Of a stretch of 64,000 bases of DNA, positions 1-64,000 are shown one piece after another (the first letter of the stretch is position 1; every line of letters begins with the position of its first letter). The translations under genes and the position numbers were made by a program. Where the stretch lies: positions 18,956,701-19,020,700 of the forward strand of contig JAVTVX010000016.1 of assembly GCA_033439265.1 (NCBI GenBank), in the 5' to 3' direction. The notes under the pieces are model-generated. The model was not told where the DNA came from and made no database searches. It saw nothing but the letters and a program-made list of their open reading frames with translations. Origin of the DNA: Dillenia suffruticosa (Eukaryota; Streptophyta; Magnoliopsida; Dilleniales; Dilleniaceae).

Positions 1-854
1 CTTATACTGACGACTTTTGCAGGAACAAGAGAAAGAAGTGTTAAGAATCTCAACAACGACAGTATCAAATCATTTAATGAATCGGGATTTTAATATAATC
101 ACGATAGAATTTCATATATCCATATAACATTCAAAACACAAATTAACAAAAAACTACATTTATAAAAAGATTCAAGATTAAAAAGAAAAAAGATTCAGGA
201 AATCTGACTCACCCACAGGAAATGAATCCCCTTGGAAGCAAAGACACTCAAAATCGGCTCTGAAAACACAAAGCCACGAAGCTCAGACAACGTTAGCCTG
301 ATCCTCGCCAAGTACCTCAACACACAATTCAAGAAACAAGCAAGTTCACTAGTCACATTACAATGTGACTCAACAACAACCCCAAGACAAGGACCCAGAG
401 ACACATCTTTCTGCATCAACCCATCCTTTAATCCACTAACCTCCACTCGACTTTCCCCTCTCTTTCTCCCCTGTTTCCGCGAAAACTGAATCCCAAATCT
501 CTTATTATCATCCTCGACCTTTTTCACATCCCCTCTCTTCCTTTTCCTATGGTAAACAAGCCCATAAAATTTATCGACCACATTTCCTACATTTAACTGA
601 TTTTGATCATCGGCAACTTTTTTAGGTTGTGGCAATGCCACGTTCACAACCTCCGGTTTTGATGCAACCTTATTATGAATCCTAGTTTTCTTCAAATTGG
701 GAATTTCATCGTTGTCTATGAGACGTGTCCAATCGACGTTATTGTTCGATAAAACCCTACGGCCCGACCGCAAAACCCTGGCGCCGTCAGTAACCTTTTG
801 GGCCGATTTCGACACGAAAACTCTCGTCGATCGTCGCATTCCCACGGACGGCAT
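1..854 (-). CDS. Enhancer of polycomb-like protein, N-terminal exon (partial)
   Basis: First coding exon of a chromatin-associated Enhancer-of-polycomb-like protein; in other eukaryotes EPL proteins are subunits of NuA4-type histone acetyltransferase complexes. Coding starts at the ATG at 854 (MPSVGMRRSTRVF), because the open frame further upstream lacks an ATG and begins at a GTG. The exon reads 214 codons to a GTGAGT donor just after position 213. Visible marks are ARVLRSGRR near residues 25-33 and the basic block FYGLVYHRKRKR near residues 97-108, both of which I remember from plant EPL-like proteins. The conserved EPL core is not in this exon and must lie beyond the left edge. Exon 2 may begin within the first 6-13 bases of the window, but I cannot fix the acceptor. 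Identification rests on the N-terminal motifs only; that this is a real exon is much surer than its exact name. Confidence 0.72.
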
Positions 855-1419
855 CGGTGATGAGAGAGCACCGAATGCCAGAACACTTAACTCGCCGATT
901 TTGGAGAATCTCTGACTCACTGAGTCAACTGGGCTATTGCGCCCGCCCAACTCGGTCACGATAACTCAGTAAGATCAATTCATCTCTCCACCGAGTCCCC
1001 GAAACACAACTCCTGTTTCCTAACGCGGACTCGCTGAGTCACCGTTCTGAAAATTCGGATACCAGACACAGATCGACAAGAACATCGTACACTCGGAACA
1101 GTTAGACAAGAATTCGATCGATCGGAGGAAGTTTTAAAGACTCAAAACTCTCATCCAGAGAGATAGAGAGGGAGAGAGAAAGAAAGCGAGAGGATCGGAG
1201 ATTTATGAGTCTTTTCGCGAGTTTGAGAGAGAGAGACAGAGAGACAGAGAGAGGGAAGAAGAAGGCAGAGGGACTAGGGTTTTTAGGGGAAAAAACTAAA
1301 AAGTGTGTAACCACTCACCGAGAAGTACGACCCGTTGGATGAGAAAAATAGACGGTTTAGATTGAAGTGATGACTCTTGAAGTTGGTTCGATGGCTCCAA
1401 AGTGAGGACGTTTCCGCTC

Positions 1420-1462
<43 letters not shown>

Positions 1463-1520
1463 AAATGTGAGAGCGGATATTTTTTGGATTCTCATAGACT
1501 CTATTTACGCGAAATGACGA
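855..1520 (-). promoter_or_regulatory. 5' leader/promoter region of the EPL-like gene
   Basis: Region upstream of the ATG at 854. A good minus-strand donor (CTCG then GTGAGTGG) lies at 1319/1318, so an untranslated first exon with a leader intron is likely; I could not choose the acceptor. A (GA)n tract of about 36 bases lies at 1423-1458, typical of plant leaders. No TATA box was recognised. Confidence 0.4.
1423..1458. repeat. (AG)n microsatellite
   Basis: About 18 uninterrupted AG units in the presumed 5' leader of the EPL-like gene; reads as (CT)n on the coding strand. Confidence 0.95.
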
Positions 1521-1699
1521 AATCAGCCTTGAAGTTACAAAGACGTAGACAAAAAGTAAGGGAATTAACGGCCTAGACAATGGGGTTTTTCGTCTCGAGG
1601 GGCGGGAAATTGAAGAGGTCACGCATCGCCTGCTCCAAATTCGGAATGCGAAAAGCAGCGGAGCAAAGTGACCTGCACCTGCCGTAAAAATCATTCCTT

Positions 1700-4600
1700 T
1701 CTAAGCAAATTTAGGCAAATATTTTAAAGGGAAAACTAAGATTTAAAAAATTACAAAAAAAGTAATAAAATATGATAATAATAATTTTATAATATTAATA
1801 AAAAAATTTTAGTTGGTGAGACTGATTCATGCCCACAAAGGTGTGACAATGAATAAGGAAGAATTTTAGTAAAATTTTAAATATTAGTATTAACATTGTG
1901 ATATTTTGAGGTTGTAACAGGTCAGGTGTTCCCAAACAATGAATAATCACACAAAAGGTTGGTCTAAAATGGAGATGCCCATTAGTAAAATCCCATACCA
2001 ATTTCCTTTGGCATTTATCTCCATTTGTGTCACCCTTTTTGAAAAAAAAAAAGTAATGATAGATTGATTAAATCAATCATTTGTTCGATCATATTAAAAA
2101 ATATATATATCAACATATTAATATGAACTGTCGCGTAAAATTTGATGAACATTCATTTTACCGACCAATGTCTCCATCGAAAGATCAAGATATTATATTA
2201 AAAAAAATAATAAGATTAAGATGGAATACGAATTCACAACTACTTACTACCTAATTTTCCTAAAAAACCCCAAAGTTTAAGGTATGTATCGGTACGTATC
2301 TCCCGTAGACAAAACTCTAGAATCCACATACAAATCCTTAAGCCCAAAATCATCATGATGCTTCCCACACTAATTTCCTTTGATTTATTTCTACCTATAG
2401 TCATAACCTTACACTAATATTCAATCACATATTGCAAATATTTATTGATGTAATAATCATATTAATTTTTAATAGAAAAATTAACTTTTATTTATAAACT
2501 CTAATATTTCCTACTAAAAATTGCTCACTTTAATCAAAAAGTATTAAAGGAGAATAAAATAAAATAGAGAAGTTGAGACAATTTTAGATTTCCCGAACAA
2601 CCCCGTCTCTAAAATCTATAAACAAATACATAAATAGAAACATAAGAAATATTAATCACTAAGAAACCAGGCAAAATATTTCTAGACTAAGGCCTTGCAT
2701 GCCCAAAATCATGATGATGGTTGCATGTGATTCAAAGAGAAGTCACCATCTACAAGGTCCACTTTGAATTGAAAAGGAGAAAAAGTTTAATAGTATTGAT
2801 GTAGAATCCCATAGAAATTTTAGTGCAAATTGAGAAAAATGTTTTATGATCTGCACGCATTATGGCTTGCCACAAATTGTGACCCTATATTCTATTAAGA
2901 AGTTAGACATGTGAAAGAGACTAATTCAGCATTATCCTATTGATTGATTTAATGCTAATGGAAGTCTCTAATCACTCAAGGCTTATTGAAAATGCAAAGA
3001 GATGGCATTAATGAAAGCAGATGCAACAAACAAAGGAAAGTAAAGAAGAAAAAAACAAAGAGAATGATGGGCGTACCTTAACACCTTGTCCTAGTAGCTG
3101 CTGCCAACTTCTGTCAGAGATGAAATGGGGCACAATTTGGATTTTAGGTGATGCCTAAAGTCATACCCCCATAAAGGCAAAGTCTAATGACCTCTGGTCC
3201 AAGTCCTGTCACAGATTCATGACCATAAAGAATGTTACATGGTGAGATTATTTAGATTACCCTCGTCACATTTGAAACAAAATTTCAATAGAATTCATAT
3301 TTACATACATACGTCACAACACAATATACATGAATTTTGATGTTAGCAAACAAACACAGAGGTCTCTCCATTTTCAAATAATAAGATGATGCAACAAGGA
3401 AATGTGGTGTGAACTTCTCTAAACATCAAAGTCAAATAAGAATCCAGAGTTTGGTGGGTTACTCTGCCAAAACCATGTCTTAAAGGACCCAATTGACACA
3501 ACAGTCATTTATTATCTCTTATTTTCCACCCAACCAGAAAGTTTTGCATGATTTGGTAGGTCAGGCTGTCATGAACACGTTTATTGGACCTAGTCCATAA
3601 TCAAAAGCACATATCAAACTTGCACCTCCATAGCAAGCATACATATGACACATCAATTGGCACAAAGGACCAATGACCTCTAATTTTGGTCCATAAATGC
3701 TACAGCAGTCTCTGATTAACCAATTATATAATCTTCGGTTTCAATGAGCTGAGACATATAATAGGTACCATATAGCATGATCAATGCCTGTGATCATAGG
3801 CAGAATATTTGAAGAAAATGTAAAACTGGGGTTCTGCATTAAATCTGAGCCAGCATATTGCCCTTAATGCAATAAGGTATTGTTTAGTTGATCACAAGAT
3901 AAAACGCTCAGATCTGATGAGGCTATCAAATATAACCAAAAAAGTCAATAACTCTGTGTCAATTGCAAGAAATATTTTAAGTAAACAAATGGGGAGAGCT
4001 TTGGTCTAACTTAACTCATTACCTAAGGCCTTAAATTCCTTTAAAGCCGCAGTAACTAATATCTATCTACAAGACTTATGGTAGACCATCCAATGACCCA
4101 AGGCCATTGAAATGGAAAGTCCTTTACCACCATGAAATATAAAATCTTCTAGGTATCCCAATCAATAGCAAAACAACTATCTGCAGCTGGTGCCAACCAA
4201 GAAAAACTCTTGAATTTGGAAACAAGAAATTCTGAGATCAAATCCCATGGGTACCAAGGTTGGGGTGGTTTTACCGTCAGGGGACGAGCCATCCCTCATC
4301 ATGTGACAATCACTCAGCAAAAAGGAGGAGAAAAAGGAGTATCAGCAAATGTGGATGGAAGTGATAGAAGTTCTTGGTCACACGCATTGCCAGCATAAGA
4401 GACAAGACAATGGCAACTTCATAATGATAAGTGCTACAAAAAATCTCGTAAGCGTGTATGTTCTTGATAGCAATGTAGTTTAGCATTGAAGTGGTTGGTC
4501 CCCACCACTCACAGCAATTTTCTTGATGAGGAATACTCCTATTCCTGCAATATATCAGTCCTTATACTTCTCAAAAGAAAAGAGAAAGGAAGGGGCCTTG

Positions 4601-6900
4601 CTCCATGGATCAAAATCAATCTTTCCCATAACAAGATCTTTTTCTTTATGTATTATTTTTCCACGTTTTTCTTTTGCTATGATAGAGGTGGGCCATTCAT
4701 CTTCCTAAAATTTGCGAAGTAATACATATCATGACAGCAACAGGCATTAGATACAAACTACTGGGAATTAAAAAATGATTCCAGAATAATGAATCAATAT
4801 ACAGAAGCAAAAAACTAAAAAAGAAAAAAAAATAGAAATTCCAGATGAAGAGAGAGACAGAGCAAGAAAAAATAATAAAAAAAGCAAGTTTGATAGATTA
4901 TCTGACAATAGCTTCATCTATCATTATAAGCATTCAATAGCTATTTGTACAAGTATATCCCTCTTCCAATACTGTGCTATGTACACTCTACCCCCCTGAT
5001 TCCAAGAAATTGAAAGGAAAGACAAGACAACGTGAAATACTTAATGGAGAAGCAAATTTGACACACAAGTGGAGGCAGATATGAATTGGAGGCTCAAAAT
5101 AAAAACCAAAACTTCTGGGACATTCGAATGCATCTTCCCATTTCCTACACTACATTCACAACTAGATAAGCGACTATATGGAGAGCATATTCTTTACTAG
5201 GTGTCTCTTAGATCTCCTGTCCTAAATCCCACACTGAAAGCACCAGAGACATGCTAGATATAAATGCCATTAATAACTCAAGCTCTCCTCAGCTCATGTG
5301 AACCCCATTATTTCAAATATTACATATCCAGTGCACCATAGTTCATTTACTCTTTAGAGCTCTATTGCTTCATTCCGTTTGAGATGTTCTAACGTTCCTA
5401 CTGGGGTGATTCTTCTTAGAAAAACAGTCCATTCCACCATGCTTTGCATGCTAAAATGTTTGGAATTGATGGGCCAAAGAGATAAGCAAACTGGCTTTCC
5501 TACTTTCCCAGTACTGCAAAACTTGGCCCCACCGCATGTTTGATGGACCATCAGGAAACCCTTTCCATCTTTTTCTTTTCAGGGAGATGGTAAAGTATTA
5601 ACCATCCTAAAGCTAGAAGAGAGTACTGAGAACTATTTATAATCGAATGTATGATGTCAAAATACTAACACAGAGACGCATCAGAGAATCTATTCCCACA
5701 ACAAAATCCAGAATTTGGGGTGGGTCAAAAGTTTAATCCAGGTTAAAGAAATTTGACCAGTCATTTCACTTTGCAACCTTATCAAGGATAAATGTTTCAT
5801 AACCATTTTCCAAGATACTAGTCCTAGCTGAATATATGCCCCAATTCAGCAACGTCTTTATCCATTTTATTACAAGATGAAACTGTTACCTAGGATATAG
5901 GTTTTACAAAACTCATTATTTAGGTTATTGGTTTTATGATGATGTGAGCGAAAATTTTGACCCAAATTATTCTCCGTGCAATATCAAAACTTGGATAAAA
6001 ATCCTTTTACTCCCTTGAACTCAGCTTTTGCCCAACTTCTACATTTAACTCTCAGAAGGATTCTGAAGTTTCAGCATAGATGGACAAGCAACAGACACAA
6101 ATCCTAAAGTATATCTGCAAATAGACCACGCATCAAAGTAACCAATATCCACAACAGTCTCAAATTATGAACGAAGATATGTACCATGCAGAATGTTAAG
6201 CAAACCAGTTTTATCAAACCATTTTCATTCAGCTAGATGAGGCATGTCAAGTACATTCCAATATTTGATAATTAAAGTGATGTAATTGACAAAGAATAGT
6301 TCCTTGGTATGGTAAGCAAGAAGCACCATGATAGGTGGCATCTCGTTATATTCTTTATCCCCCATTAGTAAAATTCAAACTTCATTTATTCCACATAACT
6401 AGCAAATTTTCCGGGGATTGATAGCTGTCAAAAAAAATGGTATTTTCTAGAAAAACAAGGTGTGTATCTAAAAGCTTTCTTCATTGTCTCAAGAGGTTGC
6501 TCTTATCAATAACATAAACCAAGAAAACTCCCATAAAAGAAAAGCCAAGATCTGGATATTGAAATTTTGGGTAATTAGTTATGCCCAGCAAGCTGACTAT
6601 TTATTAAGGTTGTTTTCACCATTTTTGCACTATCACCAAAGAAATAATTAAAGAAAAATCAACCAAAGAAAAATCAAGAACCAGCAAAAGTAAAAAGTTG
6701 TAAAGAGTTGAACAAGGCAAAAATGTTATGATGGGAATCAGAGATGGTTAGAAACAGAGCAGAGGAATTACCATGTTAGCAGCTGTACTGTTTACCAGTG
6801 TATGATCATGAAGTGACTACAGAGCTACAGCAAAACAATGAGACAAAAAATAACAACTGCCAGACAAGAATAAATACCTAATGGGATGCATGCATTAGAT
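1700..6900. other. Gene-poor intergenic sequence
   Basis: No coding frame with family resemblance was found; the open frames here are 60-80 codons and lack domains. A 34-base stretch at 3077-3110 (-) is bracketed by a good acceptor (ctctgacag) and donor (gtacgc) and could be an untranslated exon of the tentative minus-strand transcript starting near 11265. Otherwise AT-rich with nothing recognised. Confidence 0.6.
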
Positions 6901-7051
6901 GCCATATGAAATCAAATGGACAAAATTTATACCTTTCTGTTTGGCATGTCAAAAATGTTGAGGCACCATTCCAGCAGGTCTCTTACCCTGCAAGCCAGGT
7001 AATCCAACTAACTACTCAGCAGCACCAGTTGAATGCTCCTTTCACGTGTGT

Positions 7052-7492
7052 AGGGGTGTAATCAAGCTGAGTCGAGCCGAGTATTCAAAATCTCAAACTC
7101 GACTTGGTTTAAAACTCGAAACTCAAGCTCGAGATTAAACGAATAGGCCTAAACTTGGATTCAACTCATGTAAGCTCAATATGCAATTCGAGTGCAAACT
7201 CAAGTCAAGCTAGAACTCAAGCTCAAAATTAAAACTGCTATTGATGGATTTGTCGATTTTTTTATATAAAAAAATATTAAATAATATATGAGTACATATA
7301 TTTAAATATATATTATAATTCAAATACAAATATTTAAATTTATATAAATATATTTATTTATTATATCTTAACAAGCCGGCTTGTGAACTTTCGAGCCGAG
7401 TAATAAAAATCTCAAACTCAACTTGTTTAATAAATGAGTGAACCAAGTCGAGCCCAAACTACTCGTTGAACAATCGTCTCATTTACACCCTT
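7052..7492. mobile_element. hAT-like non-autonomous DNA transposon (MITE)
   Basis: Short terminal inverted repeats: AGGGGTGTAA on the left and its near-complement TTACACCCTT on the right. Flanked by 8-base direct repeats acgtgtgt (7044-7051) and atatgtgt (7493-7500), 6 of 8 matching, the size hAT transposases leave. The interior is rich in cgagccgag/actcgaa words and has an AT-rich centre; no transposase coding. Length 441 bases. Confidence 0.7.
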
Positions 7493-9037
7493 ATATGTGT
7501 ATGAAACTTAGACGACGCAGCATCAACTACACAGTGAGTTTTATTTTCAACAATTTTATTGTATCCCTAAGAATATTTTTATTGTGGATATGACAAAAGG
7601 GACAATGGGCATGAAGTTAGTTGTTTACGCTATTTATGAAATCTAACCATGGAAAGAATACCGGCCTCCAGCTAGCATGTACAGGTTATTCACAGCAGCC
7701 ATCTGATAGGCTATGCAGAGAGAAACATCTCAAATGCAAGATTTTCTTCTTGATGAGCATGGACAGTAACAAAATCATTGTTATTTTTCTGCATATGAGT
7801 AGATTATCTTCACCTGCTCTCTGCCTTTGCATGACTCCACTCTGAATTTGGAGACAGAATTCTCATGATCTCATGTAAGCAACTTTAGCAGCACTATGCA
7901 TCCGACATGAGGTTGCAACTACATGGCAAAGCGTAGGCCATCCAAACAAATATAAAAACAGTCATATGATGTCTGACGATAAGGATGGCCATAAACTTCC
8001 ATTAACAAGACATCTCCAATCATTCCAACGTCGAGAAATATTCAAAAATTCATGATCTTCTCCATGTAGTTGAAAGTATGGGCAGCAGAGCCACCCTTAA
8101 TAGATTATCATTGTATACACTACCTCAAAATGGCATTCAAATTTTGGAAAACGGATATCATGTCACTGTGTAGCCAGAACCAGAACAAGGTTGAAGGTTA
8201 ACAAAGGGGAAAAAAAGGGTGTGGTAAAACATTGAGTGGCAGGAAAGCATATATAAACAACAGTTTAGAAGCTAAAGCCAGAAAAAGTAATGCACAACGA
8301 CGCTCTAACTCTTTTAGAATCACTTTCCTGATCTCTTTCTATGGCTAAGCTGAAACAATTTTCAGAGGAAAAGTAATTCCAGATAAATTAAAGTAACAAC
8401 TATCCAATACTTAAGTAAAAGAATCAGCTTGTAGTATCAAAATCTTGATCCCGGAAGAGTGAACATGAAGTGCAAATGAGAATTATGCATGACTTTGTTA
8501 ATAATGTGGAATGTAGGATTTGTAAAATGGCCGAAGTTGACAAAACCTAAATTCTCCGGTTCCATTTCAACACATTCCAATTTCAATATCGTCATCACCA
8601 ATATAACTTCATGAGTATAAGCTCCGTCTAAGATGCACATCTTCATCTAACACAGACTTAAATAACATGATAGTGAGAAATAATCCTGAAATTAAAAGAT
8701 TAGAGCAAACTACTCACTAGAAAAGCCTGAGTAATTGTAGGCCCACGTTTCTTCCTACTTGTAAGCAGAAAGGATGACATGTGCACCTAGTAATTGGAGT
8801 CCCTCATTGAACTTGATGCCATATTGACAGAACAAAAGTTGTGAGCAATGCTTACACCAACTGTTATTGTACCAAGCAAGCAGTCCAAACCCATATTCTA
8901 CAAAAATAAACTGGTGTTAGCCTCTGCACCTGATTCCTTCACTTAGAATATGTACAAAGGAAAAAATAAAATCAATACAAAAAAGGTAATGATCCTTCAA
9001 TTATTGAGTCTTTAGTCAGTCTAGAGTCAAGTTTACA
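7493..9037. other. Intergenic, nothing recognised
   Basis: No gene, RNA gene or repeat recognised. The open frames here (for example 8437-8646 minus) have no domain resemblance. Confidence 0.5.
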
Positions 9038-9305
9038 ATGATCATAATAATGAGAGTCAAGCAAACAAGCAGCAACATTAACAATAAGAATATGGTATTT
9101 CTTAATTTAAGTGTTGACATGCAATGCTTTGGTATTTTTCCATAGTTTAGTTTCTACTCATTCTCATGCTTTATAACGATCATAATAAATTGAAGTCAAC
9201 CGAAGAAGCAGCAATATTAACAATAAAAATATGGTATTTCTCAATTTAAGTGTTGACATGCAATGCCTTGGCATTTTTCCATAGTTTAGTTTCTACTCAT
9301 TCTCA
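9038..9305. repeat. Tandem duplication, two copies, period about 138 bp
   Basis: Copy 1 begins near 9038 and copy 2 near 9176. Shared words include atcataataa, tatggtatttct, aatttaagtgttgacatg and catagtttagtttctactca. The copies differ by scattered substitutions, so the duplication is not recent. Confidence 0.9.
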
Positions 9306-9344
9306 GCTAAAGAAACATAGGTAATATATGGACATTCTAAGGGC

Positions 9345-9525
9345 AACCACTATCTAGTGGTAAAGATTCTTGGGTTGTAACTTGATGCCTTGAGTTCAAT
9401 TCTCGAAAATACTTTTTTGAATATTGAGAATGCAAGGCTGCCTACACATTATCTATCTTGGACCATAAATAATAAGTTTTGGGATGCTAGGCACCAAACC
9501 TTTTTAGATGGATATACGTACATAA
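9345..9525 (+). mobile_element. Probable tRNA-derived SINE, second family
   Basis: A tRNA-like head has an A-box-like tagtggtaaag near 9356-9366 and a B-box-like gagttcaattctcg near 9392-9405, followed by the word aaggctgcctacacat, which resembles the ggctgc body word of Au-type plant SINEs. A second copy of ggctgcctccacattatctatctt lies about 100 bases downstream, near 9528-9552. No flanking duplication was established. Confidence 0.45.
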
Positions 9526-9559
9526 TAAGGCTGCCTCCACATTATCTATCTTAGAAATT

Positions 9560-11200
9560 AATTCACATAATACAATTAGAGATTTTATAGCAAGTATTAC
9601 GAAAATCTATTCTGAGGCTTTATACACAATCACAAATTTAGAGAGGATGCCACGCATAACCGTAAAAATGAGAGGATATCATGTGTGTTTGAAGAATTCC
9701 CCAAAGCAGAATAGAAGACAATAAAGAATTTAGTTCGAACAGTTTGTTTTTTGTACTTGGTGTTGGAAGCGGCTTTACAAAGATAATTTATTTGCAAATC
9801 AACAAAACAGATCAAAACACAAGACAATTAGAAAACAGTCACATACAAGTTGCAGGGAAATGTGACCACAAACTTCAAAGCAGGAATTAAGATGACAGAT
9901 CATATATATTTGGTACACTTTTTCTCATAGGAGCTTTTAATGAATAATAAGCGGCGTGTGAGGAAAACAAATTGAGTTATTTGTTCAGATTCAGAGAATG
10001 CTTCAACACAGTATACACCCACCAACTCATTCATGCAAACACCCACTAAGAAATTTTAAAGAGTAAAGATGACAAAAAAGAAACTGAGGATTTAAGTTAC
10101 ATTAGCTAGATCCATAATATGAATGGAATATAACTAATTTGGAAGCATATTAGAGTGAATAGAATTTTGGGAGAAGATAGAAACTTTTGAAGTTGAGAAA
10201 GCATAATGGATATTTGAGAACCTACCCTAACACTACAAGTTCAAATTGTACCATACATGTGTCAAAGAATTAATAGAAAGAAAAGAGAGACTTTACTTAA
10301 AGGAATGTATTCCCACATGAATAGAAGGGATATACACGAGCACCTTATCAAGTATAGATAAGATGTAAATAAAATATCACAATTATAGTGGCAAATTATA
10401 AACAACACCAAACTAAAAAAGCAACCGGAATGCAATTTAAGTAAGCAATGGCTATAAAATCCCACAAAACATTCATATATCCAGTCTAATGTCTTCAAAA
10501 TCACAAGTTATGGGTTTAATCATAAGACATCATTAAGAGTGTTGCAAAATAGGGATTCTACTTTACTTATTTCAAAAGAGAATCATAGAAGAATCGGGAC
10601 GAGATCTCACAAACATTGTGAATCATAACAGTTATCCAAGAAAAAGTTCTATACAAGTAGAATCAGAACTTTGACAACTATGACTCATCATCAATGCACA
10701 AGTATTCTTTCGGATGGAAATTTGCCAAACCCAAAAAACTAAGAGTAAACACAATTAAATCTCCATTGTCTCACGGCTCCCATCTTAAAATCAGAATTGC
10801 ATTGGCAACAAAATATGTATCAAAAGAACAGCTAAGGAAAATCACTAAACATTCCCATCAATGATTCTATGTCTAAACATTGAAATCAAAATAATTCCCA
10901 ACAATTGTCCATTAAACTAATCATATTTATCACATAAACCTAGTCCTGAATAACAAAACCAAGACTCAACAACTAACAGTCGACAACACGAACTCTCTAT
11001 CAAAATTAAACAAAAACGAATAACCCAAATCAAATCCAAGAACCAACAAGAGATCCTTCTAAAATATGGATTGAAATCATGCAAGCCAAGATTGACCCAT
11101 CAATCAAATTGCGCAAATGATCAAGACAAACCCAATTCATGATGAATTCGAGGAAGACAATAGAATAATCTTGAAATTTTTATTAGAGAAATCAGAATTT
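9560..11200. other. Intergenic, nothing recognised
   Basis: AT-rich; small open frames without family resemblance. It would be intronic if the tentative minus-strand transcript from 11265 exists. Confidence 0.5.
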
Positions 11201-11934
11201 ACCTTGAGAATCAGATAATCGCCCATCCATGGGTTCGGACGGGAAGAAATGTACTTGAGAGGCATGTGGGGGCGAAGAAATAAAATGTGACTCAAGACAA
11301 CAAGGACATTTTATATTGGGGCGAAGAGACACGGTGTCTGGGTGCGCTGTGTTTGTGCCCTCGTGACCAAATTTGTGCTGCTATTTCCACGCTTCTATTT
11401 CAACATATAATTTCATTTTATTTTTTCTAACGATAAGAAATTCAATTATTACATTTTGAATATATATACATATTAATAATAAATATATCAAAGCATCCGA
11501 GATAAACCGGTTCAATTTTGTAAACCATAAATATTACTCGAGAAAAATACATCCCTTTCGATTTCAATTATGAAATATTTATTATCGTAACGATTTAATA
11601 TAGATAATTTTATATTTTTTTTATAAAATAAGAAAACATAATGAATTTGTCAAAAACATATATTTCCAATCCAATACAATAGAAATGTATAAAAAAAAAA
11701 AAGCAAGCATAAGTATACGAATTTAGAAATTGAATGTCGGGTTTCATTAAATTCATTAAATAAAAAAAGTTTGTGAATAGAATTTTTATAAAAATAAATT
11801 GATTAAAGAGTAAAATTTGATAAATTGATTAAATATATATTATAAAAATAAATAAATAAATATATAAGAAAGAGAGAGGGAGAGAATGAGAGTACAAATC
11901 CATGTTGGAGAATCGAAATGGTTTGCCAGCACTC

Positions 11935-12130
11935 TGCAATAGTTTGTTGGTTAAAGATATCCGACCCGCACCCCTGAGGTACGGGTTCGAGACCCGGTGG
12001 TTGGGGGGGGATAGAAATGGCTTAGATGTGCGGGGAACATGGGTGGGAGGGAGAAAAATAAGAGGAAAGGAGAAAGAAGAGTCGGAAGGGAAAAACCAAG
12101 GGAAAAAAATAGAAAGAAGTATCGGTAAAA
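11935..12130 (+). mobile_element. SINE or tRNA-derived relic with intact B box
   Basis: A tRNA-like head contains an A-box-like gttggttaaag and a perfect B box GGTTCGAGACC (11984-11994), followed by a purine-rich body. It does not fold as a full tRNA (no acceptor-stem partner seen), so it reads as a SINE head or relic. The 3' end is unclear. Confidence 0.4.
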
Positions 12131-12144
12131 AGGAAAAGGATGTC

Positions 12145-12232
12145 GTTTTAAAAGAGAGAGTTTAGTAGTATAAATTTTTCTCTTTAATCTGTGAATTTTA
12201 GGTTTAAATCATTGTATAACCAAAAAAAAAAA
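12145..12232 (+). mobile_element. 5'-truncated retroposon with poly(A) and 12-bp TSD
   Basis: An 88-base insert ending in a poly(A) run is flanked by perfect 12-base direct repeats gaaaaggatgtc at 12133-12144 and 12233-12244. This is the signature of LINE-mediated insertion; the body is too short to assign to a LINE or SINE family. Confidence 0.75.
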
Positions 12233-12564
12233 GAAAAGGATGTCAGATATTTGATCGTCTTTAATTATTTTATAAATAAAAAAATTGAAGGACAAATAAT
12301 ATTTAAATTTTTTTATTAGATTTTTATAATAATTTTTAATTTTTATTTAAGGGGAAAAATCATAAATTTCAAAAAATAGATTTCATTCTATGGAGGCAAA
12401 TACCATTTAAAATATAATTTTTAAAAATTTACAAAGCAAAATTTATTAAAAAAAAAAGAAAAGAAATGAGAGGGGAGGTTGTCCCATGCACTCCCACTCC
12501 GTCCTCCACTGGTTTCGAGAATTCTTCAGACCTCGAGCTCAGTTAGAGGATGTTAGCAAGGATT

Positions 12565-13160
12565 GGGGTGGCAATCGAGCCTTTTCAGATCGGCTTTGCC
12601 AAGTCCGAGCTCGACTTGATTAAATTTTTTATGGATCTGATCCCGAACCCGACTAAAAAAATTTAAAAAAATCAAGACCCGAATTTGACACAAAAAATTA
12701 AAAGTGTCTCGGATTCTTTTCAAGGTAGATTTAACCCGATGCATAATTTTTTTTTGAGTTACATAATTTTTTTTTTTTTTTATTTTAAACACATTTTATA
12801 GTATAATAAATATAAAATAAAAATATATAATCATTCAAAATAAAATATAAAATAGATACCACCCTACCAAAATAAGAATTATACACTATTATAAAAATTA
12901 ATAATAACGATGTCATAAAAAATAAAAAAAATTTATATCAAAAATAATATATTAAAGTCATCAAAATCACTATTCAAACACCACAACATTTTATTTTAAA
13001 TCTTACAAAAAATGAATTTTAAGCCTATTGATTCTATAACAGGCTAAACCCATTAGTTTTCAAGTTCGGTTCGTAATTAAAACGAGTCTAAAAGACGAGC
13101 CCTAGCTTGACCCGATCCCAAAACAAGACAGGCTCAGGCCGAGCTCGGGGGACCCGGCCC
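12565..13160. mobile_element. Degenerate hAT-like MITE fragment
   Basis: The left part (ggggtggcaatcgagcc) resembles the end of the better element at 16064, and the right part carries related words (ggctcaggccgagctcgg). The interior is AT-rich. No matched right terminus or target duplication was found. Confidence 0.35.
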
Positions 13161-14288
13161 CAGCATGGGGTTATTTTAGTTAGCATGAGGCAAAGAGAGA
13201 CAATGGCTTTAAGTTTGGCTCGGTCATTTGAAATCGTTGCGGTAGTCTGCGGGCTGAGCTTTGGTAAAAATGGAAGTAAAACGAATTGGTACTAATGGTT
13301 AGAAGCGATGAGATCATTATGACAAAATTAAGTAAATAATTTGAAATTATTTCTAAACCCTTAATGAAATAAAGATAGTTATATATGAAATCCAAAAATT
13401 TTTTTACTCAATTGGGTTTTAACTCTGAATTTTTTAATTTTCTTTACTCAGTACTAAATAAAAAAGATTTTTGTTATAATTTTGATATCACAACACTGCA
13501 CCATACCACACCACACCACTCCGGCCCTTGCTTTGCAATTTCAATGGACATGATGTAATTTTCTGCTTTTCATGGAAAATCCAACGGCAAATGTGAAATT
13601 GTAACGAGTAGAAGTATCATCGCAGAGCCCATTACCAAACCTTTTTAAGTAAAGGGATGGTCACTCTATCTTTTAATTAAAATTTTAAATTTAAATTTTG
13701 TGAATGATAAAAAATGATTTGAAAGAGTTAATTCTTAAAATGGGTTCCATAATTCTCGAACTGAATTAATCAGATAAAACCTGAAAACAAAAAAAAAATT
13801 TATAGAGTCTGTTAATATTAATTCTATTATACGACTAAAATTATAATCACATTTATAAGTTTATAATATTAAAAGAATTAAAGATTAAATAAAAAAAAAG
13901 GTAAAATTTTGGGATTTTTGTTTGCAGTTATCCCTAAAAGGTATGATACGGGATCGAGCATGCTTTCAATATTTTTTAATAAAGGAAAAATAGTATAAAA
14001 TATGAATATAAATATAGTTGAAATATTAAAAATACATATATGAATATTTTTGTCTCACATTTTCACAGACTCTCGTCAACATATATCAAAGTTTTTGTGT
14101 TTTAATGTACATTTTCATTTTCACAATTTTTTACTCACTCTCTCCCATTCTTACCTAAATAAAATCTCAGTGGTATTGAATCTAACCATGCATGGAAGCA
14201 ATTCATTCATTAGCCAAAAGTATAGAACATAAGTTCATTGTAAGATTCCTTATCAAAATCCTTGCCCAATCAATTACGTAAAAACATA

Positions 14289-14333
<45 letters not shown>

Positions 14334-16055
14334 ATGCATGTGTTCATGTGCATATATGAACATATATGTTACACACAAGTACGCAAAAATACGATAATAT
14401 GTGTGTTATTAATATTTTTTTTTTCTTTTTAAGAATTTCGTGGAGCTCTCAACTTTGGTCCCCTATATGAGAAATTTTCTATAATTTCGAATTAAATTAC
14501 AAATACAACCATCTTTTTATTACTTTTCGTGGAATAAATAATTATTTATTAAAAAATGAGTTATGAATTTTTTTATATAAATAAAAATAATACTGATATA
14601 ATAGTAAATTGATAAAAATGGTGACTAATTGGTCTGACATTGATATCTCTTAAATAAAATTTTAGATTTGATTATTGTTTATGATAAAAATAAAGGTAAT
14701 AAGAGTTTTATTTTTTAAAAAATTAACTCAATTCAAAGTAAATTATATTTATAGTTTATTAAAAAAAATAGTGAAATCTAGGGTTGCAATTCTAGTTGCT
14801 CAATGTTTAAAATGATTGGACTTTTATCACCGGAAAACAAAAAAGTGATTGGACTTTACATGGACGGTTGGTTCATCCAACAAACAAAGTTGGGCTTTAG
14901 CTAGTTTAGTCCAAAAGCCCATGTAAATGTGAATTTCATTTCAACTCTCACATCTTTTTTTATTTTTTATTTTTTATTTTTTACACAGATATTCAAATCT
15001 AAAATTATTAAATTAAAAAAAAAATTTATGACCATTACATTATTCCCTTAGGGACATTTCAACTCTCTCTTTTATGTGTTTGACTACTGATATTCAGAAT
15101 CATATTCTAACTAATCAGATTTGAACTACTATTAAACACCCTTTATGGAGAGTTCTATTAACGTAATTATTTATATTCCTAATATTCAAATATGAATTTT
15201 AATTAAAGGATTTAGTATTTTTTTCACTAAATCAACTGTTTGTTGACTCAAGTTTTATGCTATTAAACTTATCAAAATTCGTGGGATTCAACCTTTAATT
15301 CGCTTCTTAATGATAGCATTAGAGAAGTTCTAATCGTTTGTAAAATTTGTTAACATACACAATTTAACTAACTCCTTGTTGATCTAAGGGTAAAATCATT
15401 GGATTTTCTTAATCAAAATTTTAAATGCGAGTTATAGATGTGGAAGAAAAGGTATCAAGAGAATTTATCTCTTAATGGATTTAATAGTTAATTCGAACCG
15501 AATTAATCGAAATCAATAAATTGGTTATCGAATACCCGTATGTCAAATAAAAAAAAAGTATACAAAGTTTATGAAATATCATGAACATGGAGACATAACT
15601 TGACGTATGTGCACCAATATAGTTTCCTGTAGGAGTAAATTTGAATTGTAATAATTTTAGTTTGTGATTTTATAGAGAGAGTTACCCTTATCATGTAACT
15701 CTAAACATATGGACTTCTAATGAACAAAAACAGTTTAGGAGATATTTTAGGCCTAAACATATGGACTTCCTTCATTTACTGTTCTTTGCATATATATTTT
15801 TTATTTTTTAATATAAATCTCTGATTTCAACTTTATTTTTTATAAACATGCATCCGAGTTATCTAGTCTGGTCGTGGGTACAATAATGAGCTCATCCCAA
15901 GAGTACAACCAGAAGAGGACAAGGAAAAGGAAAAATCATACCCATCCTGTGGTTGTCAAAAATTCAGGGGTAGGTGGGTTGGTGATTTTGAAAAATCCGA
16001 ACAAATGATAAATATCCTCACCGCCCACAAATGTGTCCCATAAGCAAGTATGTGA
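13161..16055. other. AT-rich intergenic sequence with SINE relics
   Basis: No gene seen. A SINE-like relic near 13655-13797 ends cagataaaacctgaaaac plus poly(A), resembling the copy near 33600. An (AT)n(AG)n microsatellite lies at 14288-14332, and a short T-rich array with repeats of attttttatt lies near 14955-14985. Confidence 0.5.
14288..14332. repeat. (AT)n(AG)n compound microsatellite
   Basis: A run of about 10 AT units changes directly into about 11 AG units. Confidence 0.95.
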
Positions 16056-16063
16056 AGGGTTGG

Positions 16064-16593
16064 TAGGACTGGCAATCGTGTCGGCTCACACTCAGACTCA
16101 TTATTTAGGTCTGCTTTTAATTGCGGATTATATTTGAATACCAGTCTGCTCCACTCGTTATAAATCGATCCGTTTTAAATCAAATATTTTTGTATTTTTA
16201 AAAACATTATGATTTTGATGATAATTTTGATGAATTTAATATATTAATATAATTTTTTAAATATTTCATAATATTATTATTATTAATCTTCATAATAACA
16301 TGTAATTCTTAATTTGGTATATTGATATTTGTTTTATATTTTATTTTAGATAATTAATATATTTTTATTTTGTATTTATTATATTATAAAATGAGTTAAT
16401 AATATGAAAATAAAATTTATGATTCAGACTCGAATCTGTCTCAAAATTAGTCAGAGATCCTTCTAATTTTTTGGATCAAGCTCGAGACTTAAATTTTTGA
16501 ATTTTCTCAAATCGGGATTAGGCCGGATACATCAAATTTTAAATGGGTCAAGCTTTATAAAAACCGGGCTTAGAAGGCTCCATTGCAGCCCTA
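16064..16593. mobile_element. hAT-like MITE with 8-bp target duplication
   Basis: Ends are inverted: left TAGGACTGGCAAT, right ATTGCAGCCCTA. Flanking 8-base direct repeats are agggttgg (16056-16063) and agggtagg (16594-16601), 7 of 8 matching. The interior is AT-rich with no coding, consistent with a non-autonomous hAT-type element of 530 bases. Confidence 0.75.
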
Positions 16594-16601
16594 AGGGTAG
16601 G

Positions 16602-17570
16602 TGCAGACCGAGTGCCATGTGATTTTTGTCCGTCTGCGAGCACTATGTTTGGTGGCCGTGAACATATTCCGCCCACGTTTTTATTTATTCATTTTTGATG
16701 TGCTTCTAGTGCCCTAGTGGTCTTTCGTCTTTTCCCAAAACTAAACAAAGCAAATGTCGGTGTTGCAGCTGCATTTGAGGACCAAATGCCGTTGTTTGTT
16801 TCTGCCGCCGGGAGTCAGGAATTTTCAATCATGTGATTCATTATTTATCCCGTTAAAATCAAGTCTAATCCTTTTAAAATTTTAATATGTTTTAATTATT
16901 ATTCTTTTACCAATTGATTCAATTTTTTATTTGTACACAAAAATGAAAAATTTTTATTTACCGAAAAAAATTATAACCTTATGGGTTATTATAACGATAT
17001 ATTTCATATATCATATTTTTATTTTTAAATAAATAATCAAAAGTCGAGATAAGAATCGAGAAACAGTAACATTTCTTAGAAAGAAAACAATTATTTGATT
17101 TAAGTATGAGTTGATATTAGTATTTACCCGAATCCCGTTAGAGCGGACATTTTAAAACTTAATTTTTGAAAGAGTAATGTGAATTTAATTATTTGTAAAA
17201 TAATATATATATATATATATATATTTTTGGGATTTTCAAGTTGATTCAAAACATGATGATATTTAAAAAATTCTCGATTGAGTTCAACTTGGCTATTTGA
17301 CCTCTGCTTGTGTTATTTTTCATGTAATATTTTCAATTAAAGATGAATAGAATTTACAAGTGGAGACTAATTTTTTATTTAATTAATTCTTATATTGGTA
17401 ATTTTTTTATTGAAATCCCTAAAAATTATCTAATTTTTCATCTCTGTCTCACTCGCTAAATCCCTAAAAAAAGATATATAAAAACCGGAGAGACCAATAA
17501 AGCACCAGTGGGTTCTTAAAGGGAAGGGAAGTTGTAGGATAAAGTTTAGTAGGGTACCCTTGAGTGATTC
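16602..17570. other. AT-rich intergenic sequence
   Basis: No gene seen. It contains an (AT)n run at about 17203-17224. Confidence 0.5.
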
Positions 17571-17586
17571 AAATATCACGTACCTA

Positions 17587-17807
17587 ACCAACGTGGGTTG
17601 GTTCAACTGGATGTGGGGTTGAGTTCCCTTAAGCATGACCGAGATTCGATTCCCACCGGGAACATCGGCCCCTCATGTGTATGGAGCGTTTCCCGTTGGA
17701 GGACCCGCCTTCCGAATAGGAGCCACTGCAGCGGTCGTCCGGATTAGTCAGGGCGAAGCCCCGGATACCGGGTGGTGTCCAAGACATGGTACCAAAAAAA
17801 AAAAAAT
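17587..17807 (+). mobile_element. tRNA-derived SINE, full-length copy
   Basis: 221-base element with a tRNA-like head (ggttggttcaactgg; B-box-like gagattcgattccc), a GC-rich body, a tail ending ccgggtggtgtccaagac then atggtacc, and poly(A). Imperfect 12-base target duplications flank it: atcacgtaccta (17575-17586) and attatgtaccta (17808-17819), 10 of 12 matching. Its high GC against the local background makes it stand out, and it is the best-preserved copy of the subfamily also seen at 35451 and 58898 on the other strand. Confidence 0.82.
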
Positions 17808-17819
17808 ATTATGTACCTA

Positions 17820-18470
17820 TTTTGAAAATCTCAACCTGTACAAATTTTATTTTTTTAAATACTAATAAATAATAATTTTAAAATTAAAATTCAAACTCAT
17901 TTAATTATTTCAAACAATAAAATTCAATTAAATTTCGTATATTGATTTGGACTCCAAATGAAAATTTCATTTCAAAATAAAATGAATAAAATAATTAAAT
18001 AAATACAATTAAATTTATTTTTATTTGATTCAAAATATAACTTAAATGAAGTGTACATGCAATTTTAGATATAATAAAATTAATATAGATTATACATATT
18101 AATTAATTTTAATAAGAAAAAATCAACAATTAGAATAATACATAAGTGAATTACGAGTTAAAAATCAAATTTTATATTATAATTTACATAAAAAAAAAGT
18201 TTAAATTAATTAAAATATTTTTTAAATAAGTTAAAAAATTTTGACAATATGCTTTAAGATTTGATTCCCATGGGCTTTTAATAAATTTAAAGGAGGAAAA
18301 GAAAAAAGAGGAGGAAAGGGGATAAAAAGGAAAAAGAAAGAAAAAAAAAAAAAAGAAAAGAAAAGAGGTAAACATGGAAAGGAACTAAGAATAAGAAATG
18401 GTCAAGTGCGGTGGTGTCTTGTCTGCTTCGTGTTCAATCTTGACGACGAAGGTTCGTTTGAAACACGAGA
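17820..18470. other. AT-rich region upstream of the invertase gene
   Basis: No gene seen. A purine-rich poly(A)-like stretch lies at about 18296-18367. The invertase transcription start probably lies downstream of this, near 18400-18480; no clear TATA box was fixed. Confidence 0.4.
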
Positions 18471-18480
18471 AAGAAAACCA

Positions 18481-18482
<2 letters not shown>

Positions 18483-18515
<33 letters not shown>
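18483..18515. repeat. (CT)n microsatellite
   Basis: About 16 CT units in the presumed 5' leader of the invertase gene. Confidence 0.95.
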
Positions 18516-18518
<3 letters not shown>

Positions 18519-18770
18519 TTTTCGTTGTGCTTAATAGAAAATCTGAATTCCATAGACAATCCAATATATTCAACTAACACAGAAAAAATCCGAAACTTCC
18601 TTGGCCAGAAAAAAACCTTGCATTGGAACCTATACGAAACCTCCTGAATTCAAATTGCCTGATTTCTACCCTCTCCCAAATTTTCCATTTTTGGGGATCT
18701 GTAGTCTCAAAACTTCAACGAAAATTTCTTTGGTGGTGAATTTTTATCTACTTGTTCTTTGATCAGGTCA

Positions 18771-18772
<2 letters not shown>

Positions 18773-18802
<30 letters not shown>
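18773..18802. repeat. (CT)n microsatellite at the start of the leader intron
   Basis: About 15 CT units, 6 bases after the inferred leader-intron donor. Confidence 0.95.
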
Positions 18803-18806
<4 letters not shown>

Positions 18807-19376
18807 ATATTTTTGTTTCATATGAGATTGCTTGTTTCCCAAAGTGTACGTAGGAAATGGTACTTGTAATTTGACTTTTGATGAGAAGGGTATCCGGGAA
18901 ATTGTGAGTTCAGACCTCAAAGTTGGTAAAGCCAAATTAACTCTCTCTCTGTTGAGAAATTGGGGATTAAATTATGTATTTTAGTTTATCTACTTTGTGG
19001 GGTTGAGTTATTTTGACGATTACTTTAATGTACTTCTTTTGATCATTGTAGTTTTCTGGGAAACGAAGACTCAATTCACTAAACCCCAAGTGGGTGTTTG
19101 GAATAAAAATAGATAAAGATGGGTTGAGCTTTGATTGCAAATTATGGAAACTGCCGTTGCGTTTGATATTTTTAATGTTTGGCATATAATTTGGTGGGTT
19201 CTTAGAAACACACGGTAGATAAAAAGGGTGTCTAGGTCTGTGATTGTGACAGAATACAATCCTTTTGCTGTTTTCTGTTCTTCTTTTCTTTTGCTGAAAG
19301 ATGGTCTATTTCTCAGGTCATTGGAAACAAAGAGGAGGTTTAAGTTGTGTATAGTTCATGTAATTTGATTGGCAAT

Positions 19377-22300
19377 ATGTCTCCAGTTACTTCCGAGGCA
19401 GTTCAGATTTTTCCTGGGGCTGCTCCTCGCCTTTTTGGCTATAATCCTTGTTTCAGTAAATGTGACTTGACAAATTTTCCTTATACTTATTTGAAATGTC
19501 CAAGAAAAAAGAGATTAGGGTTTGCAAAAGTGTTCAAACTCTCTACTTTGGAACATAATGGTGTGAGGAGTTCACAGTTGTGTGGTACTGGTGGTGCTTG
19601 GTTTAGAAATACATCAGTTAATGGATCACATTTGTTGAGATGCAACTGCCAACGGGCTGAGACTGGGAGTCTGAATGAAATAACTGCTCAGGATGGGAAT
19701 GGAGCTTGGTTTGTGGAGAGCTCAAAGAGAATAGACCCAATCAATGGCATAGTGAATGGACCCAGAGTTCTAGAGTTTCAGGATGTGCCACAATCTAGAC
19801 AAGAAAAGGAAGCTTTTGTAACAAATGGTAACTCGGCTCCAACTGAAACCCCAAAAAGTCATATTCCCAGGGTTAGTGTTGATCCCATCGAGGATGAAGC
19901 ATGGGAACTTTTGCAGAAGTCTATGGCTTACTATTGTGGAAGTCCTATTGGAACAATTGCTGCCACGGACCCAAGTAGCTCAAATGTTCTGAATTATGAT
20001 CAGGTCTTCATCCGTGATTTTATTCCTTCTGGCATAGCTTTCCTTTTGAAGGGGGAGTATGACATTGTTCGAAACTTCATCCTTCATACCCTTCAGTTGC
20101 AGGTACTTTGTTTTGCCAATTAAACTTCTGCAAAATTTATCAAATCTCCATGTGCAAAACAGTTGGTGAGGCATGTATCAGGTGATATTTTGAAGTAATC
20201 CAGTCCACTTTGTTTTGATTGTTAGAATAGTATTCAAACTTTGTTCTACAGTTTTACATGTTCACTTAAAACCTTGCAAGTATCAATAGATGGGTACATG
20301 CTTTGCTTTTAACCATTTCTTAGCTGACAGTTCCTAAGATTGGTTTTGGTCGCTGAAAAACTTGAAGAGAGAAAATTAATCCATACAATTTTATCTACCT
20401 TGGGGAAACAATTCCATGGTCCCAGCATAGCAAAGCCCTTTTTTGCCACTACAGCAAGCAGAAAAAAAATCATATAATTGAAGCTAATTAGGTGGGATTT
20501 ATTGTTTTGTGGATTAAGTTGTTTGTCAACTCCTTGATGATGTAAAATCCTCAAGAGAAAAAGAAAAGAGTAGTCCAAAAACTGAGGATATAAAATTTTT
20601 AACTAAAGCAGTTTACCGGAAACCAAATATTTGACTTTGCATTGGTGATATAATGCACACCGACACTTGTGTAGGCATTTAGTGTCTTGTCCTGGGATAG
20701 ATCATCATTGGTAATGATTCTGCGATATTGGCTTGCTAATGTTTTTGAGCAGGCTGCTCGCATCATTCTATGCTTCATATCAAGTACCACAGAGTTTTAC
20801 ATATTTTCTTCTGCAAACTATAATATTCTGCAAATCTGGTAACATGGGTTCACTTATGTGCAGCATGATGCATTTTACTGTCCATGGAATGCATATTCAG
20901 TCCAGGATAGCATAACCAGAGCATTCTGCCAATTGGTTCAATGTAACTAATTATTGCATAACGCACTTTTTTTCTTCATTAATGTGCAGTTCTTAGATAA
21001 TTAATTATTACTCATCCATTCGAGAAGTCATGAATCTCTCTTGCAGAGCTGGGAGAAAACAATGGATTGCTATAGTCCTGGTCAGGGGTTAATGCCAGCT
21101 AGCTTTAAGGTCCGTACAGTTCCCTTGGATGGTGATGAATCTTCAACTGAAGAAGTATTGGATCCTGATTTTGGTGAGGCTGCAATTGGTCGGGTTGCAC
21201 CTGTTGATTCTGGTAATATACTGATTGAAAAGAACATTAAACAGTAAAGACATTTTTAGTTCCTTGGATATCCAGACTTTGCTTATGATACAATGTTGGT
21301 TTTAGGACTCTGGTGGATAATATTGTTAAGAGCTTATGGGAAATGCTCCGGAGATCTTTCAGTCCAGGAGAGATTTGATGTGCAAACTGGAATCAAGATG
21401 ATTTTGAGACTTTGTCTTGCTGATGGCTTTGATATGTTTCCAACTTTGTTGGTGACTGATGGCTCTTGCATGATTGATCGTCGAATGGGAATTCATGGTC
21501 ACCCTCTTGAAATCCAGGTACTTTGTGCGAAGCATGATACTTGCATGGCTTCTTTTCAGGTTACTTGCAAAACTTGAAATGTCAGGCAGTGGAATATGCA
21601 GCCATAGAAAAATGTTTAAAAGTGAATCTAAAGAGAACATATGGAAAAGTTCATGCCCTCCCCCCTTTTAGTGGCTTTATGGCTCTTTTGAAGGATCCTT
21701 TAATGTCTTTTATGTCTTGTTCACTGTCATTTTGGGACTTGAATACGCTTAGTTGTTATGTCTACTGTAAAAGAACTTGCAGTGTTCTTTGAATCAAGAA
21801 TACAAAAAGATGGATAATAGGGGATGTTAATAAACTGTTCAATTAGACAAGCTGCATCCTGTTGATCCATTACACCCCTCCATCCCAGATTAAAAACAAG
21901 AATAGGGAATTGCCTTGGATTAACTCAGACAGGTGAAGGGTTTCTACCACTTCCGACTAGTGTCACCACAGTAGCATGATTTTGTTTGACATGACATGGA
22001 TAGATTTAAAATTATGAGCTGGCATGAACCTCTGCAGTTTGAGGTGTTTGTGAATAAGGAAAACTTGTTAGAGAAAGCTATTTTGAACTTGCTTCTGAAA
22101 TTTGTGTTTGTTAGTCAGGGTGTGGAGCATGCCTGAGAGTGAAGTTTAGTGTTATAGCGAAAAACTTTTTAGGGCCATCTTATATAAGGTATCTGAAAGG
22201 AGATCTATTACCATGGTTTTAGCAGCAAGCATCGAAAATTCTGTTGATTATGCAAAGTAAATAGTGTTTCCGTAAATATGGCATGTGATTTTAAGCAACT

Positions 22301-25300
22301 AAAGGCATATGAGTTTAATAATCAGCTTAATTGTCATATGACCAACAGTTACAAATAATCTTTTTTTTTTTTGGTTTCTGAACAGAAACGATAATTGGGA
22401 GCTAAAAAGAGGTACTAACCATTAAATGGTGCTCAAATGGCAGGAGGGTTCACCTGTTCATTTATTTTAGAAGGCTAGCTCTGTTTGTAATAGCAATAGA
22501 ACCATTACTTGTTTCAAAACTTGCCACATGGTTGCTATTGCTTGAAATTTAGTTGGCTTATCTACAGATATAGATCTTGAATCAGTTCTACATAGCTAAT
22601 CAAGAGTTGGGAGAAAAGAAAGAGTCATGCACTTTTTTAGTGGACTAAGAGGATTTCCTTAAGGCTTTTGTAAAAAGGGCTCTTTGCATGCCATGAAGGC
22701 CGGAGCGATGGTGAAACCTTTGGGGCTATTTCTCTTAAAAGTCAATAGCAAATGACCCTTTTAACCTGTGGAATATTTTGGAGGATAGCTTCATGCATAA
22801 AAAAATGTTTGGCCAAAATAAATGATTGTATCATCAAGTAGGCTGCCTTTGTTTTATGAAAGTTGAATGGAGATCCATCAAATGTAGAATAACAGTCATT
22901 CTACACCATGGCATTAGTTAGTTTGACAAGCATTTGAGGACATATTTCTTGAAACTGTTGAAAAGAACCATTAGTGTCAGTTCACATTCCTTGAGGAAAT
23001 AAGCTAAAGACTGTGGGTGAATGTTCAAGAGTGATCTCACAGATCATATTGCAGGCAGGCATTCATCTCAAATTATTGGAGTAATATTGTGTCATTAACC
23101 ACATAATATTTACCTTTCATCTTTAATTTATGCCACCTGCAGATATTTGTGTTCTTACTTGTCATCTTGCCCTTTATGTGAAAGCATGTTCTTGTTAGTA
23201 TCATTTTTCTCTATTTCCTTTTTTTTCTTTGGTGAAATAATATGCATGAAAAGAGTAGATATCATCTCTCTCGTCATTGTGAGATCTTGTAGTGGGTTTC
23301 GTTGCCAATTCTTTCAGGCATTATTCTATTCAGCTTTACTTTGTGCACGAGAGATGCTTGCTCCAGAGGATGGATCAGCTGACCTCATCAGAGCTTTAAA
23401 TAATCGTCTGGTTGCCCTATCATTCCACATAAGAGGGTATTACTGGATTGATATGGGAAAACTGAATGAGATTTACCGCTACAAGACTGAAGAGTACTCA
23501 TATGATGCTGTGAATAAGTTCAACATCTACCCTGATCAGATCCCTCCTTGGCTGGTTGAGTGGTTGCCCAATAAGGGAGGCTATCTAATTGGAAACTTGC
23601 AACCAGCTCACATGGACTTCCGCTTCTTTTCTATGGGAAACTTGTGGTCTGTGGTAAGCAGTCTTTCAACAATGGATCAATCTCATGCCATTTTGGATCT
23701 CATTGAAGCCAAATGGTCAGATTTGGTAGCAGATATGCCATTCAAGATATGCTACCCTGCTCTTGAAGGGCAAGAGTGGCAGATAATCACTGGATGTGAT
23801 CCTAAGAACACGTAAGATTCCTTGCTTGCCTTGTGGTTGAAAACATATATCATGGAAGACTAAGAAATTAAAGGTGGTGAACTTTGAGAAAACAGTATAG
23901 AACATTTAAGATAATCTTTAACTGATGTCTTTATTCATAAGCTAAAATTATACTTCCCACCCTACAAATATTTCCAAGATAGCAAATGAACAATCAATGT
24001 CATTCAAATATCATTGTTATTATGATTTGGTTTTAGATGAGATGATTTGTAAAGTGGAATGCAATACAAGTATCTCACTTGTATTGACAATAGCAACATA
24101 AAGAATCACTAAAGTGCTTGAGAAGTGTCCTGGAAATATTTGTTCAGGTTAACAAGGATGACAAAAGCTGGGCATGCCATGGGGCATTTCCTGTACTTGA
24201 TTTGCGAGTGTTAGGTGGTTGCTTTGTTTGATAAGGTGTCCTACATTGGTTTTTGGTTGAAATATTTTTCCATGATATCAGAGTAAAACAGCTGCATATT
24301 TAATGTGAAAGGTGCAAATGGAAAAGTATGTCATTACAATCTTGTTGGTTAAACAATGAAGCCTTGTGTTATGCTTTCATTTCTCATTACCAGTTTCTGT
24401 GTTGCAGGCCTTGGTCCTATCACAATGGTGGTTCCTGGCCAACATTGCTATGGCAGGTTTGTTATTGTTGTCTTTTCCAATTTTAATTAGAGGGTGTTTG
24501 AAGCCCTTTTCTTTCGAAAGGCCCTGCAAATGAACATTTCAATGTGGTCTTGATTAATGTAGTTCCTAGGGATGCTTTAGACATTTTGCACCGGATAGCT
24601 GTGTAGCTTGGATAATGTTAAAGAGCTGATTGGTTTTATATTAAGTGCTTTTTGGGTCTTGAAATCTATTCCTGCGTTTTGAATGCATGTTATCCTATTC
24701 TTTCTTTCTTTCTTTTTTCCTCCTTTAATCTATTTGTGGATAATAAATGACTTCAGAATTCAGTAACATGCTTGCCCATCTCAGATACCTTCAAGCGTGT
24801 TGGCAACACTTTCTATACACACGTTACATAGTTGAATATCCTATAATGGAGATGATCTGAAGTAAAAGCTTAAAACAGTTCAATTTTCACTTTCTATTTG
24901 ACTAGAAAGCTATATCATAGTTTAGTAGAGAACTGAGTCTCTATTGTGTGAAATTGTTACAAATCCCATATTGGATTTCCAAAAAATCATAAAATAGTAT
25001 TTAAGTCTAATAGATTCTCTTACCCAACATGTCAATCTTTTGGGTTGAGTTCTCCTATTGAGATTGAGTCCATCACTTGGGTTCGTGACAAATTTGTATC
25101 AAAGTATCGACTCCTTGGCCACGGGCAGAATCAATGGTAGAAGGCACTCGTCAAAAGCACAATGATGATCAAATCAAGAAACAAGATGCCAATATACATG
25201 AACTCACGAATGAAGTTAAAGAGATCCGCAAGATGGTCAGTGAGCAATCCTTAAGACTTATCAAAAGGATAAAAATGAAGAAGTTAACTTTGAAAGGGTG

Positions 25301-28300
25301 TTTAACCCTTCCCCGTTACCTACACCCATTGAAATACCAGCCGAAGGAAGGTAAAGGATGGAAGGGGAATCTCATACGGTCAAGAGAGACCATAATACTC
25401 AAGGGTTAATTCCCAACCTGCCCAAGATTGAACTTCCAATCTTTCTTGGAGAAAACCCACGCGCATGGTTAAGGAAATGTCATAAGTTTTTCACTATGTA
25501 TCAAATTCCGAGTCATCAATGGGTAGACACGGTGGAAATCTACTTAGAAGGTAAGGCTGAAACCTGGTTCCGAGGTTTGAATTTGATAAAGGACCTAAGT
25601 TGGAAAGAGTTCTCAAGGGTGCTGTGCCAAAGATTCGAAACCAAAGGATTGCAAGATGAAATAGAAGAATTCAATAAACTACAACAAACTGGTTCTCTAG
25701 TTGAATATCAGGAAAGATTTGAAGAGCTTCTGTCAATAATGCTTCACAAGAATCCAAAACTTACTGAATCTTATTTCATTTCTAGCTTCATTAGTGGAGT
25801 TAGAAACGATATTAAACTAATGTTAAGAATGATGAAGCCAACCACACTCTTCCAAGCCTTTGAAATTGCAACATTGCAGGAACACTCTCTTGAATTAGCA
25901 AGGAAAGAAAAGGTTAATATCAACAAGCATTGCGATCCTGGGTAGAATTGGATTTCATCATAGCTTAGTTTCCATCCTTGAGGGCAAGGATACTTTGAAG
26001 GAGGGGAAAATTGTAACAAACTAGGAAGAGTTTTCAAAAGTAACGTCTGGGTATAACTACCATATGTTTGTCCAGCTGAGTGAATAAGCTTCAATGGCAA
26101 CTATAATTGACAATTAGTTAGGTTGTTTAGTTTGCTAGTTTGTTAGGAAATTGGCTAAGGCCATTGTATAAGAAGGAATCCAAGCAAAAGGAATGAAAGA
26201 CCGGAATGTTCTTTGTTTTCTGAAACTCTCCCTCTCCCTCTGCTTCTCTCTCTCTCTCTCTCTCTCCCTCAATCATTCTTTCAATCTATAATCCTTTACA
26301 ATATTTCTTTACCACCATAAGTGAACACCAATCCTCACATCCAAGCCATTTCTCATGCCCTGCTACCCAAGTGATGGACTCAAGCCCAATAGGAGAGCTC
26401 AACCCAAAAGATCGACCTATTAAGTGAGAGAGTCTATTGGACTTAAATACTTTTTTATGATTTTTTAGAGATCCAATGTGGGATTCGTAACATTACCCTC
26501 CCTTTGAGAAGCCGGATGTCTACGGACGACTCTCACTCTAGACGGCTTTCACATTGGATGGCTCTCACTCCGACACCAAACAACCCTTTTTCATTTTGGA
26601 TAGCTCTCACTTTGACATCAGGTAGCCTTCTTCCAGGAAACCCTTTTTTATGTTAAACTGGAGGCTCTGATACTAATTTGTCATGAACTAGGAGAACTCA
26701 ATTCAAAAGATCGACCTGTTGGATGAGACAGTCTATTGAATTTAAATGATTTCTTGGGGATCCAATGTGAGATTTGTAACATTTTTCTCCCTTTGAGAAG
26801 TCGGACGTCCACGGACGGCTTTCACTCTGGATGACTCTCACTCTAGCGGGTAGCCCTTTTCCTCTTTGGACGGCTCTCACTCCGATACCAGATAACTCTT
26901 TTCCATTTTGGACAGCTCTCAATCTGGCACCAGATAGCCCTTTTCCAAGTAGCCCTCTTCTAGGTAGCCCTTTTCCATATTAAACCGGAGGCTCTGATAC
27001 CAATTTGTCATGAACCCAAGTAATGGACTAAAACCCAATCGGAGAACTCAATCCAAAAGATCGACTTGTTGGGTAAGAGAGTCTATTGGACTTAAGTACT
27101 ATTTTATGATTTCTTGGGGATCCATTGTGGGATTCGTGCATGCTCTGTTTTCTTTACTTTTGAATAGTCTGAAGTCCAACGTCCCTCTTTCCTTTGGCTC
27201 TAAGCAAGATTATGATAAATTGGTATCAAAGCCTCCGATTTAACATGGAAAATGGCTACTTGGTGTCAGAGTGAGAACCATCCAAAGAGGAAAAAGGCTA
27301 CCCGCCAGAGCAAGAGCCGTCCAGAGTAAGAGCCGTCCGTGGACGTCCGGCTTTTTAAGGGTAGGGTAATGTTACGAATCCTACATTAGATCCCCAAGAA
27401 ATCATAAAATAGTATTTAAATCCAATAGGCTTTCTCACCCAACAGGTCGATCTTTTGGGTTGAGTTTTCCTATTGGACTTGAGTCCATTACTTGGATTCA
27501 TGACAAAAATTCTTGTTTTGTTCCCCCTGGGTCAACATAAGATTGTGCACTCAACGCCATTAATGTGATACTTTTGGTTTCTATATATTCATAAGAGAGC
27601 AGTGTTTTTATTGCAGATAAGTGGTTTGAAATACGCAATATGTACTCACATAGAAAAGTTCTTATTCTGTATAAAATTACATTGTAGAAAATCTTATTTT
27701 CAACTTTTAGGAGTGCTCATATCCTTGTAACATTATCTCAGCCGTGTGTTTCAGTGTTTGTACCATACAAATTTAAAATGATATTAAAGTTGCCTAATTT
27801 AAGGAAATGATTTTAGACAGGAATGAATGGTATAGAAGAATCTGAACTAGTTGAATTATTATTGTTATTACTACTGCTAATATTTTAAGTTTCTATTGAT
27901 AGTTTATTTTTGTTTCTTTCTTTTTATTATTTTTAGTTTTATTTTCTCTATTTTTACTTTCAAACTTTATTGCTATGTTATTCTTTTTTTTTTTTTCCTT
28001 TTTCCTCTCTTCAATATTGGTAGCCTCAGCTTCTTATTGTTGTATTAAAGTTGCCTAATTACTGACCTAGCATGGCATTGTCATGGTTTTGGGGGGCGAC
28101 ACACTTCCATTATGATTCATCCTCAATACATTATTAAATTTTTAGTATGCTACTTGGCTTTAATGTTTTATGTTTTGGGGTGGCGACACACTTCCATTTT
28201 GATTCATCCTCAATACATTATTAAATTTTTAGTATGCTACTTGGCTTTAATGTTATATGGAACGTAATGTAACATCCTAGATGCCTTTTGCAGCTCACTG

Positions 28301-28590
28301 TTGCATGCTTAAAGATGAATAGACCTGGAATTGCAGCAAAAGCTGTTGAGGTTGCTGAGAGGCGCATATCACGGGACAAGTGGCCTGAATACTATGACAC
28401 AAAAAGAGGGAGGTTCATAGGCAAACAAGCACGTCTGTTTCAGACATGGTCAATCGCAGGTTACCTTGTGGCAAAGCAACTCCTTGCAAGCCCCAGCAAA
28501 GCCAAGATTTTGATTACTGAAGAGGACTCTGATTTGGTCAATGCATTCTCTTGCATGATTAGTGCTAACCCGAGACGAAAACGAAACTGA
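19377..28590 (+). CDS. A/N-INV: Alkaline/neutral invertase (GH100), organelle-targeted type
   Basis: Hydrolyses sucrose to glucose and fructose at neutral-alkaline pH. Six exons: 19377-20102, 21047-21212, 21306-21517, 23318-23811, 24408-24456, 28294-28590; all junctions are GT-AG and keep frame, giving 647 residues. The start is the ATG at 19377; the longer open frame from 19347 begins with GTG. Residues 1 to about 165 are variable, rich in Ser/Arg/Lys and fit a plastid or mitochondrial transit region; the GH100 domain runs from about 170 (EDEAWELL) to near the C-terminus (SANPRRKRN). Hallmarks: [118 protein letters not shown] and [20 protein letters not shown]. The sequence is closest in my memory to the plastid INVE type, but the targeting call is inference. 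Intron 5 (3.8 kb) carries a composite retroelement and a tandem duplication. No lesion seen in the coding sequence. Confidence 0.95.
24955..25090 (+). repeat. TRIM-like LTR, left outer copy
   Basis: 136 bases, TGTTAC...GTGACA, followed at once by aatttgtatcaaagta, a degenerate tRNA-iMet primer-binding site. Confidence 0.8.
25134..25945 (+). pseudogene. Ty3/gypsy gag remnant, frameshifted
   Basis: Two overlapping frames together resemble a Ty3/gypsy gag. The first (25134-25409) has a coiled-coil-like N-terminus (MVEGTRQK, then [16 protein letters not shown]). The second (25358-25945) carries the Retrotrans_gag-type core with [46 protein letters not shown] and [13 protein letters not shown]. 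The frames differ, so the gene is broken near 25360-25410, and the zinc knuckle, protease and pol that should follow are absent. It sits in a host intron and is not expected to be functional. Confidence 0.85.
26012..26339 (+). repeat. Probable 3' LTR of the gag-bearing gypsy element
   Basis: A polypurine tract (ttgaaggaggggaaaa, 25995-26010) precedes TGTAACAAACTAGG. The segment contains a TATA-like gtataagaagg near 26165, a (CT)n tract near 26248-26266 and a plausible CA end at 26339 (atcctcaca). It is unrelated in sequence to the 136-base TRIM-like LTR. No matching left copy is present, so the right boundary is uncertain. Confidence 0.55.
26364..26491 (-). repeat. TRIM-like LTR, inverted copy A
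   Basis: Reverse complement of the 136-base LTR, complete at the TGTTAC end (26491) but with its last few bases replaced near 26364. Confidence 0.8.
26492..26678 (-). mobile_element. TRIM-like internal region, inverted copy 1
   Basis: On the minus strand this runs from a primer-binding site (aattagtatcagagcc) through repeated words related to gagagc..tcc and ggacgactctcact (plus-strand form) to a purine-rich stretch (ctcaaagggaggg) just before the next LTR. It encodes nothing. Confidence 0.7.
26679..26781 (-). repeat. TRIM-like LTR, inverted copy B with internal deletion
   Basis: Reverse-orientation LTR (plus strand tgtcatgaac...ttgtaaca), about 103 bases; roughly 30 bases after tgtcatgaac present in other copies are missing. 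Confidence 0.8.
26782..27005 (-). mobile_element. TRIM-like internal region, inverted copy 2
   Basis: Same organisation as copy 1: a minus-strand primer site (aattggtatcagagcctccg), several near-repeats of the word tagcccttttcca (plus strand), and a purine-rich stretch before LTR copy B. Confidence 0.7.
27006..27140 (-). repeat. TRIM-like LTR, inverted copy C
   Basis: Nearly full-length reverse LTR beginning tgtcatgaacccaag and ending gggattcgtgca on the plus strand; the terminal taaca is altered. Confidence 0.8.
27215..27369 (+). mobile_element. TRIM-like internal region, forward copy
   Basis: Starts with a primer-binding site aaattggtatcaaagcctccg, continues with gagagccgtcc-type repeats, and ends with a purine-rich stretch (taagggtagggtaa) directly before the right outer LTR. 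Confidence 0.7.
27370..27505 (+). repeat. TRIM-like LTR, right outer copy
   Basis: 136 bases, TGTTACGAATCC...TTCATGACA; the same length and orientation as the left outer copy. Confidence 0.8.
28087..28256. repeat. Tandem duplication, 86-bp period, beside exon 6 of invertase
   Basis: Copy 1 begins at ttttggggggcgacacac (28087), copy 2 at ttttggggtggcgacacac (28173). Both continue ttccatt.tgattcatcc then tcaatacattattaaattt with few differences. The second copy ends about 37 bases before the exon 6 acceptor, so it sits over the likely branch-point zone. Confidence 0.92.
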
Positions 28591-30882
<2,292 letters not shown>

Positions 30883-30959
30883 CCCGCATCCCCATTTCTC
30901 CTTTTCTCATTTCGAATCATCTCCCATGCACCAAAGACAGCTTTTAAGTACATGTGTCG

Positions 30960-33590
30960 TTGAATGCCTCTTTTTCCTGAAAATCATCAGACTCCTGTTC
31001 TTGGTTTGGAAGCCTACTGGGCCTATCATACCTGCGATTAAAGGTTTCTTTTCGTTCAATGCCTCTTTTCAAATATAATTTTTATTATAATATAAAATAT
31101 TTATTTTAAGTTATAACTATTATTTTTCATTATAATATATTAGAATTTATAATAAAAATTATATAATAAATAATTTTTAATATAATTAATCTATATTATA
31201 TATATAATTAAGTTTTTGTCATAAATATTGACGTTTATTATGAGTTATTTTTTTATTATATATATTCAAGCGAAGTGAAAAGTTACTTAGAACAAAAGTT
31301 ATGAACCCATCATTTTTAAATTAACAGATTTCTAAAGAATATAAAAATTTATTTAAACGTTTATCGGTATTGTTTGAAAGACTCATATATGAAATTCAAT
31401 TTATTCGAATCAAATAATTTAAATATTATCTCTCTGATTCAATTTATCTTTTATTTTCTTGGTCTTTATCTCTATTTCAATAAATGATTATTTTAATTGT
31501 TATTTACTCATTTTTTTTAACATGAAAATTAAAAATCGTAATAAACAAGAAAATTTTCTATTTTACATTTTATTTAAATTACGCATGACCTATTTTTCAT
31601 TAAATATACGATTAGTATCTAAATTTCATATAGTTGAAATATTAAATAAATATCACTTTAAATATTTCACTTTTCAGTTATTTTTTACTTTTAGCACCTT
31701 CTATTTACCGCTATTTTAATTTGTGATATTTTATTTACGTTTTTATTTTTAATATAAAACTCGTGCTGTCTTAATAAATAAGGACACCTTCCATTTAAAC
31801 ATAAAATTAATATTCAATTTCTCAATTTTCTTTTGTTGAATTTATACAAATTCTCTAATCTCAACTTAAGCTCTTCCATTCATTTTCTTTTTCATTTTCT
31901 TGCACTTAATCTCTCTTTCAAAAAATTATTATTCCAATTGTTATTTTCTCTTTCTTTTTTAAACATAAAAATTGAAATTTACATATAAACAAAAATATAT
32001 TTTATTTTACGTTTAATTTAAATCACATAGGATCATTCATTTCTTCTTCTAAGTTTGCTAATAATTTGTAATTCAAAATTTTATGTTCCAATAATTATTA
32101 TCATCTCTTTTAATTTCAGTCATCTTTATCTTTTTACTTTCTTAATCATCGATAGCTTCTTATTTTCTATTTCTCACTTTTTTTTTCTCTCAAATTATAT
32201 TTCCTTTTTTCTCTATTTCTCCTTTATCTTTTCTATTTTTTCCCAACAAGATCTATCCACGAGAGGAACAACTATCAACCCATTATGCGTCCGCTATAAA
32301 AATTAATATTTATATCTTCTTTCCACTATTTATTCTCTTCTATCTTTCTAACTTGATAGAAATATAATAAAAAATTATATATGATTATATATTAAGTTTC
32401 TCCTTTATCTAGTCATATACTTTTATAATATATAGTACAAATAGAGAATCGAAAATAAAAATAAAAATTTATATATTTTTTTTCATTTGATTTAAATATT
32501 AAAATAATTAAGTTGTTTGTTTATGTTATGCATTTTATATGCAAGTCGAAAAACAACAAAAATAATTTTGATTTTATTTTGTTGTCAAAACTATACCCTG
32601 ACAGAGAAGATTTAAGAATAAAAGTTAGAGTTGCTCGAAAGTGGGAAGTCACTAATGCATAAGGAAGACATATAAGCACTGAATTTATTATTATCGATGA
32701 AAATATACTTTATTGTTATTATTATTACTATTATATTTAAAAAATATATATATATAAGTGCTTTAATAATATTAAAAATTTTATTCCAGAGAAATTACAT
32801 GCATTGTATTATTTGGAGTAACCTCCCTTATCGATTCAAGGATAAAATAGAAGAAGAAATAATTTACTATATCAAAACCTTTTCCATCGTACCTAACAGA
32901 TAAAAATATAGAGTTATAAAAAATATGGAATACAGATATAATTCAAATTTAATATCGTTTGAAAGATGGTGGAAGAAGATGATAATAAGTTTGAGAGATA
33001 TGTTTTCCAAATCGTCCCTTTGGACAATTTACCAGAATCAGATTTGAATGATTATCACTTGATAGATAAGCTAAACAAGCATATTTAAAAAAATGTTTAT
33101 AATTTATGTATTTTTATTACAAACTAATAATATGTTATTTATGAATTAGAAATCATTGGTTGTATTATTTTTATTGGAAATATTGAGGAGAAAAATGTTA
33201 ATAGAGTTGCAATAATATTACTTGACTTGGAATTAATAGGAGTAAGGTATATATTTTTATTCTAATTTTCAATATATATTTTTTTAAATAAATATTTTCT
33301 AAATTGAAATTTTTTATTTGCCTGCCATTGGGGGGAAAAAAAATTACATCCCTCAATTTAAAATAGTAAGATATATTTTTTTTCTTTTTCTTTTTAATAA
33401 ATAGTTTTTTTTAATTAGTTGTATCTTTCTTTACATGTTGTTTTAACCCTTGGACAAGTGTGCTTTTGGTTTGATAGGTATGGTTTAGTTTTTATCATTT
33501 ATTCTATATTACTGTTAATGTTTTTATCATGATTTATTTTTTTTTTTCATTTATTTTATATTCATTTTAATGTTTATTTTGATCTATTAA
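30960..33590. other. AT-rich desert
   Basis: Very AT-rich, no gene, no clear element. The open frames here are Phe/Ile/Asn/Lys-rich products of base composition. Confidence 0.55.
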
Positions 33591-33595
33591 CATAT

Positions 33596-33782
33596 TTACT
33601 TTTCAATAGTTATATGGATTGAGTGGTCGGACACTGTATCTCTTAACCAGAGCTCTCGATTTTAAACCCTGTGAATGACGAAAAAGGATTTGGGAGAGTT
33701 AACCCTTAAAATGGGTCTCAAGTGTTCGAATTGGATTAGTCAGATAAAACTCAGATACCGACGGTGAAAAACAAAAAAAAAA
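33596..33782 (+). mobile_element. SINE copy
   Basis: Head ggattgagtggtcggacactg, B-box-like tctcgattttaaaccc, a body with gtgttcgaattggattagtc and cagataaaactcagatacc, and poly(A). Weak flanking duplication taacata near 33588 and 33783. About 187 bases. Confidence 0.65.
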
Positions 33783-35440
33783 TAACATAATTGTGATAGT
33801 CATTAGTATAATAATGTATTTCAAATTAATATTATCTTACATTGTAACATAATGTATTCTCTCTCCCCCGTCCCTACGATGGATGAACTTGTAAATTTAT
33901 TGTGTGTGGTGTCAAAAAGCTTCATGCATGGTGTTTCTTGGTTTTGTTGACTATGGTTGTAAGAATTTCTTTTTTCCCAAGATTGTTTAAGGCAGTGACA
34001 GATCTATATATCTTTTTGTGTGATTGTTTTTCAGGTGAATATGATCACAAATGGGAACAGTATTTGGAGAAAATTAATTTTTAGTTTTGATTATCAAGTG
34101 ATTATTGTTTTATCTTTTAGAAATTTTTACTAGGTAATTTTTGAAAATGTTAATTTTTTTATTGTTATTTTCATTGAGATAATTAAGGAAATTAGTGATG
34201 CCGACTTCCGAGATACAAAGTGCACTCACAAAAAGATCAAATTTAATCTATAATATGTTTTTTAATCAATTATCGAGTTACATAATTAATTTGATTCGAA
34301 CGTTATGGGATCAATTTTAGGATCGTCTCTTTTTATATCTATTTTTTTATTTTTAAAACTCAAATCAATTTAGTATTATGTTATATAAAATATTGTTCAA
34401 ATTTAATCCTGACATGCAGACCATTTAAGGACCAAATTTAGTCTTGTGATTTGTAAAGCAAGGACGTAAATGAACCTGCGAAAACAATTTTGAAGATTAC
34501 CGGAAAACTATTAATTAAAATTTTGGTGATCTTGTGGTACTAATCAGTGTCATCCCACTTTAATTCCAAAGTATACGGATTTGAATCTAAGATTATCAGA
34601 TGGGAGAGAAAATTTTATACTACTATACTGTCCTTTTGAAAACTTTAATTCCAAAGCTATGCATGCAAATTTAAACAGAGAAAGCTTTGAGAGAGGGTGT
34701 GTGTATTTAGAAAAATTAAAATAAAAATAAAACCTAAAAGTATTGCAATTTGATCATAAAAAAATATAAAGTATATACTTATTCAACTTACCCTTCATTT
34801 CAATATTTAACAGCATTATGAAAAGCAAAACAATATCTACACTGTCACACATTTGTGACAAAAATCTCCTCATATTATTTATTTATTTATTTATTTTCTC
34901 TATACAAAGAAGAGAAAATAGAGCATTAATGACCTATTAAATTGTGATTTATCATAAAATACCTATAAATACCCGGTTTCTATCTTCTAGGATTGAACTT
35001 AACTTTTGATTTTTTTTTCCCCCAAAATATGATTTCGAAAGAAATATTATTTTGCATTTAACATATTTATGCAAGAAATCGATTAGGGCTAATGGTTTTT
35101 CTTTTTCTTTTTTTTTTTTTTTTAATCACAGGACCTCCATTTTTATTGCGTCCCTTGATTCCTTACCAAACCCTAGTATTATTATGGAGATGAGTTGAGT
35201 TATGGGATTTGGGAAGGAATGTTCCATGATCCCTCTAGGCAAAAGAAGCGAACCTTGTGGTTAATAATGGAGCAAATAGATGAAATATGTAAGTTGAGTG
35301 TATGATAAACCTATTCAACTTTCTAAAATACTATATAACTGATTAGATCATAACAGGCACCAACATAAATTCATGATGATCACTTACTTGCATTATACTT
35401 CACACCGTGTCTTTTCCGATGTGGTTAGTAGGGTTTTGGG
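33783..35440. other. AT-rich intergenic sequence
   Basis: No gene or clear element recognised. Confidence 0.5.
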
Positions 35441-35450
35441 CTACCCCTAC

Positions 35451-35667
35451 TTTTTTTCTTTTCTTTTTTTTTTTTTGGTACCATACCTAGGCCACCAACC
35501 CAGTATTCGGGATTTTACCCTAACTAATTTGGGTCGATCGCTTACAGGGCCTAATTGAGGGGGCATATCTCCTAGCACTAATTTTTCTATTCTCATGAGG
35601 ATCAAACTCCTTATCATGGTTAAGGGATGTCAGTCCCTGAATCAACTGAGCTATCAGATGTTAATGA
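35451..35667 (-). mobile_element. tRNA-derived SINE, minus strand, with TSD
   Basis: 217-base element read on the minus strand: A-box-like tagctcagttgattc, B-box-like gagtttgatcctc, body, tail ggcctaggtatggtacc, then poly(A) (poly-T on plus at 35451-35476). Flanked by ctacccctac (35441-35450) and ctacccctcc (35668-35677), 9 of 10 matching. Same subfamily as the copy at 17587. Confidence 0.82.
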
Positions 35668-35677
35668 CTACCCCTCC

Positions 35678-38600
35678 TTTCGTCTTGTCCTCTTTGCCTC
35701 ATAATCTTGCCGAGTCTAGACTAAATTTTCAGGTTTGTGCTTGACCTATAGGTCAGATCTAACATATTGGCCTAAGCTGACCAAAAGCTTAACATAACCA
35801 TGCACAAGTCTTAAGATGGTAAACTATGGAGTATTATGGATTTATGAGTAAGAAGCTCTTGACTTCCTCTTATGGGCAAGAAGCTCTTCCTTCTCCACAT
35901 AAGTTAAAGCCTAACTTGTGCCAATAAGCTTATATTAATGTATTAAGGATTTTGCTAAGGTTTGCATTAAGGATGAAATTCTCTAAATAAAAAGCAATTT
36001 GGTGTTATTGGTTTTAATGTAGCAGCATTAGATTTGAATCCCAAATTATTGAATTAGGAGAAAAGAGTTGTAACCACTAAACCGATCGCTTGGGATGCAG
36101 CATTGGTGCTCTTAGTATAGCCATTCCTTCTCCTGAATTTGTAAATGCGGTAGAAGATGAATCCGCCGAAAGGTAATAAATGCTCCTATCTATGCATTTA
36201 CATAAATTTTCACCAAAACTATATTCAACATTTTTGAACTCATTCAATTCTTTTAAACCATTTTCTCCGACTTGACTAAGAGGGATTAGTGTAGTTTAAA
36301 TCCAAGTCAAATGAAAAATTCTTTTTTCAGCTCTTGTTGCCTGTCTATGAAAATAGCTATTCACCTTAAATATGTTAACTTTTGTTATTTCATTTATTCT
36401 TTTTGTCTTTTTTCATTCTATGAATGCATTGTGGATAGATGTCAATTATTTGAACTTCATTAACCCCCCAAGTTTTTTTCCCTTCTTTGTGAAATTCCTC
36501 ATTAAGTAACTTGATTTATCTTATTAGATGCCACTCATTGGGCTGAAGATATAAGAAGGGAGTACTTCAATTTGCGAAGCAAGTTGTATGCCCTCATTCA
36601 TGTGAGTTTATGCGAGTTTGATGAACAATTATTATTATTGTTATTATTATTATTTATAAAATAATGTTATTTATCACAACCGATAGCTTGAGTGGACGAG
36701 AGTCTAATGAAACAAGATTGGATCTAATTGAAAAAAAAGGAGTTCACCCGTTACACAAAATACTCTCTGACTTATTGCAGGGATAAGGGGAGGACGGACG
36801 TATATATAGTAGCCTTCTCTTTGTATTTTTTGTAAAAAGGCTGTTTCTATATCTCGAACCCATGATTTCAAAATCACTAAAAGAGTAACTCCACCGTTAC
36901 GCTAAGTTTCACCTTTGTCTGATTTCAAAGTCAAAAATAAAAAGGAGAAATGATTGAGTCTGGAGACCGACGAAATTGAGATTTTCATCGAGAGAAAGCT
37001 GAAGCAAATTGCATTAAGTTTTAAGAGTTTGTGACTTTGATAATAATTAGGAATCATTACTAGATCAATTTTTTGTTAATCATATGATCATCTTTTGTGA
37101 TTTGTATATTATTTCAATACAAAATGCAATTTGATAATAATTTGAAGCTTGGAATTGAGTTGTGCGAATCAACTTTAATCATTTTGTAATAATCATCTTG
37201 TAGTTTTGCCTATCAATTTTACTAAACTTTAATCAACCGTTTTGAAATTCCAAATTTTACTTCCAATCTGCTATCTCTTTTGTACCCTCTTAACCTCTTT
37301 TAAGTGCAAACCCTAGAAAAGAAAAACATTGTCATCATAAAAATAATTAAGGTTGGTTGTTGGAGCCAACAATAGCAAAGGTTATTTATCAAGAGAGTGT
37401 AACTTAAAAAACAATTTACCATTTCTAACCTACCACATTGAAGAGAATGCTTATTTATGTAAAGGAAGACTGACCACAAATAAAGGAGAGTACAAGAGAA
37501 GACTCGCCTCATGCCAAGGAGGAACGAAAAATGACTTATTCTCATCACATTCTCCAAAATTACATGGAAGGAAATCACATGCCAAGAATTGAGAGAAATG
37601 GATGTATGACGCAGGTGGACCACATTGAGTGGTTGTGAAAAAATGTCTTAACATGAAATTCTAACATAAAAAAAAGGAAACCTTGCTAGCTAGAAGGCCG
37701 ACACTGGACCAATCTACTAGATATGGTTTTAAAAGACCCAACAAAACTAGCATGATTTGCATATAATAACAACTCTACCCCATCTACCAACGTTCAATCT
37801 AATAGAATAAGATGTCACGTCTTTTAATCCATTTTTATATTCAAAATTTAAAAAAAAAAAACTATACTAAAATAGTCACTCCTAAATAGTGTCTGTATAG
37901 ATGCTCAAATCAAATTAATTAGATTTTTATTCCGTATATCGGTGGTGGTAGGTTAAGAAAAAGAAAAATTCTACTCCCAAAGTAGGGATGACTTGAGCAT
38001 AGAGCCGGGTTACCCGCTTAGCCCACTAGCCTGACAACACCCATAATCCCAAAATGGCATTAGAATTGGACATCCGATCCTTTTTTTTTCCTTGTTGAAA
38101 AGTCTCCCACCATTCGGTAGACATGTGATAAACCTGGTTCGGCCCGGCATTCACAATTTCTATTTTTAATAAGAAAATGCAATCAAATAGAATCAAATCA
38201 AATAGAAACGAATCAAGATAAAAATAATAGAAATAAAAAATCTTTATTGCTAGAGCTGTCAATATTTAGTTTCTAATGTTCGGGTTTGAGTCAAAACATC
38301 AAATAAAAAGGACATGATAATATAAATAAGATAGGACAAAAAAAATATAACAAGCGTTTTGAAAATATATTCGAGAGAAAAGGTGAAAAGAAAACTTTTC
38401 TATTAAGTTTTCTTAAAAAATTAATTTTGAATTTATCTCGCCTTAACAAACAAAATATGAATTTATTGTTTCATCAAAGCTCTTGACGCACCAATGACGT
38501 GTAGATATAGTCAACGGATATTAAATTCTCTTAATCAAATTTTTATATTCAAATCTTGAAAATAGAAAGGCAAGCCGAATTAGTCAATAACCCATATAAG

Positions 38601-38990
38601 TAATTCACTTACCTAAAAAAAAAAAGCAAACAAAGGTCTTGACGCGGTGTAGGCCATGCCTAATGCCTTTAAGTTCAAGAAAGAAACGAACGATAACATA
38701 GGTGCTGGTCCTTATTAATGAGGACAAAACAAGGAAATATTAATCAAATGTGCAAGGTTTTAAGACAACTTGGGATCCCACACGTGAATCTAAGATTCTC
38801 TTTACCTGCCCACACAAAACCAAAGAGAGAGTCTGGACATTATTCAATCAGACAGACAGTCTTCAGGGGGAATGGACCAGTATTGGGTCACTGCTATTCA
38901 CATAAACATGGGAATCATGAGCATGGGCTGCGACATGTTTCCCAAGCTGGTCTCACAATAATTGACTCTCTGTTCTTGTCTTCTCTTTCA
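35678..38990. other. Intergenic, nothing recognised
   Basis: AT-rich; weak tRNA-like relics near 36020-36100 and 36850-36910. The open frame at 37300-37623 (-) has no family resemblance. Confidence 0.5.
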
Positions 38991-39022
38991 TTTTCTCTTA
39001 CCCTCAAATGATGCTCATCATC

Positions 39023-39030
39023 TATATATT
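39023..39030 (+). promoter_or_regulatory. TATA box of the secreted-peptide gene
   Basis: TATATATT about 60 bases before the ATG at 39091, a usual distance for a plant TATA box with a short leader. Confidence 0.5.
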
Positions 39031-39090
39031 GAACCTTTCCCCCATCTTTTTCCTTCCCAAGGAGCTGGCAGATAATTTTCGAAAATTATA

Positions 39091-39497
39091 ATGAAACCCA
39101 CTTTCATAATCTTCTTGTGTCTCCTTACAATGTCTATCTGTCTCCTCCGTTGGAATGTCTGCCTTACATCATCCTCAGTTTCAACTTCATCTTCTTCTCT
39201 AGCTTTAGTACCCGGAAGACGCGCACTGAGAAGACTGGGCATTCCATTGCCTGAACAAAGCCAAGTGGAGAATCACTGGAAAACTCAGGTGGGATTCTGA
39301 CCAGCATTTGGGCTTTACTAGTGCATATTTTTCCTGAGTTTCTAGCTTGATATATGCAGGTCAATGAAGATATCAAAGTCCAAGGCCTCGAGGCAGTGAA
39401 GCTGTCGAACAGTGATGAGGATGTGGATAAGCTAATTTACCACATTGATTACCATGGCGTGATGACTCATTCAACTCCTACACCCAAGCATCCCTAG
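39091..39497 (+). CDS. Secreted peptide-hormone precursor, probable RGF/GOLVEN (CLEL)-like
   Basis: Two exons, 39091-39288 and 39360-39497, joined in phase 0 across a 71-base GT-AG intron, give 111 residues. The N-terminus (MKPTFIIFLCLLTMSICLLRW) is a clear signal-peptide-like hydrophobic segment. The middle is variable with a basic block PGRRALRRLGIP, then an acidic stretch (SNSDEDVDKL) just before a C-terminal YHIDYHGVMTHSTPTPKHP. A C-terminal Asp-Tyr (a tyrosine sulfation site), a His/Pro-rich tail and a preceding acidic stretch fit secreted sulfated peptides, best the RGF/GLV/CLEL class, which act at the cell surface in root meristem and gravitropic growth. The tail ends PKHP rather than the usual P-x-HN, so a divergent member or another DY-peptide group such as PSY is possible. 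The neighbour downstream is convergent and unrelated. Confidence 0.62.
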
Positions 39498-40033
39498 TCG
39501 CTCGATGCTTCTTGCCATTTCCTGTTTAGCAGTATATGTTGGTTATCTTCACCGGAACACATGCAAGCAATAGCCTATTGTGTACTTTATTGGGTAATAA
39601 TTAATAATACTAAGCAGTTTATACCGGTGGCAACTCCCTCTCTCTTTCTCTCTCTCACGCCGTGCGCTCACACACAAAAGCATGCACACAAACACATCTT
39701 TTGCCCCTGATATCCCAGCTGTATGTTAGAAATAACGTTAGTGCTCAATGTGGGTATAGCCATAATAACACATCAGGTGCAAGATCGCATGCTCATACAA
39801 TCAGTAGAAACTATGACAGTACAATTGTGATTTCTATTTGTGATTCAGTAATAATGCATGACTTGAATCTTGGATGTGAGGTCCTAGACGTACCTATCTT
39901 GCCGCCTCCATGCCCGGTTCATCTCACATATAGAAGTGCCAAGGAAAAGACATGGTCCATTTCTTTCAGCATAGAAAATCCCCGATCTTCTCAGGAGTTG
40001 AAGAAAAGGAAATCAGGTGGCCCAGGATTAGCA

Positions 40034-43000
40034 TCAATTTTGATGGAGTGAGAGCATCCCAGTCATATATTGTTTTCTGACCTTCTTGTATTTCTCAAGC
40101 AGTATATTGTAGATGCTTTTGACATCCTCAAACACTACTACAGAACAGAATTCCGACTTAAGCTGCATAAAAGTTTGCTCAGCACTGTGTCTGCATTCCA
40201 CCAACAGACCAAAACAATTTTCTTCTACCAGAAAAGGATTGTTTACTACACTGCCACCTATTATTTCTCCATCCTCATCAAGATTCTGAAGCCATCTCAG
40301 CTTATGAAAAGGATCTTCATTTTTCTGAATAGCCTCTTCTATTCTCCTTTTCGCATTTAAGAATGTTGCCTTGGTGACAATTTTACTTATCAATTGGTTA
40401 AAATTGGCTCTATTATTCAGATCTAGTTTGGCTCTGGCATCATCTGGCAGATTATGTACAGCAACCAAACAAGCCTTCCGAAAGGCAGGATCAGAATCAC
40501 CAACCATCTGGATCGAAATATGCAATAGATTTGAACAAACAGAGTGGAGAATTCCAGATAAAGAATCACTTGATTCATAATGCGTTTGCTTCTGTTTCTG
40601 TAGCCAGGAATGAAGTGCCACATGAACAAACCCCTCCCACCTGAAATTCACAAGAAAGGAGGTAAATGAAATTACATGTGAAACTATTGGAATTACTAAA
40701 GCCAAATCCAAACAGCGAACTAACTATGTAAGATCTTTATCCCCCACTTAAAAACAGCATGCATTTTACCATTTTCACTTGTATTTTCCTTCAAGCTACA
40801 TCAGTAAGTTATAAGTGGGCATTGAAACAAAATGATGGCGAACCTGTGCTTCTACAGGACCAGGAAACATCAGACACATCCATGGCTCAGCTTTTGCAAG
40901 GATGCTGGGTCCAATTGTCCGACAGAAACACATGACAATAATAAAACAATTAGATGACATACATATGCAAGTCCACATGCCTTGTTGAATAGCTCAAAAC
41001 AAAAGATGGAATCAACAATTTAATGATAAGATGAGTTTTTTTTTCCTATTCCTTCTTTTCTTTTCTTTTCTTTTTTATTTTTTTTTCAGGGGCAGGATGA
41101 ATACAAGGTTTATCACTAACGAGAAGAGAACCTGTCATCAATTTTTAGATGATCATAATACTGGCCATCATTGTAAAGACTGGAAAATAAGAAAATAAGC
41201 TAGAGTATAGATGTAGTAATCGGATGCTAGCAGCAAGGATGCATCAGAAAACTCTAGGGAATAAGCAGCCAACTAGAGTGAAGAAGTTTGGAGCAATACT
41301 GTTAAAAGCACTAGGTGTTGCTAAGGACCTTAAAGAAAAGCTACAGTCATGAGAAGAATAAGAAAAGTCAAAGGAAGAAATGAATGTTTTTCACTTCTAA
41401 AAAAAATGCTTGGAAATAAAATCTAAAAAGCAAACATAATCAGATAAATTGTCCACATAAGTTGACAGGGCCCTGAATTTGACCCTCCTGGGAAAGGAAA
41501 CCGCGATTTGGACCTAAAGAAGAAAAAGAGAAAGACCAAGAATAAGAATGCTTGGAAATAAAATCTAAAAAGCAAACATAATCAGATAAATTGTCTCCAT
41601 AAGTTGACAAGGCCATGAGTTTGACCTGAATTTGACCCTCCTGGGAAAGGAAATGACCATTTGGACCTATAGAAGAAAAAAGAAAGACCAAGAAAACGTA
41701 TGCATGGAAATAAAATCTAAAAAGCAAACATAATCAGATAAATTGTCAACATAAGGTGACAGGGCCCTGAATTTGACCCTCATGGGAAAGGAGAATCGTA
41801 CTTAAAACCCAAGTGAAGCAAGTGATTTATGACTTCCAGAATATTGATACTAACCATGCATCTGCATCAGGAAAAATCTGCAACTAGGTTAAAATGTCTA
41901 AGTGATAATCACACAGAAGGTCAAACTAGATATCACTCAACTGCTAGAAATCATTCCAAGCATCATCACTATCCCATATTAACTCCAAAAAATAGCCAGC
42001 AATAAAACAACTAAGACAAACAAAAGCAGCCAATAAGAAAACTATACTCACTCGAATGGAGGCTCAATCTCAATTCCAAGCGTCAAGTGCAACGAAAATG
42101 GAGCTAGATCATTGGCCCCACCATTATCAGCAGTTGTGCAAGCCACATGGGCAAAACCTCTAGGAATATACAAAACATCTCCTTCTCTTAGAACAATTTG
42201 TTTAGAATCAACCTCTGATGTTTCAACCTCAAAATTGTGTACTCTCTGAAGAGGTTCATACAGACGAGGGAGTTGAACCATTGGCTTAGAGGATATCTTC
42301 CATCGTTTTGTTCCTAGAATTTGGCATATGAAAACACAATGGTCATCATAATGACAAGCCAAACCCTGACTATTAGGTGGAGTAAGATACATATTTACAC
42401 CCGATGAGGGTTGACCAAATAGAGCTGCTAACTCTTCTGCAACAGAAGCAATACTTTTATAGCGGAATTCCATTCCACGGATGGCGATTGTATAACCTTC
42501 TTTGAAAGCTCTTTCGGATGCAATGATATCATCATGATGCAGAACATGAGAAGCACTGCTGCAACGGGGGCCTGAGCTCTCCTGAAAGAAATGCAGTTCT
42601 CTTTTTAAGTGAGTTGATGTTTTCACTACTCGTATGTCCTGTCCACATATCAGGGGACACCCCAATTGCTTTCTTATCTCTATTAGGAATCTAAATATGT
42701 CTAGCTGATCTGAAGCAATGGGCAGACAAGAAACCATTTTTTTAAGTAGAGAAGATACCGATAAGACTTGATTGCAATAGTCGAGAGATTGTAAAAATGA
42801 ATTGAATGGAACACTGCACTTATTTGTTGGCCTTGAGTGCCTTTTTATTAGCAGTGGCGATATCTCCCACTGGTCAAACAAAAAATCCTCAAAACTAGAA
42901 TTACATGTATCAAAGATCTCTCTTTTGACCATATCAGATGTGAAATCAGCTATAGAAGTCTGGGAAGATTTTATGGAGAGCCTGAAAATGGTTTCAGCAA

Positions 43001-45276
43001 GATCATGTTTTTTAATGCTGCTCCAACGGGAATCTTCATATTGCTTGCATTGGCAAACATTGCTAACACAGCCTAGATGCTCAAAATGCACATATGCCCA
43101 TAGCTCTTTCAAAAAAATTAAGAAAGTTTCGGAAAGCATCCACGGTATCCTCTCCAGGTTCCCAAAGTTGCAGGCGTTAACAAGTGTTATAGCTGCGTCA
43201 AGCAGTAATAATGCAAGTTCATCTCCAATGAACCCTATTTTATAACAGTAATCATTTCCCTTGCTCACCATGCATCCAGAAATGAATTTTGTTGATGATT
43301 CAGAAACCTGAAGGAATTTACAGCTAATAAATGTCATGTCAGATTTAAGCAAGACAAATTGGTGTTAATAGAAGGTAGAACAAAAAGACACAATGAATTT
43401 TTCCTCCAACTTTTTCCTTTCTTTTTGGTGGTTGAGGTGGTTGAGAGGGCGGGTGTTTGTGGTTTGGATTTTGTAAAGAACTCAAGTAAAGAATTTCTAG
43501 AAAATCAACAAAGGCAAGCCTTCTGGCCCTTTCTTTTTCCTTTATGAACCGGCATATCTGCATATGCAATATATTGAAGACCATTATTTGATCAGACTGA
43601 CAGTGTCAAATTTTTCCTCTTTGTATGTAAAGAAGATGTACTATGAGAGAGAGAGGAAAAAAAAACGCATGAATATATACATAAATTATTTTTATAATGA
43701 GGAAAGTCACACAGAATCATCCTTAAAAACAGTGGATGCCACCAAATTTCTAGCTCAACTCATGGCCTGCCAAAGCACGGGATATGCCCTTTCTCTCAAA
43801 GGTGTTTCAGATTCTTAAAGACTATTTCATAACTTTTTGAAGCACGGATGAATGTTGCAAAACTATGCTAGGAAAAATTTTCAAGAGAAAATGCATGGTG
43901 GTGTTTTCACTCCTTTCTAGAGGAAGTTTGTTAGAGGAAGGAATATGGCACGTCCTCCTAGAAAGCAAACAGCAAAGTAAAAGGTGCTAATCTATCTAAG
44001 AAGTCTTCAAATAGATACTCCTAAATGCTCCAGATCCATGGCACCATAAAAAGGAAATAAACATCATTATAAACCACGAAATGGAAGTCGAAGAATTGAT
44101 TTTTGAAGATTCTAAGATTTGTTTCAATTCAAAGACACTGAATAAATCCTTGAAATGTCTAAGTTCCTCGGGTAATTTTAGAATCTAAAGAAACGTGACG
44201 GTTCTGAAGAACCAAAGGTTGATACTCCGTGCTCTAAAGACAGTGCATTGCAAAAGAAGCTCGAGTTTAGATACTCACATTAACCTCTCCAATGCAGAAA
44301 ACTCGAGAAGCTTATTACGACCAATAGAAGTCGTGGACAAATCCAATAATGCATTACAAGCAGCCACAGAGACAGCTCTATCAGAAACCATTGAAGCAGA
44401 TAACAAACCCCCTATGATTTCACCATCAGAAGCAATCATCTCATTCATTTCAATCGACAATAATGAAGCTGCCCCAACAATCTCCGCACATAAAGATGAA
44501 AATTCAGCACATCTGCCATGAAAAATTCAAGTAATCATTAAATTTACAAAACCCGATTGGCAAATTTTATAGAAGGAAAAGAACCAGATAGAATTCAATA
44601 CACCTACTATAAATTTTTAAATAATCAGGAAATTAATGGAAAACCAATTTAACAACTAGAAGAAGAAATACAGAGAGGGAGACAGAGAGAGAGAGAGAGA
44701 GAGTGTGTGTGTGTGTTCATCTCATCTGCCATAAAAATGTACAAATATCCATAGAATTTACGACGGCCCAATTAGCAACTGAACAATGAAATAAAAATAA
44801 AAACAGGAAAATGATTTAGAATTTCAAATGATCATATAAAACCAAATTGAAACAAGATAACAAGAAAGACAAACAGAGAGAGAGAGAGAGAGAGAGAATT
44901 CAACACCTTTAGCATAAGTTTTTCAGATAATCACAAAATTCATGAAACCCAATAAGCATTTACATTAAAACAAGAAAACCCTAGAGAGAGAGAGAGAGAA
45001 GAGAGAGTACTTGGAATTGAGAAAGAGTGGAAGCAATGACAGGAGAGGAGGGGAAAGCGGCTTATGCGCACGAGATAGTCTAAGTGTTTTCAAACAATTC
45101 TTGATTAGAGATTGAGAACTGGGAATTTGAGTGCCAAAGCTTGCAGCAAGCATGAGAGCGAAAATAGTGTCTGAATCCGCACGTTTAAGGGTTGAAGAAG
45201 ATGATAGAGACTTGTTGTTTCTTCTCCTCTTCTGTCTTCTACTGGTATTATCCTCCATCTCCACCCTGTTTTCCAT
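40034..45276 (-). CDS. JmjC/cupin ribosomal oxygenase-like protein (NO66/MINA type)
   Basis: Four exons, 45276-45011, 44512-44279, 43323-42052 and 40640-40034, with GT-AG junctions that keep frame give 792 residues. The start is the ATG at 45276; the frame just upstream begins with GTG. Residues 1-30 carry a basic SRRQKRRRNNK nuclear-signal-like block; 40 to about 300 form a helical, repeat-like N-terminal region. The JmjC/Cupin_4 core has VNMYLTPPNSQGLACHYDDH with the iron-binding H-x-D near residues 491/493, ILGTKRWKI, EGDVLYIPRGFAHVA with the distal His near 559, then the winged-helix-like C-terminal part. These are marks of Fe(II)/2-oxoglutarate oxygenases that hydroxylate ribosomal-protein histidines; histone demethylation is also claimed for NO66. 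The exon 3 acceptor at 43323 (ttattag) was chosen because the nearby ttccttcag acceptor at 43307 breaks frame. The substrate here is inference. Confidence 0.9.
41407..41795. repeat. Threefold tandem repeat in intron 3 of the JmjC gene
   Basis: Copies begin near 41407, 41549 and 41701 (periods 142 and 152), the last partial. Each contains tggaaataaaatctaaaaag, caaacataatcagataaattg, gttgac or ggtgac, and gaatttgaccctc. The second copy has an extra partial tgagtttgacc. Confidence 0.93.
44686..45006. repeat. Purine microsatellites in intron 1 of the JmjC gene
   Basis: (AG)n then (GT)n at about 44686-44716, (AG)n at 44876-44898 and (AG)n at 44983-45006, the last ending immediately beside the exon 1 donor. 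Confidence 0.9.
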
Positions 45277-46321
45277 CACTTAAATTTGATTTCGCTTGGT
45301 TCTCTTTTTCGCTGCGATATATGTGTGGGACTTGGGTTGGCAGGGTAACCCTACAAGCCATTGCCATAATTCCGGGGAAAAAATAAATAAATAAATAAAG
45401 AGAGGGGTTATTGGCTATTACAAAATTGTTAACGTTGCTCTTCCTTTTTTTTTTTTTTCGGATATTCTAAAATATTCTTCCTATTTAATAAAAAAATATT
45501 TATATTCAATAAATTTAATTTTCTATTTTTACTTATATGACTTTACCTTTCTAAACCCTACAAAAATCCTCCCTCTTATTCCTTTCTTCTAGATCTCTTC
45601 TTTCTCTCACCTATTACCTTCTTTCTCTCACCCTACAAAAAACCTTTTTCATCACCCTTTACGATGAGGAAGGAGTTGCTTTCAGCAGAATGCTAATGGT
45701 GGAGAGGAAAGGGATTCCCAAAGAGCTCTGTTAAAATGATTTGAAATAAAGTGATATAATTTTTTTGGATTAATAACATGCGAATGGGGTTTAAGAATAG
45801 AATCGTTAGAATATAAAATTTTTGAAATTTAAATAAAAATATGAATATTTAAAATTTATTTTTAAAATTTTTTATTCAAAATTTAATTCCGATTTCGAGT
45901 AAAACTAAATTTTAAATTTTGGCTTGAGTCCCCTTTATTCTCATAAGCCGATTGAACTACTCCGCACAAAGTTTTAAATTCTTTTGGGAGAGGATATGGA
46001 AAAGGCTATCTTTTTCTTATTTTGACTTAATTAATGGAATCTCACTTGTTCTTAGCATGGGTTTTCTCTAATTCTATACTTTACGTTTGACAAAATATTC
46101 GAATCATGTTATATATTTTTTTAACTTTTTTATTTTTAAGTTTCTTTTGTTTGTATTTTTTGTCCCCAATTTCACCATTAATGTTGGTAATGAAAATCCC
46201 TACCCCTGAAGTATTCTCAAAAATTTGTCCCTATGATTTTTAACAATGAATTTGCCTATATACTCGTACCTACAAGTGTTTTTTCTTCCTTTTTTCAGTA
46301 ATTTATGAATGCTATTAATAT
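45277..46321. other. Upstream region of the JmjC gene and intergenic sequence
   Basis: Leader and promoter of the minus-strand JmjC gene are expected within the first few hundred bases; an (AAAT)n run lies at about 45383-45398. No further gene seen. Confidence 0.4.
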
Positions 46322-46331
46322 AGTTTTTCCA

Positions 46332-46650
46332 TGGACAGCATGGACAGTATCAACGGATAATCATCCTAGTGAGATGAGATGTTAAATCGTTTAGTCAAAT
46401 CTCGAGTTTAAAATTTAGAAATAGAAGAGATTACGTTGAAAAAATCGTCCCTAAAATAGAGTATTCATAAACTCTTGAATAAGATTAGTTGGAGATGTTA
46501 AATCGTTTAGTCAAATCTCGAGTTTAAAATTTAGAAATAGAAGAGATTACGTTGAAAAAATCGTCCCTAAAATAGAGTATTCATAAACTCTTGAATAAGA
46601 TTAGTTGGAGTATGATTTCACATACCCGATAGTAAAAACAAAAAAAAAAA
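46332..46650 (+). mobile_element. SINE with internal 116-bp duplication
   Basis: Flanked by perfect 10-base duplications agtttttcca (46322-46331 and 46651-46660), ending in poly(A). The head-to-body segment gttaaatcgtttagtcaaat through gaataagattagttggagat is present twice, 46381-46496 and 46497-46612, virtually identical. Without one copy the length would be 203 bases, like the other family members. Confidence 0.88.
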
Positions 46651-46660
46651 AGTTTTTCCA

Positions 46661-48030
46661 CGTGTTTATGGCGTATAGTTAAAAAAAAAAACATGTTCTT
46701 CCCAAATGCAGGAAGCACTCCTGCGAAAAAGGAAGATTTTGATAACTTTACATTAACTTGGACAAATGTGATGTATCCAAAGCAATTTTTGAAAATAAAT
46801 GGCATCTTTTGGAAGTGTAGTATCAAGTCTTATCATGACGATTTTTGAAACAATCAAGAACAACTTGTATGTTTCCACTATATACCTTGTTAGTTTTATT
46901 ATGTTTTGTTCTTGTTTCTTGTATTTGCATCTGAAAGTTTGGATTTTTTTTTTGAAAGATTTTACGCCTTTGTCTCTGCATTTAAATCTTCTAATTTGAA
47001 TTTAAATATTTAACTCACTGAAACACCGAAGTCTAAATGTCTTTGGATAACAAGAGGACTCGTTGTTGGGGCTTTTCTTTGTTGGCTTATGGTTTATGTG
47101 ATTTTTGGTACAACTTTTTGGTGATTGAATTGAAGGTATACAATGTTAGCTCTTAAGTCTTACATACAGAAACATTCAGAAGGCGATGCCATCCTCAGAT
47201 TTGTACATTTATGATGTTAGTGAAAGTGGTGACAAGATTAGCTCTAAAAGACAAATATTTCCATGGCCACTAAGAGATGAAGAGAACATCTGTCCATCAT
47301 ACAAGCATGTAGATATACTTCGAAGACCCTAGTGAAAGTGGTGACCCCTCAAGAGAGAAAATTTCAGAGTTGACCTAAAATGTCCCAAAAAGCATTTCAA
47401 AAACTAAACATATGCCTGGACCTCAAATCCGAAGCCTAAACATTACTTTAGGATTCTTACAACAACACCAATGATAAGTGTATGCAGAAACTCAAAGAAC
47501 AACACCCCAGATGAAAGAGACCTCAGATTCAATACAAATCCACCATGATTGATCAAGTTTCTCCGGGTAGAAATTTTAACTACGGTCCAGTTATGCGACG
47601 TAAAGGATGGTACGAAACATATAATTGCAAGATAAGTGTATATAGAGTTCCCGAGTCTGTGCCTTTGGTGCAAGAGACAAAACAAAATTGCTGCTCCAAA
47701 ATTATTAGCCTTTCTCAGGTTTTGTTTCAATTAATGGCCAAAAGATGCCACCATGTAACTCAAAAAACATATAGAAAATCAAAGAGATTACTAGGATTCA
47801 CATCCGAGTCGATGAGTCTCATTGGTTCAGAATATATGTGACTATATATTCATCGAGTTACTAAGAAATGACACTGGGGTGTAGAAACACCTGCAAAGTT
47901 CTGATAGTACAAGGATATAAAAGCTCCAGGAAATTATTGTAACATAAATTTCCAACTAGTGAGCCAGCATTAGAACTACAAAGGTTCAGAAAGAAAAGCA
48001 TGCCACACACCAATTACTATAATGGTTACA
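46661..48030. other. Intergenic, nothing recognised
   Basis: No gene recognised; the last few hundred bases should include the 3' UTR of the minus-strand copper chaperone gene. Confidence 0.45.
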
Positions 48031-48040
48031 TCAAGCTGTG

Positions 48041-50081
48041 TCATGCAGCAGCAACGGCTTCAGTGGGCTTGGTCTCTTCTTTAGCAAGCTTTGCCTCTGC
48101 TTCAGCTGGGGCTTCTTCCCAGTAAGAAGTCTTCTTTCCAGTCTTGGAAACCGTTTGAAAAACAGCCTCAGGTTCAACATTTCCCTTCACTGTCACTTTC
48201 TGCTCCTCAATATTAATGTCAAATGATTCAACGCCTGATGGAGGTCATCAAACAACAAACATCAAATATCATACAAGGTGAAAAATCCAAGTGAAATCCC
48301 GATGACAAGAACACATGAGCAACAAACAAATTTCAAAATTGTGGATAAGATCCAATTTATGTCAGAGATGAAGTTATAGGATTTCATGTTCAGAAGTGCT
48401 AAAATCTATCTCCATTTCAGAATCAACCTGGTCTCATACAATCTACTTGTTTAATTTCAATAAGTGAGCACAAGCTTCTCAAAAATTAATATGAAATGCA
48501 GCATTCAAAGACAATGGAAACATATTTAAGATTTTCGGTGCTGGATCATAATCATATGAAAAATAGGCTGAGATTGACGTCAGCAAGAAGTTCCCAGAGA
48601 AATCAAGCTACTTTTTAAATTCAAATTCTCATCGGTACAAATCCAAAAATTTTTTATAGGTGGGAAATTTAAATAGGCCAGAAATCTAAAGATCAATAAG
48701 ATATTTGGCCCAAAAGGATCAATTATAGAACAAAAACACCAACCTTCCATTTTGCCAAGTACCCTCTTGACAGCACCAACACACCCTTGACATGACATGC
48801 CAACCTTGAGTACAACAGTCTGCAGTTAAGTGAAATTAGGGTTAGATAAGACAAATACTGCAATATGTCAAGGAACAAATGCTTCTTCCATTTAAATAAT
48901 CTAGTAGCAGATCCGTTGACATATAAGTAAATTGCAAAAATATCAGCTGACAGAAAATTTAATCTCAATTTAACATAACATTGAAGCAGCTCCAATTACA
49001 GGTCACATATAAGGTTTAGTGTTGAAATTTCTAAATGCCAAGTATATCACATTCTCAATGAATTCTAAAATGTTTAGGTGTCACGAAAGCAATGCATACA
49101 AACAAAGCAAACTCTTTCCTTTAAATCATGTCCATATCTTGAGTAAGTCCAATATCCAAGGAAGTGTACCATGTCAAACGACCATGGTAGCAGGCCAAAG
49201 ATCCTTGGTTCAAATCTCACCAAGCTCCTGAAGTAACCCCATTTAATATTTCACATGTTTAGGGCTTTTCATAAGTTGTCACGATCTTATTAATGTGGTA
49301 TTACAATACAAAATAATTCATTACTTAATCAGCTTAAACTTTTGATGCAAGTGGGTTTTCGGAAAACCCAATAGTGAAAAACCTCGCATAACACAATCAT
49401 CATAAGACACTAATGTGAAAAACATTGTCAAGTATAGGATACCTACGAAATCATATATCATATCACAAGGGCTGTTGCACAAAAAGGAAAGGGAATTCCA
49501 TACTTTAGTACAAGCTTAAAACAAGTCATCTTTTCGAATTAGACTAGAAATATTTGGATTTTCTAAATTTTAATTGCATTCGGAAATCAAAGGTTAGCAA
49601 AGAACCATCATAAATCTAGTAACACAAAATTAAAATCTTGAATCCATCGGGCTAGAGAAGACATTACATGAATATCACCCATGAGGTTTAGCTAATCCAT
49701 TGACCAAAAAAACTGCCAACGCAGAGTATAAAAAAGGGGGAAAAAATTCAATTTTACATTATACCCAATGAAGTTTCTTCAATTTTCCCCAGAAAAGTAG
49801 TGAAAAGGTTGTCCTAAAATGAATTACGCTACTTGATTTGACCATCCCGGAAACCACAAAAAAAAAAGAAAAAACCTAATTAAAGACTCAAGCTTCAGAG
49901 AAAATATGCCTAAAATCAGATTGATAAGACCATGGTAACCCTCAAAAGAACGAAGAACAGGCAAAACGAAATACGGGAAAGAAAAAAAAAAAGGACCCAC
50001 GAAAGAACGAAAAAAGAAAAACCCTAGGGATGAACATAAATTAAAACGAGAAGGGCAGAGAAGTAATCGAACCTGAGACAT
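48041..50081 (-). CDS. Copper chaperone, ATX1/CCH type
   Basis: Cytosolic Cu(I) chaperone that passes copper to P-type ATPases of the RAN1/HMA class. Three exons: 50081-50073 (only Met-Ser-Gln), 48819-48744 and 48234-48041; junctions are GT-AG and in frame, 92 residues. It is an HMA-domain protein: [20 protein letters not shown] has the copper-binding M-x-C-x-x-C loop (MSCQGC), followed by [40 protein letters not shown] with the lysine-rich partner-binding end, and an acidic/Ala-rich tail ([20 protein letters not shown]). The tail is longer than in ATX1 (76 residues in Arabidopsis) and shorter than in Arabidopsis CCH, so it is a CCH-like form. The nine-base first coding exon is easy to miss. 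No lesion seen. Confidence 0.95.
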
Positions 50082-50225
50082 GGCTGAAGCCTATATGAAG
50101 ATGGGCGAGAGAGAGAGATGAGCGACCTGCAATACGGGGGTTTGGAATTTATAGGAGTTGAAGCGATGGGATGGGATGGGATGGGATGGATGAATTGAGA
50201 ACGTAAGGTGGCTTCCGTTGACACT
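50082..50225 (-). promoter_or_regulatory. 5' leader/proximal promoter of the copper chaperone gene
   Basis: Upstream of the ATG at 50081; contains a GA-rich run and a short array of four to five GGGAT units (50166-50189). No TATA box was fixed. Confidence 0.4.
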
Positions 50226-51423
50226 GATTTGATTTTTCCTCTGCTTTCTTCAATTACTTCTTGTCAAATCAAATCAAATAAACTAATTTTCTGTAAATAG
50301 CGGAGGTTTCAAAGGGTACTTTCGTCCAAGAAATTTCATTTTCCATTTGCGGCTTGCGTTTTCGTCCGGCCAGCCGGTAGGTTTTCCTTTTTTTTTTTTT
50401 TTGGCCAGAACTTCTCTATTCCATTTTTTTCTCTTAAATTTAATTTTTTAAATTATTTTTCCTCTATAATATTAATTTATTACTTTTCCCCCTTTGAATT
50501 CAATTTTTATCAAATTTATTTTAATTTATTGCATATATGGTAATTTTGTTATTATTAATTTATTTGTTTTTGTTTTTTATTTCTTTAGTTGTGTTTGCTA
50601 GGTTGAAAATTATAGGTAAACAATAAAATCTAGAAAATATAGATTTTCCTATGTTTGTTTTATAGTAATCTCTCAAAATTTTAGAAAATATTTCCAACAT
50701 AAAATAAAATTAGCTAAAATAACATCCGAGAAAATTTTCCAACAATTATTTTCCAAGTTAGGAAAAAGGTGAGAAAAGAAAAAAAATAAAATAACAAAAT
50801 ATAAAAAATTAATAATTAAAAAACCAAATATTATTTTTTTTTTATTTCACATCTCTTTATTTTTATAAATAGGCGTATAACATGAAATGAAATTCAGTTT
50901 GAATGGATTTAATTGATACAGTTTCAACAACGGATTGCACTAACTATTCCTTATGATTTATTTACAGTTTATTTTACATAAAAATTTAGTTGAAACAATG
51001 AATCATTAAAATTTTAAATTTTATATTATTTTTCATATTTAATTTTTCTAATACATATTAATAACATGATATAAGAGTGAATTAACGACGAACACTCTTA
51101 TATACTAATATTACGCTAAAAATATTAATCAAAGATATATGTGCATGTTTGTCTGAATATATATATTTTTATAATATATGCATACAAAAATTGAAATCCA
51201 AATATCCATCAATTTAAATCAAGATTTTCTTTTGATTAATTTCTTTAAGGGGGGGTTTTGAGAACTGAAACCAGACAAGGAACCAGGGGGGCTGTGTCTC
51301 TTGATGGGAGGGCTTTTGTGTGGTAAAGACCAAAAGGACAAAGAACATGATTTTTCTATAAATTCAAAAGTATATTTAGGAATGTCATGATAGCTAATTG
51401 CTCATTTGAAAGGGCAGAAGGAT
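50226..51423. other. AT-rich intergenic sequence
   Basis: No gene or clear element seen. Confidence 0.5.
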
Positions 51424-51437
51424 GGACCACTCTTTCC

Positions 51438-51641
51438 CTTTTTTTTTTTTATTATCGATATTCAAATTTTATCAAATTAATTCGATTTAAATTTTATTCA
51501 ATTAATTTGATTTGAATATTGAAAAACTTATTTTAGTGATTGATTCTCTCAAATTATTTTTTTACTATTTTTAAAATTCAAACTCGAGATCTCTCATTAA
51601 TAAGACGGAGTGTCTGATTATTTAATCCAAAAAATTTGGTC
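51438..51641 (-). mobile_element. SINE, minus strand, with 14-bp TSD
   Basis: Begins with poly-T on plus (the poly(A) tail), contains the family words in reverse (ttcaaactcgagatctc is the B-box side), and is flanked by ggaccactctttcc (51424-51437) and ggaccgctctttcc (51642-51655), 13 of 14 matching. 204 bases. Confidence 0.85.
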
Positions 51642-51655
51642 GGACCGCTCTTTCC

Positions 51656-52060
51656 TTTCTGTTAGTTGACGGTTGCACCAACTTTACGGCAGCGCAAACT
51701 GACTTTCATTGAAAATTTATAATAATATAAAAGTAGTACCTAATTTGGTAATTATATAATTAAGTATGTATTATAAAGTTTATTTATTATATGTAATAAT
51801 ATTTAAATCAAATATTATAATGGATGAATAAAATAAATAATAAATTAAATATATTAAATTTTATGCGACAGATGTCAACTAATTCATTATAAAATATTTG
51901 TTTAAAATGATTAAAATATATTCATAATTTAATTAAGAATTAAGTAATATAAATAATTATATAAAAATTTAATTTATAATTAAAATAAAAGGCGGCATCG
52001 TGGAGAAACGAAGCAAAGAAAGGTGTAACGTTGCTTTGAACCCACGCAGTGGGCTTTGGT
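51656..52060. other. AT-rich intergenic sequence
   Basis: No gene or element seen. Confidence 0.5.
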
Positions 52061-52082
52061 TTTGGCAGTACAAAATGGAATT

Positions 52083-52209
52083 CACGTGGAGGTACGAGGA
52101 GCAGCCCCGGTTGTACTGAATTTAGTGGTACAGATGTGTGGGCTTCTATCCTCTGTTATGAGATCTCACTGTCCTTCCATCTGCACCACTAAATTGTATT
52201 TCCACGTGG
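52083..52209. repeat. Imperfect inverted repeat (hairpin)
   Basis: Arm 52114-52136 (tactgaatttagtggtac, agatg) pairs with 52178-52198 (catctgcaccactaaattgta) around a 41-base loop, and the pairing resumes with cacgtgga (52083) against ccacgtgg (52202) after a bulge of about 23 bases on the left side. Just downstream ggaaagatcaccgcc is directly duplicated. It could be a MITE remnant or a young hairpin RNA locus; no known miRNA sequence is recognised. Confidence 0.6.
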
Positions 52210-52309
52210 AAAGATCACCGCCACTAGGAAAGATCACCGCCATCATTATCTCAAGAAAGGTAGGAATCGCAGAATCATGCTGGTGGACGACCTAATGAAT
52301 GATAATGAA

Positions 52310-52700
52310 TTTGGATAGATAAACTAAAATAATTAAATATATTTTTGCAATCCGTTTTACAAAGCGTGTCCAGATACTACAAACTTTGCATATGACTTAC
52401 TTATGATGTTAAATATTAGAAGTAATATCATAATATAAAATCTAATAATTTATTATTTTAATAAAATATTATAATAAATTAGTTTTATATAAAAAATTCA
52501 TTATTATAAATATAAAAATAAAAAAAATTAAATATTTTCATAATATTTTCTAACACAATTGAGGTATCATATATCTGCCCAGAATGCTTTGAGATTAGTA
52601 TGACCGACATATATCAGTTGGTATTTGACCGGTATTTTTGAGGTGGGATTTTAAGATGGATTGGTATATATATATATATATTATATCAATTTAGGAGAAT
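52310..52700. other. AT-rich intergenic sequence
   Basis: Nothing recognised apart from a short (AT)n run near 52668-52680. Confidence 0.5.
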
Positions 52701-52721
52701 ATATAAAAAATGCAGTGATAT

Positions 52722-52837
52722 CAACCGATACAAAATGATATTGATCAATCCCTCCATGGAGAGTCAGATTGAGTTAGTCAAATAAAATCTAGATATCGAT
52801 CGATAATAAATAATCCACTTATACAAAAAAAAAAAAA
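52722..52837 (+). mobile_element. 5'-truncated SINE with TSD
   Basis: Only the 3' half of the family body (gattgagttagtcaaataaa, agatatcgatcgata) plus poly(A). Flanked by aatgcagtgatat (52709-52721) and aatgcaatgatat (52838-52850), 12 of 13 matching. Confidence 0.78.
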
Positions 52838-52856
52838 AATGCAATGATATTCATGG

Positions 52857-53000
52857 CCTAGAAAAGAGGTTGTAGGGCTGGGTTTGGTCCGCAAATGTGA
52901 GCCCCGTTTTGAACCGAGCCGGGATTTGCGGTGCTAAAAGGCCATCGAGCACGGCCGGTCGAGTTTGAGTCGGCTCATATTCACCGCTATCTTCCAAGGT
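52857..53000. mobile_element. Possible hAT-like MITE fragment
   Basis: GC-richer segment with words gtagggctggg, gaaccgagccggg and gtcgagtttgagtcggctc, resembling the composition of the elements at 7052 and 16064. Termini not found. Confidence 0.3.
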
Positions 53001-53139
53001 CACAAATGGAGCTGGTGATCCAAAGAGAGCGGGTGTGTTTAATGTCATATTATTTCTTAAACGGATCCAGTTGTGGAGAAAATTTTCACAACATGTGTGG
53101 TATGATAGCAAATTTTAAGAGAGAAAAGATCCAAGGATA

Positions 53140-53460
53140 ATATTTTATAGAGTAAATATTACTCTCAAATATTTGTCTCTTTTTTTGTCCAAAATTTTAC
53201 TTTGGGAGTAAAACTAGAAATAAAATATAAAAAATTATTACGAGAAATATTAAATATATATTAAAAAAATATTAATTCTATTCAAATTGATCTTTTCGAT
53301 TTTTCATGGTATTAAAATTGTTTAATCAATTAATGTTGATCATTTTAGTAACTTCCATCTCAATGTGTTCAACTAGGTAATGAAACACGTTTTGAATTAT
53401 GATTATTTCTTTGCTCTTCAATTGTAAATGAAACAATTGATGAGGCATTTGAATATGAGA
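53140..53460. other. AT-rich intergenic sequence
   Basis: Nothing recognised. Confidence 0.5.
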
Positions 53461-53476
53461 ATAAATCAATTAAGAC

Positions 53477-53670
53477 GCAATTAATGGTTTGTTAGTTTAA
53501 TGGGGTATGGTATTAAATCTTTTAATTAAGATCACGAGTTTGACTTGTGATTTAGGTATAGAAAAGATTACGTTGGGAGGGGTAGGTCCCTTAAATAAGT
53601 CACTGTAAATCTCAAATCAAATTAATTAAAATATGATTTCGGATATCAACTGCTATAGTAAAAAAAAAAA
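53477..53670 (+). mobile_element. SINE with perfect 13-bp TSD
   Basis: 194 bases with a diverged tRNA-like head (ttagtttaatggggtatgg; cacgagtttgacttgtg at the B-box place), body words agattacgttggg and gatttcggatatcaac, and poly(A). Flanked by aatcaattaagac on both sides (53464-53476, 53671-53683). Confidence 0.88.
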
Positions 53671-53683
53671 AATCAATTAAGAC

Positions 53684-56480
53684 ACTACTAAAACATCAAT
53701 GGTAACTACTAATTCAAATTCTAATTTTTGTTGCTTCAAACCTTCCAAAATAATTCTTATAACTGAGTTCCTTGCATAACAAGTATATTCAGTTTGAAAA
53801 TCAGTCCAAAGACCATTAATATATAGAATGCAATTTTCATCTCTTTTTTATAATTTTCATAAAATTCATGTATTATTTGTTTAATTCCTAAACTATTGGG
53901 GTAGCTTACACTTAGATTTTTGAATTTTAAGATGTAATGTTTGATTATTCAAATTTCTCAAAATATAACATTATATTATACTTTATTTCTCTAAAAATCT
54001 TTTTTCTCCCTCCGCCTTAGCAGAGCGAGCTAGATGTATGTCCAAAGACTAGGCTTTGTCGTGGTTCCAATTGTTGTCCGATTGATAAGGATATCTATGA
54101 TCCGGATCCTTTTGATGACCTATGTTATGTTAAAATGATATCTATATGATCCGATCGATTGTGTAAAACCTATTATAGCAATAAAATAATACATATACTA
54201 ACATCATTTCATATATTGGTCAACTCCTAAAGATGATCCGGATTTCGATAATTTTAAAAATTAAATATTAATTATCATATACTAAACCAGAGTCCAGAGG
54301 TAAGCTATTACTTAAAAATTAAATATTAATTATCATTTTATATTGAAATGACTAATTAAAATTTATTTTTCCTAACAAACACTTGTTCAAAGGATTATAA
54401 ATATACCGATATTTAGCTGGTCTAATGATTAGATACAAGCAAGATCTTGATTTCAAATTTTACATATAACGAAACCAAATACGGAGAAAATTTTAACTCT
54501 TAAGAATTACCTTGAATCGAATTTAATTGGTTTTGTCTCTCAAGTATCTAATCTATTTTAAATTAAATTTAATCACCTGTAATGTAATTACCAAATACCC
54601 GTGATTTATGAAAAAAAAAAAAGATTAAGGAGATATACCTAATATTTTTCGTCAAAAATTGGAATAAATTTTGCTAAATCTTCACCTGTGCTACTAGTGA
54701 CAACAGAAGGAAAAAGACTTCTGATATAAATTTTCTTTCTGTCATAATCAAATTACATGAAGTGTTGGAGATTTTTTTATAAAACTCTTTTTTTATTATT
54801 ATTTTTTAAAAAAAGAATTGTTTAAGTTGGGGATTAATTCTACTTTATGATAGAAATTGTCATCTAGATTAAGTAGCTTATGCTTTCATTTTAAGTAAAA
54901 AAAAAAAATTAAAATGAATATATAAATTAAAAAATTACCTCAGTATAACGTGGATCCACATCACTTATATTATTGATTAATGTGGAAAATAATGGGACTA
55001 AACCTATAGTTCTTTTTGGGTGCCTAGAGTTGAATTGCGTCGGAAAAGTTCGACAAGAATATTATTATTTATTTTATTAATAATTATATATTTGATCATT
55101 TTAAACTCTTATTTTAAAATATGACTGTTCTATTATTTATATAAAATAATAGATATTTATATAAAAATCCTTATATTCTTTTTTGTATTTATGTATTTTT
55201 CACGTTTCAATTTTAGGTAATCTTATAATGTGTCGTTTTTTGAATTATTTTATATCTATTTCTATTTTTCGTTTCCGTTTTCGGGCAACCTACCTCTCAT
55301 CTACTCGGTTTTGTGATAAGAAAAAGTAAGCATGTTGTGAGAGTTTTGAAAGTCTTAATGATATTCCTTATTTCTCATTTATTAACTAAGGAAAATTTTT
55401 AACAAGTTTCACTAAATTTAACCTACAGTATAATATATTTAAATTCTAGTTATTTTTAAAAAATTATAATATATGCTTACATAAATAATATTCCCCCTAA
55501 AAAAAATTAGTCTTGCATCTACTGTGCAAAGGAAAAAATAAAAAATAAAAAAGAATACACATGCACTCAGAAATCTACACCCTTTCGTCACACAAACGGA
55601 CACTCATGGTTTTTTGGATAAATTCAAAATATTTTTCAATTAATTTCTAAGAATTAAATTTTAAATTTTGTCTAAAAAATGATAGTGCGATCAATATTAC
55701 CAAAAACCAAGTCCCCCTCTTATTGGTATTGGATCAATCAATATTTAAAATTATATTTTGAATAATTCAATCTGAACTACTGTCAAACTCTTTTTAGGAA
55801 GAGCTCTTGCTATTTAATCTCTTTTGTTTTAAATATTTGAATCCAAATCTTAGTAAAATGACGTTCTTTTCGATAGATAAACTATTCATCGATTCACTCT
55901 TTCATAACTATTTTTAGGAAAAGTAAGGGAAGGCATGGGCCTGGATCGAGTTGGCTGATTCATCGTTTTTCTAGACTTAGTGGCCTAGTGAGTGTAATGG
56001 CCGAGTGAGTGTAATGAAACCAAGTCTAGTTGAATCTTAAGGGGGCGACATTTGATAAGAAGATATGTGAATAACGAATGTAAATAAAACCGAAAGATAA
56101 TGTATGGGTTAATACTATTAGAATGAATATTTTGGATTCATACTTTAAAAATCTACAAATTCACAAAACCCAAGTAAATTTGTGTGTTTTGTTGGAAACT
56201 CACGTCTCATTCCCAAATATCTATTTATTCTCACACTTATCCAAAATTATCCATTACTCTTAACTCTTATACTTCCTTATCTTTTCACATTCTAAAAAAA
56301 TTACTCAAAATTCAGATTATTGATTGAACAATACTTTTAGACTAATTTTTTTTTTTAAATTAATCGATTCAAAATTTTATAAAATTAGATTTCAAATTTT
56401 AATAATTGAAATAATGATTAATTTTACAAGATAAAGTTTAATGTAAAGTCTCATCCCTTCTTTTAAATTTCAAGTTCAAG

Positions 56481-56522
<42 letters not shown>

Positions 56523-57400
56523 CATATATATAAATTAAACAAATGCAAAACCTATTTTGAAAAAATAAAAAAAAGCCCAACCAAACACCAGTTATGATAA
56601 TGATACATATTCCAGTGTACTGAACCAAGCGGATGAATTTGAATGATTCTATCTATTCTAAATCCAGAGAATATGATTTCAATTTTGATTCTGATTTTTA
56701 TTTTCGGGATTGAACTAAAAGCCCCCGAACGTTAAATGTTTAAAAATTTTCCTACTAGAATCCAAGCCCACCCATGCTGTACATGCAATTGTCCGATTGA
56801 AGCCCGGCCCGACCTTCAGGTCGGGCTGAGTTTGAGTTCAAAGTTTCAGCTGATTGGATAAGCTTCCAATTACTCCCCCTCAAACTCACGAGAAACATTT
56901 GTGGGCAAACAGGCACAATTTACGTTGTAGTGTATAATTTCTTTTCCCTTGATCATTAAAAAATCTAACTAATATGATTCGATTAGTTTTAAAACTTAAT
57001 TTAGTGATTGACTTTTTCAATACTTGTTTTTAACTTCCAAGAGTCGAACTTTTTTTTTTGGATGAAAATACTTGAACTATTGTAGTGTACATATATATAT
57101 ATATATTATAATAAAATTCTTTTCTTTTTGTGTTTGCACGTCACATGATCCATTCCCAAGCAGGTTAGTGTTAATCATGTGACCCATTCTTTTAAGTTAT
57201 ATCATCATGTAACATGTTCTGCCGTGAAAATTGGTTGTTTAAGAAAAAATTAAAAATCATTTTCCATTGTAATTTTTATTTTGCTCGAGAAAGAAAATCA
57301 TGAGCTCCCTTTCTTCACAAAAGAAATGAGAGGGTGGCTTTGTTCAAACTCACACACATTTTTGGACAAGCAACGTAACATTAACATTCGCTTTTTGTGG
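53684..57400. other. AT-rich intergenic sequence upstream of the root-cap gene
   Basis: No gene recognised. It contains an (AT)n microsatellite at about 56487-56520 and weak minus-strand SINE relics near 56345-56480 and 56950-57070. Confidence 0.5.
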
Positions 57401-57452
57401 GCGTTTCACAATATTTATGATCCGATGTCCAAAAAGAGGCTAATTCTCATAC

Positions 57453-57460
57453 TATAAAAG
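57453..57460 (+). promoter_or_regulatory. TATA box of the root-cap-domain gene
   Basis: TATAAAAG 64 bases before the ATG at 57517, the expected spacing for a short leader; the best TATA box in the window. Confidence 0.7.
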
Positions 57461-57516
57461 GCAAAGGCACAACAAATACACAATTAACACACACACAACT
57501 CATTTGTTCTCTCAAC

Positions 57517-58677
57517 ATGAAGAACTTGTTGCATTTGTGGGTTCTATTCCTTTTCATCATTTGCCTTACATCAACTTCAATTGAAGCTCAGACCGGCTAT
57601 GGAGGTCATAAGGTCAAGCCACGACTGGTGCGATGCCGAGACCCTTCTTTTGGCAAATGCTTCTTGTTTTGGTTCCGTTGTCCCCCAGAGTGCCCCACAA
57701 CATGCTTGGTTGATTGTGGTGCATGCAAGCCGGTTTGCAGTAAGTTTACAAACTCAGCTCTTTGTGACCATTTGAGTAAGAAATTATATGCTTTAGCCAA
57801 ACAATCATTTAATATGCTCTCCAACTTGAGTATTCTTTCAAAAGTTTGAGATGATATTATTCTCAAATTTTCTTGCACGGTTTTGATTTATACAACAGGT
57901 TGCAATCTCCCTGGAGCAGTTTGTCAAGACCCTCGATTTGTAGGAGGTGATGGCATAACCTTCTACTTCCATGGCCGGAAAGATCAAGACTTTTGCTTAG
58001 TTTCAGATACCAATCTCCACATCAATGCTCACTTCATAGGCAAGCGAAACCCTAAACTTAAGAGGGACTTCACGTGGGTACAATCCATTGGAGTTATGTT
58101 CAACAGCCACAAGCTTCACATTTCAGCCATGAAGACATCAAAGTGGGACAAAAATGTGGACCGGATAATCCTACACTATAACAACATGCCCATTTTGCTC
58201 CCTGCTAATGAAGGTGCCATGTGGCAATCTCTTACTGCACCACTTGTCACGATTAAGCGAACTAGCGACGTGAACGGAGTTTTGGTCGAAGTAGATGGAA
58301 GTTTTAAGGTTAAGGTGGGTGTGGTTCCAATCACCCCAGAAGAGTCTAAAGTGCATGGCTATGATATTACGGATGAGGATTGCTTCGCTCATTTGGAATT
58401 AGGGTTTAAATTTTATAACCTAACTCAAATGGTGGATGGAATTCTAGGGCAAACCTATAGTAAAAACTATGTGAGCAAGGCCAACTTGGGAACACCGATG
58501 CCGGTATTAGGTGGCTTACACAAGTACTTATCTTCCAACATTTTCTCTACTGATTGCCCAGTAACACGATTTGGTGTAGAAAATGGAAGGGTTTCTAAAG
58601 AAAGTGAAGCTATGGAGTATGCAAGCTTGAGTTGTACTAGTGGAAAGAAGGGAACTGGCATGGTTTGCAAGCGATAG
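57517..58677 (+). CDS. Root-cap-domain secreted protein (LEA-related)
   Basis: Two exons, 57517-57739 and 57899-58677; the join (TGC A / GT TGC) is in frame and GT-AG, giving 333 residues. The signal peptide is MKNLLHLWVLFLFIICLTST with likely cleavage near residue 24-25 (IEA/QT). A Cys-rich segment follows (CPPECPTTCLVDCGACKPVC, about residues 54-73). Then comes the root-cap-type domain: DPRFVGGDGITFYFHGRKDQ, FCLVSDTNLHINAHFIGKRN, FTWVQSIGVMF and, near the end, GILGQTYS and FSTDCPVTRF. Plant proteins with this Root_cap region are secreted, are often called late-embryogenesis-abundant-like, and have no proven biochemical activity. A decayed partial copy lies about 1.2 kb downstream (59845-60070), so the locus was once duplicated. 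A possible poly(A) signal AATAAAA lies near 58767. Confidence 0.88.
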
Positions 58678-58895
58678 ACCACATTTGTGGTCATTAGTAA
58701 TTGTGCTACATTTAAATCATATATACTACATAAAGTGGCACAATCCTTGTATGGTGTTGGATGTATAATAAAAGGGGGAGGAACATGTCCATTACTCCTT
58801 CGCATATTATATGATTAAGAATTTCGAATTAGATTCACTAAAATGTTCAATGCATTGGGTCATTGACCATCAATGCATCAACTGTCAATTTATTT
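58678..58895 (+). other. 3' UTR and flank of the root-cap gene
   Basis: Contains an AATAAAA-type signal near 58767; nothing else recognised. Confidence 0.45.
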
Positions 58896-58897
58896 AT

Positions 58898-59054
58898 TTT
58901 TTGTATTTTGGTTTAGTCACCACTCAGTATTCAAAATTTTACCGACTAATCTAAATCGATCGCTATAAAGCCTATTTGTGGGAGTGGCCTCCTAATATTA
59001 TTTTTTCTGTACCTAGCAAGAGTCGAACTCTCGACCTGATTAAGGGACGAAAGT
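58898..59054 (-). mobile_element. SINE, minus strand, truncated
   Basis: Reverse copy of the subfamily with words ccactcagtattcaaaattt and cgactaatctaaatcgatcg, and B-box-like gagagttcgactcttg on the minus strand. A short weak flanking repeat tcaattt is present. Related to the copies at 17587 and 35451. Confidence 0.6.
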
Positions 59055-59109
59055 ATCAATTTCACCTACGCCCACCTATGCCAACAAATATTGGTTCAAT
59101 ATAAATTTA

Positions 59110-59310
59110 TTGGGTCATTGTTATCAATGGACAATTGATCTATTAAGAAGAACGTTAAATCCATTAATCAAGAGTCAGGCTCAAATATTGAAAATAAAAA
59201 AAATTACGTTGGAAGAATTCTCCGTAGAGAAATTTCGATAATAACTCGAATCAGATTAATCAGACTATAATTTAAGATATTGGTCGGTCAAGTAATCAAT
59301 TTTTTGTTAA
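59110..59310 (+). mobile_element. Degenerate SINE relic
   Basis: Contains the family words attacgttggaagaattctc, cgaatcagattaatcagac and taatttaagatattggtcgg, without a clear poly(A) or flanking duplication. Confidence 0.5.
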
Positions 59311-59339
59311 CTAAATCCAATTGGGCTTACCAACGGTCA

Positions 59340-59715
59340 GTTAATCTATTGGGATATGACGCTAGCTCGCTTAACCATGATCTCGATTTCGACTCGCAAT
59401 TTGGTCATGGAGCAAACTACGTACTTAGGTGGAATGAACACTTTCGTCCTTTAATTAAGTCGGGAGTTTGACCCCCTGAGTACGAAAAAAACAATATTGG
59501 GAGACTCGCCCTCACAAAATGAGTTCTGTAGCGGTCGATTTAGATTAGTTGGAGCGAATCTCCGAATATTGTGTAGTGGACAAGTCAAGATATCAAAAAA
59601 AAATGGAACAAACTACGTTGAGAGATTAACTTTCTAAATGAGCCACCGCAAATCTTGAATCGAATTAGTCAGAATATAGTTCAAGATACCGATTGATATA
59701 ATACCCAAAATTTCA
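59340..59715 (+). mobile_element. Older SINE interrupted by a second SINE
   Basis: The head (gctagctcgcttaaccatga, tcgatttcgactcgcaattt) is separated from its body (ttgagagattaactttctaa, gaatcgaattagtcagaata) by the insert at 59423-59604. Removing the insert and one target copy restores a normal family layout ending in an A-rich tail near 59715. Confidence 0.78.
59423..59604 (+). mobile_element. Younger SINE nested inside an older one
   Basis: 182 bases from acttaggtggaatgaacac to poly(A), flanked by ggagcaaactacgt (59409-59422) and ggaacaaactacgt (59605-59618), 13 of 14 matching. B-box-like gggagtttgaccccc is visible. Confidence 0.85.
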
Positions 59716-59844
59716 AAAAGAAAAAATCCAACTAGGCTTAACTTGAATTAACAAGGCTTGTGAAAAATTGGGAGCCAGATGAATGGCCAAGCTGAGCTTG
59801 GTCATCAAAATTTTGCATTGGGTCCAGGCATTGCCCAAACTCGA

Positions 59845-60070
59845 ATGAGCGCGGAGCAGTTTGTGAAGCGCCGAGATTTGTGGAGGATGATGGCATAGCA
59901 TTCTACTTCGACGCCATAAAGATCAAGACTTTTGCATAATTATGAGGGGCATGATGGGAGCCATCCATTGAAATCAGGTTTGAGTTCTTGTGTAATAAAA
60001 AAAAAAATCATGTTTGACACACACAAGCTTCATGTTGCAGCCACCAAGACATCAAAAGTGGGATGACTCA
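59845..60070 (+). pseudogene. Truncated pseudogene copy of the root-cap-domain gene
   Basis: Stretches match exon 2 of the gene at 57517: ggagcagtttgt.aag, cgagatttgtggagg.tga, tgatggcata.c.ttctactt, aagatcaagacttttgc, then cacacaagcttcatgt and agacatcaaaagtggga. The corresponding functional segments are 57913-58000 and 58108-58147. The copy has substitutions, frameshifts, an in-frame stop (gcataa) and missing middle and end parts; it lacks the signal-peptide exon. Confidence 0.85.
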
Positions 60071-60764
60071 CCTTGCCCTACACTACATTAGTATGCCTAT
60101 CTCACCACGTTGAACCAGGCCCACTGAGTCAGGTCATGCCAAGCCGATTTGATAATTTAATACATTTGCTGCCTCCTTTCCTCCCTTCTTTTTATCTCCC
60201 GTGTCGCCACCGAGTACCACCATCGCAATTGTCTCTCGTGAATTTAGGTATATATCTCTCTCTCTCTCCTCCTTCCTAGTCTTTAAATCTTTAGGTCGAA
60301 GCCTTAGATCTGCCCCACCACCTTAGATCTGCCTTTGCCAACCACCACCTCAGATCTTGCACTCTGTTCTCACACTCTCCTTATCGTTCATCATCTTCCA
60401 TTGCTGACCACCATCACAGATATTCCGGCCTTAGATTTGACTCCGATCTAACTTCGTCTCTCACTTCTTGTCATCGGTCTCTCTCTCGGGGGTTATCCTC
60501 CCAATATAGTTTTCTTTATACCCAAATCGCAAGTTGAATTCAAAACTTTGGTTAAGGGATGTGATACTACATCCCACTAGATTAACTCTCTCTCTCTTTC
60601 TCTCTCTCCCTCCTTGTCTTCAAATCTTTAAATTGAAACCTCGTATCTACCTCCATTGTTTCCAAATTTCACACTCTCTGTGCTCTAATTCTTCTTATCT
60701 TTTATCGTCGGTCATTGCAGACCATCACCATCACTATAATCTAGACAGCCGTTTGACAACGATC

Positions 60765-60801
<37 letters not shown>

Positions 60802-60840
60802 TCTCCCTCCCTCCCTCCTTCCTAGTCCCTAAAAAAATTG
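60071..60840. other. Pyrimidine-rich repeated sequence
   Basis: Two to three diverged units, each with a CT microsatellite followed by a word close to cctccttcctagtctttaaatc (near 60257, 60580 and 60769). Units one and two continue with related words (cttagatctgcc... / cctcgtatctacc...). This looks like an untranslated part of a retroelement or a segmental repeat; no coding seen. Confidence 0.4.
60769..60798. repeat. (CT)n microsatellite
   Basis: About 14 CT units followed by ccctctccctccctccctcc. Confidence 0.93.
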
Positions 60841-60844
60841 GCCT

Positions 60845-61060
60845 TTGGAATCAGCCGAGCCGGGCCAGTTCCACTAGCCATTGGAATTGGCAAGCCGGGT
60901 CTTGGGCCATGCTGAGCTGGTTCCTATTGTCGGTTTTAAAAAAAATAGGTACTGAACCGGCCCACATCTTGTAGCCAAGCTGGTTCGGTCCTGGTTTATT
61001 ATAACTCGGGCCGGTTTTGGGTTCGGACTTTCACGAGGTAACTGGACCGGTTTCTCCATA
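60845..61060. mobile_element. Possible hAT-like MITE fragment
   Basis: GC-rich segment with gccgagccgggccagttcc, ggcaagccgggtc and ctcgggccggttttgggttcgg, similar in wording to the hAT-like elements elsewhere in the window. No matched termini. Confidence 0.3.
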
Positions 61061-61589
61061 CTTATGTTTACTGGAAATTCGATTCGAACAGTTGAAAAAT
61101 CTAATTTAAGGATTAATTTTCTAAATGATTATTTTTTCATTTCCAAAACTATAACTCGAGACTTTTGCTTAGAACGTTTAGTATTTCACTAGACCCACAA
61201 GATATTGGTAGTCCTTAAACAAGTTGCCAAACATTTTGGCATAACAATACTAGCCTTGAAGAGCTTGAGGACCTTATTTCTTGCATTGCAAGTGGTCTGT
61301 TTGGCATACTTCTCCACAGATTAATCTTGGTTGTTGCCATACCTATCCATATTCCCCTTTTTTTGTGGGAGGGGGGGGGGATTCAAATGTTTATCCGTTT
61401 TATAATATCATAAACATCACACACTTTCTTTATGAAACAAGCAGATTAGCGCAAGCATGGCTCAGTACAAAACAGAAAACAGAATAGAAGGGTCAAAGAA
61501 AGTAGCATTGTTTATGTCTACTTTTGAACTCAACTGCCTCATTTTAGCTTCTTCAATTCGGGGGGGGGGGGGAATTGAGTAACTCACAT
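61061..61589. other. Intergenic, with homopolymer G runs
   Basis: No gene seen. A SINE-like minus relic lies near 61080-61200. Poly-G runs occur at about 61371-61380 and 61560-61572, the second just before the OPR remnant. Confidence 0.5.
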
Positions 61590-62065
<476 letters not shown>

Positions 62066-62950
62066 AAGATTGTCCGAAAAAGGATAGTCAAGTTTTTGAC
62101 ATTGTAATTTAGCTTTTTTGGTCATGTCTCGACTATGATTTTTGCTTGAATATAATAAAGGATAAAGTGGTATACTATTTTATATCATGAATGAATAATA
62201 AAGGCATGATTAAAACCAAGGACTATTGCTCCCGTGGTACCAAAATTTCTCAAAAGTTCAGAGTGAATTAAAGAATAATTAGGTTCCGCCTTTTATTCTG
62301 AATTAAATAATTCAAAATGAATCAAATTGACTCCAAAGATATAATAATAAGAAGAAAACAAAATTGTTTTAAGCGCTAAATTATCAAATTGTAGGGAACT
62401 TGGATGTGTATTGGATGTGTATTGATATCATTATATTAATGCTCTGTGAGCGATAAAATATTAAAATTTTTTAATTAAAATTTTAATTTTAATATTTGAA
62501 AATAAAATGATAGATAATGAAAGAGTAAGTTTTTAAATTAAATCTTACAAAATTAAAAAATTAGTTGAGTATTTCTCACATGGAGGTCAAGAAAAAAAAA
62601 AAAAAATCTCAATGTCACTGGCTCCTCACATGACAATTGTTGGGAAAAAGGTGTCCGGGCAAATGGACCAACCATTGGTTCGTTGCCCTCCAAATCCAAC
62701 TTTTATTTACCCACTAAAAATTTTTGGGGGATCAAATCCACAACGTACGACACATTCTCAGCTGCAAGTACAAAATTAAATTCTGAAATCAAGGAACAGT
62801 ACATTACGCATATTTATATTTCCATTTATCACTAAATATTATCCAAAACGATACATAAATTTGAGAATTTTGAACTTATTTTTAAATAATTTTGTAAACT
62901 TTTATTACACCTGAGCAATTCTTGAATTTTTCTAAATAATTGATATTAGA
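62066..62950. other. 3' flank of OPR remnant and intergenic sequence
   Basis: AT-rich, no gene seen. Confidence 0.5.
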
Positions 62951-62956
62951 ACTCTA

Positions 62957-63140
62957 TTTTTTTTTTTAATTTTCATCGTCAGTATCTGAAATTATCATAT
63001 TAATCCGATTCAAATACTGTAAAATTCATTTTAAGAATTGACTTTTTAAAATCTTTTTTCATCATATCCATAGTTTAAACTCAAAAACTCTGATTAAAGA
63101 GATAAAATGACTTTAACCACTCAATTTAAAAAAATTGGAT
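62957..63140 (-). mobile_element. SINE, minus strand, with imperfect 15-bp TSD
   Basis: Starts with poly-T on plus; reverse family words (cgtcagtatctgaaattatc, taatccgattcaaatactgt, tagtttaaactcaaaaactc) and flanks gatattagaactcta (62942-62956) and gacgttagaattata (63141-63155), 11 of 15 matching. 184 bases. Confidence 0.7.
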
Positions 63141-63155
63141 GACGTTAGAATTATA

Positions 63156-64000
63156 TATCTGGTCTGCCTATCAACTTTTAGCAAGAGATTTGAATCTAAC
63201 AACAAATTTGCATATCTTCTCGATAATTGAAGTCGAACAAAGGAGTCATTGGATTATGACCGAGTATTGCGAGCTTCTGGCTAGACCGAGCTTATTATAA
63301 ATTTCTAAATTTGATTATTCTATTGGTGTACGATATGATAGGTCTTTTTCTATGAAATTGTATATTATTGTATTTGACTCGTATAAAAGAGTATTCAGAC
63401 AAATTTTATAAGTACACTCCATTCTTTTTCTTCAAATTCTCCGATATATATGAATGCATGAATGCCAGAAGAATTCTACATATATAATTTCCCCATTTGA
63501 ATTGTTTTAAACTTATAATTGAAGCATTTTCCCACATCTGTAGTAGCCAATTTGCAGGGAAAACTATATTTGTAAGGCACGTGTAAATAGTGCACCGACA
63601 ACACAAGAATGGTCCATTCCAATTACCAAAGGAATCAACAGTGACAAGTTTACATGCTCTGTTTGTCGGGACCTCGAGATTAAAAAAAAATGAAAGGATT
63701 TGAACTTCAAATAATCACTATTTTTTAAAAAATTATACCCCTATTATATTATTGGTTAAGTTGACGACAAATTCTTTCAAGATATGCAAATCAAAAATAG
63801 AAATTTAAGACAATAAAATCTCAAATTTCTCCCAAGAACAAAATAGAGTTTTAGAGAACGAAAATTACCGATAACAGAAAAATCTGAAGTGTTCATCCAT
63901 AATGGTGAGAGGGAGTATTTATAGAAAATGAAGAATTATAATTATGAAAAATCCTTTCAGGTCATAATAAATATGTTCTTTTGAAAAAAAACCGTTTAAT
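63156..64000. other. AT-rich intergenic sequence to window end
   Basis: No gene recognised; the open frame at 63406-63606 (-) has no family resemblance. Confidence 0.5.

Follow-up and report, generated by a model that had tools for sequence, protein, structure and literature searches.

A probable heterodimer of a TRIM and a gypsy-type gag-only element, joined at the primer-binding site, in an invertase intron of Dillenia suffruticosa

An intron of an alkaline/neutral invertase gene of Dillenia suffruticosa carries a chimeric LTR element in which a gypsy-type gag region stands between the two LTRs of a TRIM, and this raises the question of how two unlike retrotransposons came to be joined in a single structure. 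The window, meaning the whole stretch of DNA analysed, comprises 64,000 nucleotides, and its numbering is used throughout.

Anatomy of the chimeric element

The features of the locus, with their strand where one applies, are the following.

24409..24456, +, invertase exon 5' of the intron (16-residue translation; upstream ORFs match GH100)
24950..24954, flank on the left, gaaat, one copy of the presumed target duplication (4/5 match with 27506-27510)
24955..25090, +, TRIM LTR A, 5' LTR of the chimera (TGTTAC..GTGACA, 136 bp)
25085..25105, +, junction 1: TRIM LTR to the left, gypsy-type body to the right, common LTR end and primer-binding site (PBS)
25106..26011, +, gypsy-type gag-only body, PPT at 26000-26010 (PF03732, PF19259; complete copies elsewhere)
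25358-25945, +, remnant of the gag ORF with a broken frame (the body has a short deletion against other copies)
26012..26355, +, first part of the gypsy-type LTR, which the nested array splits (continuous with 27141-27217 in L002, L006 and L010)
26356..27140, -, nested tandem TRIM array, inverted, three LTRs and two internal regions (edges accurate to a few bases)
26356..26492, -, TRIM LTR B, its 3' end divergent or eroded
26679..26781, -, TRIM LTR D, about 100 bp long owing to two internal gaps, and a PBS at 26660-26675
27006..27140, -, TRIM LTR C, its 5' end divergent or eroded, and a PBS at 26987-27002
27141..27217, +, last part of the gypsy-type LTR (88-97% identity to nine non-self places in the genome)
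27212..27235, +, junction 2: gypsy LTR end and common PBS, then TRIM internal region
27236..27369, +, TRIM internal region, PPT directly before LTR E
27370..27505, +, TRIM LTR E, 136 bp, forming the 3' LTR of the chimera
27506..27510, flank on the right, aaaat, the other copy of the presumed target duplication (compared with the left flank and with mispaired TRIM flanks)
28294..28465, +, exon 3' of the intron (56-residue translation, 3' edge approximate), taken as the next invertase exon by its likeness to invertase

From 5' to 3' the element consists of TRIM LTR A, PBS, gypsy-type gag body, PPT, gypsy LTR, PBS, TRIM internal region and TRIM LTR E, an anatomy read directly from the sequence, as is the nesting of a further TRIM array inside the gypsy LTR. 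An earlier note on this DNA had counted five TRIM LTR copies between 24955 and 27505, and a BLAST search of the window with LTR A returned the other four far above chance (E values of 5e-39 for B and C, 3e-37 for E and 1e-12 for D). The outer copies A and E are direct and 136 bp long and B, D and C are inverted, as the note had stated, while the length of 136 bases that it gave to all five does not hold for D. PBS-like sequences do adjoin the LTRs, at 26660-26675, 26987-27002 and 27221-27236, with a more diverged one at about 25094-25105; the PBS pattern matched three times against a chance mean of 0.67, and at least three matches occurred in 2 of 100 shuffles.

A simple TRIM was rightly considered insufficient to explain the locus. 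On the right, the TRIM piece lacks a 5' LTR, and the gypsy LTR passes directly into the PBS of that piece. The segment previously described as unrelated and LTR-like is an LTR of gypsy type, and the inverted block is not its limit: it resumes at 27141-27217, with the inverted LTRs inside it. L010 is 96% identical to this last part over 79 bp, and the option that 27138-27211 was filler DNA was ruled out by the genome copies showing the gypsy LTR.

The inverted block B-D-C has the order LTR-internal-LTR-internal-LTR in a single orientation on the minus strand, and it is nested within the gypsy LTR, because the LTR copies elsewhere (L002, L006, L010) are uninterrupted. CATGC occurs on both sides of the array, a parse that leaves the array LTR ends 2-3 bases short, and about 10 bp were lost at the array site when compared with the longer gypsy LTR variant (L010). 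In the terms of the part of Gao 2016 (PMC4717578) dealing with tandemly arrayed TRIMs, where an array from maize that holds two TRIMs in inverted orientation is shown, B-D-C is an L3I2 array, and the L033 locus of the present genome is an L4I3 array. What sets the outer skeleton of the window element apart from those arrays is the gypsy-type gag element that forms one of its bodies.

Both junctions between TRIM and gypsy sequence fall within a stretch of about 20 bp, made of LTR end and PBS, that is common to the two families. At junction 1, C11 (described below) is the only one of 52 other genome matches that extends clearly beyond. With the junction 2 query, gypsy-type copies match up to position 72-85, or 95-99 where the PBS follows, TRIM copies start at 72 or later, and none of the 52 non-self matches covers both sides. 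The earlier note had let its interpretation depend on the TRIM-LTR/gag junction being found at other loci; the window chimera itself did not reappear among the scored matches (40 candidates in each of two scorings), whereas the same type of junction does recur with independent partners. The outer LTRs and the gaaat/aaaat flanks fit one insertion unit, as had been suggested, although the 4/5 match of the flanks is imperfect and counts against integration as a single unit.

The TRIM family and its gag-only partner

The TRIM has 136-bp LTRs around an internal region of about 150-225 bp, and 26 of the 29 multi-LTR loci measured 405-529 bp end to end, the others being L033 (the array) and L026 and L028 (hybrid). 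A TGGTATCAGAG-like PBS follows the LTR, and in the copies inspected a purine-rich GGGGAGGGTAA-like PPT precedes the 3' LTR; the primer is presumably tRNA-iMet. After a boundary filter had removed two of the 29 loci, the flanks of 15 of the 27 well-bounded ones, among them the C27 hybrid itself, matched at 4 or more of 5 positions, and those of 9 at 5/5, as for a 5-bp target duplication, whereas only 17 of 702 mispaired flanks reached at least 4/5. The TRIM parts contain no ORF of at least 150 aa in 26356-27505, Rfam gave no match on the window, and one TRIM LTR pattern, run against viral contigs, brought up no relatives.

Outer-LTR divergence, which had been proposed as a test, turned out to be uninformative in this old family. 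LTRs A and E are 83.8% identical, and other pairs among the five LTRs of the window lie closer together (distances of 16% for A-E, 13% for A-B and 12% for C-E); the nine informative columns conflict, and none joins A and E alone. Among 68 TRIM LTRs the own partner of an LTR ranked from 1 to 67, with a median of 31.5 of 67, so that the divergence test is almost powerless here. The 28 within-element distances have a mean of 0.225, raised by damaged copies, and a median of 0.204, barely different from the mean of 0.231 for 1919 pairs across elements, and on both counts dating by LTR divergence was rejected.

The gag of the window is of Ty3/gypsy type, with scores over the cut-off for PF03732 (47.1 bits; E 2.9e-12, in agreement with the gag fragment first noticed) and PF19259 (44.2 bits). 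Complete gag-only copies (L034, L035, L036, L038) are 1.8-2.0 kb long, with LTR pairs 79-87% identical around a PBS and a gag, a length that leaves no room for pol; of the other family copies L030 is shorter, L031 more distant and L037 without a readable LTR pair. The partner is therefore a TR-GAG-like family whose gag-only make-up is inherent, and these complete copies rule out the capture of a pol-deleted element. The idea of a gypsy gag captured with TRIM ends likewise fails, since the gypsy body retains its PPT and LTR. The likeness to TR-GAG elements, in the description of them in PMC10552921 that bears on structure, lies in the LTR pair, PBS and gag without pol; in the window copy, by contrast, a TRIM LTR replaces the 5' LTR and the gag frame is broken. 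Viral and prokaryote collections searched with the gag protein gave no relatives, as expected for a plant sequence.

PBS-joined hybrids elsewhere in the genome

Further hybrids were recognised in the same genome, with the ends of C12, C11 and C4 placed by eye. C27 is two-sided with the TRIM outside, as in the window, and has flanks AAGGG/AAGGA (4/5). The reciprocal arrangement, with the TRIM inside, occurs in C11 and C4. C11 is a longer gag-pol gypsy element with protease and RT domains (Pfam), an LTR pair matching at 397/447 (89%), a badly diverged 5' PBS and flanks GCATC/ACATC (4/5), its body having been read except for about 1.9 kb. C4 is a gag-pol gypsy element with an LTR pair 93.3% identical and RVT_1 and integrase H2C2 domains, and no target duplication was recognised at its ends. 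In C5 the TRIM stands beside a copia gag across a PBS junction, from which the locus was read, though not to its 5' end.

C17 and C12 are one-sided, with 5' and 3' LTRs of different kinds (putatively so for the 5' LTR of C12) and with 5/5 flanks, GAGGT/GAGGT and TCTCC/TCTCC respectively. The edges of the 531-bp 5' LTR of C17 were set by other copies, some paired about 5 kb apart; it ends in TTAACA, not GTGACA, and the sole clear homology at its junction is therefore the PBS with the preceding AAT.

All the junctions read at C27, C11, C4, C5, C17 and C12 lie at the LTR end/PBS, and both this position and the 5/5 flanks of the one-sided hybrids are direct readings of the DNA. With the window element included, flanks match at 4/5 or 5/5 in five of the six hybrids for which they were examined, and about 1 in 10 TRIM LTR-PBS sites enters a foreign body, in a small sample chosen by similarity. 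The partners comprise the gag-only gypsy family, gag-pol gypsy elements and a copia element, and the same junction type with independent partners supports a recurrent mechanism.

Several other candidates were rejected as hybrids. L064 (C15) is an ordinary nested insert in a TRIM with its own GGCTT duplication, and L063 (C1) an antisense-looking LTR element nested in a TRIM LTR. In L070-L073 and L075-L077 the TRIM internal region follows the LTR, some copies having later been broken; in L092 a partner-type LTR begins just past the TRIM LTR end, probably by plain insertion. L074, taken for a TRIM, proved to be a copy of the partner family.

Origin and meaning of the hybrids

The window locus is probably an old heterodimeric LTR element, PBS-joined by intermolecular second-strand transfer during reverse transcription. 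We infer that this copy was joined before integration and that the TRIM and gypsy RNAs had been co-packaged. The TRIM and the gag-only gypsy-type element would have been reverse transcribed side by side, the plus-strand strong-stop DNA of both ending in the same primer-derived PBS; at second strand transfer each strong-stop DNA would anneal to the minus strand of the other element, giving a circle of the two elements linked through both their PBSs. Opening of the circle through the TRIM LTR would yield TRIM LTR-PBS-gypsy body-gypsy LTR-PBS-TRIM internal-TRIM LTR, which integrase would insert with a 5-bp duplication, opening through the partner LTR would give the reciprocal form (C11, C4), and a single swapped transfer would produce one-sided hybrids (C17, C12). 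The inverted tandem TRIM array was also inserted into the gypsy LTR. Nesting and template switching, offered earlier as alternatives, would thus both be involved, as two separate layers.

In support of this transfer, both two-sided forms occur, and the ordinary nested insertions (C15, C1) look different from the PBS-joined hybrids. Second strand transfer takes place in the PBS, with a U5/gag breakpoint when it is intermolecular (PMC5651808, in the part on strand transfer), and end-joining factors exploit PBS microhomology at this step (PMC12786077, in the part concerned). The template-switching complexes of Sabot and Schulman 2007 (PMC1950507), in the sections on their structure, similarly have two elements per unit, which share an LTR between them, carry LTRs of a single kind at the ends and are bounded by a target duplication, and they are attributed to co-packaged RNAs. 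In the model as set out there, however, the switch occurs at R between similar elements; here it would occur at the PBS between elements with unlike LTRs and bodies, and one-sided and reciprocal forms are present as well. Template-switching complexes and TRIM arrays are already known; no account of PBS-joined hybrids of unlike families in plants, one- or two-sided, was found in the full-text literature searched, from which most subscription papers are absent. A soybean study of 2010 by Du reportedly, by its title, concerns LTR swapping between autonomous and nonautonomous elements.

For the two-sided cases the chief competing explanation is homologous cDNA insertion, whereby a gypsy one-LTR circle or a PBS-ended linear cDNA would have recombined at the PBS of a resident TRIM, independently of integrase, by homology or microhomology. 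It predicts exactly the order LTR-PBS-body-LTR-PBS-body-LTR with the target duplication outside, and the two-sided forms alone can also be explained in this way; moreover, integrase-defective Tf1 reportedly goes most often into sites of partial homology, the PBS and PPT among them, and one-LTR circles guided by the PBS have been described (both from the relevant part of PMC12786077). The one-sided C17 and C12, with their unlike LTRs and 5/5 flanks, are not easily obtained by such recombination at a resident element, which would also use about 14-21 bp of homology though the genome offered complete LTRs of several hundred bp at other places; we consider it unlikely.

The two remaining explanations appear far less probable still. 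Ordinary nested integrase insertions with later deletions do have parallels, in the inverted array within the gypsy LTR and in other TRIMs with ordinary inserts, but chance would have to account for an inner gypsy element without a 5' LTR or its own duplication, for two breaks on the same 20 bp or so, and for the use of that site with several other partners, which makes this origin highly improbable. Ectopic recombination at the PBS between resident elements, neighbouring or distant, after integration, would be in keeping with the unequal crossing over suggested from tandem TRIM arrangement (PMC4528315, in the passage concerned). It would require two exact exchanges for the two-sided structure, and target duplications are missing around complexes that arose by recombination, according to the pertinent section of Sabot and Schulman (PMC1950507), contrary to the flank matches found here; we give it equally little credence.

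The second-strand transfer favoured above bears on how TRIMs move, a process that is poorly understood. A PBS hybrid links a TRIM to one partner during reverse transcription, so that partners become readable from genomes and hybrids may identify the elements co-packaged with TRIMs; they also reveal second strand transfer, usually invisible in genomic copies, as a point of LTR exchange between unlike elements. It is possible, though we advance this joint reading tentatively, that PBS heterodimers are a general and fairly common replication by-product of plant LTR elements, that TRIMs are copied in gypsy and copia particles, of whose co-packaging the hybrids would be a fossil record, that some 'autonomous' TRIM relatives such as OsajLTRA10 are heterodimers, and that full-length carriers could spread a TRIM as a passenger.

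The rice element OsajLTRA10 is presented in the part of Gao 2016 (PMC4717578) devoted to it as a large 'putative autonomous' TRIM relative with TRIM LTRs, from which the TRIM derived by internal deletion; larger relatives were found there for 11 of 289 TRIM subfamilies. A near-identical 25-bp sequence containing TGGTATCAGAGCC flanks its breakpoint on both sides, and by analogy with the PBS-joined hybrids we propose that OsajLTRA10 may instead be a PBS heterodimer. If relatives of this type are heterodimers, the descent inferred from large element to TRIM is wrong. The hybrids are also a caution for annotation, as long elements with TRIM LTRs are not necessarily TRIM ancestors.

Structure of the window chimera and its gypsy-type partner

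The five LTR copies described in the earlier note were confirmed within the chimera (24955-27505), A and E being direct and full length (136 bp) and B, D and C inverted, and the gag fragment scored above the cut-off for both Retrotrans_gag and Ty3_capsid. The host genome was queried with the 2551-base chimera, returning 114 matches from 40 scored candidates out of 1248. Several gypsy-type copies matched the query up to about position 1407 and resumed at about 2183-2260, so that segments 26012-26355 and 27141-27217 are two pieces of one gypsy-type LTR. On these alignments, the inverted TRIM block (26356-27140) is nested inside this LTR, which is uninterrupted at the nesting point and carries no TRIM block in the fetched loci L002, L006 (both LTRs) and L010. 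The nested block is a tandem TRIM array with three LTRs and two internals; such arrays are common among plants according to PMC4717578, and one host locus (L033) has four LTRs. Without the nested array, the skeleton reads TRIM LTR A-PBS-gag body-PPT-gypsy LTR-PBS-TRIM internal-TRIM LTR E.

The gypsy partner belongs to a family whose members encode gag but no pol. Loci L034, L035, L036 and L038 are complete copies of 1.8-2.0 kb with the order LTR-PBS-gag-LTR and no room for pol, and their LTR pairs are 79-87% identical. In L002, L003, L006 and the window, 82 bp separate the end of the gag match from the LTR; in L005 the spacing is about 80. The gag of the window copy is broken and was left so. 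At L032:3067-3783 (contig C8) a solo gypsy-type LTR lies between 122-bp direct repeats of 96% identity, far exceeding the normal length of a target duplication.

Junctions at the LTR end and PBS, and further hybrids

TRIM and gypsy have similar LTR ends and about 20 bp in common across the LTR end and PBS, GTGACAAATTGGTATCAGAG, and both window junctions (25085-25105 and 27212-27235) fall inside this stretch. When window 27137-27300, spanning junction 2, was searched against the host genome, none of the 52 non-self matches covered both sides: nine gypsy-type matches stopped at 72-85, or, if followed by a PBS, at 95-99, whilst TRIM matches started no earlier than 72. The junction 1 query (window 24955-25200) returned 52 other matches, window LTR C being one; among these scored matches gypsy copies started at 129-131 and TRIM copies stopped no later than 159 (the PBS ends near 151), except for a locus on contig C11, the only one to continue to 168. 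The next longest TRIM matches, on C10 (to 159) and C2 (to 156), proved on reading to be ordinary TRIMs.

Hybrids found in the host genome, named by contig, with fetched loci in brackets. Two-sided hybrids have both joins at the PBS, reciprocal ones carry the TRIM inside the partner, and one-sided ones have unlike 5' and 3' LTRs.
C27 (L028/L065), TRIM outside: TRIM LTR-PBS-different body-PPT-like stretch-its own LTR-PBS-TRIM internal-TRIM LTR; flanks AAGGG/AAGGA
C11 (L078/L069/L067/L068), reciprocal: gypsy LTR-diverged PBS-TRIM internal-TRIM LTR-PBS-gag and pol of a longer gypsy-PPT-gypsy LTR; flanks GCATC/ACATC; outer LTRs 397/447 identical
C4 (L110), reciprocal as at C11; outer LTRs 93.3% identical over 479 columns
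C5 (L111), read without its 5' end: TRIM internal-TRIM LTR-PBS-copia-type gag (PF14223 + PF14244)
C17 (L062), one-sided: 531-bp foreign LTR-PBS-TRIM internal-TRIM LTR; flanks GAGGT/GAGGT
C12 (L029), one-sided: different 5' LTR-PBS-gag-PPT-window-type gypsy LTR; flanks TCTCC/TCTCC

The C27 partner has a relative, L074 (C2), in which such an LTR end stands beside its own PBS and body. The C11 gypsy body, read except for about 1.9 kb, contains RVP_2 and RVT_1 above cut-off; at C4, RVT_1 and Integrase_H2C2 were above cut-off and rve below, and no target duplication was recognised in the inspected flanks. The edges of the C17 foreign LTR were fixed from other copies, some of them paired about 5 kb apart, and a search of some 15 kb upstream revealed no TRIM LTR. 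The putative 5' LTR at C12 was identified solely from its ends and the flank match.

The 53 junction 1 matches provided 31 TRIM LTR ends (28 likely 5' or truncated ends and three others), and a script located a PBS-like stretch in 25 of them. TRIM internal sequence follows in 22 of these 25, including L105, which appears truncated by eye; the other three are C4, C5 and L094. As this list, from which C11 was also drawn, was selected for similarity to the window junction, the hybrid share is not an unbiased rate. In L094 (C21:15657490-15657640) the TRIM LTR and PBS are followed by neither clear TRIM internal sequence nor a recognised element. At L092 (C19:15485731-15485881, minus strand) a TRIM LTR end and a few bases precede an apparent LTR start of the C27-partner type, probably a plain insertion.

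At least four of five flank bases matched in 15 of 27 well-bounded multi-LTR TRIM loci, the C27 hybrid among them, and all five in nine, after a boundary filter that removed two further loci; mispaired TRIM flanks matched at four or more bases in 17 of 702 control pairs. Flanks were examined for six hybrids, the window chimera included, and agreed at 5/5 in two, at 4/5 in three and not at C4. Two TRIM loci carrying ordinary inserts have the structure predicted for integrase insertion. An insert of about 3 kb (L064:4967-7953, C15) lies in a TRIM directly before the PPT with a GGCTT target duplication.

Proposed exchange at strand transfer and its main rival

In the usual model, copying of the primer tRNA gives plus-strand strong-stop DNA a terminal PBS, through which it pairs with the complementary PBS that terminates the minus strand. 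PMC5651808 places second strand transfer in the PBS and derives a U5/gag breakpoint from its intermolecular form. PMC12786077 describes alternative end-joining factors exploiting PBS microhomology at this step, yielding one-LTR circles. If two different elements with a common PBS were together in one particle, a single swapped transfer would give a one-sided hybrid, and swapping both would give a circular heterodimer able to open via either LTR. All three predicted products, the one-sided form and both openings of the heterodimer, were found in the host genome. The main rival is homologous insertion of cDNA into a resident PBS, which would yield two-sided products only and may account for some of those observed. 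In Gao 2016 (PMC4717578), a rice TRIM relative has a near-identical 25-bp sequence with TGGTATCAGAGCC on each side of the breakpoint, the pattern expected of a PBS heterodimer; it might be one, which would be the boldest extension of the present finding.

Age and host intron

A and E are 16% apart and are not the closest pair among the five copies, but the comparison of LTR divergence proposed in the earlier note is nearly powerless here. In this TRIM family, within-element LTR distances have a median of 0.204 and a mean of 0.225 (raised by damaged copies), between-element distances have a mean of 0.231, and the true partner of an LTR comes, in the median, at rank 31.5 of 67. The window insertion is old.

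The window corresponds to C16:18956701-19020700 of the plant's own genome (G000, 596 Mb), and the chimera is intronic, in a gene for alkaline/neutral invertase. Two ORFs upstream of this intron carry GH100 domains, and both bordering exons were translated (16 and 56 protein letters). Further features of the window are as follows.
28094-28254, same intron, downstream: a direct repeat of about 80 bp in two near-identical copies, cgacacacttccatt...ggctttaatgtt
30736-30885: low-complexity repeat to which the CT-rich part of the gypsy LTR aligned many times
42048-43352, minus: ORF with JmjC_2 domain, a neighbouring plant gene
57883-58677, plus: ORF with Root_cap domain, a neighbouring plant gene
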